A DNA stretch of 64,000 bases from Roseicyclus salinarum (lineage in GTDB: Bacteria; Pseudomonadota; Alphaproteobacteria; Rhodobacterales; Rhodobacteraceae), in assembly GCF_029624655.1 (NCBI RefSeq), contig NZ_JARRSA010000006.1, forward strand, positions 1 to 64,000, in the 5' to 3' direction. The position numbers and the translations under genes were made by a program. Below are positions 1-64,000 of this stretch, one piece after another; positions within the stretch are counted from its first letter, which is position 1, and the number at the start of each line of letters is the position of its first letter. The notes beneath the pieces were generated by a model, which saw nothing but the letters and a program-made list of their open reading frames with translations, was not told the DNA's origin and made no database searches.

Positions 1-573
1 AGCGCGGCGGCTGATGCGCGCGGGGCGGCGCAGGACGCGGAGCGGCCCGTCGCGCCTGCACCCGCGCCCGGACCCGGGCCAGAGACGGCTGACGCGGCAC
101 CCCCCCGCAAGCCGCGCCACACCCCGGCCGTCAAGGCCTGGACCGGCAAGGGCGCCCGTCCGGGCAAGCCGCGAGCCGACGACAGGCCGCGCGGGGAGGG
201 CAAGCCGCGCCGGGAGGAAAAGCCGCGTGGGGATGGCAAGCCGGGTGGACGCCGGCAGGACGACAAGGGCGCGCCCCGGCGCGCGACAGGCGGCAAGCCG
301 CCCTCCGCCGGAGCGCCCGGCCCCCGGCGCGACGCGGGCAAGGCCGCTCCGCCTCGGGCCAATGCCTCCGACACCTCGAAGCGGTTCGTGCCGCCGGGCA
401 AGGCCGACAGGACCGGCGCGGGAAAACCCGACGCGCGCGCCGGCAGGAGCGGCAAGCCCGACGCGCGGTCCGGACAGGGTGGGAAGCCCGGTCCACGCCC
501 CGCAAGCGGCGGAAAGCCGTCGGCGCGTCCGGGCAAGGGCGGCAACGCGCCGCCGCGGCGCGGGAAGCCCTAG
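1..573 (+). CDS. 3' end of a gene with a basic low-complexity tail (5' partial)
   Basis: The frame is open from the first base and ends at the TAG at 571-573, giving 190 residues with no start in the window. The visible part is almost entirely Lys, Arg, Pro, Gly and Ala, with about a dozen GKP or GKPR-type repeats and no folded domain. Such disordered basic tails are common on alphaproteobacterial RNA-acting enzymes, for example RluB-type pseudouridine synthases or DEAD-box helicases, so an RNA-binding extension is a reasonable inference. The catalytic part lies outside the window, so the enzyme cannot be named. Its stop codon is shared with the convergent gene at 570-1277. Confidence 0.7.
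   Translation, partial: SAAADARGAAQDAERPVAPAPAPGPGPETADAAPPRKPRHTPAVKAWTGKGARPGKPRADDRPRGEGKPRREEKPRGDGKPGGRRQDDKGAPRRATGGKPPSAGAPGPRRDAGKAAPPRANASDTSKRFVPPGKADRTGAGKPDARAGRSGKPDARSGQGGKPGPRPASGGKPSARPGKGGNAPPRRGKP
570..573. other. Shared CTAG: convergent stop codons
   Basis: The palindrome CTAG supplies TAG for the plus-strand gene (571-573) and TAG for the minus-strand gene (572-570). There is no spacer and therefore no room for a terminator between the two genes. Confidence 0.95.
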
Positions 574-1277
574 CGCACCCGCCCGCCCGCCGCGGATCGG
601 GCCCGCCCGGGCGTGGCAAGCCAGATCGTGTGCCGCGCGCCGCGCTTCGTGCGGCCCGCGCGCACTGTCTCGCACCGCACGGTGAAGCCGCAGCGTTCCA
701 GCCGCCGGGTGAAGCCCGCGTCGGGCGCCGCCGACCAGACGGCAAGCACGCCGCCGGGCGCAAGCGCGCGGCGCACCCGCTCCAGCCCCGCCTCGGAATA
801 GAGCGCCTCGTTGCCGGGCCGGGTCAGGCCGTCGGGCCCGTTGTCCACGTCGAGGAGGATGGCGTCGAAGGAGGCCTTCGCCTCGCGGATCATCGCGCCG
901 ACGTCACCGGTCCGAAGCTCCACCCGCGGATCGTCCAGGCTGCCTGCAAAGACCTCGGCCATCTCGCCGCGCGCCCATCGGACGACCTCGGGCACGATCT
1001 CGGCCACCGTCAGGCGCGCGCCCGGTCCGGTCGCGTCCAGCGCGGCGCGCAGGGTGAAGCCCATGCCAAGGCCGCCTATCAGCAGTCGCGGCGCGGCGCG
1101 GTCGCGCAAATGGTCGAGGGCAAGCGTCGCCAGCGCCTCCTCGGACCCGCCGAGGCGGCTGTTCATCAGCTCGTTGCCGCCCTCCAGACGGATCGAGAAC
1201 TCGTCGCCGCGCCGCATCAGGCGCAGCGTGTCGCCGTCCGGCGCCATCGCCGTTCCGAGGTGAACCCATGGCAGCAT
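570..1277 (-). CDS. Spermidine-synthase-like class I SAM methyltransferase fold protein
   Basis: 235 aa. The glycine-rich nucleotide-binding loop LLIGGLGMGF, a following acidic strand end (VAEIVPEVV) and DAILLDVDNGPDG match the spermidine synthase/SpeE-like methyltransferase fold. The protein is shorter than true SpeE (about 280-300 aa), and I see no clear polyamine-binding tetrad, so the substrate is unknown. The ATG at 1277 is preceded by GGGACAGG at good spacing and fits the start of the homologous region, although the frame stays open far upstream because of high GC. It converges on the gene at 1-573 and overlaps its stop by four bases. Confidence 0.8.
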   Translation of the reverse strand: MLPWVHLGTAMAPDGDTLRLMRRGDEFSIRLEGGNELMNSRLGGSEEALATLALDHLRDRAAPRLLIGGLGMGFTLRAALDATGPGARLTVAEIVPEVVRWARGEMAEVFAGSLDDPRVELRTGDVGAMIREAKASFDAILLDVDNGPDGLTRPGNEALYSEAGLERVRRALAPGGVLAVWSAAPDAGFTRRLERCGFTVRCETVRAGRTKRGARHTIWLATPGRARSAAGGRVR

Positions 1278-1760
1278 CGCATCCTGTCCCGGCCGTTTCG
1301 TCCCGACACCCCTCCTGCACCGGGGCGGCGCGGGCGTCCACCGTGCCGGACGCAGCGCCGGGTGAAAAACCTCCCGACCGGGTGCCGCGATCGCGCAAGC
1401 CGCGCGGCGCACATGAGGCTCGTGCGCGGCGCGCTTTCGTGCAAGACATGCTCGACCGCGAGCCCCAGGCCTTTTCCGTCGACCCCGGCGTTCCGGCCAT
1501 CTCGCAGCATCACCCCGGCCGCTTCCGGCGCCGGGCGTCAGCAGGAGCCGGGCCTTGCCCAACGCCACAGGTCCCCTCGTCCGTCCCGCCGGGCGCCGCG
1601 CCCCGGGGGCTGTCGCGCGCCTCGCCGCACAAGATGCGGACACCGGGGGAGGGATTGGTCCTCGCCGCGGGACGAAGGCCGCCGGAGACCGCGCGCCGCT
1701 TCCGCGAAAGGCGCCCGCGTTCGTTTCCAACCAGACCCGATCCGAGACGGAGAGCCAGCG
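1278..1760. other. 483-bp intergenic region, no gene recognised
   Basis: It lies between two divergent starts, the methyltransferase at 1277 and the dipeptidase at 1761, so it must hold both promoters. No open frame here has recognisable protein character. A clear ribosome-binding site (gagacggagag) lies just before 1761. I saw no convincing -35/-10 pair, repeat or RNA structure. Confidence 0.5.
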
Positions 1761-2825
1761 ATGACGGACACGATCCCCTTCTTCGACGGACACAACGATT
1801 TCCTGCTGCGCCTGATGAAGACGCCAGCCCCGCGCGAGGAGACGTGGCCGGGCACGGCTGGCCGGGGGCATCTCGACCTCGCGCGGATGAAGGCCGCGGG
1901 GTTCGCGGGCGGGCTTTTCGCGATCTTCGTGCCGCCGGTGTCCAGCGGGCCGCCCCCGGACTTCCGGGCGCTGATGGCCGTCCCGCCCTACGATCTGCCC
2001 ATGCCGCCACCGATGACCCATGTCCAGGCGCAGCCCGAAGCCCTCGCCATGGCGGGGCTGCTGCACTGGATGGAACGCGCCGCGCCCGGCGACTTCCGGG
2101 TCTGCCGGTCGGTCGCCGAGATCCGCGCGGCGATGACGTCCGGCGTCATCGCGGGCGTCATGCACATGGAGGGCGCCGAGGCGATCGGCCCCGACCTCGA
2201 CGCGCTTCACCTCTTTTACCAGATGGGCCTGCGGTCGCTCGGGCCGGTCTGGAGCCGCCCGACGATCTTCGGGCATGGCATCCCGATGGCCTTTCCGGGC
2301 ACGCCGGACATCGGGCCGGGCCTGACGGAGAAGGGCCGCGACCTCGTGCGGCTGTGCGACGAGCTGGGCATCCTGATCGACCTGTCGCACCTGAACGAGA
2401 AGGGGTTCGACGACGTGGCGAAGGTGTCTTCCGCGCCGCTTGTCGCCACCCATTCCAACGCGCACGCGCTCTGCGCCGCGCCGCGCAACCTCACGGACAG
2501 GCAGTTGCACATGATCCGCGAGCGGGGCGGCATGGTGGGCCTCAACTTCGCGACCTTCTACCTCAATGCCGACGGCAGGGCGGCGCCGGACCTCGGCTGG
2601 GAGGTGATGCTGCGCCAGCTCGATCACCTGATCGGCGAGCTGGGCGAGGATCATGTCGGGCTCGGGTCAGACTTCGACGGCTGCGTGCTGCCCGACCTGA
2701 TCGGCGACGTGACCGGGGTGCCCGCGCTGTTCGGGGCGATGGCCGCGCATGGCTACGACACGGGGCTGATCGCCAAGCTCGCGCGCGAGAACTGGCTTGC
2801 CTGCCTCGGGCGCGTTCTCGGCTGA
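1761..2825 (+). CDS. Membrane dipeptidase (peptidase family M19)
   Basis: 354 aa, the usual length for renal-dipeptidase-like M19 zinc peptidases, which hydrolyse dipeptides and some D-amino-acid amides. The expected metal ligands are visible: H11 and D13 (DGHND), E137 (HMEGAE), H210 (DLSH) and H231 (THSNAH), followed by GLGSDFDG near the C-terminus. The start is set by the conserved IPFFDGHND N-terminus and the upstream GAGACGGAGAG. No signal peptide is visible, so a cytoplasmic location is likely. Its closest neighbours give no functional link, and the substrate is not predictable. Confidence 0.92.
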   Translation: MTDTIPFFDGHNDFLLRLMKTPAPREETWPGTAGRGHLDLARMKAAGFAGGLFAIFVPPVSSGPPPDFRALMAVPPYDLPMPPPMTHVQAQPEALAMAGLLHWMERAAPGDFRVCRSVAEIRAAMTSGVIAGVMHMEGAEAIGPDLDALHLFYQMGLRSLGPVWSRPTIFGHGIPMAFPGTPDIGPGLTEKGRDLVRLCDELGILIDLSHLNEKGFDDVAKVSSAPLVATHSNAHALCAAPRNLTDRQLHMIRERGGMVGLNFATFYLNADGRAAPDLGWEVMLRQLDHLIGELGEDHVGLGSDFDGCVLPDLIGDVTGVPALFGAMAAHGYDTGLIAKLARENWLACLGRVLG

Positions 2826-2911
2826 CCTCGCGCCCCTGCGCCTGACCCGCGCGCTGGTGGAGCGGTTGCCGGCGCGCCGGACCCGGCCGCTTGCGGCACG
2901 AACCCGCCCGC

Positions 2912-3613
2912 CTAGCGCTGCAGGCTGAAGGCCGACTGGACCGCCTCGCGAGTCGTCTCGGACTTGGCCGCCGAGAATACGACGGCGCCGCGGCTGAGGA
3001 CGTAGAAGCGGTCGGCGAGGCCGAAGGCGAAGTCGAAATACTGCTCGACCAGCACGATCGCCATCTCGCCCTCGGCGCGAAGCTGCTCGATCACCCGGCC
3101 GATGAGCTGGATGATGTTCGGCTGGATGCCCTCGGTCGGCTCGTCCATCAAAAGAAGCTTCGGGCGCGTCACCAGCGCGCGGCCGATGGCGAGCTGCTGC
3201 TGCTGACCGCCCGAAAGGTCGCCGCCGCGCCTGCCCTGCATGTCCTTCAGGACGGGAAACATCTCCCATATGCGGTCGGGCACGCGCCGCTCGGACTTGG
3301 GCAGGCAGGCAAGCCCGATCTCGAGGTTCTCGCGCACGCTCAGCAGCGGAAAGATCATCCGGCCCTGCGGGACATAGCCCACCCCCATCTGCGCCAGCTT
3401 GTGCGACGGCAGCCGGGGCAGGGTCCGTCCCTCGAAGACGATCTCGCCGCCCGAGCGCTGGTGCGTGCCCGAGATCGCCTTCATCAGGGACGTCTTGCCG
3501 ACGCCGTTCGTGCCCATCACGCAGGTCACTTCGCCGCGCTTCGCCTCGAGCGTGATGCCGTTGAGGATCCGGCTTCCGCCGTAGTGCAGGGTCAGGTCGC
3601 GGGTTTCCAGCAT
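2912..3613 (-). CDS. urtE: Urea ABC transporter ATP-binding protein UrtE
   Basis: 233 aa ATPase of the branched-chain amino acid/urea (HAAT) family. It has Walker A GTNGVGKT (34-41), the signature LSGGQ (133-137), Walker B LLLMDEP and an H-loop region. The motif TEGIQPNI after Walker B is characteristic of the LivF/UrtE type. It is the last gene of urtABCDE, starting three bases after the urtD stop, so it is probably translated by coupling. With UrtD it energises uptake of urea (or short amides) through UrtB/UrtC. The assignment follows from the operon as much as from sequence. Confidence 0.93.
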   Translation of the reverse strand: MLETRDLTLHYGGSRILNGITLEAKRGEVTCVMGTNGVGKTSLMKAISGTHQRSGGEIVFEGRTLPRLPSHKLAQMGVGYVPQGRMIFPLLSVRENLEIGLACLPKSERRVPDRIWEMFPVLKDMQGRRGGDLSGGQQQQLAIGRALVTRPKLLLMDEPTEGIQPNIIQLIGRVIEQLRAEGEMAIVLVEQYFDFAFGLADRFYVLSRGAVVFSAAKSETTREAVQSAFSLQR

Positions 3614-3616
3614 CTC

Positions 3617-4357
3617 TCAGCGCCCCAGGTAGACTTCGATGACGCGCTCGTCGTCCATGACATGGTCGAGCGAGCCCTCGGCGATGACCGATCCCTCGTG
3701 CAGGACCGTCACCCGGCAGTCGAGGCGGCGGACGAATTCCATGTCGTGCTCGACCACCACGACCGCATGGGTCTGCGCCAGCCGCTTCAGAAGCGCGGTC
3801 GTGTGCTCCCGTTCCTCGGACGTCATGCCGGCGGCGGGCTCGTCCACGAGCAGAAGCCTCGGGTCCTGCGCCAGCAGCATGCCGATTTCCAGCCACTGCT
3901 TCTGCCCGTGGCTGAGGATGCCGGCCTGCCGGTCGAGATGCGCCGACAGCCCGATCTCGGCGGCGATCGCGTCGATGCGCTCGCGGTCGGCCTCGGTCAG
4001 CCGGTCGAACAGCGCGGCGAGCGGCCCGCGCGGCTTCTTCAGCGAGAGGCGCAGGTTGTCCCGCACGCTCTGGTCCTCGAACACCGTCGGGCGCTGGAAC
4101 TTGCGGCCGACGCCCGCCTGCGCGATCTGCGCCTCGGACATGGACAGGAGGGAATGGCCCATCTCGCCCCAGCGCACCGTGCCGGTGTCGGGCCGGGTCT
4201 TGCCGGTGACGATGTCCATGAAGGTCGTCTTGCCCGCCCCGTTTGGCCCGATCACCGCCCGCATCTCGGGCTGGCCGATGGTGAAGCTGAGGTTGTTGAT
4301 CGCGCGGAACCCGTCGAACGTGACCGAAATGCCCTGCACCTCCAGAAGCGTGCTCAT
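3617..4357 (-). CDS. urtD: Urea ABC transporter ATP-binding protein UrtD
   Basis: 246 aa ATPase of the LivG/UrtD type. Walker A GPNGAGKTT lies at 37-45, the signature is LSHGQKQWLEIG, and Walker B is LLLVDEPAAGMT. The Gln/His-rich LSHGQKQWLEIG form is typical of UrtD. The ATG at 4357 overlaps the stop of urtC in ATGA (4354-4357), so translation is probably coupled. It forms the ATPase pair with UrtE on the cytoplasmic side of the urea permease. Confidence 0.94.
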   Translation of the reverse strand: MSTLLEVQGISVTFDGFRAINNLSFTIGQPEMRAVIGPNGAGKTTFMDIVTGKTRPDTGTVRWGEMGHSLLSMSEAQIAQAGVGRKFQRPTVFEDQSVRDNLRLSLKKPRGPLAALFDRLTEADRERIDAIAAEIGLSAHLDRQAGILSHGQKQWLEIGMLLAQDPRLLLVDEPAAGMTSEEREHTTALLKRLAQTHAVVVVEHDMEFVRRLDCRVTVLHEGSVIAEGSLDHVMDDERVIEVYLGR

Positions 4358-5523
4358 GTCCGGTCCTTCCTGACGATGTAGTCCACCAGCCCGCCAAGGC
4401 CCTTGGGCGCGAAGAGCGTGACGAGGACGAAGCCGAGGCCCAGCAGCACGGGCCACCAGTCCACCCACTCGATCCTGTAGAAGCCAAGGTCCACGTCCGG
4501 GGCGCGGCCGCCGGTGAAGTAGGTCGACAGAAGCGACACGACGGCGGCCCCTATGACCGCGCCATAGAGGCGGCCGCGCCCGCCGATGGCGACCCACACG
4601 GCAAGGTAGATCGAGGCGATCGGCGCAATTTCGTCCGGGTTGATGATGCCCGCCTGCGGATAGTAGAGCGCGCCCGCGACGCCGCAGAGGATTGCGGTCA
4701 GGGTGAAGACGAACAGCTTGTATCCCTCGACCCTGTAGCCGAGGAAGCGCACGCGCTGCTCGTCGTCGCGCACGCCGCGCACGATGTTGCCGAACTTGCC
4801 CGACACCAGCCAGGCCGCGCCGACATAGGCGAGCCCGAGCGCCAGCGCCGAGCCCCAGAAGAACCAGACCGAAAGGCGGGCCTGCCCGACGCCCTCGAGG
4901 CCGGGAATGTTCTGCAGGCCCGACAGGCCGTTGTTGCCACGCAGGCCGCTGTCGTTCTGGAACAGGTAGAGCGACAGCGCCAGCGTCATGGCCTGCGTCA
5001 GGATCGACAGGTAGACGCCCGTGACCCTGCTGCGGAAGGCGAGCCAGCCGAACACGAGGGCGAGCGCGCCGGGCACCAGCACCACAAGCAAGAGGCTGAG
5101 CGCGAGGCTGTCCGAGACGGCCCACATCCACGGCCAGTCCTCGGCCCCGACGACCGAGAATATCTGGAGCGCCGTGGCCTGGCTGATCTCGGCCTCGGTC
5201 GGCGGGATGACGCCCTCGGCGAGGTTCGCGCGCACCACGGCCTCGGTCCGGGCGGTCATCAGCCACATGCCGATCATGTAGCCTCCGAGCCCGAAGAAGG
5301 CGAAATGCCCCAGCGAGAGGATGCCGCAATAGCCCCAGACGAGATCCATCGCCAGCGCCGCGAGGCACAGGCACAGCGTCATGCCCAGCACCTTGGTGAA
5401 GCTGACCGACATCGCGCCGGTGCCGTAGGCCTCGGACATCACCGTGACGCCGAGCGCCAGAAGCGTGAGCGCCGCGATGAAGATCGGGACCGAACGGTTC
5501 CGCGTGAAGATCGAGCCCTCCAT
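4354..5523 (-). CDS. urtC: Urea ABC transporter permease UrtC
   Basis: 389 aa hydrophobic LivM-type permease. Many membrane segments are evident (for example VMSEAYGTG flanked by helices, WGYCGILSLGHFAFFGLGGY), and the GxxSLGHxAFFxLGGY motif is typical of LivM/UrtC. The C-terminus ends in a cytoplasmic VDYIVRKDRT tail. The ATG at 5523 has GAGG just upstream and lies only four bases after the urtB stop. It forms the transmembrane channel with UrtB. Confidence 0.94.
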   Translation of the reverse strand: MEGSIFTRNRSVPIFIAALTLLALGVTVMSEAYGTGAMSVSFTKVLGMTLCLCLAALAMDLVWGYCGILSLGHFAFFGLGGYMIGMWLMTARTEAVVRANLAEGVIPPTEAEISQATALQIFSVVGAEDWPWMWAVSDSLALSLLLVVLVPGALALVFGWLAFRSRVTGVYLSILTQAMTLALSLYLFQNDSGLRGNNGLSGLQNIPGLEGVGQARLSVWFFWGSALALGLAYVGAAWLVSGKFGNIVRGVRDDEQRVRFLGYRVEGYKLFVFTLTAILCGVAGALYYPQAGIINPDEIAPIASIYLAVWVAIGGRGRLYGAVIGAAVVSLLSTYFTGGRAPDVDLGFYRIEWVDWWPVLLGLGFVLVTLFAPKGLGGLVDYIVRKDRT

Positions 5524-5527
5524 CGCC

Positions 5528-7495
5528 TCAGTCCCCCGCCGCGCGTCCGCGCAGGGCGATGATGCCCCTCGGCCGGAACTGGATGAAGAGGATCACGAAG
5601 AGGATCATGTAGGTCTGCGCCGCGAGTGTGTTGGACGGGTTGAGCCATTCGACGAACTTCTGGAAGCCGCCGATCATTCCGGCGCCGATCAGCGTGCCGA
5701 AGATGTTGCCCACGCCCCCCACGACCACGGTCATAAAGCTCTGGACGATGTAGTTGGCGCCGAGGTCCGGGACGACCTGCGCGAAGAGGCCGATGGCGAC
5801 GCCCGCGATCCCCGCGATCCCGGATCCGAGGCCGAAGGTCAGCATGTTGATGCGGTCGGGATTGACGCCCATCGACGCCGCCATGCGCGGGTTCTGCGTG
5901 ACCGCCCGCACCTCGAGCCCCAGCCTGGTGCGGTTCAGCACCAGCCACAGCAGCACGAAGAAGACCGCGCCGAGGATGAAGATCGCGATGCGGATCGAGC
6001 TGATCGAGACCACGTCGTTCAGCGCGACCGACCCCGCGAGCCAGTCGGGCGGCGTCAGCGGCTGGGTGAGCGCCCCGAACACGAGGCGGACGATCTGCTG
6101 CAGCGCGATGGAGATGCCGAAGGTCGCGAGCAGCGTTTCGAGTGGGCGGTGGTAGAGCCACCTGATCACCGAGCGCTCCATCGCGACGCCCGCGGCGAAG
6201 GTCACGAGGAAGGCGAGCGGGATGGCCAGCGCGATCGAGAGGGTCTCGTTGGGCACCACGGTCTGCACCACGTAGCCCGTGTAGGCGCCCAGCATGATGA
6301 ATTCGCCATGCGCCATGTTGATCACGCCCATGACGCCGAAGGTGATGGCGAGGCCGATCGCCGCGAGGAAGTAGATCGAGGCGAGCGACAGTCCGTCGAG
6401 CGACAGGTCGAGAAACCGGTAGAACGCCACGCGGGTCTCGATCCCGTCCAGCGTCTCGCGGGCGGCGGTCGTGACCGCGGCGCTGTCCTCGAGGTAGACC
6501 TCGTAGAAGGCGAAGGCGCGCAGCGCGTCGGCGACCTCGGCCTCGGTCGGCACGGGCGCGGCGAGGCCTTCGGCGACGAGGGCGGCATAGGCGCGGTCGC
6601 GCGCCTCCTCGGTGTCGAGCGCGCTGACGGGCACGCCCCCGACCGCGCCGTCCGCGATGTTGGCCGCAAGCACGTCCACGCGCGCGTCGCGCGGGATCAG
6701 CGCCGGGGCGAGGCCCGCCTCCACGAGCATCTCGTAAGCTTCCGCCGCGCCCAGATCCGCGGTGCCCGGCCGCAGCTCGCGCGCGACGTTCGCGTCCTGT
6801 GGCAGCGCCTCGGCCACCTCGGTGCGGGTGACCAGAAGCGGGTTCAGCGTCGCGCGCGCGGTCAGGCTCACGTTGCCCTCGAGGCTCCGGATCGCCTCGA
6901 TGCGGGGCGCGTCGTCGTCGGCGAAGGCGATGACGAGCGCGGGCAGAAGCGCCTCGACCCGGCTGCGCACGTCGGGATCCGCCTCGGTTTCGGCCAGCCC
7001 TGCAAGGAGGGCGAGGTGGCTTTCGTCGGGATCGTTCTCGATCGACTCGAGCGCGGCCAGGCGGTCCAGCGGGTCCTCGGAGGTGAGGCGGTACTGAACG
7101 AGGGTGGCCGCGATCACGCCCTGCACGCCGCGGTTCGGCCGCAGCTGCGACACCTCGCGGCTGCCCGCCGTGCCGACGACCTCGCCGGTCGATATGTCCA
7201 GCAGCGTCAGCGGATCGGCGTCCGGATCCTCGACGTAGACGAAAAGCCCGTCGCTGTCGCGCTGGTAGAGCTCGCGCGCCTGCCACGTCGCGAGGAAGTC
7301 CGGGACCTCGGGAAGCTCGCTCGCCACGAGGATGTCGAGCACCTCCTGCACCGTCCCGCGCGAGGCGTCGGCCACGAGTTCGGCGTTTTCCCGGAGGATC
7401 GACTGGAGCGCGCCGTCCGCCGGCTGGGCCGGGGCCTGCGACGGCGAGAACAGCGAAAGGACGCCCGCGAGGGCGACGAATGCGTAACGGATCAT
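5528..7495 (-). CDS. urtB: Urea ABC transporter permease UrtB with long periplasmic N-terminal domain
   Basis: 655 aa. Residues 1-24 form a signal-like segment ending in APAQP. They are followed by about 300 residues of polar, helical sequence, probably periplasmic. A LivH-type permease starts near residue 360 (ITFGVMGVINMAHGEFIMLGA) and runs to the end. This extended form, about twice the length of LivH, is the usual proteobacterial UrtB architecture. The extension's role is not established from sequence; contact with UrtA is an inference. A strong stem-loop separates it from urtA. Confidence 0.93.
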   Translation of the reverse strand: MIRYAFVALAGVLSLFSPSQAPAQPADGALQSILRENAELVADASRGTVQEVLDILVASELPEVPDFLATWQARELYQRDSDGLFVYVEDPDADPLTLLDISTGEVVGTAGSREVSQLRPNRGVQGVIAATLVQYRLTSEDPLDRLAALESIENDPDESHLALLAGLAETEADPDVRSRVEALLPALVIAFADDDAPRIEAIRSLEGNVSLTARATLNPLLVTRTEVAEALPQDANVARELRPGTADLGAAEAYEMLVEAGLAPALIPRDARVDVLAANIADGAVGGVPVSALDTEEARDRAYAALVAEGLAAPVPTEAEVADALRAFAFYEVYLEDSAAVTTAARETLDGIETRVAFYRFLDLSLDGLSLASIYFLAAIGLAITFGVMGVINMAHGEFIMLGAYTGYVVQTVVPNETLSIALAIPLAFLVTFAAGVAMERSVIRWLYHRPLETLLATFGISIALQQIVRLVFGALTQPLTPPDWLAGSVALNDVVSISSIRIAIFILGAVFFVLLWLVLNRTRLGLEVRAVTQNPRMAASMGVNPDRINMLTFGLGSGIAGIAGVAIGLFAQVVPDLGANYIVQSFMTVVVGGVGNIFGTLIGAGMIGGFQKFVEWLNPSNTLAAQTYMILFVILFIQFRPRGIIALRGRAAGD

Positions 7496-7515
7496 CTTGG
7501 TGACTGCCCGGGTTG

Positions 7516-7546
7516 GGCGGCGGGCGGAATACCTCCGCCCGCCGCC
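7516..7546 (-). terminator. Strong stem-loop between urtA and urtB
   Basis: Arms 7516-7528 and 7534-7546 are perfectly complementary over 13 bp around a 5-base loop (ATACC). No T-tract follows on the minus strand, so this is more likely a 3'-end stabiliser or leaky attenuator than a full terminator. That would let urtA mRNA exceed that of the downstream membrane genes, as is common for binding-protein genes. Confidence 0.7.
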
Positions 7547-7559
7547 GCTGGAAGCGAGA

Positions 7560-8825
7560 TCAGTAGTTGGACTCGAGCTGGACGCAGGTCTGCGTCTCGG
7601 TGTTGTACATCCCGCATCCGAGGCCGGGCCAGTCGGAGATGAGAACCGCGGATTCCGCGAGGAAATCCGTCCATGCGTCGCCGGGCACGGGGTCGGTCTG
7701 GCTGATGATGTCGAACTGGCCGTCCGCCGTGATCTCGCCGATCAGGACGGGCTTCGTCAGGTGGTGGTTCGGCAGCATCTCGGCCATCCCGCCGGTGAGG
7801 TTCGGGACCTGAAGGCCGTACATCGCATCGCGCACCGCGTCGACGTCGGTGGTGCCCGCAGCCTCGACGGCCTGAACCCACATGTTGAAGCCGATGTAGT
7901 GGGCCTCCATCGGGTCGTTCGTCACGCGCGTGTCGTCGCCCGTGAATTCGTGCCACGCGGCGATGAACGCCTCGTTCGCCTCGGTGTCGGCGGACTGGAA
8001 GTAGTTCCAGGCGGCGAGGTGTCCCTCGAGCGGGCCGGTGTCGAGGCCCGAAAGCTCCTCCTCGCCGACCGAGAAGGCGACGACGGGGATGTCGTCGGCC
8101 GTCACGCCCTGCGCGGCAAGCTCATTGTAGAAGCCGACATTGGCGTCGCCGTTGATCGTCGAGATCACGCCGACCTGCTGCCCGCCCTCGCCGAGCGCCA
8201 CCACGTCGCCCACGATCGAGGACCAGTCGGAGTGGCCGAAGGGCGTGTAGTTGACGAAGATGTTCTCCGCCGGGATGCCGGCGTCGAGCAGGTATTGCTC
8301 GAGGATGCGGTTCGTCGTGCGCGGATAGACGTAGTCGGTGCCCAGGAGCGCGAAGGTCTCCACGCCCAGCTCCTCGAGGAAGTAGTCGACGGCGGGGATC
8401 GCCTGCTGGTTCGGGGCGGCGCCGGTGTAGAACACGTTGCGCGAGCTTTCCTCGCCCTCGTACTGCACGGGGTAGAACACGAGGCCGTTCAGTTCCTCGA
8501 CGACCGGCAGGATCGCCTTGCGGCTGGTCGAGGTCCAGCAGCAGAAGATGACGTCCACGTCCTCGACGGTCAGAAGCTCGCGCGTGCGCTCGGCGTAGGT
8601 CGGCCAGTCCGACGCGCCGTCGACGACCACGGGCACCAGCTCCTGTCCCAGAAGACCGCCGGCCGCGTTCTGCTGCTCGATCATCATCAGCATCACGTCA
8701 CGCAGCGTGGTCTCCGAAATCGCCATCGTGCCGGTCGTCGAATGCAGGACCCCGACTCGGATCTCCGCACCTGCGGCATGGGCCGTCACCGCCGACAAGG
8801 CGCTGGCAAGAAGTAGTTTTTTCAT
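7560..8825 (-). CDS. urtA: Urea ABC transporter substrate-binding protein UrtA
   Basis: 421 aa. An N-terminal Sec signal peptide (MKKLLLASALSAVTAHAAGA) precedes the mature start EIRVGVLHSTTGTMAISE, the hallmark opening of UrtA/AmiC-type periplasmic receptors. The body also carries FCCWTSTSRKAVLP-like and FYPVQYEGEESS-like family segments. The ATG at 8825 follows GGGGA at about eight bases and begins the signal peptide exactly. It binds urea or a short amide in the periplasm and delivers it to UrtBC. It is the first gene of the operon; palindromes in the divergent region upstream suggest control by the adjacent LysR protein. Confidence 0.95.
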   Translation of the reverse strand: MKKLLLASALSAVTAHAAGAEIRVGVLHSTTGTMAISETTLRDVMLMMIEQQNAAGGLLGQELVPVVVDGASDWPTYAERTRELLTVEDVDVIFCCWTSTSRKAILPVVEELNGLVFYPVQYEGEESSRNVFYTGAAPNQQAIPAVDYFLEELGVETFALLGTDYVYPRTTNRILEQYLLDAGIPAENIFVNYTPFGHSDWSSIVGDVVALGEGGQQVGVISTINGDANVGFYNELAAQGVTADDIPVVAFSVGEEELSGLDTGPLEGHLAAWNYFQSADTEANEAFIAAWHEFTGDDTRVTNDPMEAHYIGFNMWVQAVEAAGTTDVDAVRDAMYGLQVPNLTGGMAEMLPNHHLTKPVLIGEITADGQFDIISQTDPVPGDAWTDFLAESAVLISDWPGLGCGMYNTETQTCVQLESNY

Positions 8826-8882
8826 GAATTCGTCCCCAGTTCTCGAGCAGTCGTTTTGCTGCCGCAGCATAGGGAACCCGCA

Positions 8883-8910
8883 TTGACCCTGTGTTGTCTG
8901 CCGCTAAATT
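8883..8910 (+). promoter_or_regulatory. Possible promoter for the LysR gene
   Basis: TTGACC (8883-8888) and TAAATT (8905-8910), separated by 16 bases, resemble a sigma-70 promoter. Transcription would begin near 8917, which favours the ATG at 8956 over the in-frame ATG at 8917. The match is by eye only. Confidence 0.4.
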
Positions 8911-8938
8911 GGCGGCATGGTGGTGCAATTAATGCACC
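8899..8938. promoter_or_regulatory. Two adjacent LysR-type palindromes between urtA and its divergent regulator
   Basis: TGCCGC (8899-8904) and GCGGCA (8912-8917) are inverted around seven bases. GGTGCA (8922-8927) and TGCACC (8933-8938) are inverted around five. The second fits the T-N11-A rule of LysR-type sites (T8924, A8936). A pair of dyads between divergent genes is the usual recognition/activation layout for this family. Confidence 0.6.
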
Positions 8939-8955
8939 GCGGGCGCGGGGGACGG

Positions 8956-9843
8956 ATGCGGCATCTGAGGATCTACCGGGCGATCCGCCTGATCCAGAGG
9001 ACGGGTTCGATCCGCAAGGCCGCTGAAATCCTTGCGATTTCGCCCTCGGCGCTCAACAGGTCGGTGCAGGGCTTCGAGGACGAGCTGGGCCTGCCGGTGT
9101 TCGACAGGGTTCCGGGCGGTGTGCGGCTGACCACTGCGGGCGAGCTGCTGCTGGACATGCTCGACCGGCACCTGACCGAATTCGACGATTTCCGCACGCA
9201 GCTTGCGAACCTGCGCGAGGGGTTGAGCGGCGAGTTGCGCCTCGCCTTCGGATCGGACCTCGGGGCGGGACTGGTGCTGGCGTCGGTCCGCGAGTTCGAG
9301 GACGCCTTTCCGGGCGTGTCGGTCAGCATCGCCACCGCCGAGAGCGCCGCGCCCCTGCACCGCCGCGAGGCGGACCTCGCCCTTCTGAGCAATCCCGAAA
9401 CCGACGATGCGACGCAGGTTCTGCACGCCCAGCGGCTGCCCCTCGCCGCGTGGGAGGGCACCGCGTCCCCGGCGGAGACCAAGGGGCTGTGGGACCTGGT
9501 TTCGCGGCGGCTTCTGCTGCCGCTCGACGGGTCGGGCTCGCGTGTGGCGGTCAGCCACCTGATGCGCCGGCACCGGCTGTCGGTGCGGACCGTCTCGGCG
9601 CTGCCCGCCGCGCAGGTGGCCCAGCAGCTTGCGGGAACGTCGCGCGTGGCGATCTTTCCCGATACCCTGTTCGAGGCCGCGCCCGCGCCGGGGATCCGCC
9701 GCCTGTCCCTGCCGCTGGGCGAGGTTCAGCTTTGCGTCCTGCGCGCCGCGCGCGTGCCGATGATACGGCCCGCGCAGGCGTTCCTGACGCTCCTGCAACG
9801 TCGCCTCGACGAGGCCCGCGGTCCCGGCGAGGCGCGAACCTGA
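8956..9843 (+). CDS. LysR-family transcriptional regulator (divergent from urtA)
   Basis: 295 aa. The N-terminal winged helix is clear: RAIRLIQRTGSIRKAAEIL, then SPSALNRSVQGFEDELG and an F/V-DRVPGGVRLTTAGE wing. An effector-binding domain of about 200 residues follows. The ATG at 8956 is preceded by GGGGGAC; an earlier in-frame ATG at 8917 lies inside a palindrome and is less likely. Its divergent placement from urtA suggests it controls urea uptake, but it could equally act on the aldolase-like gene it converges on. The effector is unknown. Confidence 0.88.
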   Translation: MRHLRIYRAIRLIQRTGSIRKAAEILAISPSALNRSVQGFEDELGLPVFDRVPGGVRLTTAGELLLDMLDRHLTEFDDFRTQLANLREGLSGELRLAFGSDLGAGLVLASVREFEDAFPGVSVSIATAESAAPLHRREADLALLSNPETDDATQVLHAQRLPLAAWEGTASPAETKGLWDLVSRRLLLPLDGSGSRVAVSHLMRRHRLSVRTVSALPAAQVAQQLAGTSRVAIFPDTLFEAAPAPGIRRLSLPLGEVQLCVLRAARVPMIRPAQAFLTLLQRRLDEARGPGEART

Positions 9844-9856
9844 GCGCGCCCTCAGC

Positions 9857-10669
9857 CTAGTCGAACATGTCCGGCTGATCCTCGGAGAGCTGGTTCCAGA
9901 CGGTCTGGAAATGCAGCCAGCCGATGTATTCGCTGCCGACATGCTCGCGGCTGTAGCGGGCGCGCTCCTCGGGGATGCGGATCGGCTCGATGCCGGACGC
10001 CGCGATGTCCAGCTGCTGCCGGCAGCAGCGCTCCAGCGCCATGAACCAGAACGCGGCGCTGTCGATCGAGTGGCGGCTCGCGGTCAGAAGCCCGTGGTTC
10101 TGGTGCAGCGCGGCCTTCACGCCCTTGAAGGCCTTCGCGACGTCCGAACCGGCATGGTTCTCGACTGCCACGGCGCCGCCCTGTTCGCCGATCACGACGT
10201 GATCCTCGAAGAAGGCGCAGGCGTCCTGCGTGATCGGGTCGATCGGCCGGCCCGTCGCGCACCACGCGGTTCCGTGGACGGTGTGCGCGTGGCACATGGC
10301 GATGATGTCCGGATGCGCCTCGTGCACGTTCGCGTGCAGCACGAAGCCCGCGCGGTTCACCGCGTGGCGGCCCTCGATCACCGTGCCCTCGTGATCGACG
10401 AGGATCAGGTTCGACATCTTCACCTTGTCGAAATGGACGCACATCGGGTTCGTCCAGTAGAGCTCGGGGCGTTCGGGGTCGCGCACCGTGAGGTGGCCTG
10501 CGAACCCGTAGTCGAAGCCCTGCTGCGCGAAGAAGCGGCAGGCGGCGACGAGGCGTTCCTTGCGATGCCTGCGCTCGTCCTCGACCGAGGCGAAGTCGGG
10601 CAGTTCGGGAAAGATCAGGCCGTCCTGTTCCGGCTGATAGATCGAGACGCGGTTGCCGAGATCGAGCAT
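9857..10669 (-). CDS. Class II aldolase/adducin family protein
   Basis: 270 aa. The FAGHLTVRDPERPELYWTNP region and the metal-binding CHAHTVHGTAW (paired with a later QNHGLLT) match class II aldolases and adducin-like domains, which use a divalent metal bound by histidines. Family members include fuculose-phosphate aldolase-like and decarboxylase enzymes; this subgroup with an N-terminal RKERLVAACRFFAQQGFDYG usually has no assigned substrate. A strong GGAGGGAGGA site precedes the ATG. It is divergent from the LysR gene at 10807, and the palindrome at 10760-10782 lies between them. Confidence 0.9.
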   Translation of the reverse strand: MLDLGNRVSIYQPEQDGLIFPELPDFASVEDERRHRKERLVAACRFFAQQGFDYGFAGHLTVRDPERPELYWTNPMCVHFDKVKMSNLILVDHEGTVIEGRHAVNRAGFVLHANVHEAHPDIIAMCHAHTVHGTAWCATGRPIDPITQDACAFFEDHVVIGEQGGAVAVENHAGSDVAKAFKGVKAALHQNHGLLTASRHSIDSAAFWFMALERCCRQQLDIAASGIEPIRIPEERARYSREHVGSEYIGWLHFQTVWNQLSEDQPDMFD

Positions 10670-10759
10670 GTTCGTGGTCCTCCCTCCATACGGGCCAAGC
10701 GGCGGGGCCGGCCCTGATGCGCGATATTGAAAACGCGGGCGGATCGGATCAATGCTGTG

Positions 10760-10782
10760 ATGGCAATAACAGTTATTGCCAT
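10760..10782. promoter_or_regulatory. Perfect 23-bp palindrome, candidate LysR operator
   Basis: ATGGCAATAAC (10760-10770) and GTTATTGCCAT (10772-10782) are perfect inverted arms around a single A. The core ATAAC-A-GTTAT has the AT-rich dyad form of LysR-type sites. It stands in the 137-bp space between the divergent aldolase-like gene and the LysR gene, about 25 bases before the latter's start. Confidence 0.7.
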
Positions 10783-10806
10783 TTCTCGGGCTGGGAGGCG
10801 GTGCGG

Positions 10807-11727
10807 ATGAGGGATGACCGGCTGATCGAGATGCGCGTCTTCCGCGCGGTCGTGGAAAGCGGCGGCTTCACCGCGGCGGCCCATCGCCTCGGCGCGAGCC
10901 AGCCCTTCGTCAGCCAGACCGTGCAGCGGCTCGAGGCGCGGCTGGGCGCGACGCTGCTGCACCGCACCACGCGCGGCCACCGCCTGACACCCGAAGGCGA
11001 GCGCTTTCTCGACGCCGCCTGCCGGGTGATCGGCGCGCTCGAGGCGGCCGAGGCCGACTGGCAGCGCGAGGAGGCGCGCATCGACGGACGTCTCAGGGTC
11101 TCGGCCCCGATCGCCTTCGGGCTTGACCGGATCACGCCGCTGATCCCCGCCTTCCTCGCGCGCCATCCCAACCTGTCGCTCGACCTGCGCCTGACCGACG
11201 ACCACGAGAACCTGATCGAGGGCGGCATCGACGTCGCGATCCGGATGGGAACGCTGTCGGATTCGGGCCTCATGCATCGCCGGATCTGCGGGCTGAGGCG
11301 CGTGGTCGTGGCGGCCCCCGATCTCGTCGCGCGGCACGGCGCGCCGGCGACCGTCGAGGACCTGTCCCGGATGCCCTGCATCGCGTGGGACGGAAGCCGC
11401 GAGCACCTGAACCGCTGGACCTTCGTGAAGGACGGCCGGACGACGACCTTCCGCGCGCGCGGACGCTTCCGGGGCAACCAGGGCATGTCCCTTTTCGAGA
11501 TGTGCCTCGCGGGTTTCGGGGTGATGCGCGTGGCCGAGCATCTCGCGCGGCCGGCCATCGAGGGCGGACGGCTCGTGCGCCTGCTGCCCGATCATGCGCC
11601 CGGCGACGCCACGGCCATCAACGCGGTGTTCCTGCCCGACCGGCACCTTGTCCCGCGCATCCGCAACTTCATCGATTTCGTGGCCGAAGCGTTCCGCGCG
11701 CCCGACTGGGAGGCGGAGGGCGCATGA
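10807..11727 (+). CDS. LysR-family transcriptional regulator
   Basis: 306 aa. It has a typical N-terminal helix-turn-helix (FRAVVESGGFTAAAHRLG, then QPFVSQTVQRLEARLG and LLHRTTRGHRLTPEGE) and a substrate-binding-protein-like C-terminal domain (GRLRVSAPIAFGLDRI, GIDVAIRMGTLSDSGL). It belongs to the DsdC/CrgA-like group that often autoregulates and controls a divergent neighbour. The ATG at 10807 follows GGGAGGCGG by about nine bases; a GTG at 10801 is a close alternative. The likely target is the aldolase-like gene at 9857-10669. Confidence 0.92.
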   Translation: MRDDRLIEMRVFRAVVESGGFTAAAHRLGASQPFVSQTVQRLEARLGATLLHRTTRGHRLTPEGERFLDAACRVIGALEAAEADWQREEARIDGRLRVSAPIAFGLDRITPLIPAFLARHPNLSLDLRLTDDHENLIEGGIDVAIRMGTLSDSGLMHRRICGLRRVVVAAPDLVARHGAPATVEDLSRMPCIAWDGSREHLNRWTFVKDGRTTTFRARGRFRGNQGMSLFEMCLAGFGVMRVAEHLARPAIEGGRLVRLLPDHAPGDATAINAVFLPDRHLVPRIRNFIDFVAEAFRAPDWEAEGA

Positions 11728-11776
11728 CCGGCCCCGCGCGCCACGACCGCCCCGGCACGCCGGAGGCCGCGGCGCG

Positions 11777-12076
11777 ATGAGGCGCCTGCGCGCCCTCGCC
11801 CTCGGCCAGTTGCCCCTGCGCGAGGCATTCTGGACCTGGGCCGTCACCGTGGGGCTCGTCGTCAACGTCCTGACGAGCGTCGCCTTCCTCGCGCTCGTGT
11901 CGCTGGGGCTTCCGTGGCTCGCCTTCGCCGCCGGTTACGGGATCTCGCTGCCCTACAACCTTCTCGCCACCGTCGCGGTCTTCCGATCCGCCGCGCATTA
12001 CGATGGCACGCCCGTGATCGCGGACGCGGCGCGGGTCGTCACGCTCGCCCTCATGGCGGTGTTGTCGCTCACCTGA
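11777..12076 (+). CDS. Small membrane protein, function unknown
   Basis: 99 aa. After a basic, aromatic N-terminus (MRRLRALALGQLPLREAFW) there are two or three probable membrane helices (WAVTVGLVVNVLTSVAFLALV; LPWLAFAAGYGISLPYNLLA; VVTLALMAVLSL). GGAGG lies about ten bases before the ATG. It sits 49 bases after the LysR stop and may be cotranscribed. I do not recognise the family; the topology resembles small uncharacterised inner-membrane proteins. A coding role is supported by the hydrophobic pattern. Confidence 0.7.
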   Translation: MRRLRALALGQLPLREAFWTWAVTVGLVVNVLTSVAFLALVSLGLPWLAFAAGYGISLPYNLLATVAVFRSAAHYDGTPVIADAARVVTLALMAVLSLT

Positions 12077-12327
12077 AGGGGGATCGCTCGCAGGGTGCGG
12101 GGCCTGTCGCAGGAACCTTCGCGCGAACAGGGGGTTTGAGAGGAGACGCCACCTCGAAGGACAAGGGGCATGACACGGCTCACGCCACGCGGCCGCGCCA
12201 TCCGCCACGCCGGTCCCAGTCCCGGCGCGTCAGGGGAAAGCGTCGTCAAGCGCGCATCCCTCGCCCCACGCATGGCGCCACCGCGAAAGCGCGCGCCCGG
12301 CGCGGCATCTGACCGCCGCCGCGCCGC

Positions 12328-15069
12328 ATGACGGACGCGGCGGACGGCAGGGGCATGGCCGCGGAAGCCTACCGCGAAACCGCAAGCAGGACGCTCGAGG
12401 CGCAGGGCGTCGATCCCGCCCGTGGCCTTTCCGCCCAAGAGGCGCGCAAGCGGCTCCGCAAGCATGGCCACAACCGGCTGGAAACGGCGCGGCACCGCTC
12501 CGCGTGGCGCATTCTCGCCGATCAGTTCAAGAGCCTGATCTTCGCCATCCTGTTCGGCGCCGCCGCCCTGTCCTTCGCGTTCTCCGAGATCGTGCAGGGG
12601 GCCGCCATCCTCGTGGCGGTCGCGATCAACGCCGGCGTGGGGTTCTTCACCGAACTTCACGCCACCCGGTCGATGGAAGCCCTGCGCGAGATGGAGCGCA
12701 TCTCGGCGCGCGTGCGCCGCGGCGGCCGCGAGCGCGACATCGACGCGGCCAACCTCGTGCCGGGCGACATGGTGCTTCTGAAGGCGGGCGACATCGTACC
12801 GGCCGACCTGAGGCTGGTGGAGGCGGGAAACCTGCGCGTGAACCAGTCCACGCTGACCGGCGAGCCGGTGCCGCAGGGCAAGACGACGGACACCCTGGAG
12901 GGCGACGTGGAGCTCGCCGCGCGCAGCAACATGGCCTACAAGGGCACCTCGGTCGGCAACGGAAGCGCCCTTGGCGTCGTGGTCGCCACGGGCATGGAGA
13001 CCGAGCTCGGCCGCATCTCGCATCTCGCCGAGGAGGCCGCCAGCGAGCAGACGCCGCTGGAACGGCGCCTCGACCGGCTGGCGCGCAGGCTGCTTCTGGT
13101 CATCGTCGTCGTCGCCGCCGTGACCTCGGTCATCGGCATCGTGGCTGGGCGCGACCTCTTCGTGATGGTCGAGACCGGCGTCGCGCTGGTCGTGGCCGCC
13201 GTGCCCGAAGGCCTGCCGATCGTCGCGAGCGTGGCGCTGGCCCGCGGCATGTGGCGGCTGGCGCGGCGCAATGCGCTGATCGAGCGGCTGTCGGCGGTCG
13301 AGACGCTCGGCGCGACGAACGTGATCTGCTCGGACAAGACCGGAACGCTGACCGAGAACCGCATGACGCTCGCCCGGATCGCGCTGCCCGGGGGCGACGT
13401 CGAGGTGCCCGGCGAGGACGGCGCGGCCTTCCGGCGCGAGGGCCGCGAGGTGGACCCATCGGCGCGCGGCCCGGTGCGGCGGGCGCTGGAGGTTGGGGTG
13501 CTGTGCAACGCCGCCCGGCTTGGCGCCGATGCGGGCGCCGAGGGTGACGGAAAGGACCCGCCCGCGCGCGCTTCGGGCGACCCGATGGAGGTCGCGCTGC
13601 TCGAGGGCGGCCTCCGCGCGGGTCTCTCGCGCGAGGAGCTTACGGGGACATGGCCCGAGCTGCGGCGCGAGGACTTCGATCCCGCCGTCAAGATGATGGC
13701 CACCTTCCACGAGGCCGGGGACGAGGTCCGCGTCACCGTGAAGGGTGCGCCCGAGGCGGTGATCGAGGCGTCGAGCCACGTCCTCGACGGCGACGCGCGC
13801 CGACCGCTCGACGATGCCGGCCGCAAGGCGTGGCTGACGCGCAACGAGGAGACCGCGGCCGAGGGCCTGCGCGCCCTCGCGCTGGCCGAGAAGACCGTCC
13901 CGGGCCCAGACGGAGATCCCTATGACGGGCTGACGCTCGTGGGCCTCGTGGGTCTTCTCGATCCGCCGCGCGCCGAGGTGCGCAAGGCCGTCGAGGAATG
14001 CCGGGAGGCCGGCATCCACGCCGTCATGGTCACCGGCGACCAGCCCAGCACGGCCCGCGCCATCGCCCATGCCGTGGGCCTCGTCGACGACGGCGACAAG
14101 GCGGACGTCATGCCCGGCAGCGACATGAAGCCAGCCGGCGCGCTGTCCGAAAGCGACCGGCGGCGCATACTCGAGACGGCGATCTTCGCCCGCTTCGATC
14201 CCGGCCAGAAGCTCGACCTGATCCAGGTCTACCAGGATGCGGGCCGGGTGGTGGCGATGACCGGCGACGGCGTCAATGACGCGCCCGCGCTCAAGAAGGC
14301 CGACATCGGCGTCGCCATGGGCCGCCGCGGCACCGAGGTCGCGCGCGAGGCCGCCGACATGGTCCTGCGCGACGACAGTTTCGCCAGCATCGTCGAGGCG
14401 ATCCGGCAGGGCCGCACGATCTTCGGCAACATCCGCAAGTTCGTGATCTACATGCTCTCGGGCAATACCGGCGAGATCTTCGCCGTCTCGCTCGTGGCGC
14501 TCCTGAACGCGCCCCTGCCGCTCCTGCCCCTGCAGATCCTCTACATCAACATCATCTCCGACGTGTTCCCCGCCCTCGCGCTGGGCGTCGGCGGCGACAG
14601 GACGGACGTCATGAGCCGGCCGCCCCGCGATCCCCGCGAGCCGATCCTCACCCGCGCCCACTGGGGCGTCATCGGCGGCTACGGGGCGGTGATCGGCCTT
14701 TCGGCGCTGGCGGTCTTCTGGATGGCCTTCCGGCTCGGCCTCGGCGCGTCGGAGGCGGTGACGATCTCGTTTCTCACCTTCGCCTTCGCGCGGCTATGGC
14801 ACGTCTTCAACATGCGCGACGCCCGCTCGCCCGTGTTGCGCAACGAGGTCACGACCAACGTCTTCGTCTGGATCGCGCTGACCATCGGCACGGCGCTGAC
14901 GCTCGCCGCGGCCTGGCTGCCCGGCCTGGGCGCGGTGCTGGGCACGGTGCCGCCAAGCGCCGAGGGCTGGGCCCTCATCGCGGCGGGCAGCCTCGCGCCT
15001 CTCGTCGTGGGGCAACTCGCCAAGCTCGCGCCGTTCCGCCGGTTCCGTCCCGCCCCGGAGGACGGCTGA
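12328..15069 (+). CDS. P-type cation-transporting ATPase (Ca2+-type, P2A-like)
   Basis: 913 aa. All P-type landmarks are present: N-terminal cation ATPase domain (LSAQEARKRLRKHGHNRLE), TGE in the actuator (about 177-179), PEGLP in M4 (293-297), the phosphorylated aspartate D336 in DKTGTLTEN, and the hinge GDGVND (646-651) followed by APALKKADIGVAMG. PEGLP and overall size fit the P2A group, typically Ca2+ pumps. The M6 sequence ILYINIISDVFPA departs from the SERCA NLVTDGLPA form, so Mn2+, Na+ or H+ transport remains possible. No strong Shine-Dalgarno site marks the start; an ATG at 12355 is an alternative. Confidence 0.9.
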   Translation: MTDAADGRGMAAEAYRETASRTLEAQGVDPARGLSAQEARKRLRKHGHNRLETARHRSAWRILADQFKSLIFAILFGAAALSFAFSEIVQGAAILVAVAINAGVGFFTELHATRSMEALREMERISARVRRGGRERDIDAANLVPGDMVLLKAGDIVPADLRLVEAGNLRVNQSTLTGEPVPQGKTTDTLEGDVELAARSNMAYKGTSVGNGSALGVVVATGMETELGRISHLAEEAASEQTPLERRLDRLARRLLLVIVVVAAVTSVIGIVAGRDLFVMVETGVALVVAAVPEGLPIVASVALARGMWRLARRNALIERLSAVETLGATNVICSDKTGTLTENRMTLARIALPGGDVEVPGEDGAAFRREGREVDPSARGPVRRALEVGVLCNAARLGADAGAEGDGKDPPARASGDPMEVALLEGGLRAGLSREELTGTWPELRREDFDPAVKMMATFHEAGDEVRVTVKGAPEAVIEASSHVLDGDARRPLDDAGRKAWLTRNEETAAEGLRALALAEKTVPGPDGDPYDGLTLVGLVGLLDPPRAEVRKAVEECREAGIHAVMVTGDQPSTARAIAHAVGLVDDGDKADVMPGSDMKPAGALSESDRRRILETAIFARFDPGQKLDLIQVYQDAGRVVAMTGDGVNDAPALKKADIGVAMGRRGTEVAREAADMVLRDDSFASIVEAIRQGRTIFGNIRKFVIYMLSGNTGEIFAVSLVALLNAPLPLLPLQILYINIISDVFPALALGVGGDRTDVMSRPPRDPREPILTRAHWGVIGGYGAVIGLSALAVFWMAFRLGLGASEAVTISFLTFAFARLWHVFNMRDARSPVLRNEVTTNVFVWIALTIGTALTLAAAWLPGLGAVLGTVPPSAEGWALIAAGSLAPLVVGQLAKLAPFRRFRPAPEDG

Positions 15070-15125
15070 GACCCCGCCCGGCGTCATGTCGTGGCGCCGT
15101 TCCCGGCTTCATCCTTGCAGGAAAA

Positions 15126-15170
15126 CTCCGGGGGTGAGGCCGAAGGCCGAGGGGGCAGCGCCCCCTGCCG
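15126..15170 (-). terminator. Stem-loop cluster after the GH65 gene, probable terminator
   Basis: On the minus strand, downstream of the GH65 stop, GGGGGC/GCCCCC (arms 15151-15156 and 15160-15165) forms a tight hairpin. A second short hairpin (GGCC-GAA-GGCC, 15138-15148) and then GGAGTTTTCC follow. The arrangement looks like the GC-box plus T-run repeats I associate with intergenic terminators in Rhodobacteraceae. It also lies just downstream of the convergent P-type ATPase and may serve both genes. Confidence 0.55.
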
Positions 15171-15184
15171 CGTCAGCCCGGCCG

Positions 15185-17668
15185 TCACGCCCGGCGCTCG
15201 TCGTCCTTGCCGGCGCCCATGCGCTTCTGCGCGCGCTCGCGGTCCTCTCGGTCGGGCTTGATCTCGGGGATCAGGCGGAAGGTGAAGGACTGGCCCGGGC
15301 TCATGTCGCGGCTCTGCCCGCGGTAGGAGATCGTCACCGGGTGGGCGGTCATCGGCCTGCTCGTCACCGTCAGCCGGTCCTGCGTGATCTCGAAATCGAG
15401 GATCTGGCGGCGGAAGCGCACGGTCGAGCGCAGCCGCTCCACCTCCTCGGGCAGGCGCGGGTTGAAGACCAGCGTGCCGGTGCGGAACTCGATCCCGGTA
15501 TAGCAGCGCTGCATCAGGTCCACCGTTCCCGCCATCGCGCCAAGGTGGATGCCTTCCTTCGTGGTGCCGCCCTGGATGTCGGCGCTGTCGGCGTCCAGCG
15601 CCTTGCGCGCAAGCTCCCACGAGCGCTGCCGGTCGGCGCGCGCGAGCACCCAGGCATGGGCCACCCAGCTCAGCGTCGAGCCGTGCGAGGTGCGCTGCAT
15701 GTAGTACTGGATGTTGCGCAGGATCATGTCCGGCGTGAATTCGTAGCCGAGCCGCGCGAAGATGTGGCCGATCTCCTCGGCGCTGAAGAGGTAGAAGATC
15801 ATCAGCACGTCGGCCTGCTTGGACACCTTGTAGTCGTTTGGCTCCTTGCCCTCCGCCTCGAGGATGCGGTCCAGCCTCTGGAGATCGCCGTAGCGCGCGC
15901 GGTAGCCGTCCCAGTCGAAGTCGAGAAGCGCCTCGTAGCCCTCGAACTGACTGAGGATGCCGTCGTCGTGGAAGGGCAGGAACAGCCGGCGGCTGACCTC
16001 CTCCCACCGCGCGAGCTCGTCCCGCCCGAGGCCGAGCCGCTCGCAGAGCCAGCGCCGTTCGTCGAGCGGGATGAGTTCGAGGATGTCCTCGGCCCGCGAC
16101 AGGATAAATGCGGTCATGAAGTTCGTGTAGGCATTGTTGTCGAGCCCGCCGCTGGTCCGTGCGTCGACGCCCGGATAGGCGGTGTGGAACTCGTCAGGCC
16201 CCATCACGCCGCGGATGCCGAAACGCCCGTCGGGACGCTCTTCCGCGAGACTGGCGAAGAAGCGCGCGATCTCGCAGAACAACTCCGCCCCGTAGTCGCG
16301 CAGGAAGGCGCGGTCGTCCGTGGCCTGAACGTATTCCCAGACGTTGAAGGCGACGGCGGCGCCGACGTGCCGCTGGCGCCAGGTGTTGTCGGGGACCCAG
16401 CGTCCCGAGCGCGGATTGAGGTGGATGCGCTGGCTTTCCTCGCGGCCGTTCGATCCGCTCTGCCAGGGGAACATCGCGCCCTTCACCCCCGCCTCGCGGG
16501 CCGCGCGCCGCGCCTCGTCGAGCCGCCGGAAGCGGTATTGCAGAAGCGCGCGCGTCAAGACCGGCATGCGCAGCGTGAGGAACGGGAAGATGAACAGCTC
16601 GTCCCACATGATGTGGCCGCGATAGGCCTCGCCGTGCCAGCCCCGCGGCGGAATGCCCACGTCCATCTCGACGGAATGGGCGGAGGCCGTCTGCAGCAGG
16701 TGCATGATGTGCAGCCGGAGCTTCAGCTGCGCGCCGCTGTCGGCGTCCTCGAGCCGGATGTCGAACTGCTCCCACAGATGCTTCCACGCAAGGACGTGCT
16801 CCTCGCAGAGCGCGCGGAAATCGTGCGCGTGGCGCACATGGTCCAGCGCCTCGCTCAGCGGTTCGGTCATCGCGGTGTCGCGGCTGTCGAAGTAGGCCGC
16901 GATCTTTTCGACGCGGATCGCGCGGCCCTCCTGCGCGTCGAGGTCGAACTCCTCCTGCACGAGGTCGGGCAGGATCTCGGACCGGGCGGCGGAGATGTGG
17001 CCGCCGTCGACCGTCACCGTCGTGCGCGCGGCGAGCGCGACCTCGCGGCGCGCCTGCACGAAGCGCGAGCGCAGCGCGAGGATGCCCCCGTCCTCGCGCG
17101 AGGTGTCGAGCGTCTCGAGGTGACGGCCGTCCAGGTCGCGATACCGCGCGACGCCCCAATTGGTCACACTGCCGTCGAGGCCGGCCCTGACATGCATCGC
17201 GCCCGACCAGTTCTCGGGCGTGATCGTGACGGCGAGGGCGCACAGGTGGGGATCGCGCATCGACGCGATGCGCCGCTCGTCCCACCGCGTCACCCGGCCG
17301 TCTTCGTCGCGGAACCTCAGGCTGCGCGTCAGCACGCAGCCCATCAGGTCCAGGTCCTGCCGGTAGTCGAGGTATTGCACGGCGTCGGGCCGCAGCCACG
17401 GCCCGTCCCCGATGCGCATCGCCAGCGGCAGCCAGTTGGGCAGGTTCACGAGATCCTCGTTCTCGATCGACTGCCCGCCGACCTCCGAGACGAGCCGGTC
17501 GTAGCCGCCGGCAAGGTAGGTGCCGGGATAGTGCACGTCGTCGGCCACCGCGTCGGCGGCGGCGGCGCGCGTGACGATGTAGCCGTTGCCGAGCGCGCAA
17601 AGCGTCTCGCGCCGGCCCTCGGTCCTGGGGTCGTAGCCGGAAAAGCGCGTGCACCATACGTCGCTCAT
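15185..17668 (-). CDS. Glycoside hydrolase family 65 disaccharide phosphorylase
   Basis: 827 aa, full length for GH65. The family splits alpha-glucobioses such as trehalose, maltose or kojibiose with phosphate, releasing beta-glucose 1-phosphate. The N-terminal domain (ETLCALGNGYIVTR) precedes an (alpha/alpha)6 barrel with MWDELFIFPFLTLRMP and the catalytic acid E493 in GPDEFHTAY; KQADVLMIFYL and HGSTLSW follow. The ATG at 17668 overlaps the stop of the upstream fused phosphatase/mutase (ATGA). Coupling to a beta-phosphoglucomutase fits a phosphorylase. Trehalose is the likeliest substrate because of the partner's trehalose-6-phosphate phosphatase domain, but sequence alone does not settle it. 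Confidence 0.9.
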   Translation of the reverse strand: MSDVWCTRFSGYDPRTEGRRETLCALGNGYIVTRAAAADAVADDVHYPGTYLAGGYDRLVSEVGGQSIENEDLVNLPNWLPLAMRIGDGPWLRPDAVQYLDYRQDLDLMGCVLTRSLRFRDEDGRVTRWDERRIASMRDPHLCALAVTITPENWSGAMHVRAGLDGSVTNWGVARYRDLDGRHLETLDTSREDGGILALRSRFVQARREVALAARTTVTVDGGHISAARSEILPDLVQEEFDLDAQEGRAIRVEKIAAYFDSRDTAMTEPLSEALDHVRHAHDFRALCEEHVLAWKHLWEQFDIRLEDADSGAQLKLRLHIMHLLQTASAHSVEMDVGIPPRGWHGEAYRGHIMWDELFIFPFLTLRMPVLTRALLQYRFRRLDEARRAAREAGVKGAMFPWQSGSNGREESQRIHLNPRSGRWVPDNTWRQRHVGAAVAFNVWEYVQATDDRAFLRDYGAELFCEIARFFASLAEERPDGRFGIRGVMGPDEFHTAYPGVDARTSGGLDNNAYTNFMTAFILSRAEDILELIPLDERRWLCERLGLGRDELARWEEVSRRLFLPFHDDGILSQFEGYEALLDFDWDGYRARYGDLQRLDRILEAEGKEPNDYKVSKQADVLMIFYLFSAEEIGHIFARLGYEFTPDMILRNIQYYMQRTSHGSTLSWVAHAWVLARADRQRSWELARKALDADSADIQGGTTKEGIHLGAMAGTVDLMQRCYTGIEFRTGTLVFNPRLPEEVERLRSTVRFRRQILDFEITQDRLTVTSRPMTAHPVTISYRGQSRDMSPGQSFTFRLIPEIKPDREDRERAQKRMGAGKDDERRA

Positions 17669-19224
17669 GCCGCCGCGCCCTCCCGGTCCGCCAGCCAGTC
17701 CACGAACCTGCGGACGTCGTCGGGATCGGCCAGCGCGTAGTTGGCCAGCGTCGGCCGGCCGCCGCCGCGCACCGCGATCAGCAGGCCGTCGTCGGCCAGC
17801 GCGGCGAAGGCGTCCTCGTCCGTGAGGTCGTCGCCGACATAGACGGGCAGGGCGCCGTCCTGTCCCATCGGGGTATGCGCGAGAAGCCATGCGACGGCGC
17901 GGCCCTTGTCCCAGTCCGCGCGCGGCTGCAGCTCGATCACCTTCTTGCCGCGCCCCTTGCGAAGCCTGTCGTGCCGCGCCGCGACCCGGTCGACGGCCGC
18001 CTCGATGCGGGGCAGGTCGCGCTCCTGCGCCTCGCGGTAGTGGACGGCGATGGCGAAGGTCTTGCGCTCGATCCTGGCGCCCTCGATGCCCGACAGGGCC
18101 TCGCGCAGGGCGGTGTCGGCCTCGGCGATCGCCTCGCGGAAGCCCTCGGCCTCCTCGGGACGCTCGGCCATGCCGCCGGGCCCGGCGATGTCGAAGCCGT
18201 GGCTGCCGGCATAGATGACGTCGCCAACCCCGACGCGCTGCCGAAGGTCGGCAAGGTCCCTGCCGCTGATGATCGCGACCGCGCCGCGGGCCGCGAGCGC
18301 GCCGACGGCGGCGCGGGTCGCCTTGGGCATCGCCGCGTCGCGGTAGTCGGGCACGATCGGCGAGAGCGTGCCGTCGAAGTCGAGGAAGACCGTGGCCGCG
18401 CGCGCCCCGAGCCTTTCGGTGATCGCGTCGAGGCCCTCCCAGACGGATGGCAGCGTGTCGAGCGTCTTGAGGCCCGCGCCGCCCGGCAGCAAGAGGCGGC
18501 GCAGATCCCGCGTGACGAGGTCGGCGCCGTGGACGCGCAGCGCGTGGCCGTGGGCGCCGTCCCCGCCCTGGCGGTCGATGCCGACGACGAGCGCGAAGCG
18601 GCCGGCGGCCGCGGCCTCGACGCCGGCCTCGGCGTCCTCGATCACGAGCGTCGTCTCGGGGCTGCCGCCGATCTGGCGCGCGGCGCGCAGAAGCTGGTCG
18701 GGGGCGGGTTTCGGGGCGAGGCCGAGGTCGGCGGCGTCCGCCCCGTCGAGCACCGTATCGAACGCATCGGCAAGGCCCGCGCTCTGCAGGACGCGACGCG
18801 CGTTCCGGCTGGCGGAAAACACGCCCAGCTTCATGCCGGTGGCCTTCAGGGTCTCGATGAGGGCGCGCGCGTCGTCGAAGACGGGCACGCGCTCGCGGTC
18901 GAGCCAATCGTGGAAGCGGTGGTTCTTTAGGTTCCCGATGCCGCGCTGGCTGCCGATCCCGTCGTCGTCGTCCCGGCCCTCGGGCAGGTCGATGCCGCGC
19001 GCGGCGAGGAAGCGCCGGATGCCCTCGTGGCGTGGAAGGCCGTCCACATGCGCGAGATAATCCTCGCGGCTGAAGGGCGGCTCGGCGCCTCGCGCCTTCA
19101 GGAGGTCGTCGAACACCCCCTTCCAGGCGGCGAAATGCGCCTCGGCGGTGTCGGTCACGACGCCGTCCATGTCCATGATCACGGCCGTGATCGTATCCTC
19201 GGCCTGTTCCCTGGGGTCCTTCAT
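17665..19224 (-). CDS. Fused beta-phosphoglucomutase-like HAD and trehalose-6-phosphate phosphatase
   Basis: 519 aa with two HAD modules. Residues 10-240 are beta-phosphoglucomutase-like: nucleophile D18 and acid/base D20 (MDMDGVVTDT), FSASRNARRVL, PKPAPD and IEDAEAG. Residues 275-519 are OtsB-like: LDFDGTLSPIVPDY (282-286), IISGRD, GSHGF and GDDLTDEDAF (464-471). The first module would convert beta-glucose 1-phosphate to glucose 6-phosphate, the second would dephosphorylate trehalose 6-phosphate. The ATG at 19224 has GAGGCGAG upstream and is preferred to an in-frame ATG at 19257. It is first in an operon with GH65. No trehalose-6-phosphate synthase is visible. Confidence 0.9.
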   Translation of the reverse strand: MKDPREQAEDTITAVIMDMDGVVTDTAEAHFAAWKGVFDDLLKARGAEPPFSREDYLAHVDGLPRHEGIRRFLAARGIDLPEGRDDDDGIGSQRGIGNLKNHRFHDWLDRERVPVFDDARALIETLKATGMKLGVFSASRNARRVLQSAGLADAFDTVLDGADAADLGLAPKPAPDQLLRAARQIGGSPETTLVIEDAEAGVEAAAAGRFALVVGIDRQGGDGAHGHALRVHGADLVTRDLRRLLLPGGAGLKTLDTLPSVWEGLDAITERLGARAATVFLDFDGTLSPIVPDYRDAAMPKATRAAVGALAARGAVAIISGRDLADLRQRVGVGDVIYAGSHGFDIAGPGGMAERPEEAEGFREAIAEADTALREALSGIEGARIERKTFAIAVHYREAQERDLPRIEAAVDRVAARHDRLRKGRGKKVIELQPRADWDKGRAVAWLLAHTPMGQDGALPVYVGDDLTDEDAFAALADDGLLIAVRGGGRPTLANYALADPDDVRRFVDWLADREGAAA

Positions 19225-19406
19225 CTCGCCTCGCAGCCGCGCGTCCCGGATCTCCATGCCGGATCTTTACGGGGGGCTGCCCCCGCGCGTCCCGGCCCGG
19301 TGTCCAACGCCAATGCGCGTCCTTTGGTTGCATTCGGGCGGCGTGAACTCATCGGTGCAGTGCCGCGTTGGCACGGGGACGAGCGGCAAGAGGGGGGCGT
19401 CGTCCG

Positions 19407-20099
19407 ATGCCGAGACTGATCGTGCTGCGACACGGCGAAAGCGTCTGGAACCGGGACAACCGCTTCACCGGTTGGACGGATGTGGACCTGTCCCCCCGCG
19501 GCGTCGACGAGGCGCGGCGGGCGGCCCGCCTGATCTCGGAGGCGGGGATCGGCGTCGACCTGTGCTTCACCTCGGTCCAGAAGCGCGCGATCCGCACGCT
19601 CTGGACCGTGCTCGACGACATGGACCTGCTGTGGCTGCCGGTCGAGCGGCACTGGCGGCTGAACGAGCGGCACTACGGCGCGCTTCAGGGACGCGACAAG
19701 GACGAGGTGCGCCGCGAGGCCGGCGAGGCGCAGGTGCACCTCTGGCGGCGGAGCCTCGCCACGCGTCCGCCGCCGCTCGACGAGGGGGACGACCGTTTTC
19801 CCGGACGCGACCCGCGATATGCCAGACTGCCCGACGCCGAGATCCCGCGCGCCGAGAGCCTGCAGGACTGCATCGCGCGCACGATGCCCTACTGGCGCGT
19901 GCGGGTCGAACCGGCCCTGATGCGGGGCAGGACGCCCCTCGTCGTCGCGCATGGCAACAGCATGCGGGGCATCCTCAAGCATCTTCTGGGAATTTCCGAC
20001 GAGGACATCCCCGGCCTCGAGATCCCCACAGGCGTGCCCATGATCTGCGAGTTCGACGGCGCGCTGAGGCTGACGGGGCACGGCTATCTTGGGCGATGA
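19407..20099 (+). CDS. gpmA: 2,3-bisphosphoglycerate-dependent phosphoglycerate mutase
   Basis: 230 aa, close to the usual length of dPGM. The phosphohistidine motif LRHGESVWN lies at the N-terminus, followed by NRFTGWTDVDLSPRG, the ERHYGALQG catalytic loop and VVAHGNSMRG carrying the second catalytic histidine. It interconverts 3- and 2-phosphoglycerate in glycolysis. AGGGGGG lies about ten bases before the ATG at 19407. It is divergent from the GH65 operon and clusters with carbohydrate genes, but is not clearly cotranscribed with any of them. Confidence 0.93.
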   Translation: MPRLIVLRHGESVWNRDNRFTGWTDVDLSPRGVDEARRAARLISEAGIGVDLCFTSVQKRAIRTLWTVLDDMDLLWLPVERHWRLNERHYGALQGRDKDEVRREAGEAQVHLWRRSLATRPPPLDEGDDRFPGRDPRYARLPDAEIPRAESLQDCIARTMPYWRVRVEPALMRGRTPLVVAHGNSMRGILKHLLGISDEDIPGLEIPTGVPMICEFDGALRLTGHGYLGR

Positions 20100-20221
20100 A
20101 GGCGGCGCGACGGCGGAGCGGCGTCCACGGTGCGTGGAACCCGAGGCGGTCCGGGGTCGTTTCACCTGTGACGATTTCGTTGGCTTCTCAGGGATTTCCG
20201 TCGCGACAAGGGAGAGACGAC

Positions 20222-20383
20222 ATGGACATCATCTGGTCATTGCTTCTCATGACAATGCTGCTTTCCGCACTGCCTGCCATGCGCTGCGCGCGCCACGGGC
20301 CGGTGCTGGTGAAGGCGACGTCTGCCCGCGTGACGGCCACGGGCCCGGCGCTGCGACCCTGCCGGCGTTCCGGGGCGGGCTGA
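20222..20383 (+). CDS. Possible 53-aa membrane-anchored peptide
   Basis: The ATG at 20222 follows GGGAGAGACGAC at ideal spacing. The first 20 residues (MDIIWSLLLMTMLLSALPAM) would form one membrane helix; the rest is basic. I recognise no family, and the tail composition could be chance in such GC-rich DNA, so this is tentative. It stands alone in the 352 bases between the phosphoglycerate mutase and the aldo/keto reductase; nothing else is seen in that gap. Confidence 0.35.
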   Translation: MDIIWSLLLMTMLLSALPAMRCARHGPVLVKATSARVTATGPALRPCRRSGAG

Positions 20384-20451
20384 CCGGCGCGCGCCCGTGC
20401 CGGAGGCGGGCCTTGGCGCCCGCCGTCATTCAACGCGAAGGGAGCGGTTTC

Positions 20452-21255
20452 ATGGACCGACATGCCCGTATCGACCTGCGGAGGGGCGGCACGATGCCCG
20501 TCCTCGGCCTCGGCACGTGGAAGCTGACCGACGAAACCGCGCGCTGCGTGGCCGAGGCGCTGGAGGTGGGATACCGCATGATCGACACGGCGGTGGACTA
20601 CGGCAGCCAGCCCGGGATCGGCGCGGCGATCGCCGGCTGCGGCCTCGACCGCGGCGAGATCTTCGTGGTCACCAAGATCGAGGAGGACGACGACCCGCGC
20701 GGCGGCGTGGAGCGCGACCTGTCGGAACTGGGCCTGGACTACGCGGACCTGACGCTGATCCACCGCCCGCCGCCGGACGGGCCGGGCGAGGAGCTGTGGC
20801 GCGGCCTCCTCCGCGCGCGCGAGGAGGGCCTCGTGCGCGAGGTCGGCGTCAGCAACTACGCCGCCGAGCAGGTCGACGACCTGATCGCCCGGACCGATGT
20901 CGTACCGGCGGTCAACCAGCTGGAATGGTCGCCCTTCGGCCATTCCTGGAACCTGCTCGAGCATCACCGCGAAAGGGGTATCGTCGTGCAGGCCTACAGC
21001 CCCCTGACCCGCGCCGAGCGGCTGGACGACCCCGAGCTGACCCGCATCGCCCGAGAGCATGGCAAGACGCCGGCGCAGGTTCTCCTGCGCTGGAACCTGC
21101 AGATCGGCACGGTGCCGCTGCCCAAGGCGAACCGGCCCGGGCATTTCCGCGAGAACCTCGACATCTTCGATTTCGAGATCCCGGAGGCGCACATGATGCG
21201 GCTCGAGACGCTCGAGGCGCATTACTCGGCGCTCGGCGGGCTGCCCTACGCCTGA
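20452..21255 (+). CDS. Aldo/keto reductase
   Basis: 267 aa (alpha/beta)8 NADPH-dependent carbonyl reductase. The catalytic tetrad is complete: D45 and Y50 (DTAVDYGS), K75 (VVTKIE) and H104 (LIHRPP). GVSNY and a C-terminal PLPKANRPGHFREN segment for NADP+ phosphate binding are present. Its length fits the 2,5-diketo-gluconate reductase-like group. A GAAGGGAG site lies nine bases before the ATG. The physiological substrate is not clear; the surrounding sugar genes make a sugar or its aldehyde plausible. Confidence 0.92.
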   Translation: MDRHARIDLRRGGTMPVLGLGTWKLTDETARCVAEALEVGYRMIDTAVDYGSQPGIGAAIAGCGLDRGEIFVVTKIEEDDDPRGGVERDLSELGLDYADLTLIHRPPPDGPGEELWRGLLRAREEGLVREVGVSNYAAEQVDDLIARTDVVPAVNQLEWSPFGHSWNLLEHHRERGIVVQAYSPLTRAERLDDPELTRIAREHGKTPAQVLLRWNLQIGTVPLPKANRPGHFRENLDIFDFEIPEAHMMRLETLEAHYSALGGLPYA

Positions 21256-21320
21256 GGTCCACACGGAAGTCCCATCCCGAGGCGACGCAGCCGGGGCGTG
21301 TCCCGGCGGCCTCCGCCCCG

Positions 21321-22997
21321 TCATGACGGGCCTGCGTCCCCGCGGCCTGTCGCCTCGCCTGCGACGTGGATGCAGAACGACTCGTAGGGCCGCAGCGACA
21401 GGGTTGCCCCCGTCAGGTCGGGCGCGCCGTGGCTTGCGATCAGCGTCTCGCCATCGTGCGGCAGCCAGTCCGGCATGTCCTCGGCGAAGGCGCGGGGCGA
21501 CAGGTTCGCGACCACCACCAGGCGCTCGCCGTCCTGCGCGCGGCTGTAGGCGAAGATCGCCGGATGCGCCTCGAGGTGCGGCCGGTAGCGTCCGTGACGG
21601 ACGATGGCCATGTCGCGGCGAAGGGCGATCAGCCTCCGGTAGTGGTGGAATATCCCGTCCGGGTCGGCCTTGTCGGCCTCCACATTGATCTTGGCGTGGT
21701 TGGGGTTCGCCTCGATCCACGGCGTCCCGGCGGTGAACCCCGCGTTCGGCCCGCCGGTCCATTGCATCGGCGTGCGCGCATTGTCCCGGCTGAAGGCGCG
21801 CGCGCCGGCGAGGAACGCCTCGGGCGGCACGCCGGCGGCGATCTGCCCGGCGTAGTGGCGCAGCGTCTCGAGGTCGCGATACTGGTCGATGCGCGTGAAC
21901 CCGGCGTTGGTCATGCCGATCTCCTCGCCCTGGTAGACGAAGGGCGTGCCCTTCATCAGGTGCATGACGGTCGCCAGCGCCTTGGCCGACGCGACGCGGT
22001 GTTTCCCGTCCGAGCCGTAGCGCGAAACCTGCCGCGGCAGGTCGTGGTTCGACAGGAAGAGCGCGTTCCAACCATCCTCCGCCAGCGCCTCCTGCCACGC
22101 GTTCATGACGCGCTTGAACGCTGGCACGTCGAAGGGGCGGGCCGCCCACTTGCCCCTCACCGGGTCCCAGCCCTCGGTGACGTGGGCGAACTGGAACACC
22201 ATGTCCAGCTCGCCCCGCGCGCGCCCGGAGTACAGCGGCGCGGTCGCCGTCGAGACACCCCATGTCTCGCCGATGCTGACGAGATCGCGTCCCGCGAGGA
22301 CCTCCCGGTGCATCTCCTGCAGGTGGGCGTGAAGCGTCGGGCCTTCCTCGTAGATGCGCGCGTCGACGTCCTTGCCGATCAGGCTGATGACGTCCATTCG
22401 GAACCCACGGACGCCCCGGTCGAGCCACCAGCGCATCATGTCCCAGATGCGGGCCCTGAGCGCGGGGTTGTCCCAGTTCAGGTCGGGTTGCTCGGCGCTG
22501 AAATGGCCGTAGTGGTAACGCCTGACCTCCTCGACCCAGTGCCATGCCGGCCCGCCGAAGACCGCCTGCTGGTCGTCGGGCGGCCCGCCGTCCGGGCCGG
22601 GCTCGCGCCAGATGTAGAAGGCGTGTTCCTCGGCGCCGGGGTCGTTCCGGGCCGCGCGGAACCATGTGTGGTCCGACGAGGTGTGGTTCACCACGAGGTC
22701 CATCACGATGCCGATGCCGCGCGCCTCCGCCTCGGCCACCAGCCGGTCGAAGTCCGAAAGCGTGCCGAAGTCCGGCGCGATGGCGCGGTAGTCCGAGATG
22801 TCGTAGCCGTTGTCGGCCATGGGCGAGGCGAAGACCGGCGACAGCCAGATGAAGCCGATCCCCAGCTCGGCGAGGTGATCGAGCTTCGAGACGATGCCGG
22901 GAAGGTCGCCCACCCCGTCGCCGTCGCTGTCGCAGAAGCTGCGCGGATAGACCTGATAGCCGGTGGCGGCCTGCCACCAGCGTTCGTCGTCGTTCAT
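21321..22997 (-). CDS. GH13 alpha-glucosidase (oligo-1,6-glucosidase/TreC-like)
   Basis: 558 aa, full length for GH13 subfamilies containing alpha-glucosidase, isomaltase and trehalose-6-phosphate hydrolase. The regions are intact: MDLVVNHTS (100-107), nucleophile D202 in FRMDVISLIGK, acid/base E244 in IGETWGV and transition-state residue D319 in LSNHDLPR. The FRMDVISLIGKD form after the nucleophile is typical of alpha-1,6- or trehalose-6-phosphate-active enzymes rather than amylases. No signal peptide is seen, so it acts in the cytoplasm. The nearby trehalose-type genes make alpha-glucoside or trehalose use the likely context. Confidence 0.92.
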   Translation of the reverse strand: MNDDERWWQAATGYQVYPRSFCDSDGDGVGDLPGIVSKLDHLAELGIGFIWLSPVFASPMADNGYDISDYRAIAPDFGTLSDFDRLVAEAEARGIGIVMDLVVNHTSSDHTWFRAARNDPGAEEHAFYIWREPGPDGGPPDDQQAVFGGPAWHWVEEVRRYHYGHFSAEQPDLNWDNPALRARIWDMMRWWLDRGVRGFRMDVISLIGKDVDARIYEEGPTLHAHLQEMHREVLAGRDLVSIGETWGVSTATAPLYSGRARGELDMVFQFAHVTEGWDPVRGKWAARPFDVPAFKRVMNAWQEALAEDGWNALFLSNHDLPRQVSRYGSDGKHRVASAKALATVMHLMKGTPFVYQGEEIGMTNAGFTRIDQYRDLETLRHYAGQIAAGVPPEAFLAGARAFSRDNARTPMQWTGGPNAGFTAGTPWIEANPNHAKINVEADKADPDGIFHHYRRLIALRRDMAIVRHGRYRPHLEAHPAIFAYSRAQDGERLVVVANLSPRAFAEDMPDWLPHDGETLIASHGAPDLTGATLSLRPYESFCIHVAGEATGRGDAGPS

Positions 22998-23081
22998 CGC
23001 GGCCTCCGGGCCGGTGTGTCGGGCGCAGTCTCGGCCGGCCGCCCGGCTCGGGTCAAGGAGCCCGGCGGCCGGGCCCGGCCC

Positions 23082-23426
23082 TCAGGGCGGGAAATGCGGG
23101 CGGTCGGTGTTGTAGTGCTCGGCCAGGTAGTCGAGGATCGCCTCGCGGTCCGCGTCGGGGATCGGCTGCATCCCCTGTTTCTCGACCATCCACCGCAGAA
23201 GGTCGTCCCAGCCCTCGCGGGTCTGGCCCTGCTGCGCCACCAGCATGGTCGAGTGGCACGACGCGCAGTAGTCGTAGGTGATCCGCGCCCCCTCGGCGGG
23301 ATAGAGCGCGCCCACGTCGCCGATGTCCTCCGCGCCGTCGCTGCCGCTTTCCTGTGCGAAGGCGCCCGCCGCGAAGGTGGCGGCGATGGCCGCCGCCGTG
23401 AGGGTCCGCGCCGCCACTCCCGTCAC
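23082..23426 (-). CDS. Cytochrome c, probable electron acceptor of the adjacent sulfite dehydrogenase
   Basis: 114 aa. A GTG start at 23426 overlaps the stop of the molybdoenzyme gene (GTGA), placing a Sec signal peptide (ending AAGAFAQ) at the N-terminus. The mature protein has one haem c site, CASCH at 54-58, and a probable axial Met86 in QGMQPIP. The size, single haem and coupling match the small c-type subunit of SorAB-like sulfite dehydrogenases. An alternative is the cytochrome subunit of a related TAT-exported molybdoenzyme with another substrate. Confidence 0.85.
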   Translation of the reverse strand: MTGVAARTLTAAAIAATFAAGAFAQESGSDGAEDIGDVGALYPAEGARITYDYCASCHSTMLVAQQGQTREGWDDLLRWMVEKQGMQPIPDADREAILDYLAEHYNTDRPHFPP

Positions 23427-24655
23427 CTTTCGCCGGCCTGCACGGCCACCTTGTGGAACGAGTTGTTGAGGTAGCCCTTGGGGTTCCACCGGATCGCGTG
23501 GGGCTGCATCACTCCCTCGCTGTCGGTCGCGCGCGCCCAGACTTCGTAATACCCCGGCTGCGGCACGGACGCGGTGGCGCGCCAGTTCTGCCACGCGCCG
23601 TCGTTCACGGGATCGTCCAGTTCGGCCTCCTGCCAGCTTTCGCCGTAGTCGGTCGAGACCTCCATCCGTGCGATGGTGCGGTCCCCGGCCCAGGCATGGC
23701 CGCGCACCTCGAACTCGGTGCCCACGTCCGCGCCGTCCTGGGGATGCGTGATCAGCGACTTCAACGGCATCTCTTTGATGATGCGGAAATCCTCGAGCGG
23801 CACGTCCGTGCCCGGCGCGACGGGGTAGGCGGGCACCTGGTAGGACGGCGCCTCCATCTTCGTGCCGTCGTGGACGTGGTCCAGAACCTCGATGCGCGTC
23901 AGCCATTTCTGCGAGCACGATCCCGGCCAGCCCGGCACGACAAGCCGCAGCGGCGCGCCGTTCATCGGATGCAGCGGCTCGCCGTTCATCTCGAAGGCGA
24001 TCAGGACGTTGTCGGTCCGCGCCTTCTCGATCGGGATGCCGCGCGACAGCGGCTCGAGGTCGGGGTCGCCCGACAGGTGCTGGTCGGCGCCGTGATGGCC
24101 GGTGTAGATCGCGCCGTCCTGCACGCCCGCCGCCTCGAGCACGTCCCTCAGGCGCACGCCGGTCCATTCCGAGCAGGCGACCGCGCCGTAAGTCCACTGG
24201 TTGCCCGAGGCCGGGGGGTCGAAGAACGCGCGGCCGTTGCCGCCGCATTCCAGCAAGAGCGCCATGGTGACGACCTCGAAGTTCCCCCTGAGATCGTCGA
24301 TCGTCATCTCCATGGGCGTGTCCACCAGCCCGTCGACGGCAAGGGTCCAGCCTTCTGCCGCGGTGTCGGTCGGAACGAGGCCGTTGTTGCGGATGAAGTG
24401 GCGGTTGTTGGGGGTGATCGCATCGTCCAGCAGATGCGCCGGCGTCTGGGCGTTCACGGGACGGTCGTTCAGGAGCTCGAGCCCGTCCTTGCCCTCGAGG
24501 GCGCCGGCCTGCGCGAGCGCCCGCGTGAAGGTCATCTGGAGCGGAATGCCGACGCCGAGGATGCCCCCCGCAAGACCCAGCGCCGAGACGCCCAGAAAAC
24601 CGCGCCGTCCGCCGTCCTCCACCCGCGCCTCGAAGTCGTCGTCGCGATGTTCCAT
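23423..24655 (-). CDS. Sulfite-oxidase-family molybdoenzyme (SorA/SoxC-like)
   Basis: 410 aa. A twin-arginine leader (GGRRGFLGVSALGLAGG) is followed by a sulfite oxidase molybdopterin domain. The molybdenum-binding cysteine is C137 in LLECGGNGR; GAVACSEWTGVRL, HHGADQHLSGDP and the RLVVPGWPGSCSQKW segment are family hallmarks. A C-terminal Mo-co dimerisation domain (about 290-405) includes VSTDYGESWQEAEL. It should act in the periplasm, oxidising sulfite and passing electrons to the coupled cytochrome. GGNGR and SoxC-like length also allow a SoxCD-type role, but no other sox gene is nearby. Confidence 0.9.
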   Translation of the reverse strand: MEHRDDDFEARVEDGGRRGFLGVSALGLAGGILGVGIPLQMTFTRALAQAGALEGKDGLELLNDRPVNAQTPAHLLDDAITPNNRHFIRNNGLVPTDTAAEGWTLAVDGLVDTPMEMTIDDLRGNFEVVTMALLLECGGNGRAFFDPPASGNQWTYGAVACSEWTGVRLRDVLEAAGVQDGAIYTGHHGADQHLSGDPDLEPLSRGIPIEKARTDNVLIAFEMNGEPLHPMNGAPLRLVVPGWPGSCSQKWLTRIEVLDHVHDGTKMEAPSYQVPAYPVAPGTDVPLEDFRIIKEMPLKSLITHPQDGADVGTEFEVRGHAWAGDRTIARMEVSTDYGESWQEAELDDPVNDGAWQNWRATASVPQPGYYEVWARATDSEGVMQPHAIRWNPKGYLNNSFHKVAVQAGER

Positions 24656-24736
24656 CGAAAGATCCTCCCACCGTTGCCGTGAGGCAAACGCGCCGGAGGA
24701 AGGATCGTTCCTGATGACTTCGCGGCGGCGGGCCGG

Positions 24737-25753
24737 TTACGCGCCGTCCAGAAGATCGCGGACCGCCCCGCGCAGGACGGCCTCGTCCTCGGGGTTCTGC
24801 GCGGGATTGCCGGCCCGGTGCCCCCAGATCGACTCGATCGGGCGGTATTCCGCGTTCGGCATCATCGCGGTCTCCAGCGCGCTGTCCTCGGGCGTGAAAT
24901 AGAGGTCGGTCCGGGAGGGCATGACGATCGACCGGGCCGTGATCGCGCCGAGCGCGCGGGCGAGGTCGCCCCCGTGGATCGGGTTGTCCGAGATGTCGGA
25001 GGCCATCCATGTCTCGAGGCTCGCCAGAAGGTCGTGGGCGTCGCGCCTGAGGAAATTTCCCTCCCACGCGCGGACGATGAAATCCTCGAGCGAGGCATAT
25101 CCGGCCCTCTCGTAGAGCCGCTCGCGGTAGAAGGCCTGCGACATCGCCCATCCCGCGTAGACGCGGCCCATCGCCCTGAGCCCGCGCACCGGATGCTCGG
25201 CGAAGTGATCGCCGCGCCAGGCCGGATCGCCGGTGAGCGTCGCGCGAACGCCCTGCAGGAAGACCTTGTTGTGAACCGAGGTCCGCGCCGAGCCGCAGAC
25301 GGCGCAGATCCTTGCGACCCGGTCGGGAAAGATCGCCCCCCAGTGCAACGCCTGCTGCGCGCCCATCGACCAGCCGTAGATCAGCGCGAGGCGTTCGACC
25401 CCGAAGACCTCCTGCAGGAGCCGCCGCTGCGCGTGGACGTTGTCCCAGTGGGTGAAGACCGGCGCGCGGTCCCGTTCGAAGGGCGCCCCGATGTTGGAGG
25501 GCGACGTGGACAGGCCGTTGCCGAACATGTTGGGGATCACGATGAACCAGCGGTCAGGGTCCAGCACGCGCCCCGGCCCGATCAGCCACTCCGTGTCGCC
25601 GTGCTGGGCGCCGTAGGACGTGGGATAGAGGATCACGTTCGACCTGTCGTCGGCGAGCCTGCCGTAGGTCTTGTAGGCGATGGCGGCCCTCGGCAGCGTG
25701 ATGCCGCGCTGGAGCCTGAAATTCTCGATCTCGAAGACCTGGTGATCGGACAT
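24737..25753 (-). CDS. MetX-like alpha/beta hydrolase (homoserine O-acetyltransferase family)
   Basis: 338 aa. It has the alpha/beta-hydrolase nucleophile elbow [12 protein letters not shown] (Ser129), an oxyanion region ([17 protein letters not shown]) and a late catalytic histidine in [10 protein letters not shown]. The layout is that of the homoserine O-acetyltransferase family but shorter than MetX (about 370-390 aa). It also lacks an obvious LMTSITYRT-type substrate segment, so acyltransfer to homoserine is doubtful and a plain esterase or hydrolase is possible. It is divergent from the acyl-CoA synthetase operon; 202 bases separate the starts. Confidence 0.82.
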
Positions 25754-25955
25754 GGCCGACGCGCCCCTCGCTGTTCGCCCGCCGCGATGCGGTCTCGCGG
25801 CGCGGATCAGTCGTAGCAGACCCGCAGGAAAACAGAAGGCCGCCCGGACGTGGCCCCGGAAGCGGCGCCGGCCGCACGCGTCGCAAGGCGGTTTAACCTG
25901 TGTCGTTTCCCCGCCCACCGTCAGCCAGCAGACTGGACGACGGGAGGAGGCCGAA

Positions 25956-27700
<1,745 letters not shown>

Positions 27701-27704
<4 letters not shown>

Positions 27705-29695
27705 GCGTGACCGTCAAGCCGCGCCTGAGCCGGGACCATGTCCTCGAGCTTCTGGGCCACATGATCCGCGTGCGCCGGTTCGAGAACAAGTGCGCCGAGC
27801 TTTATACCCAGCAGAAGATCCGCGGGTTCCTGCACCTCTACGACGGCGAGGAGGCCATCGCGGCGGGCGTGATCCCCGTCCTCGGGGCCTCGGACCGGAT
27901 CGTGGCGACCTACCGCGAGCATGGCCATGCGCTGGTGCGCGGCGTGCCGATGACGAAGGTGATGGCCGAGATGTTCGGCAAGGCCGAGGGCTGTTCTGGC
28001 GGACGCGGCGGGTCGATGCACCTGTTCGACGCCGGGTCGGAATTCTACGGCGGCAACGCCATCGTGGGGGGCGGCCTGCCGCTGGCCGGCGGTCTCGCGC
28101 TGGCCGACAGGATGCGGGGCGAGGACCGGGTCACGGCCTGTTTCTTCGGCGAGGGCGCGGTGGCCGAAGGCGAGTTCCACGAGACGCTGAACCTGGCCGA
28201 ATTGTGGGACCTGCCGCTGCTTTTCGTGTGCGAGAACAATGGCTACGCGATGGGCACGGCGCTGGCGCGGTCCGAGACGCAGACCGACATACGCGCCAAG
28301 GCCGCCGCCTACAACATCGCCGCCGAGGCGGTCGACGGCATGGACGTGGTCGCCGTCGAGGCCGCCGCGCGCGGCGCCGTCGCCAAGATCCGCGAGACCG
28401 GGCGTCCGCTGTTCCTCGAATGCCGGACCTACCGCTTCCGGGCGCACTCGATGTTCGATGCCCAGCTCTACCGCGAGAAGGAGGAGGTCGAGGAATGGCG
28501 CGGCAAGGGCCCCATCGTCCGCTTCAAGGGCTGGCTGCTGGAGAACGGGCTGATCCACGAAAGCGACGTCGCCGGGATCGAGGCCCGCGTCGATGCCGAG
28601 ATCGCCGAGGCCGTCGCCTTCGCGGAGGCCGGGACGTGGGAGCCGGTGGAGGATCTGACGAAGCATGTTCTGGGCCCCCCGCCGCCCCCCGCGACCCCGG
28701 CCGCACCCTCGGGCGAGACGATCGAGACCACCTACCGCGAGGCCGTCAAGCAGGCGATCCGCGACGCCATGCACCGCGACGAGCGCGTGTTCCTGATGGG
28801 CGAGGACGTGGGCGCCTACGGTGGCTGCTACGCCGTGTCGAAGGGGCTTCTGGCCGAGTTCGGCGAGAACCGCATCCGCGACACGCCCCTGTCTGAGTCG
28901 GGCTTCACCGGCGCCGCGGTCGGCGCGGCGGCGGCCGGTCTGCGGCCCATCGTCGAGCTGATGACGGTGAACTTCTCGCTCCTCGCGCTCGACCAGATCA
29001 TGAACACCGCCGCCACGATCCGCCACATGTCCGGCGGCCAGTTCGGCGTCCCGCTGGTCATCCGCATGGCGACCGGCGCGGGCAAGCAGCTTGCCGCGCA
29101 GCATTCGCACAGCCTCGAGGGGTGGTATGCCCATATCCCCGGCCTGAAGGTGCTGGCGCCCGCCACGCTGGAGGACGCGCGCGGCATGTTGTGGTCCGCG
29201 CTGCAGGACCCCGACCCGGTCCTGATCTTCGAGAACGTGATGCTCTACAACAACAGCGGCACGATCGCCGTCAACGCGGGCCCCGTGGACATCGCGGGGG
29301 CTGCCGTCCGGCGCGAGGGCGCCGACATCAGCCTGATCACCTATGGCGGATCGCTGTTCAAGACGCTCGAGGCGGCCGAGACGCTGGCGGGCGAGGGGAT
29401 CGACGCCGAGGTTCTTGACCTGCGAAGCCTGCGCCCGCTCGACGACGCCGCGATCATGGCCTCGGTCGGCAAGACCCGCCGCGCCCTGATCGTGGACGAG
29501 GGCTGGCGCAGCGGGTCGCTGGCGGCCGAGGTCTCGGCCCGGATCATGGAACAGGGGTTCTGGACGCTCGACGGTCCCGTCGGGCGGGTCTGCTCGGCCG
29601 AGGTGCCGATCCCCTATCCCAAGCATCTGGAAGACGCCGCGATCCCGCAGCCGCCCGCGATCGTCGCGGCCGCCCGGGCGCAGTTGGGGCGCTGA
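27701..29695 (+). CDS. Fused E1 alpha-beta subunit of a 2-oxo acid dehydrogenase (pyruvate/acetoin type)
   Basis: 664 aa in one chain. Residues 1-320 are E1 alpha with the ThDP site ([17 protein letters not shown] to CENNGYAMG, about 148-184) and the phosphorylation-loop-like [11 protein letters not shown] Pro-rich linker (about 325-338) leads to E1 beta (339-664) with [10 protein letters not shown], the [16 protein letters not shown] segment and DLRSLRPLD. Separate subunits are usual; the fusion is less common. ATGA overlap with the ligase gene shows coupling. The alpha part resembles acetoin/pyruvate dehydrogenases more than branched-chain enzymes. The substrate is not decided by sequence. 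Confidence 0.92.
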
Positions 29696-29696
29696 C

Positions 29697-30986
29697 ATGG
29701 GCGTGTTCGCGATGCCGTCGCTCGGGGCCGACATGGAGGCGGGCAAGCTGGTCGAATGGTCGGTCAAGCCCGGCGACACGGTGAAACGCGGCGACATCGT
29801 CGCCGTAGTCGAAACCCAGAAGGGCGCGATCGAAATCGAGACCTTCGAGGAGGGCGTCGTGGCCGAGTTGACGGCCGAGCTTGGCCAGCAGCTTCCGGTG
29901 GGCGCGCCGATGGCGGTGATCCTCAAGCCCGGAGAGCAAGCGCCCAAGCGCCCCGCAAAAGCGGAAGCGGCCGGGGAAAAGCCGCCGGCGCATGTGGTTC
30001 CACCCGAGGAGGCTGCAGAGCGTGACGAGCCGGCGGAGGCGACTGCGACGCCTGTTGCCGAAAGAGCCGTGCGCGAGACGGAGCCGCCGCCCGAGACTGC
30101 ACCGCCGCCCGCACCGCCCCCTGCCGCACTGCCCGCGGCTGGCGGTGCCGCCGTCGCCTCGCCCGCCGCGCGCGTCCGGGCCCGCGAACTCGGGCTGGAC
30201 CTTTCGACCCTGAAGGGGAGCGGTCCGGGCGGCGTGATCGTCCTGTCCGACGTGGAGGGTCCCGCGCCCCCCGATCCGGCCCCTTCACCGATGCCGCCGC
30301 CCGGGCGCGCCGCTGCGGCGCTCCCGGAAATGCGCCGCGCCATCGCGGCAGCCATGGCGCGGTCCAAGCGGACGATCCCGCATTTCTACCTGTCCCAGAC
30401 GATCGACGTGGAGCCCGCGATGCGCTTCCTCGAACGGCGCAACGCCGACGTGGCCCCCGCCGAGCGGATGCTTCTGGGGGCGGTGTTCGTGCGTGCGGCG
30501 ACCCTCGCCGCGGCGAAGGTGCCGGTGATGAACGGCCACTACTCCGACGAGGACGGGTTCCAGCCCTCGCGGACGGTGAACCCCGGCGTCGCGGTGGCCC
30601 TGCGCGGCGGCGGCCTCGTCGCGCCCGCGCTGATGGACGCGGCCTCCATGACGCTGGAGGAGACGATGGCGGGACTGCGCGACCTCGTCGCGCGCGCACG
30701 CGCCGGGAGGCTCCGCAGCTCGGAGATGACGATGGGGACGATCACGGTCTCGAGCCTCGGCGAGACGGGCGCAGAGGAGATGACCGGCGTGATCTTTCCG
30801 CCGCAGGTCGCGCTGGTGGGCCTCGGCGCGCCGCATCTCAGGCCGTGGGTCGTCGAGGGCGCCATCGTGCCGCGCCATGTCGTGACCCTGACGGTGTCGG
30901 CCGATCACAGGGTCAGCGACGGCCGGCAGGCCGCCCGGTTCGTCGCCGCGTTCGAGCAAGCCGTCCAGACCCCGGAGGAGCCATGA
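29697..30986 (+). CDS. E2 component, dihydrolipoamide acyltransferase
   Basis: 429 aa. Residues 1-80 are a lipoyl domain with the attachment site K42 in VVETQKGAIEIE. An Ala/Pro-rich flexible linker (about 80-155), a peripheral-subunit-binding domain (SPAARVRARELGLDL, about 155-190) and a catalytic acyltransferase core follow, ending in the active-site DHRVSDG (H404, D408). It starts one base after the E1 stop. It would transfer the acyl group made by E1 from lipoyl-lysine to CoA. No dihydrolipoamide dehydrogenase (E3) gene is visible, so E3 must be shared from elsewhere. Confidence 0.93.
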   Translation: MGVFAMPSLGADMEAGKLVEWSVKPGDTVKRGDIVAVVETQKGAIEIETFEEGVVAELTAELGQQLPVGAPMAVILKPGEQAPKRPAKAEAAGEKPPAHVVPPEEAAERDEPAEATATPVAERAVRETEPPPETAPPPAPPPAALPAAGGAAVASPAARVRARELGLDLSTLKGSGPGGVIVLSDVEGPAPPDPAPSPMPPPGRAAAALPEMRRAIAAAMARSKRTIPHFYLSQTIDVEPAMRFLERRNADVAPAERMLLGAVFVRAATLAAAKVPVMNGHYSDEDGFQPSRTVNPGVAVALRGGGLVAPALMDAASMTLEETMAGLRDLVARARAGRLRSSEMTMGTITVSSLGETGAEEMTGVIFPPQVALVGLGAPHLRPWVVEGAIVPRHVVTLTVSADHRVSDGRQAARFVAAFEQAVQTPEEP

Positions 30987-31225
30987 GCAAGCCTGACTAC
31001 CGCGCCGTCTTCATCGAGGAACTGACCCGCGTGGCCCCCGACATCGAGGCGGCGGACATCGGGGACGACGACCACATCCAGGACGACCTCGAGCTCGACT
31101 CGATGGACGTGCTGAACCTTGTCGCGGCGCTCCACGAGCGGCTGGGCGTGGACATTCCCGAGAAGGATTATCCACGGATCTCGACCCCCGCGCGGGCCGC
31201 CGCCTACCTCTCGGCGGCGCTGTAG
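30983..31225 (+). CDS. Acyl carrier protein
   Basis: 80 aa acidic helical carrier. LELDSMDVLNLV holds the phosphopantetheine serine, S40, in the canonical DSM position. The ATG overlaps the E2 stop (ATGA), so it belongs to the same transcript. It resembles dedicated carriers (DDDHIQDDLELDS) rather than the fatty-acid synthase AcpP. An ACP at the end of a 2-oxo acid dehydrogenase operon is unusual. It implies that an acyl group, perhaps made by E1/E2 or the ligase, is loaded on a carrier. No phosphopantetheinyl transferase or ketosynthase is nearby. Confidence 0.9.
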   Translation: MSKPDYRAVFIEELTRVAPDIEAADIGDDDHIQDDLELDSMDVLNLVAALHERLGVDIPEKDYPRISTPARAAAYLSAAL

Positions 31226-31254
31226 GACGAGGCCGTGCGACCCGGCCGGGAGCG

Positions 31255-31274
31255 CGAGGCGCGGGCGCGCCTCG
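31255..31274. terminator. Stem-loop after the ACP gene
   Basis: CGAGGCGCG (31255-31263) and CGCGCCTCG (31266-31274) pair perfectly over nine bases around GG. It begins 29 bases after the ACP stop, but no T-run follows, so termination is only a possibility. Confidence 0.45.
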
Positions 31275-31369
31275 GTCATCTGCGGGAAACCCGAGGCGGG
31301 GGCGTGCATTGAATACGCCTGAGGCGGCGGTCCGCGCCGTCCCACGCAGACTGCAGGAGGCGACGCGAG

Positions 31370-31747
31370 ATGTCAGGCGAGGCGAAGAAGGTTCTGGTGC
31401 TGGAGGACGAGGTCCTCGTGGCGCTCGACATCGTTGGGATGATCGAGGATCGGGGTTTTCGCGCCATGGGCCCCTACCACCGCGCGGAGAACGCTCTTGC
31501 GGCCCTCGAGACGGAAACCCCGGACTTCGCGATCCTGGACGTCAACCTCGGTCCGCGCGCGACGAGCGAGCCTGTCGCGCGCAGGCTTGACGAGCTTGGC
31601 GTGCCCTTCGCCTTCGCCACCGGATACGCTTCGACCAACACCTTGATGCCGGGGCTGTTTTCCAAGGCCACGAAGATCGCCAAGCCGCTTGCCGAGCACG
31701 ATCTCGCGACGCTCCTTGATCGTGAGATGCCGCCCGCGCGGCACTGA
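31370..31747 (+). CDS. Single-domain response regulator
   Basis: 125 aa stand-alone receiver. The acidic pocket (E12, D13), phospho-acceptor D57 in FAILDVNLG, switch Thr84 in FATGY and Lys105 in IAKPL are all present. There is no output domain, so it acts by protein contact. The sequence style (VLVLEDEVLVALDIVGMIED, FATGYAS) is that of receivers partnered with HWE-family kinases in alphaproteobacteria. GGAGGCGACGCGAG before the ATG is a good ribosome site. It opens a signalling block with two cyclic-di-GMP enzymes downstream. Confidence 0.93.
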   Translation: MSGEAKKVLVLEDEVLVALDIVGMIEDRGFRAMGPYHRAENALAALETETPDFAILDVNLGPRATSEPVARRLDELGVPFAFATGYASTNTLMPGLFSKATKIAKPLAEHDLATLLDREMPPARH

Positions 31748-31857
31748 CGGGCCGCCGCGCCACGCCTGGAACGCGGCTTCAAACTGACAAGCTTTGATCC
31801 ACAGTCTGCCGCAATTGGCACGCATGAACCTGCCAGGGACAACTATCGCGGCACGTC

Positions 31858-32112
31858 ATGCACGACAATTTCGGCATTCTCGAGGGTGCGTTGCGCTCGG
31901 CGTTGGACCGCTCGGGATTCCGCGAGGTTCCGGCGGTCGTCGCCGAGGTCTCGGCGCGTCATCTCGTGCGGGTGCAGTCGCTGGTGGCAAGCCTGCGCGC
32001 GGCCGGCATCGACGAGGATCGCATCAGGCACGGCGCGCGGGAACTTCTGAAGAGCTACGAGGAAGAGCTGGTCGCGGCGCTTCTAGTTTATCGGGACGAG
32101 GGTGAGGTCTGA
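31858..32112 (+). CDS. Small conserved-looking protein of unknown function
   Basis: 84 aa, mostly helical (AVVAEVSARHLVRVQSLVASLRAAGI; ARELLKSYEEELVAALLVY), without signal peptide or membrane segment. No family is recognised. Its stop lies four bases before the ATG of the GAF-GGDEF gene, so the two are probably cotranscribed and it may be an accessory of that enzyme. The Shine-Dalgarno site is weak, and the 110-bp space upstream could hold its promoter. Confidence 0.65.
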   Translation: MHDNFGILEGALRSALDRSGFREVPAVVAEVSARHLVRVQSLVASLRAAGIDEDRIRHGARELLKSYEEELVAALLVYRDEGEV

Positions 32113-32116
32113 AGAC

Positions 32117-33115
32117 ATGCGGGATGCGATTACCAATGACGAGTTCGGCCGGCAGCGCGCGCTCGAGGCGTTCGACGTGCTCGACACGCCGCGCGAGCCC
32201 GAGTTCGAGCGCATCACCTCGCTTGTGAAGTCCATCCTCGACGCGCCCGTCGCCGCGGTCACGCTCGTCGACCGGCGCAGGCAGTGGTTCAAGTCCGTGC
32301 AGGGGCTCGACATTTCGGAAACGCCGCGGGAACATGCGTTCTGCGACCATACGATCCGGCAGGCGCGCTGCCTGAAGGTCGAGGACGCGCGGATGGATCC
32401 ACGCTTTGCCGACAATCCGCTCGTGACGGGCGAGCCCGGCATCCGGTCCTATCTCGGGGCGCCTCTGCGGACCGAGGACGGCTACCTTCTGGGCGCGCTT
32501 TGCGTGATCGGGTTCGAGCCGCGGACGTTCACTCCCGAACAGGAGGCGATCCTGACCAGTTTCGCCGAGATCGTGATGAGCGAGCTGGAACTGCGGCGCT
32601 CGGCCTCGATCGACGATCTGACCCGGCTGGGCAACCGCCGCGTCTTCCGCGACAGCCTCGGCGACGCCGTGAAGGAGGCCGACGCGGCCTGTCCCCCTGC
32701 GCTGGTGCTGCTCGACCTCGATCACTTCAAGTCGATCAACGACGGCTTCGGGCATGATTGCGGGGACATCGTCCTGCGGCGCACGGCCGACGTCCTGCGC
32801 GCACGCGCAGCCGGGCACGCGATCCCCTGCCGGATCGGGGGCGAGGAGTTCGCGATCGTCCTGTCGGGCCTGCCCGGCCCGGCCTGCCGCGAGCTTGCGG
32901 AAGGCCTGCGCGCGGATCTCGCGGCGCTCGAGGTCGCCGAAATCGCGCCGCGAAGGATCACGGCAAGCTTTGGCGTCGCCGTCTTCCGTCCGGGCGAAAG
33001 CATCGCGCAATGGCGCGAACGGGCGGACGCGGCGCTATATGCGGCCAAGGCCGCCGGGCGCGACCGCACGATCTGCGACTGGGACATGGACGAGGGGTCT
33101 CTGCGATGCGCGTGA
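32117..33115 (+). CDS. GAF-domain diguanylate cyclase
   Basis: 332 aa. An N-terminal GAF domain (about 25-155) carries REHAFCDHTI and SYLGAPLRTEDGYLLGALCVI. It is followed by a GGDEF domain (about 160-325) with DDLTRLGNRR, DLDHFKSINDGFGH and the active-site variant GGEEF at 241-245, which is functional in many cyclases. No RxxD inhibitory site is seen just upstream of GGEEF. It would make cyclic di-GMP from GTP in response to a GAF ligand. The ATG at 32117 is favoured by an upstream GAGG; a GTG at 32102 would add five residues. Confidence 0.92.
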   Translation: MRDAITNDEFGRQRALEAFDVLDTPREPEFERITSLVKSILDAPVAAVTLVDRRRQWFKSVQGLDISETPREHAFCDHTIRQARCLKVEDARMDPRFADNPLVTGEPGIRSYLGAPLRTEDGYLLGALCVIGFEPRTFTPEQEAILTSFAEIVMSELELRRSASIDDLTRLGNRRVFRDSLGDAVKEADAACPPALVLLDLDHFKSINDGFGHDCGDIVLRRTADVLRARAAGHAIPCRIGGEEFAIVLSGLPGPACRELAEGLRADLAALEVAEIAPRRITASFGVAVFRPGESIAQWRERADAALYAAKAAGRDRTICDWDMDEGSLRCA

Positions 33116-33227
33116 CGCCGCGTCCCCCGCAGTCCGCCATTCCGCGCCGGGTGCGCCATCACGCCGGCCGCGCCCACGACGCGCCCCCGCGCGAGGCAGG
33201 CAAGCCGCGCGGCGCAACCAACGGGTC

Positions 33228-35768
33228 ATGCCGATGAACAAGCACGTCGCCGAACCGGTCACTGGCGCCGCGAGCCTCGAGCGCGAGCCGTCTTTCCCCG
33301 CCGCCGAGCGTCCCGCGTCCGATCCGACGGCTTCTGACCGGGTCCAGCGCCTGCTCAGCCGGACCGGGGCGGTCGCAGGCATCGGCGGCTGGGAAGTCGA
33401 CCTTGTGGCGAACGAGGTGATCTGGACGAGCGAGACGCGCCGCATCCACGGCGTGGACGAAGATTACCGCCCCACCATCGAGGACGGCATTTCCTTCTAC
33501 GCGCCCGAGGCCCGCGAGCCGATCGCCCGCGCGGTCGAAGATGCGATCAGGGACGGCACGCCGTGGGACCTGGAGCTGCCGTTCATCCGCAAGGACGGCG
33601 AGCGGATCTGGGTGCGCGCCGTGGGCGAGGCCGAATTCGAGGGCGGCACGGCCCGGCGGCTGTTCGGCGCGTTTCAGGACATCACCGATCGCGTGCGCCG
33701 CAACGACGAGTTGCGCGCGGCGAAGCAATGGATGCAGATGGCCGCGCGCAGCGGCCGCGTCGGGTTGTGGAGCTTCGACGCCGAGGGCGGACGGGTGACG
33801 TGGGACGACCAGATGGCGGAGAACTTCGGCGTCTCGGCTGCCGGGCGGCCCACGACGCTGGCCGAATGGCAGGAGCTGATGCCGGCCAGCGCGGCGCGCG
33901 CCGTGCCCGAGGCCATCCAGCGCGTCCTTCAGAACGGCGAGCGGCTGGAGATCGAGATCGACTTCACCGGTGCGGACGGCGGGCTTCGCGCGCTCAAGCT
34001 GACCGGGGAGGCGCATCGCGACAGCGCGGGCGAGCTCGTCCGCGTGCAGGGCGCATGCCTGGATCTGACGGCCGAGCGGCGCCTGATGCTCGAACTGCAG
34101 GAACAGACCTCCAAGATGCAGGTGACGCTGTCCTCGATCGGTGACGGCGTGATCACCGCCGACACCGCGGGCCGGGTGACGTGGATCAACGAGGAGGCCG
34201 CCCGCCTGACCGGCTGGTCGCTGAGGCAGGCGATCGGCAGGCCCTCGCCCGAGGTCTTCGCGGTCTTCCATGACGAGACCGGAGAGCCCGCGGCCGATCC
34301 CATCGCCGCGTGCATGAACGAGGGGCGGATGGTGTCTCTGGCGCCCGAATCGGTCCTGAGACGCCCGGACGGAAGCAGCATCGCGGTCGAGGATTCCGCG
34401 GCGCCGATCCTCGACGACGGGCGCAACACGATCGGGGCCGTGCTGGTGTTCCGCGACGTGACGCGGCAGCGCGAGCACGCGCGCGACACCGAGTATCGCG
34501 CGACGCACGACATCCTGACGGGCCTCCTGAACCGGATGGAGTTTGAGAGCCGTCTCGCCGAGCGGCTGGCCGACGGTGGGTCCCTCGCCTCGCACTACCT
34601 GTTCTTCGTCGATCTCGACCATTTCAAGCGCATCAACGATGCCTCCGGCCACGAGACCGGCGACGCGCTGCTGCAGGAAGTCGGCGCCGTCCTGCGCAGG
34701 ACGGCGGGCGATGGCGCGCTTGTCGGGCGCCGCGGCGGCGACGAGTTTCTCGTGGTGGTGCAGGCCGCCAGCGCCGACGAGGCCCGCGACCTCGCGGATG
34801 CGATCTGCGACGAGATCACCCACGCGACGAAGGCCCTCCAGATCCGGTCCCTGCCGTCGGGCATCGGCGCGAGCATCGGCGCCGTGGACCTCGGGCTGGT
34901 GAAGGGGGAGTGCGGCACTTGCCTGCGCTACGCCGAGGTGGCGACCTATGCCGCGAAGAAGGCCGGGCGCGGACAGTGCCATTTCTGGGCGGACGGCGAC
35001 ATGTCCCTGCAAGGCGCGGCGCGGCAGATGACGCTCGTGGACAGGATCGAACGCGTGACCGCCGAGGATGCCTGGGTGATCCACGAGCAGGTCATCCAGC
35101 CGCTCGACCGGCCGCAGGGCAGCGGCGGGATGCGCGAGCTGCTGATCCGCTTTCCCGTCGATGAAGGCTGCACCGCCGGCGCCGCCGAAATCGTCGGCAC
35201 GGCCGAACGCTACGGGCTGATGCCCGCCATCGACATGTGGATGTGCCGCAAGGCGCTGGAGCTGATCTCGGGCAACATCGAGGCGGGCCGCGAGGCGGTC
35301 TACTTCGTCAACCTGTCCGCGTCCTCGGTCGCCGCCCAGGGGTTCCGGCACCGCCTGCTGGAACTTCTGCAGGCGACGCCGCGCGAGGTGCTGGCGCGGA
35401 TGTGCCTGGAGATCACCGAGACGGCCATGGTCGAGAATTTCGACGCCGCCTCCACGTTCCTCGCCGCGATCCGCGAGCTGGGCCTGCGCGTCGCGATAGA
35501 CGATTTCGGGGCCGGAAGCTCGTCGTTCCGATACTTCCAGGAACTGCCGGCGGATTACCTGAAGCTCGACGGCAGCTTCATCCGCAACATCCACGATCCG
35601 ATCGCGCTCGCCAGCGTCGAATGCTTCATCCGCATGGCGAAGGCGGCGGGCCTCGAGACGATCGCCGAGCATGTGGAGTGTCCCGACCTGCTTTCGTTCC
35701 TTGCGGGCCTCGGCGTCGACCACGTTCAGGGCTTCGCGATCGGACGGCCGATGGCCCTCGCGTCCTGA
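33228..35768 (+). CDS. PAS-GGDEF-EAL cyclic-di-GMP enzyme
   Basis: 846 aa. Two or three PAS modules (about 40-400; GGWEVDLVANEVIWT and MQVTLSSIGDGVITAD begin clear ones) lead to GGDEF (DILTGLLNRMEFE, DLDHFKRIND, GGDEF at 503-507) and an EAL phosphodiesterase domain (about 600-840). The EAL motif reads ELL, but its metal-binding glutamate is kept (E637); NLSASS, EITET, DDFGAGSSSF, KLDGSFI and AEHVE are also intact, so activity is plausible. No RxxD site precedes GGDEF. The ATG at 33228 has only a weak ribosome site; 33234 is an alternative. It follows the GAF-GGDEF gene by 112 bases. Confidence 0.92.
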   Translation: MPMNKHVAEPVTGAASLEREPSFPAAERPASDPTASDRVQRLLSRTGAVAGIGGWEVDLVANEVIWTSETRRIHGVDEDYRPTIEDGISFYAPEAREPIARAVEDAIRDGTPWDLELPFIRKDGERIWVRAVGEAEFEGGTARRLFGAFQDITDRVRRNDELRAAKQWMQMAARSGRVGLWSFDAEGGRVTWDDQMAENFGVSAAGRPTTLAEWQELMPASAARAVPEAIQRVLQNGERLEIEIDFTGADGGLRALKLTGEAHRDSAGELVRVQGACLDLTAERRLMLELQEQTSKMQVTLSSIGDGVITADTAGRVTWINEEAARLTGWSLRQAIGRPSPEVFAVFHDETGEPAADPIAACMNEGRMVSLAPESVLRRPDGSSIAVEDSAAPILDDGRNTIGAVLVFRDVTRQREHARDTEYRATHDILTGLLNRMEFESRLAERLADGGSLASHYLFFVDLDHFKRINDASGHETGDALLQEVGAVLRRTAGDGALVGRRGGDEFLVVVQAASADEARDLADAICDEITHATKALQIRSLPSGIGASIGAVDLGLVKGECGTCLRYAEVATYAAKKAGRGQCHFWADGDMSLQGAARQMTLVDRIERVTAEDAWVIHEQVIQPLDRPQGSGGMRELLIRFPVDEGCTAGAAEIVGTAERYGLMPAIDMWMCRKALELISGNIEAGREAVYFVNLSASSVAAQGFRHRLLELLQATPREVLARMCLEITETAMVENFDAASTFLAAIRELGLRVAIDDFGAGSSSFRYFQELPADYLKLDGSFIRNIHDPIALASVECFIRMAKAAGLETIAEHVECPDLLSFLAGLGVDHVQGFAIGRPMALAS

Positions 35769-35802
35769 AGGACGGCCGCGCGGTCGCACCCCCGGCGGCG
35801 CC

Positions 35803-36144
35803 TCAGTCCGCTTCGCCCTCCATGCGCGCGCGGAATGCCGAAAGGATGGCGGCGCGCACGTGATCCGGCTGGCCGTCCACCGCGGCGGCGAGGCAGGCGA
35901 GGTCGCGGCGGGTCTGGTGGAGGCGGTCGATCAGGTTCAGCACGACCGGCAGCGCATCGCTGGGCAGGGCCATGTCCTTCCTGAGATCGCAGACCAGCCT
36001 GACGCGGGCGAAGTCCACCTCGTCGAAGACCGGGCCGCGTTCGCCCGTTGCGGGACGGATCCAGCCCTCGCGCACCCAGTGCCTCAGGTCGCGCAGGCTC
36101 AGGCGTTCCTCGCGGGCGACCACCATTCGTTCGTCGAGGCTCAT
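35803..36144 (-). CDS. cbpM: Chaperone modulator CbpM
   Basis: 113 aa, MerR-like helix-turn-helix (LSLRDLRHWVREGWIRP) followed by helices, as in CbpM, which binds the J domain of CbpA and inhibits it. The length and order (just after cbpA on the same strand, ATGA overlap at 36141-36144) fit the family. The sequence match is modest, so part of the assignment comes from context. Confidence 0.82.
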   Translation of the reverse strand: MSLDERMVVAREERLSLRDLRHWVREGWIRPATGERGPVFDEVDFARVRLVCDLRKDMALPSDALPVVLNLIDRLHQTRRDLACLAAAVDGQPDHVRAAILSAFRARMEGEAD

Positions 36145-37091
36145 GTCTTCCTCCGCAATTCGCGCCGCGGATCGAAATCCGACCGCTCGCGCAAGCTTCG
36201 TGCCAGGTCCTCCAGTTCGGGCGTGACGCGGTCGGGCAGCACGATCCTCAGCCGCACGAACTGGTCGCCCGGCGGCCCCTTTCGCGTCGCGATACCCTTG
36301 CCCTTCAGGCGCAGGCGCCGCCCCGAGGACGAGCCTGCGGGAACCGTCACCGTGACCGCGCCCGCGATCGTCGGGACCTCCACCTTCGCGCCGAGGACGG
36401 CCTCGTCGAAGGTGATCGGCAAGTCCACCGTGATGTCGTCGCCCTCGCGGCCGAAGACGGGATGCGGGCGGACGTTCACCGTCACGAAGGCGTCGCCCGG
36501 TGGCCCGTCGCCGATGCCCTTGCCGCCCTTGCCCCGAAGCCTGAGCGTCTGGCCCGCCTGCAGCCCCGCCGGGATCGAAAGGTCGAGCCGCGCTCCGTCG
36601 GGCATCGTGACCTCGCGCCGGGTGCCGCGCGCCGCGTCGAGGAAATCGACCTCCAGCTGATAGCGCAGGTCAGGGCCGCGGGCATGGAATTCGCGCCTGA
36701 ACCCGCCCTGCCGCGCGCCCGCGCCGCGCCCGAGGATGTCCGCGAAGAAGTCGGACATGTCCGCGTCGCCGCCGCCCCCGAACCCGCCCCCGAAGTCCGG
36801 GCCGTAGCGCTGTCCCGCGTCGGGCCCGCCGGCGTACTGGTGATAGTAGCGCCGCTCGGGCCGTTCCTGTCCGCTCGCGTCGATCTCGCCGGCATCGAAG
36901 CGGCGGCGCCTTTCGGGGTCGCGCAGAAGATCGTGGGCCGCCGAGACGGCCTGGAACTCGGATTGCTTCGCGGCGTCGCCGGGATGCAGGTCCGGGTGCA
37001 GCTTCTTGGCGAGCTTGCGATAGGCCTTCTTGATCTCGTCCTGCGTGGCGGTGTGCGAGACGCCGAGAACCTCGTAGGGATCGTCGCTCAT
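36141..37091 (-). CDS. cbpA: DnaJ-like co-chaperone CbpA
   Basis: 316 aa class II J-protein. Residues 1-70 form the J domain with the HPD motif in KLHPDLHPGD. A Gly/Phe-rich linker (FGGGFGGGGDADM) follows, then two beta-barrel substrate domains (about 130-300) rich in LRLRGKG and GPPGD repeats. There is no cysteine-rich zinc domain, which separates it from DnaJ. It stimulates DnaK. The ATG at 37091 starts exactly at MSDDPYEVLGV, the family N-terminus. It is coupled to cbpM. Confidence 0.94.
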   Translation of the reverse strand: MSDDPYEVLGVSHTATQDEIKKAYRKLAKKLHPDLHPGDAAKQSEFQAVSAAHDLLRDPERRRRFDAGEIDASGQERPERRYYHQYAGGPDAGQRYGPDFGGGFGGGGDADMSDFFADILGRGAGARQGGFRREFHARGPDLRYQLEVDFLDAARGTRREVTMPDGARLDLSIPAGLQAGQTLRLRGKGGKGIGDGPPGDAFVTVNVRPHPVFGREGDDITVDLPITFDEAVLGAKVEVPTIAGAVTVTVPAGSSSGRRLRLKGKGIATRKGPPGDQFVRLRIVLPDRVTPELEDLARSLRERSDFDPRRELRRKT

Positions 37092-37321
37092 CGTGCCGCT
37101 CCGTCCGATGCGGGCGCGGACCGCGCCGCGCTGCCGCGCCGCGCCTCGGCCGTTTGTCGCGCGGGTTCCATCGCCGTGACCTCCTTCCGGTCTTCTCGCG
37201 GCGGTGCCTGGGGCGAAACGGACGCCCTCGGCCGCCGCGACGGATCTCGGGGACCATTCCGACCGCAGAACCATGCGCGCGCCTTGATCGCGGTCAATGA
37301 AACCCGCGACCGTCCGGATAA

Positions 37322-37711
37322 TCGTCAATCCTGGCCGGGCTGTCCTCGGCGCGCATCGTTCACGCGCACCACACCGGCGGGGCGGAGTATGCGCCGCGCG
37401 TGCGGTCCGTCCTTCCGCTGGCCCGGCCTGACGGCGGCGTGGCGGCGGACGCGCCGCTCCACCACCTCGCGCCCGGCAGGTTGATGGCCGCGCTCGCGTC
37501 GGAATACCTCTTTGCCGAGGTCGCGGACGCGCTGATGGACAGCCTCGCCAGCGAGAACGCGGCGCGCCTCAGGACCATGGACGCCGCCTCCCGGAACATC
37601 GACGAAAAGCTCGAGCGCCTGCACCGCGACGAGCATGTCGCCCGGCAGGAGGAGATGACGGCCGACATGCTGGACGTCGTGACCGGCGCCGAGGCGATCT
37701 TCAACGGATGA
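37322..37711 (+). pseudogene. C-terminal remnant of an F-type ATPase gamma subunit gene
   Basis: The frame is open from 37322 (after a TAA at 37319-37321) to the stop at 37709-37711. Its 129 residues match only the last 45 percent of F1 gamma. LASENAARLRTMDAASRNI, ARQEEMTADMLDVVTGAEAI and the upstream APRVRSVLPLARP follow the family C-terminus closely. No N-terminal half, start codon with ribosome site, or other atp gene is present. The piece abuts the cbpA promoter region. Gamma is the last gene of the alternative Na+-type (N-ATPase) operon, so this is probably a scar left by deletion of such an operon. Confidence 0.8.
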
Positions 37712-37717
37712 GCGCGC

Positions 37718-38295
37718 TCAGCCGAGCACCCGTTCCCAAGCCGCGCCGATCCCGCCGGCGCCGAGGATGCGGGCCTCGCCCTTGAACAGGAAGGCGCTCG
37801 GCCGCACGCACCAAACGACCCGGCCGGGCGCGCGCACGATGGCGAGACGCCCGAAATCCGAGGCATGAGCGACGGCGAATGACGTGTAGCGCCCCGGTTC
37901 GCGGCCTCCATCATGCCGGGGCCGCCGCCCGTGACCACGACGAGGCGGTTGCCGAAAGGCCCCTCGGCCCGCCCGACGATGCGCCCGAATTCGCGGGCGA
38001 CCTCGTAGTAGCGGCTTTTCTCCAGAACGCGGCGGGCGACGCGCAGGCGGTCGGCCAGCTCCGCGTCGCCGGGGTCGTCCGCGACCTGCCGCGCGAGGTC
38101 GTCCATGCAGCGGCGCGCCGCGGCGGGTTCGGGCACGCGGGTGCTGCCGAGGACGACGATGGAATATGCGACGCCGTGCTCCTGCAGAAGCTTCTCGGCC
38201 TTGGATTAGTCGAGCTGGAGCCTCAGGCCGCGATTGTCGTCGCGGTTTAGGAACGCGACGTCCCGGTCGGCGGGCGTGTAATTCGCCGATTGCAT
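37718..38295 (-). pseudogene. Broken LOG-family (TIGR00730-type) gene: in-frame stop and frame change
   Basis: From ATG 38295 the frame reads MQSANYTPADRDVAFLNRD and on to LRLQLD, then an in-frame TAA at 38208-38206. It continues with SKAEKLLQEHGVAYSIVV, LGSTRVPEP and the nucleotide-binding GGGPGMMEAANRGA near 37888. The text before and after the TAA is in one frame and reads as one protein. After NRGA the homology ends; a second frame (YTSFAVAHASDFG to AWERVLG) runs to a stop at 37718 and may be the tail of another gene joined by deletion. LOG proteins are nucleotide 5'-monophosphate phosphoribohydrolases. The gene faces the ATPase remnant. Confidence 0.78.
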
Positions 38296-38513
38296 GATGG
38301 CCCCCGTGCCCCTCCATTGAACCCCGCGCCGGGCCTTGCGCCATTGACGCAGGTCAAGACCGGCGCCTGGTATCGAAGGTTTCGCGCGGCCGGTTGTCTC
38401 TGGCAGCGCGTTGCGCGGCGGGCCGTCCATCCCGCGCCTTACCTGGGTCAAGGCGTGGGCGTCGCAATGGGCGCTATCATGGCGATCTCGAAACACCGAC
38501 CGGGAGAGACCCC

Positions 38514-38798
38514 ATGCCGACCGACGCCTATATCCAGCACCTCGAAGACCGGCTTGCGACCGTCGATGCCCAGCTTGCCCGCGCGAGGACGGCGATCGAC
38601 GAGGGCCTTTCGGAGGACCGGTCGAAGGCGCTGGAGACGTGGACCCACCTCAAGCAGCGCCACGAGGACCTCGCCGGCCGGATCGCCGCCGCCAGGAAGG
38701 ACGGGGCGTCCGACTGGTCGGCGCTTCACACCAGCTTCCGGGAGGAAGCCGACGCGCTGTCGGACACGCTGGAAAGCTGGCTGACCCGGCTGACCTGA
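38514..38798 (+). CDS. Small helical protein, function unknown
   Basis: 94 aa, charged and probably coiled-coil (YIQHLEDRLATVDAQLARAR; TWTHLKQRHEDLAGRIAAAR; ADALSDTLESWLTRL). No signal peptide or membrane segment. GGGAGAGACCCC is a good ribosome site for the ATG at 38514. I do not recognise the family. It ends 28 bases before the convergent corA stop. Codon usage and the heptad-like pattern support coding. Confidence 0.7.
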   Translation: MPTDAYIQHLEDRLATVDAQLARARTAIDEGLSEDRSKALETWTHLKQRHEDLAGRIAAARKDGASDWSALHTSFREEADALSDTLESWLTRLT

Positions 38799-38826
38799 GC
38801 CGATCCGGTCCGCCGGGGCGCGGCGT

Positions 38827-39909
38827 CTAGCGCAGCCAGCCCTTCTTCCAGATGTACCAGATCAGCCCGGCGGCCGACGCGCACATCAGCAGAATCGAGA
38901 ACGGGTAGCCCAGGTACCAGCCGAGTTCGGGCATGTTCCACGGCGAGGCGCTGCGGTCGAAGTTCATGCCGTAGACGCTGGCGATGAAGCTCAGCGGCAT
39001 GAACACGGTCGCCACGATGGTCAGGACCTTCATCACCTCGTTGATCTTGACGCTGACGCTGGAGATGTGGACGTCCACCAGTTCCGAGGCGATCTCGCGG
39101 TAGGTCTCGACGATGTCGATCAGTTGTATCGTGTGGTCGTAGCAGTCGCGCAGGAACGGCCGTGTCGTGGCGGCGATCAGGGGATGCTCGTCGCGGATAA
39201 GCGTGTTGAACACCTCGCGGTGCGGCCAGATCGCGCGGCGCATCACCAGAAGCTGACGCTTCAACCCGTGAATGTCCGACACGTCGCGGTTGTCGGAAGT
39301 GGCGAGGACACGGTCTTCCAGCGCGCCTAGCGCCTCGCCGATCTGCTCGAGCACGGGAAAATATCCGTCCACGATCGCGTCGAGCAGCGCATAGCAAAGG
39401 TAGTCCGACCCCGCGTCCCGAATGTGGCCCTTGGCCCGCCGCAGGCGGTCGCGCACCGCGTCGAAGCAGTTCGCGGGCTGTTCCCTGACCGTGACGAGGT
39501 AGCCGTCGCCGACGAAGAAGGCGACCTGCCGGGTCCGCAGCGGGCCGTAGCCGTGCGGCGTCAGGGCCACGATGAAGAGGTGGTCCTCGTATTCCTCGAC
39601 CTTGGGGCGCTGATCGGCGTCGACGGCATCCTCCAGCGCCAGTTCGTGCAGTCCGAACTGCGCACCGATCGCGGACAGGAAGCCCGCATCGACGGACCTG
39701 ACGATGTCGATCCAGATGACGCGGGATTGCGCCCGCATCCGGGCAATGGCGGCGAGATCGGCGTCAGACGTCTCGAGCAGGTCGTCGGCGCCATAGGCCA
39801 TCACGGTGACGCTGGGCCGGCCGGCAGGGGCGGCGGTGTCCGCATCCTCGGGTGACGCGCTTTCGGCGGCGGACCGCTGCGTCCATTTCGGCCCCGGTTC
39901 GAGCTTCAA
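38827..39909 (-). CDS. corA: CorA-family Mg2+ (divalent cation) channel
   Basis: 360 aa. The long cytoplasmic funnel domain ends in two membrane helices with the signature YGMNF (GMN at 314-316), then a basic WKKGWLR tail. It mediates Mg2+ (also Co2+/Ni2+) influx as a pentamer. The start is probably TTG at 39909, preceded by GGTGGAGGAG at five bases; the next in-frame ATG lies well inside the conserved domain. Transcription is divergent from the TetR operon. Confidence 0.9.
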   Translation of the reverse strand: MKLEPGPKWTQRSAAESASPEDADTAAPAGRPSVTVMAYGADDLLETSDADLAAIARMRAQSRVIWIDIVRSVDAGFLSAIGAQFGLHELALEDAVDADQRPKVEEYEDHLFIVALTPHGYGPLRTRQVAFFVGDGYLVTVREQPANCFDAVRDRLRRAKGHIRDAGSDYLCYALLDAIVDGYFPVLEQIGEALGALEDRVLATSDNRDVSDIHGLKRQLLVMRRAIWPHREVFNTLIRDEHPLIAATTRPFLRDCYDHTIQLIDIVETYREIASELVDVHISSVSVKINEVMKVLTIVATVFMPLSFIASVYGMNFDRSASPWNMPELGWYLGYPFSILLMCASAAGLIWYIWKKGWLR

Positions 39910-40267
39910 CAGAGCTCCTCCACCTCGTGAGAACCTGCGCGGGGCATAGTAGGCGTCGAGGCGCGCTCCGCCTACTCGAAAATTGCCTCCCGTTTCACAG
40001 GCCGCACAAGGAGCGCGGGCCAGAGAGGCGGCAACGAAAGAAATTGACATCAGTTTCATTTTTTGATCAGCCTGGATGGCGGGGCGCTGGACGACGGGGG
40101 TGCCCCGCGCCATCGGAGGACACGGTCGTGCGGCGAGGGGATGCGATGGGCGACAACGGACCAGTCTCGAGCGTCGTGCCGCGGTGCCGGCGGGGCATCC
40201 CCGTCGCGCACATGGTTTCCGCAAGCCGCGACACGGCGGGCGTCTGGGGAACGTGGGGGGCGCAGCC
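39910..40267. other. 358-bp divergent region between corA and the TetR gene
   Basis: It contains the corA ribosome site and, at 40040-40057, a TetR-like palindrome overlapping TTGACA. From 40058 to 40250 I see no gene or structure; if transcription starts near 40075 the TetR mRNA has a leader of nearly 200 bases. The ribosome site GGGGGG lies a few bases before the ATG at 40268. Confidence 0.5.
40040..40057. promoter_or_regulatory. Candidate TetR operator overlapping a -35 box
   Basis: GAAATTGA (40040-40047) and TCAGTTTC (40050-40057) form an inverted repeat with one mismatch around CA. The repeat overlaps TTGACA at 40044-40049, so a bound dimer would block the promoter. TetR proteins commonly autoregulate through such dyads. 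Confidence 0.5.
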
Positions 40268-40942
40268 ATGGGTGCGATGACCATGCCGCCAACGTCGAAA
40301 GGTGGGGCGACCGGGACGAGCACAGGCTTCCTCGACTGGCTGGCCGAGGGTCGCGCGGCGCTGCGAAAGGGCGAGCGCACGCGCAACGACCTCGTGGTGA
40401 GTTGCGCCCGCCTTCTGGCCGACGCGCCGTTCGAGCAGCTTACCGTTTCGACCCTCTGCAAGGCGGCCGGCGTGGCGCACGGCACGTTCTACATCTACTT
40501 CGCGAACCTCAACGCGGTCTCGGCCGAAGTTCTCGGGCAGTTCGTCGATCACGTGCAGCTCGAGATGCGCGCCGCTACCCGGCGCGGCGGCGATCCGACG
40601 CGCAACGCGACCGGGGCCTACATGCGCCTTTTCGAGGAGAACGCGGGGCTCATGAAATGCCTCGTCACCGGGATGGACGCCTTTCCCGAGGCGCGGGCGG
40701 CCTTCCAGCGGCTGAACCACGAATGGGCCAGAACGGTCGTCCGGGCCGCGCGCAGGGGCGGCGGCGACGCGCGGTCCGAGGCGGAGATGATGCGCCGCGC
40801 CTATGCGCTTGGGGGCATGGTGGACCAGTACCTGTCGGCGCTTTTCGTGACGGGCGACCCCTGGGTCCGCGCCCTGTCGGAGGACCGCGAGGAGGTCCTC
40901 GATCTGTTCACCGACCTTTGGAAAAGGGGCATGGCGCCATGA
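40268..40942 (+). CDS. TetR-family transcriptional regulator
   Basis: 224 aa. The N-terminal TetR helix-turn-helix is clear (LVVSCARLLADAPFEQLTV, then LCKAAGVAHGTFYIYF, about 40-85). The all-helical C-terminal domain would bind the effector. GGGGGGCG precedes the ATG at 40268. It is the first gene of an operon in which its stop overlaps the start of a CoA ligase (ATGA), so it probably senses an acyl-CoA or aromatic acid handled by the two downstream enzymes and represses its own operon. Confidence 0.9.
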   Translation: MGAMTMPPTSKGGATGTSTGFLDWLAEGRAALRKGERTRNDLVVSCARLLADAPFEQLTVSTLCKAAGVAHGTFYIYFANLNAVSAEVLGQFVDHVQLEMRAATRRGGDPTRNATGAYMRLFEENAGLMKCLVTGMDAFPEARAAFQRLNHEWARTVVRAARRGGGDARSEAEMMRRAYALGGMVDQYLSALFVTGDPWVRALSEDREEVLDLFTDLWKRGMAP

Positions 40943-42243
40943 GCCTTCTTGCCGACGGCCACCGCATTCCGCTGGCGCAGCTTGCGGCGCACCGGCAGGC
41001 CGCGTGGGCGCGGCAGGCCGATTACGTCGCGGCCAACTCGCCCTTCTTCCAGCGGCTCTGGGACGGCAAGGCGCCGCCCGCGCGGCTGGAGGACCTGCCC
41101 GAGCTTCCGTTTTCCGACAAGGCGGGCCTGCGCCTGTCTCAACCGGCGCATCCGCCCTTCGGCGACTACCTCGCCGCGCCCCGCGAGGCGGTGTCGCGGC
41201 TTCACCGGACCTCCGGCACGACCGGCCAGGCGATGAACCTCGCGATGAGCGCGCGCGACTGCGCGATCACGGAGGCCGTCGGAGGACGCGCGCAGTCGCT
41301 CGCGGGGCTGCGGCCGGGCATGACTGTCGTGCATTGCCTGAACTACCAGATGTGGATGGGCGGCCTGACCGACCACCTGACGCTCGAGCGCACGGGCGCG
41401 ACGGTGGTGCCCTTCGGCGTCGGCTCGACCGAGCTTCTGGTACGCACGATCCTGGACATCGGGATCGACGCGATCTCGTGCACGCCGTCCTATCCCGCCG
41501 TCCTCGAGCGCGTCCTGGCCGAGAAGTTTCCGCATCTCGCGCCAGCCGACCTCGGCCTGAGGCTCGGGCTGTTCGGTGGCGAGCCGGGGCTTGACGATCC
41601 GGCCTTTCGCCAGCGCATCCGCGACACATGGGGGATGGAGCCGCGCAACGCGAATTACGGCGTCTCGGACGTGTTCTGCAATTTCGCGGCCCAGTGCGCG
41701 CACGAGACCGACCTGCATTTCGTCGCTCACGACGTGCTGCATGTCGAGCTGATCGACCCCGACAGCGGCACGCCGAAGCCCCTCGAAGGCGGGGCGGAGG
41801 GCGAGCTGGTGCTGACCCATCTCGACCGTGAATGCCAGCCGCTCGTGCGGTTCCGCACCGGCGACATCGTCGCCGTTCGCGGCACGGAGCCCTGCGCCTG
41901 CGGCTGCACCGGTTTCCGCTTTCGCGTCGTGGGGCGTTCGGACGACATGGTGGTGGTCCGCGGTCTCAACATGTTCCCGACCATGGTGGCCGCGGTCGTC
42001 GGCGGCTTCGCCGAGCTATCGGGCGACTACCGGATCGTGCTCGACGCGCCGCCGCCCCACGACGTGCTTCCGGTGCAGGCCGAGCTGGCCCGGGGACAGG
42101 CCGACGACGGCACGCTCGTGCCGCGCCTCGAGGCCGAACTGAAGCGCAGGCTGGGGGCGAGCGCGAAGGCCACGATCGTGCCCGCAGGCACATTCCCGGC
42201 AACCGAAGGCAAGACCCGCCGCGTCATCAGGACCTACGCATGA
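40939..42243 (+). CDS. Phenylacetate-CoA ligase-like AMP-forming enzyme
   Basis: 434 aa, the length of PaaK. The ATP loop HRTSGTTGQAMN, YGVSD before the adenylate pocket, RTGDIVAV, GRSDDMVVVRGLNMFPT and a C-terminal GKTRRV lysine are typical of the PaaK family. It would activate an aryl or alkyl carboxylate to its CoA thioester. ATGA overlaps bind it to the TetR gene upstream and the enoyl-CoA hydratase downstream. The rest of the phenylacetate pathway (paaABCDE, paaG, paaZ) is absent, so phenylacetate itself need not be the substrate. Confidence 0.88.
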   Translation: MSLLADGHRIPLAQLAAHRQAAWARQADYVAANSPFFQRLWDGKAPPARLEDLPELPFSDKAGLRLSQPAHPPFGDYLAAPREAVSRLHRTSGTTGQAMNLAMSARDCAITEAVGGRAQSLAGLRPGMTVVHCLNYQMWMGGLTDHLTLERTGATVVPFGVGSTELLVRTILDIGIDAISCTPSYPAVLERVLAEKFPHLAPADLGLRLGLFGGEPGLDDPAFRQRIRDTWGMEPRNANYGVSDVFCNFAAQCAHETDLHFVAHDVLHVELIDPDSGTPKPLEGGAEGELVLTHLDRECQPLVRFRTGDIVAVRGTEPCACGCTGFRFRVVGRSDDMVVVRGLNMFPTMVAAVVGGFAELSGDYRIVLDAPPPHDVLPVQAELARGQADDGTLVPRLEAELKRRLGASAKATIVPAGTFPATEGKTRRVIRTYA

Positions 42244-43001
42244 GCGATTTCACCTACGACACGATTCTGTCCACGATGACCGGAGAGGGCGTGCGCACGA
42301 TCTCGCTCAACCGGCCGGACGCGCTGAACGCCATGAACCGAAGGCTGATCGACGAGGTCGCCATCGCCTTCGACGACGCCAACCGGGACACTGGGACGCT
42401 CGCCATCGTCTTCACGGGCGAGGGGCGGGCGTTCTGTGCGGGCGACGACCGGCGCGAACACGTCCACCCCGAAACTGAGGCGCAGGCCCGCGACGTCGTC
42501 GATGCGATCCAGCGCGCGACCGAGGCCATCGTCTTCGGCGCCAAGCCCGTGGTGGGCGCGATCAACGGCTGGGCCGTGGGCGGGGGCCTGGAGTGGGCGA
42601 TGAACTGCGACTTCCCGATCTGGGCCGAAAGCGCGCGGGGCTTCTTTCCCGAGGTGTCGCTGAACCTGTTCGTGACGGGCGCGGTGACGGCGCTTCTTCC
42701 GGCCATCGTGGGTCCGCTGAAGGCGCGCGAGATGCTGTTCCTCGGCGAGCGCTACACGGCGCAGGACTTCGCGGCCTGTGGCGTGGCGTGGAAGGTCGTC
42801 CCCGATGCCGCCCTGCTGGACGAGGCGGGGCGGACCGCCGCGCGCCTCGCCGCGCTGCCGACCCTGTCGGCGCGGGCCATGAAGCGCGTGCTCAACCAGG
42901 TCTCCGCCGGGGCGGTGCGCAGGGCCATGAGCCTCGAGACGGAGGCGACCGTCGCGGGGTTCCTCGACCCCGAAACGACACGGCGGCTTGCGTCGTTCTA
43001 G
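42240..43001 (+). CDS. Enoyl-CoA hydratase/isomerase family protein
   Basis: 253 aa crotonase fold. SLNRPDALNAMNRRLIDE and AFCAGDDRREHV (oxyanion-hole strand) are typical, as is GWAVGGGLEWAMNCDF (second oxyanion glycine). The usual catalytic glutamates are not both obvious: the GLEWA segment and FFPEVSLNLF supply one probable Glu, so hydratase, isomerase or another crotonase reaction is possible. Coupled by ATGA to the CoA ligase, it should act on that enzyme's product. Confidence 0.88.
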   Translation: MSDFTYDTILSTMTGEGVRTISLNRPDALNAMNRRLIDEVAIAFDDANRDTGTLAIVFTGEGRAFCAGDDRREHVHPETEAQARDVVDAIQRATEAIVFGAKPVVGAINGWAVGGGLEWAMNCDFPIWAESARGFFPEVSLNLFVTGAVTALLPAIVGPLKAREMLFLGERYTAQDFAACGVAWKVVPDAALLDEAGRTAARLAALPTLSARAMKRVLNQVSAGAVRRAMSLETEATVAGFLDPETTRRLASF

Positions 43002-43030
43002 CCGTTTGGCGGCGGGCCCGGGAACCGGGG

Positions 43031-44365
43031 TCAGTAGACGATGCGGTAGAACCTCGGCGCGGCCCAGTCCGGCAGGCCTTCGATGCCGCAGAAGCCGACC
43101 TCGCCGCCCGCTGTCGCCTCGACATGCTGGTCGCTGATCACCGACACGCCGTCGATGCCGCCGACGTCCGCCGTGAAGCTGACCGCCCCGCCGGCCACCA
43201 CGCGGGAGCCGTACATCTTGAAGCCCGACGGGACCCGAAGGCCGCCGAGGGTGAAGAACTGCGCCCCGCCGCCCGGCGCGCAATTGTCATCGACCCCCAT
43301 GCGGATGCCGGCCGCCCCGGTGATCGAGTCGACCGACGTGCTGGTGGTGACGACGGTCACGTCCTCAACGGCGGTTCCGGATCCGAATGCGATCTCGCAA
43401 TTCGTGATCAGGACGCCCTCGCGCAGCACGGTGTCGTTGGTCACGCGGACACGCTGGTTGCCGTTGGCGCAGGAAACCTGGTGGATCCGGCCCGTCTGCC
43501 ACACCGTGGCGTCGATCGGGTCCTGCCAGTTCAGGGTCACGACGTCCGTGGAGGTCAGGAATTCGGGATAGGCCGGCGATCCCGGGCTGGCCAGCGTCTG
43601 CAGCATCGCGCCCACGCGGCCGGCCGCGTCGATCTCGTAGTAGCCGTCGCGCAGCGCGTCCTCGATGCCGATGTTGGACGCCCAACCGCCATTGGGCAGC
43701 ACCACGTCGCGCCGGTCGGGCATCGAGACGATGGCGCCTCTTTCGTAGACGTTGTTGTTGTTCAGCGAGGCGTATCCATTGGAATGGATGCAGAAGCCCG
43801 ACGTGTAGGTGTTGCCGCTCGTCACGGCGACATACTCGTCTCCGACGAAGCCCTCGAGCATGCAGGTCGGGAAGTAGGTGTTGGCGATGGACCTGCGGAC
43901 CACGTCGAAGCTGTCGACGCCGACGAACGACAAAAGGAAGGTGCGCACGCCGTTGCCCCGTGCCGCCATCCGCGCGGTATCGACCATCACCGCGTCCGTG
44001 GCGCCGAGGGAGGGCGTGAACGCCCGCGTCGCCTGATCCCAGATCCCGAACACGATGTCCTCGGGCAGAAGCACGCTGCCGTGCAGGTCGGACGGAAGGG
44101 CGTCGTGCACCATCCGCAGCGCGGCGTCGATCGCCTCGGCCTCGCCTTGCGTCTGGCGCGCGACGAGCGCCGCATGCGCCGCGCTGTCGGCCGCGATCTG
44201 GAGATGCGTCCTGAGCCGGATCGAGTTCGAGACGTCGAGGGCGATCCCGCCAAGCGCGCAGGACACGACGAACATGATCAGGCCGAAGGCCGTCATCGCC
44301 CCGTCCTCGCGCGCCAGAAGCGACGCGGATTTCCGGACCAGACCTTGCATGAGCATTTTCATCAT
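43031..44365 (-). CDS. TadG-like pilus-assembly/surface protein
   Basis: 444 aa. Near the N-terminus, REDGAMTAFGLIMFVVSCALGGIALDVSNSI is a TadE/TadG-type membrane segment (shown here only in outline), followed by RLRTHLQIAADSAAHAA, the hallmark of TadG-like proteins. The remaining about 350 residues are extracytoplasmic, with four or five Cys and many aromatic and polar residues. The start at 44365 overlaps the stop of the TadE-like gene (ATGA). Tad systems build Flp pili; no tad secretion genes are close, so this set is an orphan. Confidence 0.82.
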   Translation of the reverse strand: MMKMLMQGLVRKSASLLAREDGAMTAFGLIMFVVSCALGGIALDVSNSIRLRTHLQIAADSAAHAALVARQTQGEAEAIDAALRMVHDALPSDLHGSVLLPEDIVFGIWDQATRAFTPSLGATDAVMVDTARMAARGNGVRTFLLSFVGVDSFDVVRRSIANTYFPTCMLEGFVGDEYVAVTSGNTYTSGFCIHSNGYASLNNNNVYERGAIVSMPDRRDVVLPNGGWASNIGIEDALRDGYYEIDAAGRVGAMLQTLASPGSPAYPEFLTSTDVVTLNWQDPIDATVWQTGRIHQVSCANGNQRVRVTNDTVLREGVLITNCEIAFGSGTAVEDVTVVTTSTSVDSITGAAGIRMGVDDNCAPGGGAQFFTLGGLRVPSGFKMYGSRVVAGGAVSFTADVGGIDGVSVISDQHVEATAGGEVGFCGIEGLPDWAAPRFYRIVY

Positions 44366-44763
44366 AGCCACTCCAGCCTGTGACTTCCCGTGAACACCAC
44401 GGCGCTCGAGGACGAGTTCCCGAGCATTCCCATGAGGTGCAGCGCGGTCCACGGGATGCGGACGATGGTGTTGACGGTGTTTCCGTTGATCGCGACGATG
44501 GCGTCCGCTTCCGGGTAAAGGGACTGAAGCTGCGCTTCTATGTAGGCCTCGGTTTCGGTCGGTGTCTTGAAGCGGCCGATCGACATCTGCCGGTTCCCGT
44601 CCTGGATGCTCTGCGTCACCGTCGAGTAGCTCTGGAAGGTGTTGGTGGCATCGACGATCAGGCCGGTCAGCACCGTCATGAGGACGAACCAGAACAGGAC
44701 CTCGACGGTGGCTGTTCCCGACTCGGACCTCGCGAAGGCTGTCATCTTGGATGTCAGCGGCAT
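44362..44763 (-). CDS. TadE-like protein
   Basis: 133 aa. FARSESGTATVEVLFWFVLMT is the TadE N-terminal pattern (ExGxxxVE plus one membrane helix), followed by a short outer domain with a VNTIVRIPW segment. It starts one base after the stop of the upstream TadE-like gene, within reach of a GGAGG site. It probably acts with the other two genes of the set as a minor pilin or envelope component. Confidence 0.8.
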   Translation of the reverse strand: MPLTSKMTAFARSESGTATVEVLFWFVLMTVLTGLIVDATNTFQSYSTVTQSIQDGNRQMSIGRFKTPTETEAYIEAQLQSLYPEADAIVAINGNTVNTIVRIPWTALHLMGMLGNSSSSAVVFTGSHRLEWL

Positions 44764-44764
44764 G

Positions 44765-45190
44765 TCACGCCTCCAGGTCTTCCTTGAACCTGCTGGTCCA
44801 GATCGTGATGGATGCATCGTTCGAAAGCGCCGCGATCAGTCCGAAGATGTCGATGCCCGAGATCGGCACGGTGACCCGCGTGTGCACGATGCCGTCCTGC
44901 ACGAAGCTGTCCACCGTGCCGAAGGTCGTGCCGTCGGCGGTCCTGAGCTGGGCCTGGATCAGCTGTTCGGTCTGCAGGTTTGTGGTGAACACTCCGACCG
45001 ACCGCAGCCTGGTGCCGTCCTCGATCACGCGCACGATGTTGGAGCGGTTGAACAGGATGTAGGTGGCGTCGGTCACGATCATGAAGAACGTCATGACGAA
45101 CGGCAGCCAAAGGACGAAGGATATCGTCTCGACGCCGCCGCGTTCGCCCTTCAGGAAGGCTGCAAGTCTGGAAATAGCGATGTGAGGCAC
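44765..45190 (-). CDS. TadE-like protein, first gene of the orphan set
   Basis: About 141 aa from a GTG at 45190. AFLKGERGGVETISFVLWLPF is the TadE N-terminal motif with one membrane helix, and the remainder is extracytoplasmic. The GTG is preferred because TadE proteins start about ten residues before the ExG motif. An in-frame ATG at 45262 would add 24 unconvincing residues. The next two genes follow with one-base and ATGA spacing. An AT-rich stretch (45218-45232) just upstream may hold the promoter. Confidence 0.78.
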   Translation of the reverse strand: MPHIAISRLAAFLKGERGGVETISFVLWLPFVMTFFMIVTDATYILFNRSNIVRVIEDGTRLRSVGVFTTNLQTEQLIQAQLRTADGTTFGTVDSFVQDGIVHTRVTVPISGIDIFGLIAALSNDASITIWTSRFKEDLEA

Positions 45191-45343
45191 GTCCGTTCTG
45201 CATCCTAAAGTTGTCAACGTATAATAATCGGCGACCATTGCGGCGACACCTAGGCCAAACATTGACTTGAATGCGAGGGATGTCCCCGGCGCGCCTCGAC
45301 CGGAGGTCCGACGCGGCCGGGGCTTGGGAGGGCAGGGCGCGGC

Positions 45344-46237
45344 TCAGGGCGCGCGGCGGTCGCCCCAGTTCAGCCAGGCGACATCGTCCGGCGGAAGCAT
45401 CCCGCCGATGCGCGCGGCGTAGTCGTCCATCTCGGCCGCCGTCAGCCGTCCCTCCCACTTTCCGGAACTGCCGGAATTGTAGAAATCGGCGAGATCGTGG
45501 AACGGCCCGTCCTCCTGGAAGCGCCGTTCGCTGGTCTCCACGGCCTTGCGCATGGTGGCGAAGGTGGTGGCCCCGGCGATCTCGTCGCGGAGCGCGTCTG
45601 GCAGGTCGATCCCCAGAAGGCCGGCCAGCCGCGCGATCTGCGCGGGCAGGTCGCGGCTGAGGTCGGCGTAGTGGAAGAAATGCACGTTGCCCCGCGCTTC
45701 GCGGGCGCGCGCCTCGCGGTAGTGGTGCACCATCGAGGCGACGGTCAGGTCGTCGGTGCCGCCATCGGTCGGCGGCGCGTCGAGGAAACGGCGGAAGCCC
45801 GCGTGCTCGTCCTCGGGGAACATGAAGTCGAGCCAGTCGTGCTTCATGTTCCCGGCATGCGTGCGGAGCGAGAAGTGCACGTCGACGGGGTGGCGGTAGA
45901 CCACGATGTAGGTCGGCTCGGCGGCGTAGGAGATGCCGTCCATCGGGGTATGCGTCTTGATGCAGCGCCGGCGGTCGAGCCCGTCGAGGAACGCCGTGGT
46001 CTCGCGCCGGTCGCGGAACGCGGCGTCGAGCCACGGCGCGTGCTGCGAGCCTCCGGCATCGGGAACCGCGCGCCCGTGGATCAGCATCATCACGATGTTG
46101 AGCATCCATGTGGTGCCGCATTTCGGCGGCGTGACGACGAAGACGTCGTCGGGCCGCAGCGTGAACCAGCTCCAGACATCGGTGTCCGTGACCACGCCCC
46201 TGTAGTCGCGCAGGCGCTCTGTGCCCGGTGTCGTCAT
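45344..46237 (-). CDS. Sulfotransferase domain protein
   Basis: 297 aa, the size of cytosolic sulfotransferases. The PAPS 5'-phosphosulfate loop TPPKCGTTWM lies near residue 40, and the 3'-phosphate site YRHPVDVHFSL near 120. KTHTP, the lysine/histidine catalytic segment, is present. It would transfer sulfate from PAPS to an alcohol, phenol or amine; the acceptor is unknown. A GGGGGG site precedes the ATG at 46237. It is separate from the TadE-like genes by a 153-bp gap and has no partner in the window. Confidence 0.88.
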   Translation of the reverse strand: MTTPGTERLRDYRGVVTDTDVWSWFTLRPDDVFVVTPPKCGTTWMLNIVMMLIHGRAVPDAGGSQHAPWLDAAFRDRRETTAFLDGLDRRRCIKTHTPMDGISYAAEPTYIVVYRHPVDVHFSLRTHAGNMKHDWLDFMFPEDEHAGFRRFLDAPPTDGGTDDLTVASMVHHYREARAREARGNVHFFHYADLSRDLPAQIARLAGLLGIDLPDALRDEIAGATTFATMRKAVETSERRFQEDGPFHDLADFYNSGSSGKWEGRLTAAEMDDYAARIGGMLPPDDVAWLNWGDRRAP

Positions 46238-46696
46238 TGGTGTCCCCCCCAAAGCGCGGCCTCCGGGCCCGTGATTGCGCCCTTGCGGCGCGCCGCGCTT
46301 CAGTGTCGGCCCAAGTCGCCCGCCGATCAAGCGTTTCGCGCGCCCGTCAGCGGCCCCGCGAATGCCGCTCCAGCGCCGCCGCGGCCTCGATCGGGCGGCC
46401 GAAAAGCGCGCCCTGCTCGAAATCCGGCCGTTTTTTTCATGACGCCCAAGTCCTGCCGCCGGTCGCGCTTCGTGGCGACGGGACAGGCGGCCGTCCCGCT
46501 GTCACGAGGTTGCAGGCACGCGGTGGGCCAATCACGGCCCTGATCCGACTGAGGCGCATCCCAACTGACAGCGCCGAGGCCGGTTTCGACCGGCCCGGCA
46601 GCTGGGCTTGACGAGGCCGGCGCGCCGGCGTGTGCTGCCGTCGAATTCGTGGCGCGAGTCTCCGCGCCGCTTGCCGACGTCCGGAAAGGAAATCTC
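46238..46696. other. 459-bp intergenic region, no gene recognised
   Basis: It lies between two divergent starts, the sulfotransferase and the MFS transporter, and should contain both promoters. A T-run (46430-46438) is present but has no good preceding hairpin. The open frames here have no protein-like composition. I saw no repeat or RNA fold. Confidence 0.45.
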
Positions 46697-47842
46697 GTGA
46701 CAGCGTCCGTTCCAGCCGCGAGCGTGCAAGCTCCGGCGGCCTTCGCCACGCGCCTGTCGTTCTTCGCGGCCGGCTTCGTCATGGCGGCCTGGGCGTCGCT
46801 CATCCCTTTCGCCAAGGCACAGGTCGGCGCGAACGACGCGCAACTCGGCGTCCTTCTTCTGTGCCTCGGCATAGGGTCGATCGTGGCCATGCCGGTCACG
46901 GGCTATGTCAGCGCCCGGCGGGGCGCGCGCGGCATGGTGCTTCTTGGCGGCTTCGGGCTGGTGGCGCTCCTGCCCGTGCTCCTGCTTGCGCCGTCGGCCC
47001 TGACCCTCGGTATCGCGCTCTTTCTCTTCGGGGGGGCGCTCGGGACCATAGACGTCTCCATGAACGTCCACGCCTCCGAGGTCGAGCGCCTGGCGGACCG
47101 GCCGCTCATGTCCGGCTTTCACGCGATGTGGAGCGTGGGCGGGATCGCCGGCGCGGGCGGGATGGCCGGTCTTCTGACGCTTGGCCTGCCGCCGCTTGCC
47201 GCGGCGTTCGCGGCGGCCTCGCTGGCTGCTCTCGCCATGACGCTTGCGACGCCGAGGCTCTTGCGCGCGCGGGCCGACGAGGTGCCGACCTTCGCGCCTC
47301 CGCGCGGCATCGTGCTCCTGCTCGCCGGGCTCACGGCCGCGGTCTTCCTGATCGAAGGGGCGATCCTCGACTGGGGCGCTCTCCTGTCGGTCGAGCGCGG
47401 GCTTCTCGAGACGGCGCGGGCGGGGCTCGGCTTCATGCTGTTCTCGGTCGCGATGGCGGCAGGGCGGCTGCTGGGGGATCGGATCGTCGCCCTGATCGGG
47501 CCCTTCGCCACCCTGTTCGGCGGCGGGATCGTCGTCGCCTTCGGGATCGCGCTCATGCTCCTGTCGGCTGCGGCCGCGCCGGCGCTCGCGGGGTTCTTCC
47601 TCGTCGGCCTCGGGGCGGCGAACCTCGTGCCGGTGCTGTTCAGCGCGGCGGGGCGGCAGAAGGTCATGGCGCCAGGCCTGGCAATCGCCGCCGTTACCAG
47701 CACGGGCTACGCCGGCATCCTGCTCGGCCCCGCCCTCATCGGCTTCGCGTCCCAGGTCACGAGCCTTTCGGCGGCGTTCTGGGGCCTCGCGGCGCTGGTC
47801 CTCGTGTTCCCGGCCACCGCGCGCGTCGTGGCGCGCACCTGA
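46697..47842 (+). CDS. MFS transporter, YbjJ-like
   Basis: 381 aa, twelve predicted membrane helices. IDVSMNVHASEVE and RPLMSGFHAMWSVGG are characteristic of the YbjJ branch of the major facilitator superfamily, whose substrates are poorly defined. The GTG at 46697 has GGAAAGGAAATCTC just before it and is preferred to the upstream ATG at 46649. It stands alone, converging on the methyltransferase gene. Confidence 0.88.
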   Translation: MTASVPAASVQAPAAFATRLSFFAAGFVMAAWASLIPFAKAQVGANDAQLGVLLLCLGIGSIVAMPVTGYVSARRGARGMVLLGGFGLVALLPVLLLAPSALTLGIALFLFGGALGTIDVSMNVHASEVERLADRPLMSGFHAMWSVGGIAGAGGMAGLLTLGLPPLAAAFAAASLAALAMTLATPRLLRARADEVPTFAPPRGIVLLLAGLTAAVFLIEGAILDWGALLSVERGLLETARAGLGFMLFSVAMAAGRLLGDRIVALIGPFATLFGGGIVVAFGIALMLLSAAAAPALAGFFLVGLGAANLVPVLFSAAGRQKVMAPGLAIAAVTSTGYAGILLGPALIGFASQVTSLSAAFWGLAALVLVFPATARVVART

Positions 47843-47994
47843 GCTTGAGATCGGGACGCTCGTCCTCGCGGTGGGCGCAGATCAGGGCCGGTCTCGGCAC
47901 GGCGCGGCGCGGCAGCGGGACGCTCCACGATGTGGACACCCGAAACGGGACAGGCAACGTCCGCTCGGACGAGGATGGGTATCGCGAAGGTTGT

Positions 47995-48828
47995 CTAGGC
48001 TGCGGTAGCTTCAGTCACGACTGCGGGAATTGGCACGTCCCATTCAGGTCCCGGCCCGTGCTTTTCCAAAACCCTTGACACAACTGCCGCTCGTATCGCT
48101 GCCGCATGTGCTGGGGGTTGAGGCCGCAACAGCGCACCGCCTCTGGCCGTGCCTTCCAGGAAGTAATCGAAGGGCGCGCCGGGGTCGCTGACGTGCCACT
48201 TGGATGCGACCGTGCGTTGTCGGCAATCCTTGAATCCCGCCTTCTCAAGCGCGGGCAAGGCTGTCGCCGGGTCGGCATAGTCATTCGCTCCGGGTCCCGG
48301 GGGCAAGGCAATGTCTGGAGACCCGTGTTGGCCAATGGCGTCAAATACATAGCCAAGGGCGGTGTCTACTTCTGGCCCGCACCAAACTGAAAACGCCAAA
48401 CGGCCACCGGGACGCAGAACTCGGCGGACCTCTTCCAAGACCCTTGGAGGGTCCGGCACATGAGGCATCCCGAACCCGATCGTCACAACGTCAAAGGCGC
48501 CGTCCTCGAAGCTGAGGGACATGGCGTCGCCTTCGACGAATTGGGCCTCCGGCACGGCTGTCCGAGCCAACTTGAGCATGGCCGGCGAGAAATCCAGCCC
48601 CGTCACCCACGCGCCTGCCTTGCATAGGCCTGCCGCCACGTTACCCTGACCGCAGCATAGGTCGAGCGCTGCAATGCCTGGTCGCGCCCCGACCGCCGAG
48701 ACCAAGGAGGGGACAACCATGTCCGCGGCCTTGGCAAATACCTTCGCGTAGGATTGGGCCACTTCAGATTTCGCCCATTCCCGTTTCTCGAGTGCGGCGA
48801 ACGTATCCGGCTCGCGAAACTCTGACAT
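47995..48828 (-). CDS. Class I SAM-dependent methyltransferase (UbiE/COQ5-like)
   Basis: 277 aa. The SAM loop LDLCCGQGNVAAGL, the acidic strand end VTGLDFSPAML and VEGDAMSLSFEDGAFDVV match UbiE-type methyltransferases. The substrate cannot be told. It has lower GC than the surrounding genes by eye (for example TTGGCACGTCCC, TTTTCCAAAACCC), a possible sign of transfer. It is not overlapped with its neighbours; the MFS gene at 48927 is on the same strand 98 bases upstream. Confidence 0.88.
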   Translation of the reverse strand: MSEFREPDTFAALEKREWAKSEVAQSYAKVFAKAADMVVPSLVSAVGARPGIAALDLCCGQGNVAAGLCKAGAWVTGLDFSPAMLKLARTAVPEAQFVEGDAMSLSFEDGAFDVVTIGFGMPHVPDPPRVLEEVRRVLRPGGRLAFSVWCGPEVDTALGYVFDAIGQHGSPDIALPPGPGANDYADPATALPALEKAGFKDCRQRTVASKWHVSDPGAPFDYFLEGTARGGALLRPQPPAHAAAIRAAVVSRVLEKHGPGPEWDVPIPAVVTEATAA

Positions 48829-48926
48829 CCTCGCACCCCCCGGTCTGCGTCTCTAAGTGAACGTTCGGCCAGGCTGTCTTGTCAATGAGAGCGCCCCTGG
48901 GAGGACCAACGCCATCCGAGTTTCCG

Positions 48927-50138
48927 TCACGCGATGTCCCGCAGCGCGTTGGGTAAGGGGCGGGCCTTCAGTATCCGGAACGCAAAGGCCGACAGGATGA
49001 CCAGCAAAAACAGTCCCGCCCCGAACAGCATGGCGGTATCCGGTGTCCCGGTGCGATCCACCAACCAGCCGGCGACCGTCGGACTGACCGCCACCACCGC
49101 GTGGTAGAGCGTGAAGAACACGCCCATTCCGAAGGCGCGCCGCTCCGGTGCGACGGCTTGGCCGCTCAGCGCCATGATCACGCCTGCCGGCGCCATTCCG
49201 ATGATCCCGAACAGGAGGCTGGCACCCAGTCCCGCGCCGGGCACCTGAAGCAGCAAGAAGGCTGCTGCGCCGACCAGCATGCCCGCGACAAGCACGGTGT
49301 CGCGCCGTCCGAACCGGTCGACGATCTGGCCGCAGGCCGCACCGGAGAAGATCATGACCCAGCTTGCCACGCTGATGATCGACGCCGCCGCCAGCAATGT
49401 CATGCCACGCGCCTCGAGCACCGCGGGGCCGAAACTGAGCCACATGATGTAGCCCGCGTTGAACACGCCCCAGGCTATCCCTGCGCAGCAGATCAAGGCC
49501 CATTCGCGTGGCATCAGCCGCAGATTGCGTCCGGTGACCGGCGGAAGATCGTGCGGCGGGCGATACAGCGCGCAGACGCCGATCGCCGCCAGCGCGCACC
49601 AGGCCGAGGCCACGAGGAACGGCAGCCGCCAATCGTACAACGTCACCAGCCAGGTGTGCCCGACCTGTCCGATCGCGATACCGAAGGGCCAGCTCATCAC
49701 GAGCAGCGACATCGCCGTGGCGATCTCTCGGCCGCCAAACCAATCCGCGACCATCTTGGTGAAGTACAGCGTGACGACAAGGAAACCGGCGCCTGCCACG
49801 ATGCGACCGAAGCCGAGCGCTTCGGGACCCGTTGCGAAGGCTGACACCAGTCCGCCGATCGCCAAAGCGGAGAGGCCCGCAGCCGACAGCACCCGGTCCG
49901 ACGCGAAGCGCGCAAACGCGCCCGCGGGTAGCGCGAGGAACAGCCCCGGCGCCATGAACAGCCCGATCATCAGCCCGAGTTGCGCATTGTCCAACGCGAA
50001 GACATCGGCAATCTCTTTGCCGGCGGATCCCACCGTCTGGAATTGCGCGCCAAGGCTCGCGCGTGCGAGGACAAGCAGGGCGAGAATGCGCCAGCGAAGC
50101 GCGATCCGGGCTTGTGTCGTCTCCGGCCGGGCGCTCAT
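48927..50138 (-). CDS. MFS transporter
   Basis: 403 aa, twelve predicted helices. RASLGAQFQTVGSAGKEIAD and LDNAQLGLMIGLFMAPGLFL at the start and RFGRRDTVLVAGM between the halves (loop motif) mark the major facilitator superfamily, with cyanate or nitrate/nitrite-like proportions. Its ATG at 50138 overlaps the stop of a 47-codon frame (ATGA). Last of a three-gene coupled operon with an ester cyclase-like protein. The substrate is unknown. Confidence 0.88.
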   Translation of the reverse strand: MSARPETTQARIALRWRILALLVLARASLGAQFQTVGSAGKEIADVFALDNAQLGLMIGLFMAPGLFLALPAGAFARFASDRVLSAAGLSALAIGGLVSAFATGPEALGFGRIVAGAGFLVVTLYFTKMVADWFGGREIATAMSLLVMSWPFGIAIGQVGHTWLVTLYDWRLPFLVASAWCALAAIGVCALYRPPHDLPPVTGRNLRLMPREWALICCAGIAWGVFNAGYIMWLSFGPAVLEARGMTLLAAASIISVASWVMIFSGAACGQIVDRFGRRDTVLVAGMLVGAAAFLLLQVPGAGLGASLLFGIIGMAPAGVIMALSGQAVAPERRAFGMGVFFTLYHAVVAVSPTVAGWLVDRTGTPDTAMLFGAGLFLLVILSAFAFRILKARPLPNALRDIA

Positions 50139-50278
50139 GTCTCGTACTCCATGTAGACGAACCACGGATCGACCTCGATCGGGTCGGCGACGTCGGTCAC
50201 GGCGGTCATGCGAAAGCCTGCGTCGATGGCGCGGGGTGAAAGCCCCGCCGCGCCGTCGATCGAAGCCGAGGGCATCAT
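50135..50278 (-). CDS. 47-aa protein translationally coupled on both sides
   Basis: The ATG at 50278 overlaps the ester-cyclase stop (ATGA, 50278-50275), and its TGA overlaps the ATG of the MFS gene (50138-50135). The sequence MPSASIDGAAGLSPRAID and ADPIEVDPWFVYMEYET shows no membrane helix or family I recognise. The double overlap argues for a real translated frame, even if only to keep ribosomes moving to the transporter. A relic of a larger domain is another possibility. Confidence 0.55.
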   Translation of the reverse strand: MMPSASIDGAAGLSPRAIDAGFRMTAVTDVADPIEVDPWFVYMEYET

Positions 50279-50688
50279 GCCCAGCCCAGTTGGCGCACAG
50301 CGTGCACGTCGTTCCAGATCTTGGTCATGTGCCGGATGCGGCCCCCCTCGAATGTCATGACATAGGCATAGTCCGACGCGACCGTCTTGCCCGTCGGCGC
50401 GACCGGGCCGCCTGCGCCGGTCTGGGTGCCGTGGAACACCGCGGCGGCGACGACCGTCCCGCGTCCCTCGTCCGCGGCGAACGCCGTCAGGTCGTAACGC
50501 CCGTCGGGGATCGGCGTCAGCAGGCCCTTCATCCATTCGGTATAGCCCTGCAGCGTCGTCACGTCGGCCAGCGCGTCGGCCTGGCAGGCGAAGCCGGCAT
50601 CGGCGTGGCAGAACCCCTCGCAAGCGGTCCAGCCGCCCCCTGTCTCGCAGGCCTCGAAAAAGTCGCGTGCCGTCTGTTCCATGCTCAT
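50275..50688 (-). CDS. SnoaL-like/ester cyclase (NTF2-fold) protein
   Basis: 137 aa. Features such as ARDFFEACETGGGW, GYTEWMKGLLTPIPDGRYDL and YVMTFEGGRIRHMTKIWND are typical of SnoaL-like NTF2-fold proteins, which act as small-molecule cyclases, isomerases or dehydratases. The ATG at 50688 follows AAGGGAC. It is first in a three-gene operon divergent from the LuxR-GAF regulator, with TGCAGTA repeats in between. The reaction is unknown. Confidence 0.8.
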   Translation of the reverse strand: MSMEQTARDFFEACETGGGWTACEGFCHADAGFACQADALADVTTLQGYTEWMKGLLTPIPDGRYDLTAFAADEGRGTVVAAAVFHGTQTGAGGPVAPTGKTVASDYAYVMTFEGGRIRHMTKIWNDVHAVRQLGWA

Positions 50689-50754
50689 CGGTTTGTCCCT
50701 TTCTGTGGATCCGAACAGCATGACAGCAGGCGGCTCTGCGCGGCATCGGCCGGA

Positions 50755-50797
50755 TGCAGTATTTCGCGCGGGCAGCTTGCAGTAATTTTATACTGCA
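50755..50797. promoter_or_regulatory. TGCAGTA direct repeat and palindrome, candidate regulator site
   Basis: TGCAGTA (50755-50761) recurs at 50778-50784. The second copy is followed by ATTTTA and the inverted TACTGCA (50791-50797), giving a perfect 7-bp dyad around six bases. The site lies between divergent starts at 50688 and 50863 in an AT-rich patch. The adjacent HTH regulator is the natural candidate to bind it. Confidence 0.6.
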
Positions 50798-50862
50798 TCT
50801 GCGGGATTGCCCTGCGCGGCGGCACGCGGAAGGATCGAGATGTCATAGGGAACCGCCACGCC

Positions 50863-51672
50863 ATGCCGCAAGACCTGCTCAGCCCGCGCGAGATCGAGAT
50901 CGCCACAGCCTACGCGCAAGGTGACACCTACGCAAAGATCGCGAACCGGCTGGGTATCGCGCCCACCACGGTGCGGACGCATCTGGCCACGATCTATCGC
51001 AAGCTTGGGGTATCCTCGAAGCTGGACCTGCATTCCCTCCTGGTTGGCGACGCCAGGCCCCAGCAGGAAAGCACGGATTTCGCGGCCGTCATCTCGGAAC
51101 TCGCCCTCAGCCTCGAGGAGGCGCTGAGCCGTGAGCGCGCGATGGCCGAGGTGCTGCGCATCATCAGCCGGTCACAGGGCGATAACGACGCGGTCGTGTC
51201 GTCGATCCTCGGCCACGCGCTTGAGCTGTGCGAGGCGGAGTTCGGCATCCTGTTCGACTACCACGGGGGCAACAGGTTCGAGGCCACGCATGACCGCGGC
51301 ATACCGGACGCGTTCCGCGACTGGCTGAAGGCGCAGGGTGTGTTCGCGGTGGGGCCACGCACCGGCCTGGGGCGTGTGGCGTCGGGGCAAACTCCGGCGA
51401 ACATTTTCGATGTGCGGGCCGAAGAGATCTTTCGCAGCGACGACCCGCTGCGATGGGCGACAGCTCATCTGGGCGGCGCGCGGTCGTTCGTGGCGATCCC
51501 CATGATGTCGGGCAAAGGTCTGGCCGGGGCCTTCACCATTTACAGGCAGACGGTCAGACCGTTTTCGGAAACCGCCGTGGCGCTGGCGCAGAGTTTTGCC
51601 GACCAGAGCGTCATTGCCCTTGAAAACGCGCGCCTGTTCGCAGCGTTGAAGGATAGGGTGGCGCCGCAGTGA
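50863..51672 (+). CDS. Regulator with N-terminal LuxR-type HTH and C-terminal GAF domain
   Basis: 269 aa. Residues 3-62 are a LuxR/FixJ helix-turn-helix (LLSPREIEIATAYAQGDTY, RLGIAPTTVRTHLATIYRKLGV). A helix (70-100) leads to a GAF domain (about 105-262; LGHALELCEAEFGILFDYHG, ARSFVAIPMMSGKGLAGAF, FADQSVIALENARLF). Having the HTH before the sensor domain is the reverse of the common order. It would sense a small molecule through GAF and act on the divergent ester-cyclase/MFS operon. A good ribosome site is not obvious. Confidence 0.88.
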   Translation: MPQDLLSPREIEIATAYAQGDTYAKIANRLGIAPTTVRTHLATIYRKLGVSSKLDLHSLLVGDARPQQESTDFAAVISELALSLEEALSRERAMAEVLRIISRSQGDNDAVVSSILGHALELCEAEFGILFDYHGGNRFEATHDRGIPDAFRDWLKAQGVFAVGPRTGLGRVASGQTPANIFDVRAEEIFRSDDPLRWATAHLGGARSFVAIPMMSGKGLAGAFTIYRQTVRPFSETAVALAQSFADQSVIALENARLFAALKDRVAPQ

Positions 51673-52015
51673 CCGGCATCGAGCCCTCGGTCGGCAGTGT
51701 TGGCGTCAGCTCTGACACCGCCCTTGCGGAAACGATCGACGACTGTTCAAGCCCGGGGTCATCCACCGCCGGCCCGGCCTCGACGCCGTGGAATGCGCCG
51801 CACTCGCACGAGGGCCTGCCATAACGTGCGCCTCTCGCCTCGCGCAGGCGCCCGGTCATGGCTGCCTGTCGCACTTGCTGCGGACAGGCATCGGGGGCGC
51901 TCCGTGCTGCGCGTACGAGGGGCTTTACGACGAGGGTGACAAAGCGGCCATTGATGTAGCTTGGCGTAAAGTTTCCGGTATTGGCACAAACAGACATGGT
52001 TCATGCCTTGACCGA
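51673..52015. other. 343-bp region, no gene recognised
   Basis: It lies between two convergent genes. A minus-strand frame (51611-51997) is open but starts nowhere convincing and runs under the end of the regulator gene; its composition is mixed. I found no terminator with a T-run. It may hold degraded sequence. Confidence 0.4.
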
Positions 52016-54466
52016 TCATGGCGTTTCCGGGATGACGAATGGAAACCATCCGGTCTCGCCAACGATCACGAGACCGCCGGAACGTCCATTCTGCATCACG
52101 AGTTGGCAGTTTTCGATCTCCGTCTGCTGCCAGATCCACCGGTCGCACAGGCGGCCATCGACCACGACGCTCTCGCCCTCCCGAGCGCGGGGAAGTGGGC
52201 CGAAGACGCCGCTCTGAAACAAGATGCCGCCGGCGGTGCGAACTTGGCTCCAGTCATCCAGGGCGATCCATGTCCGTCGTCCGACGATCCGTCGATCAAA
52301 CAGGCGATCCTGGATTTCCTGGCCGGATAGCGGCGTGGGGCGCCCAAGGTCGTCATGCGTGCCTGGCTCCCCGGAGGCCCTGAGGATGCCATCGCGAAGG
52401 CGCGCGTCGATCTCGGCATCCGCGTAGCGTACAAGCGCCGCCGCCTCCGCCGCAGTCGGTCGACGCCACGTGGCCGCCCGCGGGTTCGAATAGCCGATGT
52501 CGCCGATACGCCAGGCACCGAACGGACGGCTTTCCTGAGCCTGGACAAGCTCCTCGAACGCGGCGCGCGCGGCGGCCTCCTCGCCTTCGAGGCCGAGGAT
52601 TGCCGCCCTGAGCGCGAGCAGCTGCAATGGAGGGGCCCGCGCCGTCTGGACAGCGATCTCGACGGCCTCCCTCGCGGCGGTCAGGTCGCCCTCGGCGAAA
52701 GCTGAAAGCGCGAGCGCGAGGTATCCGTCCTGCGGCGCCGCCGGCGACAGCATCACCACCCTGGCAGCGAGACGCCGCGCGGCGTCGGTCTCGCCCGTGA
52801 GCGCAAGGCTTCGCGACAGGACCGCAAGCGCTCCGACATGCCCGGTGTCGAGTTCGAGCGCACGTCGTGCGAGGCTCTGCGCAGCAAGATGGTCGAGACG
52901 GCGGAGCGCGAGCCGTGCGCGGGCGGCCAGGATGTCGGGATGTTCCCCATCGGCGGACGCCAGAGCCCGCTTGAGCATCAGGTAGCCCTCCAGCCAGTGA
53001 AGCGCCGCGGCCTGCGCGTAGTTGTCCGCCTCGAAGGCCACCCTCTCGAGGGCGACGACAAGGCCCGCGACGGGCTCGATTGCGCCCGGATGCCGCTCGA
53101 CCAGTTGGCTGAACCGCTCGAGAGCCTCGGCGTTGCCCTCGGGCGATCCGGAATGCAGCCGGCTGAGCGCACCGAGATAGGCGGGCACCGCCGCCTCCGG
53201 AAGCGTCGGCCGCGGGGGATCCGGCAACCCTGCGAGCTCCACGCCAATCCCGTCCGTTATCCGCTCCAGGATCTCGTCGCGCACGTCCCGAGGCGCGCTG
53301 GCCGAACCGGAGAACCGGCCGGCCCAGACCTCACGGCCGCCGGCGGCTTCGGTGATCCAGACGTTCAGCACCCACAGCTCGCCCTCGCCCCGGATCCGAC
53401 CGCGCAGGACGTGGCTGGCGCCGTGCACGGCTTCGTTGCCCGCAGCGACGATGCGCCCGCTTTCCCGCGACAGGACGTCGACTGCGGCGCGGCGCACGAG
53501 CTCGGTGGACAGGTCGTCCGAGAACCCTCGCGCAAGCTCGGGGGCTATGCCATCCCCGGCCTCAAAGGGACGGACAAGCAGGCGGGCGACATCGGACCCC
53601 GGCGCGGGATCGCGCGCCAGCGTTGCCCAGAGAAGCGCGGCGGCAGCGACGAAAGCGGCCGCGGCTGCGGCGAACGCAGGTTTCCGACGCGGACGTGAAA
53701 GCGCCGTGGCGACCGGCCCTGACGGCTTCGGATCGAAACTGCCCGCCCGGATGCGCCCGGCAAGATCGGCGAGCGCGTCGGACGGCGCGATGCCGAGGTC
53801 GGAGGACAGCGTCGCCGCGAATGAACCCGCCGCCTCGATGGCCGCGGCCGGTCGCCCTGCGCGCGCCAGGACCGACATCCGGACCCGCATGGCCGGATCG
53901 TTGTAAGGATCCACCGACAAGAGCCGGTCGACAATCGCCATCTCGGCCTCTTCCGGCACGCGCTCCCAGCTCTCCATCAGCTGCGTGCCCGCTTCGACCA
54001 CGAGACCCTCGAGCCGCGCGCGCTCCGCTGCGAGCCATTCCGAAAAGCCTTCCTCGGTATCGATGGAGAGGTCGTCGAGGAATGGACCCGAGTAGAGCTC
54101 GAGGCAGTGCCTGCGGCCCGCATCACCGTCTTGCCTGCAGGATGCGTCCAGCTCCCAAGCGTCGACCTTGATCCGGTCCGCACGGATCGCCACCGTCTCG
54201 GTGCGTGCGTCGATCAGATCTGGCGCCCACTCATCCAGCGCGCGCCGGAGGCTGTAGAGCGCCTGGCTGAGCGAGGCGAGCGACTGTCGTGTCGTGGTTC
54301 GGGACCAGAGTAGCCCGCCAAGCCGTTCGCGTCGGACCGGCTCCCCCTTTGCCACGAGGAGCACGGCGAGAAGCGCGCGCGCCTTCTTCGTCTCGATGCG
54401 GACGGGATGTCCATCGCCGGCGGCAAGTTGGAATGGGCCAAGGAGGGATGCCTGAAGCCGCGTCAT
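52016..54466 (-). CDS. Membrane-anchored BTAD/SARP-like transcriptional regulator with TPR-type repeats
   Basis: 816 aa. Residues 1-100 form an OmpR/SARP-type winged helix (LQASLLGPFQLAAGDGHPV, SLASLSQALYSLRRALDEW). Residues 100-245 are a bacterial transcriptional activation domain (helical, ELYSGPFLDDLSID, RMSVLARAGRPAAAIEA). An Ala-rich membrane helix lies near 262-285, followed by a domain like the FlgO/TolB-type LLVRPFEAGDG segment and helical TPR-like repeats (about 420-650). The C-terminal about 120 residues (WIALDDWSQVRTAGG) may be a separate beta domain. This CadC-like layout would pass a periplasmic signal to DNA. It is divergent from the secreted HExxH protein. Confidence 0.82.
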   Translation of the reverse strand: MTRLQASLLGPFQLAAGDGHPVRIETKKARALLAVLLVAKGEPVRRERLGGLLWSRTTTRQSLASLSQALYSLRRALDEWAPDLIDARTETVAIRADRIKVDAWELDASCRQDGDAGRRHCLELYSGPFLDDLSIDTEEGFSEWLAAERARLEGLVVEAGTQLMESWERVPEEAEMAIVDRLLSVDPYNDPAMRVRMSVLARAGRPAAAIEAAGSFAATLSSDLGIAPSDALADLAGRIRAGSFDPKPSGPVATALSRPRRKPAFAAAAAAFVAAAALLWATLARDPAPGSDVARLLVRPFEAGDGIAPELARGFSDDLSTELVRRAAVDVLSRESGRIVAAGNEAVHGASHVLRGRIRGEGELWVLNVWITEAAGGREVWAGRFSGSASAPRDVRDEILERITDGIGVELAGLPDPPRPTLPEAAVPAYLGALSRLHSGSPEGNAEALERFSQLVERHPGAIEPVAGLVVALERVAFEADNYAQAAALHWLEGYLMLKRALASADGEHPDILAARARLALRRLDHLAAQSLARRALELDTGHVGALAVLSRSLALTGETDAARRLAARVVMLSPAAPQDGYLALALSAFAEGDLTAAREAVEIAVQTARAPPLQLLALRAAILGLEGEEAAARAAFEELVQAQESRPFGAWRIGDIGYSNPRAATWRRPTAAEAAALVRYADAEIDARLRDGILRASGEPGTHDDLGRPTPLSGQEIQDRLFDRRIVGRRTWIALDDWSQVRTAGGILFQSGVFGPLPRAREGESVVVDGRLCDRWIWQQTEIENCQLVMQNGRSGGLVIVGETGWFPFVIPETP

Positions 54467-54640
54467 CCTTCGAGCATCCGGCCTGCGACTGCCTCGGGTC
54501 AAGCTTTGAGCCTGCCAGCGCTCGGCGCATTGGAAGGTGCATGGTGCATTTTTGAGAGCGGCTTGAGACAGAGTTGGCTCGAATCTGAGAGGGCATCGGC
54601 ATGCCGGACTCATCGCAACTCAGCGCATGGGAGCCTTCAC

Positions 54641-55162
54641 ATGAACGTCCTGACGAGCAGCCTGATCGCCCTGACCCTTGCCACACCGGTGGGTGCCGAT
54701 CCCCTCGTCGAGGGGCACGTCTCACCCTACGAGCCACGAATGATCCTCGACACGATGGAAGAACTGAACCTCTGGATTGACGCCTATACCGACCTGCCGC
54801 GATCGGACGTGCCGCTGGCCCGCGTCGAGTTGGTCGAGCCGGGTGTCATCATCCACTACGAAGGGCAGACGATGCAGATCGACGAGACCGTGCGGGGCGT
54901 CTACGACGCGGATACCGCCACGATCTTCCTCGTGCGGCAATGGTACGGCGAAACCGCCTTCGACCGCAGCGTGCTGCTGCACGAGATGGTGCATCACCGC
55001 CAGGTGAGCGCGCAGCACTGGTACTGCCCGCAGGCGATGGAATGGGATGCCTACCTGATCCAGGAGGACTACCTGAACGCCCACGGCGAGACGGGAGACT
55101 TCAACTGGGCGTGGGTGCTGCTCGCGTCGAGCTGCGCGGTCCGCGACCACCACCCCGACTGA
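54641..55162 (+). CDS. Secreted HExxH-motif protein (putative zinc metallopeptidase)
   Basis: 173 aa. An N-terminal signal peptide (MNVLTSSLIALTLATPVGA) is followed by a short domain containing LLHEMVHHRQ, with the zinc motif HEMVH at 114-118 and a possible third ligand E134 in AMEWDAYLIQ. Two or three cysteines could form disulfides (C129, C165). This is the pattern of small uncharacterised DUF-type zinc proteins; peptidase activity is inferred from the motif alone. GGGAG precedes the ATG at 54641. It is divergent from the BTAD regulator, which may control it. Confidence 0.8.
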   Translation: MNVLTSSLIALTLATPVGADPLVEGHVSPYEPRMILDTMEELNLWIDAYTDLPRSDVPLARVELVEPGVIIHYEGQTMQIDETVRGVYDADTATIFLVRQWYGETAFDRSVLLHEMVHHRQVSAQHWYCPQAMEWDAYLIQEDYLNAHGETGDFNWAWVLLASSCAVRDHHPD

Positions 55163-55163
55163 G

Positions 55164-56246
55164 CTAGAGGCCGAGCCCCCGCCGCCACGCGGCGAAACGC
55201 TCGGTCAATTCCGGCCCGTGCTCGACCCAGAAGTCGGGATCGAGCACCAGCGCCCCCTCTATGCGGTCCTCGCGCGAGGGAATGTGCGGCAGGACGGGCG
55301 CACCCGTATGAAACCACGGCTCGCCCGCCGCGATGATGTCGAGCGCCGATTTCCGCATCGGGCCGTAGGGTATCCACCGCGCTTGCGCCGCCTGCTGCTC
55401 GGGCTCGGCCACGTGGCGCAGGAAGTCGAGCGCCGCCGCCTCGTTGGGCGCGCCTGCGACGATCACGAACCATTCCTCGTCGAGGATCTGCCCCGCATAG
55501 ATCGTACCGATCCGGTCCTCCCCCGCAAGCTCGGCAGCTGCCACCCGGCCGCTATAGGCAGTCGCCATCGCCACCTCACCCGAGCGCAGAAGGTCGACAG
55601 GTTCCTCGCCTGACGACCAGAGCCTCAGATCGGCCGCGATGCGGTTGAGCACCCCGAACGCCCGGTCCCGTCCCTCATCTGTAGCGAGCAGTTCGTACAC
55701 CTCGCTGGCGGCCACCCCATCGGCCATGAGCGCCATCTCGAGGTTGGCCTGCGGAAAGGCGGCAATTGCCCGTCGCCCGGGAAACGCCTCGGTGTCGAAA
55801 AAGTCGGCGAGCGTTTCAGGCGCCTCGTTCGGAAACGCGTTGTTGTCGTAGGCCGTGACCCACGACCAGATGATGTTGGGCCCGACGCATTCGTTCGGCC
55901 GCGGGATGACGAGATCGTCTTGCATCCCGGTGGGAAAGAAGTCGTCCGGCAAACGCAGGAACAGGCCTTCCTCGCAGCCCGCGCGCGCGTCATGAGCGAG
56001 CACGTCCACCACGTCCCAGGCGATCGCGCCGCTCGCGACCTGCTCGCGGATTTCTTCGAGACCGCCACGGTACTCGATCCATTCGATCCCCGGAGTGAAA
56101 CCGGGAGAATAGGCGTTTTCCTGGCTTTCCTGATAGATCCCGCCCCAAGTGACCACGGTCAGATCGTCCGCGGAGACCGATACGGGAGCCAGTATGGCGC
56201 ACAAGATCGCGCATTCACGGCGCAACTTTGACCTGTTCCAGATCAT
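55164..56246 (-). CDS. Periplasmic substrate-binding protein (PotD/spermidine-putrescine-like)
   Basis: 360 aa. A signal peptide (ECAILCAILAPVSVSA) precedes LTVVTWGGIYQESQENAY, the canonical opening of polyamine/iron-type ABC binding proteins. VDVLAHDARAGCEEGL, GVPNIIWS-like VGPNIIWSWVTAYDN and FPGRRAIAAFPQANLEMAL follow the family. No permease or ATPase gene is beside it, so it is an orphan or its partners lie elsewhere. The ATG at 56246 has only a weak ribosome site. Its stop is one base past the stop of the convergent HExxH gene. Confidence 0.85.
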   Translation of the reverse strand: MIWNRSKLRRECAILCAILAPVSVSADDLTVVTWGGIYQESQENAYSPGFTPGIEWIEYRGGLEEIREQVASGAIAWDVVDVLAHDARAGCEEGLFLRLPDDFFPTGMQDDLVIPRPNECVGPNIIWSWVTAYDNNAFPNEAPETLADFFDTEAFPGRRAIAAFPQANLEMALMADGVAASEVYELLATDEGRDRAFGVLNRIAADLRLWSSGEEPVDLLRSGEVAMATAYSGRVAAAELAGEDRIGTIYAGQILDEEWFVIVAGAPNEAAALDFLRHVAEPEQQAAQARWIPYGPMRKSALDIIAAGEPWFHTGAPVLPHIPSREDRIEGALVLDPDFWVEHGPELTERFAAWRRGLGL

Positions 56247-56674
56247 CCCTCGAGCGTAAGCGCCGCGAGGTGTTTTGATCAACCGACAAGTAGCTCTCAC
56301 AATGGGTTTATGTCTTCTCTGCGCCGATCGGGTAGAAACGGGGCTCGCCGCGCATGCACACTCCCAATCGCGTACCGAGTCCGCTTCGGGCCGGGATTGA
56401 AGCCGAGCCTCCGAAAACACGCGTATGCCGCTTGCAGCGCCGCCACATGGCCGCTTGTCTTTCCTTCCGTCGAGGGCCCGCAGCGATTTCGCGCGCGCAG
56501 ATGGACGCGCGCGCCGCGATCGGCCCACACCTGCCGTCAGGAGTCTCGGGCTTGCTGCAACGCGGATTCACCGAAGCGGAAGTTCGTTCGTCCCGCCGCG
56601 ATCTCCGCCGGTCAACGTGGCCGGAGCGCACAGTGAGGACCTTGACTTCAGAGACTCTTTTCCGGCCCGCGAGA
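56247..56674. other. 428-bp region, no gene recognised
   Basis: It follows the start of the binding-protein gene and precedes the stop of the SnoaL-zinc-ribbon gene on the same strand. The first about 80 bases are AT-richer and may hold the binding-protein promoter. Frames open on both strands here are short or repetitive and look like shadow reading frames. Confidence 0.4.
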
Positions 56675-57544
56675 TTACCAGTAGGGTGCAGCTGCGGGCA
56701 ATTGTGCGCCGCAGTGACATTTGCGTTCGGCATCCGGACTACGAGTCATTTTCCCGCACGCATCGCAGCGAACCATGTAGGGATTGATGCGCTCCTTGAC
56801 CCAAACCGACGTATATCCGTGCTGCGCGAGGGTTCCGTCGTACATCTTCTTCTGGATCTCGGAATGGGTGCCCGTCCGCATAAGCTGCCGCGGCGAGTCT
56901 GTGTCTTCCCATGCAGAGATGGTTACCATCCTGTTCCCGATCGTTGCCGTCGTCGCCCCGATGAATCCGTCGATTCCAAGCATTTCAATGAGAGTGGCGC
57001 GCGATCCTTCCCGCACAGCCTGCTTGCCGTCATCGTCCCGAGCTTCAAGATAGGTGATCGAAAACGCGCCCGGTTCTTGGGTCTTGCCGCTCTGCACCAT
57101 GGTCGAGGTGCCGAACCGGAACGGCCCGATCTGCGATGGCTGGACGACAATGTCGAGGCCAAGCTGACGCGGGACCACGCCAGGATCGAAATAGCCGGTG
57201 ACCGAAGTAATCAGGCCCTCTTCGTCGAAAGTGAAGAAATCCGCGCCGTCGAGTTCGATCTGCTTTCCTGTCGGCGGCAATCCGTTGAACGAGCCCAGGT
57301 TCGTGCCCCGCATGATCCACTGAGCTGAGGCGCCGTCGTCGGAATGCGAGGCGATCTCGAAACTCAGGTCGGGAAAGACGCTCCACAGGCCGGTTACGTA
57401 GCCCCGGAGCGCCTCGCCCGAAATCGGCCCTCCGGTTGAGGGGTCCTCGTAGGTCCCATCGCGGGCGAGCTTCGCGAGGATCGCGTTGAAGTCTCGGGAA
57501 ATCCACGCGTTGAAATAGGCCTCGGCGCTGGCTTTCTGTGTCAT
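56675..57544 (-). CDS. SnoaL-like (NTF2-fold) protein with C-terminal zinc ribbon
   Basis: 289 aa. Residues 1-135 are a SnoaL-like polyketide-cyclase domain (AYFNAWISRDFNAILAKLA, GYVTGLWSVFPDLSFEI, GLPPTGKQIEL). The middle (about 140-250) resembles an antibiotic-monooxygenase-like dimeric barrel (SITYLEARDDDGKQAV, TISAWEDTDSPRQLMRTG). The end has a zinc-ribbon-like set: C260, C263, C276, C278 (CDACGK, KCHCG). GGAGGGG sits just before the ATG at 57544. No function is proposed beyond small-molecule enzyme or binding. Confidence 0.75.
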   Translation of the reverse strand: MTQKASAEAYFNAWISRDFNAILAKLARDGTYEDPSTGGPISGEALRGYVTGLWSVFPDLSFEIASHSDDGASAQWIMRGTNLGSFNGLPPTGKQIELDGADFFTFDEEGLITSVTGYFDPGVVPRQLGLDIVVQPSQIGPFRFGTSTMVQSGKTQEPGAFSITYLEARDDDGKQAVREGSRATLIEMLGIDGFIGATTATIGNRMVTISAWEDTDSPRQLMRTGTHSEIQKKMYDGTLAQHGYTSVWVKERINPYMVRCDACGKMTRSPDAERKCHCGAQLPAAAPYW

Positions 57545-58256
57545 TATCCCCTCCGGGTTTGCCACGGTCATGAATGCTCGATGATTCCCACGGACCCGGC
57601 GTATGTTGAAAACTCGCATAAGAGGGGCCGGGTCCAAAGCACTTTCCCGCCGGTCCTCGAGCGCTTCGTCAAGACTTCTGAACAAGTCCCGGTTGGCGGA
57701 CTTTGCCTCAGGAAGGCCGGCTACCAGATCACGGTCGAGAAGGTCGAGGGCGGCAAGCCGACCCGCTACCGGATTTTTGCAGAACCGCCGCCCGCCGAAG
57801 GTGACGCCGCGTCCAGCAGATGATCGACCTTGCCTTCCTCGCGCCGGACATCATTCGGGACGTGCTGGATGGAAAGCAGCCGGCGGGCTTCACCTCGGAC
57901 TGGTGTGTCCGGCATGAGATTCCCTCCGACTGGGCCGAGCAGCGGTCGCTAATCGCGTCTCTCTGATCCCTGCACACCCACACCTCGTATCGCGGAAATG
58001 CCCTGCGCAGACTTCGGGCTGTTGAGGGCGCAAAACTGGGCGACTTCCATGTCTGCCCATATCCTGCACGACGGCAAACCGCGGAAACCAAGGCACTATC
58101 TGCACAGTACCGAGTACCGTCTCGATTTGCGGAAGTGACTGGCTGGGGTGGTAAGATTTTCTACTAATGGCTTGATATATAAAGAGTTTATTTCAAACCG
58201 AAGGATATGGTGTCAAGCAAAATCGGAGGGAAGAAAGTCATGTGTGCCACTGAGGC
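57545..58256. other. 712-bp region with recombinase relic and AT-rich stretch
   Basis: It contains an open frame at 57581-57823 (plus) of unrecognised sequence, the recombinase tail at 57820-57966, and a stretch at about 58139-58230 that is much more AT-rich than the surroundings (GATTTTCTACTAATGG, GATATATAAAGAG). Together these mark a probable insertion or deletion boundary. Nothing else is recognised. Confidence 0.5.
57820..57966 (+). pseudogene. C-terminal fragment of a serine recombinase
   Basis: 48 codons (57820-57966) encode MIDLAFLAPDIIRDVLDGKQ and PSDWAEQRSLIASL, matching the extreme C-terminus of large serine recombinases of Rhodobacteraceae (LAFLAPDI-x-x-x-LDGRQP ... WAEQR). The catalytic N-terminal domain and zinc domain are absent; upstream codons in this frame meet a TGA at 57802-57804. 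The ATG overlaps the stop of the unassigned frame at 57581. It is a remnant of a mobile element. Confidence 0.75.
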
Positions 58257-59042
58257 TCAGAGGCCCGGCGTCGCTCCGCCATCGACCGTCAACGCAATCC
58301 CCTGGATATGGCGAGTCTTGGGAGAGCAGAGAAAGGCGACGGTCTCGGATACGTCCGACGGGCGGCCGATGCGGCGCAGACCCGCCTCCAGGCTCTTTCT
58401 CGCACGAACCTCTTCCAAAGGTATTCCCTCTGCTTCCGCTTCCTGCTCGATAAGCTGTTCCATCCGGTCGGTCTCGGTCATTCCCGGATGGACGATATTG
58501 ACGTTCACGTCGTCCTTCACGCCCTGTTTTGAAAGCGCCTTGGTGAAGTGCGCCAGCGCTGCGTTCACGGCGCCACCCACCATGAAGCCAGGCGCTGGCG
58601 TATGAGCCGCCGCCCCGCCGATATTGATCACCGTCCCCTTCGCCGCGACGAGCGCTGGCCAAAGGCAACGCGTCAGCCGCACGGCACCGTGAAACTTGAG
58701 CGCGAAGCCCTCGATCCAATCCTGGTCGGGCTGGTCCGGAAAGACGCCTGCCCGGGTCGCGCCCGCGACGTTCACGAGGATGTCGAGGCCGCCAAGCTTC
58801 TCCAAGGCCCGAGATGCGGCGGCCTCGCATCCTGCAAATGTCGAGAGGTCCGCCGCGATGACGTGAACTTTGCCACCCGCGCGGGCAACTTCGTCCGCTA
58901 CCCTTTCGAGGTCTTTCTCAGATCGCGCGACAAGCGCAACCTCGGCCCCATCTGCGGCCAGACGCATCGCGATGGCCCTGCCGATTCCCTTGCTGGCTCC
59001 GGTCACGAGGGCTTTCCGCCCCGACAGTTCAGGCTTTGCCAT
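58257..59042 (-). CDS. Short-chain dehydrogenase/reductase fold protein lacking the catalytic triad
   Basis: 261 aa, normal SDR length. The cofactor motif TGASKGIG (14-21) and NVAG (91-94) are intact, and the C-terminal ending VDGGATPGL is typical. Aligned to FabG-like SDRs, the catalytic Ser, Tyr and Lys positions read G143, G156 and N160 (INIGG, VGGAVN). Such SDRs may be dead as reductases or use another mechanism. It is coupled by a 14-bp overlap to the IclR gene upstream (59029-59042), divergent from the transporter operon. Confidence 0.9.
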   Translation of the reverse strand: MAKPELSGRKALVTGASKGIGRAIAMRLAADGAEVALVARSEKDLERVADEVARAGGKVHVIAADLSTFAGCEAAASRALEKLGGLDILVNVAGATRAGVFPDQPDQDWIEGFALKFHGAVRLTRCLWPALVAAKGTVINIGGAAAHTPAPGFMVGGAVNAALAHFTKALSKQGVKDDVNVNIVHPGMTETDRMEQLIEQEAEAEGIPLEEVRARKSLEAGLRRIGRPSDVSETVAFLCSPKTRHIQGIALTVDGGATPGL

Positions 59043-59880
59043 GCGACTTGCTCCGTGCCTTCGTTGTGCTCGTGGCGTCCGATGCCACCTCCTCGGTGCG
59101 AAAGCCGAATTGCTCCGACAGCTCGGCGGCGATGGAGCGTGTTATCGAAGTGTATTCGGCCATGTCGGTCAGCGACATGCGCCAGACGGGGCCCGAGAAG
59201 CCGATCGCGCCCACCACCTTGCCAGAGAAATCGCGCACCGTCGCCGCCATGCAGCGGACCTCGGCGTTGAACTCGCAATCGTCGAACGCGATGCCGTCGC
59301 GCCGCGCCTTCTCGACCTGCAGCCGAAGCTCCTGCGCGTCCTTCAGCGTGCTCGGCGTGTAGGGCGCGAAATCGACGTCGCGGGTGTATTCGTCATAGGC
59401 GTCCGGCTCGAGCCCCGAAAGCAGCGCCTTGCCGATGGCGGTGCAGTAGACGGGTCTGAGCGTGCCTGCGCGTTCGTTTATCTGCAGCGCGTTGGGCCCT
59501 GCGTGCCGGACGAGAATGAGGGCCTTGCGGCGCTCCCAAATGGCGTAATGGCTGGCCTCGCCCGTCGCCTCGGCGAGTTTCTCCAGATAGGGGGTCGCCG
59601 TCGCGCAGATCTCGGCCTCGTCGAGGCAGGCCGAGGCCAGCTGAAAGATGCCGCGCCCTATCCGGTAGCGCTTGTCGTCCGGCCCCGTGCGCAGATAGCC
59701 GAGCGATACGAGCGTGCGCGTCACGTGGTAGAGGGTGCTGGTATGCAGGCCCAGTTCGCGGCTGAGCTCCGAAAGTGTGATTCCGCTCCGGTGGCGCGCG
59801 ACCTCCTCGAGAACCGAAAAGGCCCGTTCGAGCGATTGTATGCGGCCATCGCGGCGGTCTTCGCTGGCTTCGTCGGTCAC
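59029..59880 (-). CDS. IclR-family transcriptional regulator
   Basis: 283 aa. The winged helix (RAFSVLEEVARHRSGITLS, GLHTSTLYHVTRTLVSLGYL) and an effector domain of the IclR type (YCTAIGKALLSGL, EVRCMAATVRDFSGKVVGAIGFSGPV) are clear. The GTG at 59880 follows AGGAGA at five bases and is preferred to an ATG at 59982. It is divergent from the tct operon and overlaps the SDR gene, so it probably controls both. The effector is likely a substrate of the transporter. Confidence 0.92.
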   Translation of the reverse strand: MTDEASEDRRDGRIQSLERAFSVLEEVARHRSGITLSELSRELGLHTSTLYHVTRTLVSLGYLRTGPDDKRYRIGRGIFQLASACLDEAEICATATPYLEKLAEATGEASHYAIWERRKALILVRHAGPNALQINERAGTLRPVYCTAIGKALLSGLEPDAYDEYTRDVDFAPYTPSTLKDAQELRLQVEKARRDGIAFDDCEFNAEVRCMAATVRDFSGKVVGAIGFSGPVWRMSLTDMAEYTSITRSIAAELSEQFGFRTEEVASDATSTTKARSKSHGKA

Positions 59881-60025
59881 GGCGTCTCCTTTTCTCTCTG
59901 GGAAATTTGTAATCTGCTCAGCGAGAAAATCAACTCTCTCTTCAGGTCTCGATCGTTCGCCGCGAGGGAGGGGAGTCGGCATCTGCCGAGTTTTGACTTG
60001 GGAATCGGCCTATCAATTTCGTTTT

Positions 60026-60042
60026 TTCTCTACAGAAGAGAA
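60026..60042. promoter_or_regulatory. Candidate IclR operator before tctC
   Basis: TTCTCT (60026-60031) and AGAGAA (60037-60042) are inverted around five bases, about 100 bases before the tctC start. Similar half-sites (GAGAAAATCAACTCTC near 59920) lie closer to the regulator gene. IclR proteins bind short dyads in such positions, so this is a possible operator. Confidence 0.4.
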
Positions 60043-60140
60043 TAGAGACGGGACTATGGGAAAGATGTTGACAGCCGTTCCGGCGTCGCCATAGCTTCCA
60101 TTCAGCGGCAGGAGGAACCGCACCGACAAGGGAGGAAGAC

Positions 60141-61124
60141 ATGATTTCCAAGACAGGAATGCGCGCCGGATTCGCAGCCATGCTGATGGCCTCTGGTGCC
60201 CTGGTGGCAGGCCCGGCCGCTGCGCAGGACTGGCCCGAGCGGCCCGTCACGCTGATCGTGCCATGGGGCGCGGGTGGTGGCACTGACACCGTCGCGCGGA
60301 CGCTCGCCGCCGCGATGGAGGAGCCGCTTGGCCAGCCCGTGAACGTGGTAAACCGCACGGGCGGCTCGGGAATCGTCGGTCACACGGCGATGGCTTCGGC
60401 GGATCCCGACGGCTACACGATCGGCACGATCAACGTCGATCTCAGCCAGCTCGTCTGCCAGGGCCTCACGGATCTCACGGCCGAGCGCTTCACCCATATC
60501 GCGCTGATCAACACCGAGCCGGCCGCCGTTTCGGTCAGCGCCGAGTCCGAGTTCGAAACGCTTGAGGAGGCGCTCGACGCCATTCGCGAGAACCCCGCCG
60601 GGACGTTCACCGCGTCGGGCTCCGGCACGGGCTCGATCTATCATCTCGCGTGGGCGGGCCTGATGGTCGCGGCCGGTATCGATCCGAACAAGGTAACGTG
60701 GGTGCCCTCCGAGGGCGGCGGCCCGTCGCTTCAGGACGCGGCCTCGGGCGCCATCGACTTCGTGACGCCGCCGCTTTCCACGGCAGCGCCGCTGGTCGAG
60801 GCGGGGCGGATCAAGCCGCTGGCCACCATGGGCGCCGAGCGCTTCGCGGGGCTGCCGGACGTGCCGACGGTCGAGGAGGCGATCGGCGTCGACTGGACGT
60901 CTCAGACCTGGCGCATGATCGGCGCGCCCGAGGGCCTGCCCGACGACATCCGCGACGAGCTGACCTCGGCCGTCCGCACCGCCTTCGACAGCGAGATGTT
61001 CACGAATTTCATGAACGAGCGCGGCTTCGCCATGACGTGGATGGACCCCGCCGAGGCGCATGCGTTCCATGCCTCCGAGGACCAGGCGATCTGCGAAGTC
61101 ATGGAAGCGGCAGGGATGCTCTGA
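60141..61124 (+). CDS. tctC: Tripartite tricarboxylate transporter substrate-binding protein (TctC/Bug)
   Basis: 327 aa. A signal peptide (MISKTGMRAGFAAMLMASG, ending AAAQD) precedes WPERPVTLIVPWGAGGGTD, the typical Bug/TctC opening. YGSG-like TASGSGTGSIYHLAWAG and GAIDFVTPPL are family segments. A near-consensus GGGAGGAAGAC precedes the ATG. It captures a carboxylate in the periplasm for TctAB. It is first in the operon, followed by a strong hairpin before tctB. Confidence 0.93.
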   Translation: MISKTGMRAGFAAMLMASGALVAGPAAAQDWPERPVTLIVPWGAGGGTDTVARTLAAAMEEPLGQPVNVVNRTGGSGIVGHTAMASADPDGYTIGTINVDLSQLVCQGLTDLTAERFTHIALINTEPAAVSVSAESEFETLEEALDAIRENPAGTFTASGSGTGSIYHLAWAGLMVAAGIDPNKVTWVPSEGGGPSLQDAASGAIDFVTPPLSTAAPLVEAGRIKPLATMGAERFAGLPDVPTVEEAIGVDWTSQTWRMIGAPEGLPDDIRDELTSAVRTAFDSEMFTNFMNERGFAMTWMDPAEAHAFHASEDQAICEVMEAAGML

Positions 61125-61143
61125 GGATATCCTCTCCCGACTG

Positions 61144-61170
61144 GCCGGGCGCCTCGGCGCCCGGCTTTTT
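61144..61170 (+). terminator. Intrinsic terminator/attenuator between tctC and tctB
   Basis: GCCGGGCGCC (61144-61153) and GGCGCCCGGC (61156-61165) pair perfectly over ten bases around TC and are followed by five T (61166-61170). It starts 19 bases after the tctC stop. Partial readthrough would give more binding protein than membrane components. Confidence 0.8.
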
Positions 61171-61227
61171 CGACGCCGGCGGATGCCCTGCTTCATCCGT
61201 CTCGACCCGCCACCCGGAGCCCATGCC

Positions 61228-61707
61228 ATGAAGTTCAACGACGCCATTCCCGGCGCGCTGTTTCTCGCCATCGCTATCTTCGCCTTCATCCACGCGGGCA
61301 GTTTCATGCGCTTTCCCGGCGTGCCCTACGGACCCGATCTCTTTCCGCGGATCATCGCGGTGATGATGGGCGGCGGCGGCCTCATCCTGATCGTTCAGGG
61401 CCTGCGCAGCGCAAACCGCGCGCCGTGGCTCGAACTGGCCGGATGGGCGAGGGCGTGGCGCAGCTACGGCATCTTCTTCGCGGTCGTGGCGGCGGTCCTT
61501 TTCTACGTCTTCCTGTCCGGCACGCTCGGCTTCCTGCTGACTGGTTTTCTCATGTTGACGGGCCTCTTTCTCGTCACGCGGGGGCTTTCGACGATCCTGT
61601 CGAGCGTCGCGCTCGCGCTCGGGGTCACCGTGCTCATTCATTTCGTCTTCGCCGAGGCGTTGCGGGTACCGCTGCCCTTCGGACTGATCGAACGCTGGCT
61701 GGTCTAA
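61228..61707 (+). CDS. tctB: Tripartite tricarboxylate transporter small membrane subunit TctB
   Basis: 159 aa with four probable membrane helices (ALFLAIAIFAFIHAG; IIAVMMGGGGLILIVQGL; YGIFFAVVAAVLFYVFLSG; ILSSVALALGVTVLIHFVF), the length and topology of TctB. GPDLFPRIIA after the first helix is a family feature. GGAG lies eight bases before the ATG at 61228. TctA follows after a four-base gap. Confidence 0.9.
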   Translation: MKFNDAIPGALFLAIAIFAFIHAGSFMRFPGVPYGPDLFPRIIAVMMGGGGLILIVQGLRSANRAPWLELAGWARAWRSYGIFFAVVAAVLFYVFLSGTLGFLLTGFLMLTGLFLVTRGLSTILSSVALALGVTVLIHFVFAEALRVPLPFGLIERWLV

Positions 61708-61711
61708 GCTG

Positions 61712-63250
61712 ATGGAGACGCTTCTCGCCGCATTCGACCTCGTCTTCCGGCCCGAGATCCTTCTGGTGATCCTTGGTGCGACCGTCTTCGGCATCTTCGC
61801 GGGCGCCATGCCAGGTATCTCGGCAACCGTCGCCGTGGCGCTCTTGGTGCCCATCACCTTCTTCATGGAGCCGGTCGCCGCGCTCGCGGCCATCGCCACC
61901 GCCGTCGCCATGGCGATCTTCGCGGGCGACCTGCCCGGCGCGCTCCTCCGCATCCCCGGAATGCCCGCCTCGGCCGCCTACGCCGAGGAAGCGCACGAGA
62001 TGACGCTCAAGGGGCAGGGCGGCACCGTGCTGTTCGTGGCGCTGATCTGCTCGGTCCTCGGCGGACTCGTCGGCACGGCGGCGCTCGCCTTCTCGGCCCC
62101 GCTGCTCGCAGATTTCGCACTGGAGTTCCAGTATTACGAATACTTCTGGCTCGCGGTTATCGGCCTGTCGACGGCGGCGCTCGTCGCCGCGTCGAATCCG
62201 ATCAAGGGGATGGTCTCTCTCTCCATCGGTCTTCTGCTCGCGACCGTCGGCCTCGACCTTATCTCGGGCCAGCCGCGCTTCACCTTCGGGACGCTCACGT
62301 TGATGGAGGGGATCCACTTCATCCCCGTAATGATCGGCATCTTTGCCGTGGCCGAGGTGTTCCGCGCGCTCATTCATCCGCCGCGCCCCGATGCGCGGCA
62401 GGCGCGAGTGCAGAAGATCGACTTCCGCGAGGCGTTCCGGACCATCTGGCGCTACAAGGCCAATCTTTGGCGCGGCTCGCTCTTCGGAACGCTGATCGGC
62501 GCCCTGCCCGGCGCGGGATCGGACATCGCGGCCTGGGTCTCCTACGGCTATGCGCGCAAGCGGTCCAAGACGCCAGAGAAGTTCGGCACAGGTCATCCCG
62601 AGGGCATCGTCGCGGCCTCGGCCTCGAACAACGCGGCGACCTCCTCGACCTGGGTGCCCTCGCTCGTCTTCGGCATCCCCGGCGACAGCGTGACGGCGAT
62701 CGTGATCGGCGTCCTGTTCCTGAAGGGGCTGGAGCCCGGGCCCAACGTCTTCATCGAGAACGCGCCGCTCGTCTACTCGATCTTCGTCTCGTTCTTCATC
62801 GCGAACCTCTTCCTGATCCCGGTGGGCTACGTCGCGATCCGGGCGGCGAGCCAGCTTCTGAAGGTGTCGAACCAGGTTCTGATGCCGATCATCCTGATCT
62901 TCACGATGGTCGGCGCCTACGCGATCAACAACTCCATGCTGGGCGTCGTCGTGGCGCTGTTCGCGGGGATCGGCTCGTTTCTCATGCAGGAGAACGACTA
63001 TCCCGTCGCGCCCCTGATCCTCGGCATGGTGATCGGAACGCTTCTGGAAAAGAACTTCATGCAGGCGATGATCGCCAAACAGGGCGACATGACGGCCTTC
63101 TTCGGCCGGCCCATCGCGGCGACGCTCGGCGTCATCGCGATCCTGATCTGGGTTGCGCCCGCCATTTCGGCGATCCGCGCGCGGCGCAAAGCGCGCCGTG
63201 CGGCCATCGACACCACGAATTCCAAGACGACTGGGGAGGCGGTCGAATGA
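61712..63250 (+). CDS. tctA: Tripartite tricarboxylate transporter large membrane subunit TctA
   Basis: 512 aa, full length. GAMPGISATVAVALLVPITFF and GALPGAGSDIAAWVSYGYAR are the duplicated TctA signature regions, with GTGHPEGIVAASASNNAATS. About 11-12 membrane helices. It forms the transport pathway with TctB, driven by an ion gradient rather than ATP. Its stop overlaps the start of a ThDP-dependent enzyme gene (ATGA at 63247-63250), so the enzyme is probably the next step for the transported compound. Confidence 0.93.
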   Translation: METLLAAFDLVFRPEILLVILGATVFGIFAGAMPGISATVAVALLVPITFFMEPVAALAAIATAVAMAIFAGDLPGALLRIPGMPASAAYAEEAHEMTLKGQGGTVLFVALICSVLGGLVGTAALAFSAPLLADFALEFQYYEYFWLAVIGLSTAALVAASNPIKGMVSLSIGLLLATVGLDLISGQPRFTFGTLTLMEGIHFIPVMIGIFAVAEVFRALIHPPRPDARQARVQKIDFREAFRTIWRYKANLWRGSLFGTLIGALPGAGSDIAAWVSYGYARKRSKTPEKFGTGHPEGIVAASASNNAATSSTWVPSLVFGIPGDSVTAIVIGVLFLKGLEPGPNVFIENAPLVYSIFVSFFIANLFLIPVGYVAIRAASQLLKVSNQVLMPIILIFTMVGAYAINNSMLGVVVALFAGIGSFLMQENDYPVAPLILGMVIGTLLEKNFMQAMIAKQGDMTAFFGRPIAATLGVIAILIWVAPAISAIRARRKARRAAIDTTNSKTTGEAVE

Positions 63251-64000
63251 CCAAGCAGAAGGGCGGGGATCTCATCGCCGATCACCTGATCCGGGCGGGA
63301 ATGCCCTACGTGTTCGGCATCTGCGGGCATGGCAACGTGGGCATGCTGGACGCGCTCTACGACCGGAAGGACGAGATCAAGCTGGTCTCTCCCCGCCACG
63401 AGCAGACCGCGGGCCACATGGCGGACGCGTATTTCCGCGTCTCGCACCAGCCGGTGGCGACGCTCACTTCGACCGGGCCGGGATCGGCGAACATCCCCAT
63501 GTCGCTGGCCTGCGCGCAGGCCGACAGTTCCGCCTTCCTCGCCATCACCGCGAACGTGCCGACCTCGCAGTTCAACCGCGGCCCGTTCCAGGAAACCTAC
63601 ATGCACGGGCAGGCGAACTTCCCCGACGCGGTGAAGCCCTTCGTCAAGCGGTCGTTCCAGCCGAGCCGGGTCGAGATGCTGCCCCTGGCGCTTCGGCAGG
63701 CGACGAACCTCCTGACGTCGGGGCGGCCGGGACCGGTGAACCTCGACGTGCCCTACAACCTCTTCCAGGAAGAGGCCGAGGTCTCGCTCGACCCGATGGA
63801 GCGCCTCGGGGTCCAGAACCGCCCCGGCGCCTCGGAGGAGGCGGTGTCGGCGGTCGTCGACCTCCTTCTGTCGGCGAAATCGCCGCTGATCTTCGTGGGC
63901 CACGGAATAACCCTGTCCGAGGCGGGAGCCGAGCTGACCGAGCTTCAGCACCGGCTGCAAATCCCGCAGGTCGCCTCGCCGAACGGCATGGGGTCGCTCG
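63247..64000 (+). CDS. ThDP-dependent enzyme, acetolactate synthase-like (3' partial)
   Basis: The first 251 codons of a gene cut by the window end. The N-terminal ThDP-binding domain is present: LIADHLIRAGMPYVFGICG, with the activating glutamate E52 in SPRHEQTAGHMADAY, then TSTGPGSANIPMSLACA. The start of the central domain (LIFVGHGITL) follows. It belongs to the acetolactate synthase/benzoylformate decarboxylase/sulfoacetaldehyde acetyltransferase superfamily. The ATG overlaps the tctA stop. A role in 2-oxo acid or related metabolism downstream of the transporter is inferred. Confidence 0.88.
   Translation, partial: MTKQKGGDLIADHLIRAGMPYVFGICGHGNVGMLDALYDRKDEIKLVSPRHEQTAGHMADAYFRVSHQPVATLTSTGPGSANIPMSLACAQADSSAFLAITANVPTSQFNRGPFQETYMHGQANFPDAVKPFVKRSFQPSRVEMLPLALRQATNLLTSGRPGPVNLDVPYNLFQEEAEVSLDPMERLGVQNRPGASEEAVSAVVDLLLSAKSPLIFVGHGITLSEAGAELTELQHRLQIPQVASPNGMGSL

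Follow-up and report, generated by a model that had tools for sequence, protein, structure and literature searches.

We analyzed a 64,000-nucleotide stretch of Roseicyclus salinarum DNA (the window), in which an ORF check found a regulator gene, here called REG, and, divergent from it, the gene of a DUF6647 protein, here called HX (Table 1). A third gene, encoding a binding protein (SBP), lies tail-to-tail with HX and completes the unit. The range given in a preliminary description of this DNA (52016-55162) holds both REG and HX but leaves out SBP. The stop codons of HX and SBP are 1 nucleotide apart in the window, 0, 0, 4, and 4 nucleotides apart in four relatives, and about 14 nucleotides apart in Halovulum, as read from the ORF ends. 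The longest ORF for REG spans 52016-54613 (865 aa), and the most likely start is the internal ATG at 54466, since the alignment of orthologues begins there. Genes at the loci were called with a basic ORF-picking routine; it did not pick up HX in the window, and the starts that it assigns can be wrong.

Table 1. Features of the REG-HX-SBP unit, in window positions
Feature	Position	Strand	Details and basis
REG	52016..54466	-	816 aa; ORF, Pfam and PDB matches, orthologues aligned from ATG 54466
REG C-terminal beta region, ~aa 708-816	52019..52345	-	six-sequence alignment, secondary structure
REG periplasmic CadC-like sensor part (predicted), aa 286-607	52646..53611	-	predicted fold, Foldseek, VIA
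REG single predicted transmembrane helix, aa 265-283	53618..53674	-	hydropathy, N-side positive
REG BTAD domain, aa 119-240	53747..54112	-	PF03704
REG winged-helix DNA-binding domain, aa 26-85	54212..54391	-	Trans_reg_C and EmbR 2fez match
Predicted operator	54551..54590	+	direct repeats at 11-bp phase; alignment of 6 spacers, periodicity, shuffles
Operator repeat 1, TTTGAGA	54551-54557
Operator repeat 2, TTGAGA	54563-54568
Operator repeat 3, TTGGCT	54574-54579		degenerate
Operator repeat 4, CTGAGA	54585-54590		degenerate
HX	54641..55162	+	173 aa; DUF6647, PF20352, invariant residues
HX HEMVH motif, aa 114-118	54980..54994	+	H114, E115, and H118 invariant in relatives
HX Glu134, candidate third ligand	55040-55042	+	invariant in relatives
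SBP	55164..56246	-	SBP_bac_8, PotD-like; Pfam, PDB 8jv1, present in 6/6 REG loci

The N-terminal half of REG carries a BTAD domain (50.7 bits, E 3.1e-13, cutoff 22.1) that sits after a winged helix. The Pfam family Trans_reg_C scored 22.1 bits in REG, below its cutoff of 26.2, and an OmpR-type winged helix at the N terminus was recognized through the EmbR entry 2fez, which a PDB sequence search aligned across the region (ORF residues 51-302, E 3e-7). Judged by hydropathy only, one hydrophobic helix occupies the corresponding place in all six REG orthologues, with values of 1.96-2.65 against at most 1.28 at the next best site, and its N-terminal flank is positive. The preliminary description of a SARP-like DNA-binding/BTAD protein with a membrane helix thus holds.

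We modeled the part of REG that follows the helix, with a mean pLDDT of 87.4. The top four Foldseek matches of the model were the periplasmic-domain entries of CadC, 3ly7-3lya (E 5.5e-7 to 2.2e-6), which were also the top four in VIA (Z 17.6-18.4), the best covering 302 residues at Z 18.4 with an rmsd of 5.7. TPR proteins also scored in VIA, with Z values of up to 17.3 across some 140 residues; by Z alone, CadC and TPR are tied. The predicted fold supports a CadC-like outer part. TPR-type helices, which had been described for this region, are present too, together with a C-terminal beta region that has no Pfam match. This beta region contains Cys774 and Cys787, which are invariant among the six aligned orthologues and, judged by position, face each other in a predicted hairpin; they are the only periplasmic cysteines of the window REG, and none lies within residues 286-607.

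HX belongs to DUF6647 (PF20352, 117.7 bits against a cutoff of 24.1), and visual inspection of its N terminus suggests a signal peptide. H114, E115, H118, and E134 are kept in 48/48 HX relatives, a set made up of 49 DUF6647 places (1 of them under the Pfam cutoff) minus L102 and L104 (too short) and L111 (low score), plus L114 and L115 from other genomes. An HExxH motif with a downstream Glu is a gluzincin trait within peptidase clan MA, and HX has both on two consecutive predicted helices. With the HX model (pLDDT 70), Foldseek returned nothing at E 0.001 or better (best E 0.69), and the best VIA match had a Z of 8.7, which the tool grades as middling, with mostly M1 aminopeptidases among the rows shown; this fold match is suggestive only. 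The divergent HExxH protein of the preliminary description is therefore present with an invariant motif and a putative export signal, and we predict that HX is an exported small gluzincin-like metallopeptidase.

SBP contains an SBP_bac_8 domain (Pfam, 128.5 bits), and its profile matches a spermidine/putrescine-binding protein (PDB 8jv1, E 5e-82). When the best 5 candidates per genome were scored across 345 genomes of the family, close copies of SBP (>650 bits) occurred only beside HX, the next sequences reaching at most 341 bits. There was no permease among the Pfam-scanned neighbors in the window.

Full-length REG was found in 4/345 family genomes and in 5/390 genomes of the order, an overlapping sample that includes the same 4; the best 2 candidates were scored per genome in both searches. 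Across the order, full-length REG scored at least 1175 bits and the next sequence 185. In all six known REG species, HX is divergent from REG and SBP is tail-to-tail with HX, and REG was never seen without HX; Tranquillimonas rosea DSM 23042 and Rhodosalinus halophilus E84 are examples of strains with the cassette. This constant pairing and the invariant HX residues exceed what chance would give. The preliminary description had proposed co-occurrence across genomes as a check, and the refuting outcome that it named, no co-conservation, did not occur. Beyond HX and SBP, no gene held a conserved position around the REG loci of these species. HX relatives are far more common than REG, occurring in 41 of the 345 family genomes, and outside the family DUF6647 was present in 4 of the class's other 288 genomes, leaving aside the genome studied here. 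That genome has a second HX-SBP pair without an adjacent REG and without the repeats described below; HX and SBP can therefore occur without REG. Among plasmid records, REG matched 21, none over 80% of its length, and HX matched 4, at 31-38% identity across 42-83% of HX.

The spacers between REG and HX are 174-185 bp long in the six species, and each contains direct repeats at an 11-bp phase. SARP sites are described as direct repeats with a spacing of 11 or 22 bp (PMC10936776, PMC4393881). Self-identity of the array was 0.51 at a shift of 11 and 0.42 at a shift of 22; the remaining shifts between 5 and 25 gave 0.17-0.32. When single spacers were shuffled by mononucleotide, the array score was equaled with a p of 0.07 for Tranquillimonas and 0.03 for Psychromarinibacter. 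The exact pair TTGAGA-N5-TTGAGA has exactly one match in each of the six genomes, always between REG and HX, and the same pattern read backwards has none in any of them. Among 137 loci, 23 contain the exact pair, and all 23 include the REG-HX spacer. With two mismatches allowed, the window holds 2 pairs against a mean of 1.49, which is chance level. For a wider REG regulon, a one-mismatch search of the same genome gave two further sites against 1 backwards match, again at chance level.

Together with the co-conservation, these repeats suggest a predicted REG operator that would control HX, which supports the preliminary proposal of HX as a REG target. The site could instead belong to another DNA-binding protein, the three genes moving as a cassette with no functional link between REG and HX. 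Such movement fits the patchy occurrence, with HX missing from the 4 same-genus genomes searched, and it fits cassette flanking genes that vary from host to host. However, the exact pair sits nowhere in the six genomes but between REG and HX, neither the second copy, which lacks REG, nor the HX loci with other regulators contain it, and it is retained while REG identity among orthologues drops to 36%; we consider this explanation highly improbable.

In SARP sites, the 3' repeat lies 8 bp upstream of the -10 element. No convincing -10 was found at that distance from the array, and no clear -10 was visible by eye in the six aligned spacers for either REG or HX. A -35-like TTGAC at 54498-54503 on the reverse strand keeps a near-fixed distance, by eye, to the REG start in 5/6 spacers. 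The layout of the unit could also mean that REG controls mainly itself and SBP, with read-through from SBP to REG forming a noncontiguous operon antisense to HX. SBP is present at every one of the six REG loci, it shares a strand with REG while HX lies antisense between them, and the nearly abutting stop codons leave little room for separate HX and SBP terminators. The repeats, however, read TTGAGA, -35-like, in the direction of HX, and the pair ends 70-76 bp ahead of the HX start in all six species, and we regard it as unlikely that REG controls mainly itself and SBP.

We compared the regulators that face HX relatives at the 49 places. An intact LysR gene faces HX at 14 of them (identified by Pfam in 4 and in the other 10 by a profile built from the LysR group), a LuxR-type response regulator at 1, and other membrane-anchored winged helices at 4. 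Of the 28 rows labeled "other," the upstream neighbor was Pfam scanned in 12. Because HX relatives elsewhere often face unrelated regulators, HX looks like the target of REG rather than its activator. The preliminary description had also offered the reverse order, activation by cleavage; HX would then be the input and would cut the periplasmic part of REG, switching it on by regulated proteolysis. By prediction, HX and the REG sensor share a compartment, and the constant presence of HX beside REG agrees with such a role. Yet HX relatives greatly outnumber REG, and the LysR and LuxR-type regulators that they face elsewhere should be cytosolic, where a protease that is exported would not meet them; the conserved site, for its part, fits HX as an output. 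Activation by cleavage found no support, and we judge it very unlikely, while feedback cleavage of REG by HX could still occur.

Our preferred reading, to which we assign a probability of roughly 0.7, is a dedicated one-component cassette in which a SARP/CadC chimera senses the periplasm and drives HX locally. REG would sit in the inner membrane with its SARP-type winged helix and BTAD domain in the cytoplasm. Its periplasmic side would hold the CadC-like sensor, to which TPRs and the beta region that carries the Cys pair are added. Upon a periplasmic cue, REG would act on the 11-bp-phased repeats in the REG-HX spacer and activate the divergent HX gene, and the product would be exported as a metallopeptidase; REG may control its own gene too. 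We infer activation because known SARPs are activators. SBP, as part of the unit, may inform the sensor about ligand or may act alongside it in one pathway.

A bolder version, which we offer tentatively and hold to be doubtful as a whole, is a three-part unit that signals from the periplasm to DNA: the membrane-anchored SARP would monitor, through its CadC-like/TPR/beta sensor, whether its own orphan PotD-like SBP is loaded, and would drive one exported metallopeptidase through a genome-unique, 11-bp-phased site. In this view, DUF6647 would more broadly be a recurrent output to which dedicated regulators were recruited repeatedly (SARP/CadC chimera, winged helix-TM-TPR, winged helix-TM-cupin, LysR, and LuxR type). 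If true, DUF6647 would be a natural series on regulator exchange at one target. If our preferred reading is right, the uncharacterized DUF6647 would gain a regulatory context, in which regulators of several unrelated families control it divergently. With a single exact predicted site in each genome and one output gene next to it, the cassette would also be a compact test of how a membrane-tethered protein finds its operator.

A full-text literature search found nothing on BTAD together with CadC, and no membrane SARP was described among the matches listed from the CadC-like, BTAD, SARP, and Proteobacteria literature. The main text of a survey of transmembrane regulators mentions neither BTAD nor SARP (PMC10269533). 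For DUF6647, we found nothing besides one paper, which uses embeddings and the HEXXH motif to argue for membership in peptidase clan MA (PMC11467057); there the third ligand was sought upstream, whereas the invariant Glu134 of HX lies downstream (48/48). SBP resembles PotD-type polyamine-binding proteins by its 8jv1 match and differs from them in that its close copies are confined to HX neighborhoods and in the lack of a permease among the scanned window neighbors.

REG shares with CadC/ToxR-like regulators the predicted order of a cytoplasmic winged helix, one membrane helix, and a periplasmic sensor. Unlike CadC, it adds a BTAD domain between the winged helix and the membrane and is extended by TPRs and the beta region. 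The periplasmic Cys pair of REG belongs to this C-terminal extension, the CadC-like part of the window REG being free of Cys. In Escherichia coli CadC, the Cys pair C208/C272 is within the CadC domain (PMC3096576); that pair is a trait of the E. coli protein and is not known to define the family. With SARPs such as AfsR and EmbR-like proteins, REG shares the winged helix-turn-helix followed by BTAD and 11-bp direct repeats at its presumed target. AfsR/EmbR-like SARPs are soluble, and SARP DNA-binding halves control antibiotic genes in Streptomyces. In contrast to these actinobacterial proteins, which face biosynthetic genes, REG is predicted to be membrane anchored, is found in Rhodobacterales, and lies opposite a putative exported protein. 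If our reading is true, the activation module of SARPs, familiar from the antibiotic regulators of actinobacteria, can work at the membrane under a CadC-like sensor. The CadC-like predicted fold, the SARP/EmbR-like DNA-binding half, and the 11-bp repeats agree with the early view of a regulator that is CadC-like in concept and built from actinobacterial-style domains. Regulators with a SARP-type half that is predicted to be joined across the membrane to a CadC-like sensor are present in few Rhodobacterales.

REG, the winged-helix and BTAD regulator, occupies a reading frame open from 54613, and alignment with five orthologues set its start at 54466, which gives a protein of 816 aa. Pfam matched BTAD (50.7 bits) and, below the cut-off of 26.2, Trans_reg_C (22.1 bits). 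In a PDB sequence search, the N-terminal half aligned with EmbR (2fez, E 3e-7); its match to AfsR (8hvr, E 0.054) was weak. Each of the six orthologues has one hydrophobic helix at the corresponding site, which in the window's REG is aa 265-283. The 15 residues that precede the helix carry a net charge of +2 to +5, against -1 to +1 for the 15 that follow. Based on this charge bias and the positive-inside rule, we predict that the N terminus is cytoplasmic and the C terminus periplasmic. Among relatives at the compared loci, 26 of the 29 distinct best-scoring ones outside the six species showed no segment over 1.6 in hydropathy, so a membrane chimera of this kind is atypical of the sampled wHTH-BTAD proteins.

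An AlphaFold2 model of the REG outer part (aa 286-816, six sequences) had a mean pLDDT of 87.4 and a pTM of 0.90. The best four Foldseek matches in the PDB were CadC periplasmic-domain entries (3ly7, 3ly8, 3ly9 and 3lya; E 5.5e-7 to 2.2e-6), with TM-scores of 0.54-0.58 by target length and 0.35-0.37 by model length and 12-13% identity. The same entries were the top four by VIA (Z 17.6-18.4, 296-302 of about 322 residues, rmsd 5.6-5.8), and the aligned stretch begins at model residue 1-5 and ends at 322-325, corresponding to REG aa 286-610. TPR proteins came next (Z 17.3 and below, about 140 residues), tied with CadC by VIA's own rule, and 2xpi, 9hvq and 6vbv also begin early in the model (Z 14.2-15.6). 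TPR helices thus add to the score, yet in this model the CadC entries have the widest coverage of the outer part. Beyond the CadC-like part, a linker leads to a C-terminal beta region. Its Cys774 and Cys787 are invariant in all six orthologues and face each other in a predicted hairpin, where they may form a disulphide. The preliminary description had proposed a membrane-anchored BTAD regulator opposite an HExxH protein, CadC-like in concept with a SARP-type DNA-binding half. The domain matches, the helix, the EmbR alignment, the first rank of CadC in both structural searches and the DUF6647 match of the facing gene bear this out, and REG reads as a one-component regulator.

Coordinates of the features discussed (window unless a locus is named)
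Feature	Position	Strand	Remark
Three-gene set	52016-56246		REG (-), HX (+), SBP (-)
REG	52016-54466	-	regulator
HX	54641-55162	+	DUF6647 protein, divergent from REG
SBP	55164-56246	-	solute-binding protein
LuxR-type HTH and GAF gene	49459-51672	+	neighbouring gene
TTGACC	54498-54503	-	-35-like hexamer
Second HX and SBP pair	5650-7273		L008, G000:C17:20000-36000 (contig C17, same genome)
Tandem DUF6647 pair	3352-6135		L045
DUF6647 opposite winged helix-TM-cupin gene	4834-6235		L106

Full-length REG was found in 4 of 345 Rhodobacteraceae genomes and in 5 of 390 order genomes, those 4 among them (at least 1175 bits; next best, 185 bits). A pattern-based scan of GTDB contigs named loci in Psychromarinibacter sediminicola, Halovulum marinum, Rhodobacterales bacterium HKCCE3408, Tranquillimonas rosea and Rhodosalinus halophilus. 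REG is thus known from six species including that of the window, and in all six HX is divergent and SBP tail-to-tail with HX. Comparison of about 6-8 kb per side revealed no further gene at a conserved position. Weak matches (27-28% identity) linked some generic-looking genes, and two of these were close in position in Halovulum and Tranquillimonas. HX was absent from the four same-genus genomes searched. The set probably behaves as a mobile cassette. None of the loci compared from the other species showed the neighbouring LuxR-type gene next to REG.

In the six species, a spacer of 174-185 bp separates REG from HX. Across the aligned spacers, mean column identity is 60%, and invariant stretches are longest in direct repeats: TTTGAGA and, 11 bp on, TTGAGA. 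A degenerate, TTGGCC-like copy and a TCTGAGA-like copy come next in the same phase. Compared with itself, the array gave a mean identity of 0.51 for a shift of 11 and 0.42 for a shift of 22; the remaining shifts from 5 to 25 gave 0.17-0.32. Judging by the mononucleotide shuffles reaching the four-repeat array score (2000 per spacer; p = 0.0065, 0.0295, 0.002, 0.07, 0.0055 and 0 of 2000), not all species, taken singly, show a significant 11-bp periodicity. Conservation and uniqueness weigh more: each of the six genomes has a single exact TTGAGAN5TTGAGA, always within this spacer, and no match to the pattern read backwards, although the pair is not unusual once mismatches are allowed. Among 137 compared loci the exact pair was present in 23, all copies of the REG-HX spacer. 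Published SARP sites are direct repeats 11 or 22 bp apart whose upstream repeat overlaps the -35 region (PMC10936776, PMC4393881). Because TTGAGA resembles a -35 (TTGACA) in the HX reading direction, the sequence favors HX as the gene driven from the predicted operator; a matching -10 was not recognized in the spacers. By eye, TTGAC is present in five of the six spacers, and the TTGACC hexamer has near-fixed spacing to the REG start; transcription from this hexamer would start near the ATG, so the REG leader may be very short or absent.

The window genome has one REG copy and a second HX and SBP pair, with HX 74% identical, no REG alongside and no repeats. By eye, the genes immediately before this pair, which share its strand, resemble an operon for an alternative F1Fo ATP synthase. 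Since HX occurs without REG and REG was never found without HX, HX suits the role of a recurring output gene. Together with the conserved repeats in the shared spacer, this supports HX as a target of REG; its other suggested role, activating REG by cleavage, gained no support. What makes the system interesting is how unusually clean the connection from regulator through site to output is, and that it can be tested directly.

SBP matches PotD-type proteins (8jv1, E 5e-82). Close sequences (over 650 bits) were found at 5 places in 4 of the 345 genomes, all of them beside HX, and the wider family was in 294 (E 1e-40 or better, 341 bits or less). No permease was among the scanned neighbors in the window. 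Because an orphan binding protein adjoins a periplasmic sensor, we conjecture that SBP is a co-sensor with REG.

DUF6647 occurred at 49 places in 41 of the 345 family genomes. Of 288 genomes sampled from the class, 4 had it besides the window genome. In the family sample, a divergent regulator of another family is often opposite it. LysR accounted for 14 intact genes in 13 genomes (L009, L045-L053, L083-L086), a second regulator-output pair that deserves study; one more locus holds fragments of a LysR gene. Three membrane-anchored winged helix-TM-TPR proteins lie upstream of DUF6647 (L089, L094, L100), with no BTAD by Pfam; single loci have a LuxR-type response regulator (L103) and a membrane-anchored winged helix-TM-cupin regulator, whose cupin is the predicted periplasmic sensor (L106). 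The neighbor scan covered 12 of 28 rows labeled "other", and seven neighbors held no recognizable regulator: EamA (two), MFS, YmdB, DUF1801, recombinase ribbon and one that matched nothing. On the HX tree, partner type clustered (4 changes versus a shuffled mean of 17.7). BTAD-linked HX grouped together (86/75, not starred), and the second HX of the window genome was nested among them (98/96, starred); 13 of 14 LysR-linked rows fell in one other group, with L050 apart. In the L045 tandem pair, the second DUF6647 lies within a 721-aa ORF that also encodes PAS and HWE histidine-kinase domains; this ORF may be a fusion or merely a stop-free run.

HX itself (DUF6647, 117.7 bits by Pfam) is a putative metallopeptidase, predicted to be exported from the look of its N terminus. 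Seven residues do not vary across 48 aligned relatives (H114, E115, H118, Q121, C129, E134 and Y138). C165 was seen in 37 rows; the other 11 are gapped there, and gaps this near the end may be artifacts, as rows were trimmed to the profile match. Of two consecutive predicted helices, the first (106-123) carries H114-H118 and the second (130-147) E134; in gluzincins the motif and the Glu ligand are placed in this way. The fold evidence is weak (pLDDT 70; best Foldseek E 0.69; best VIA Z 8.7, the matches shown being mostly M1 aminopeptidases). A published proposal placed DUF6647 in peptidase clan MA from embeddings and the motif and sought the third ligand upstream of the motif (PMC11467057), whereas in HX the candidate, Glu134, is downstream.
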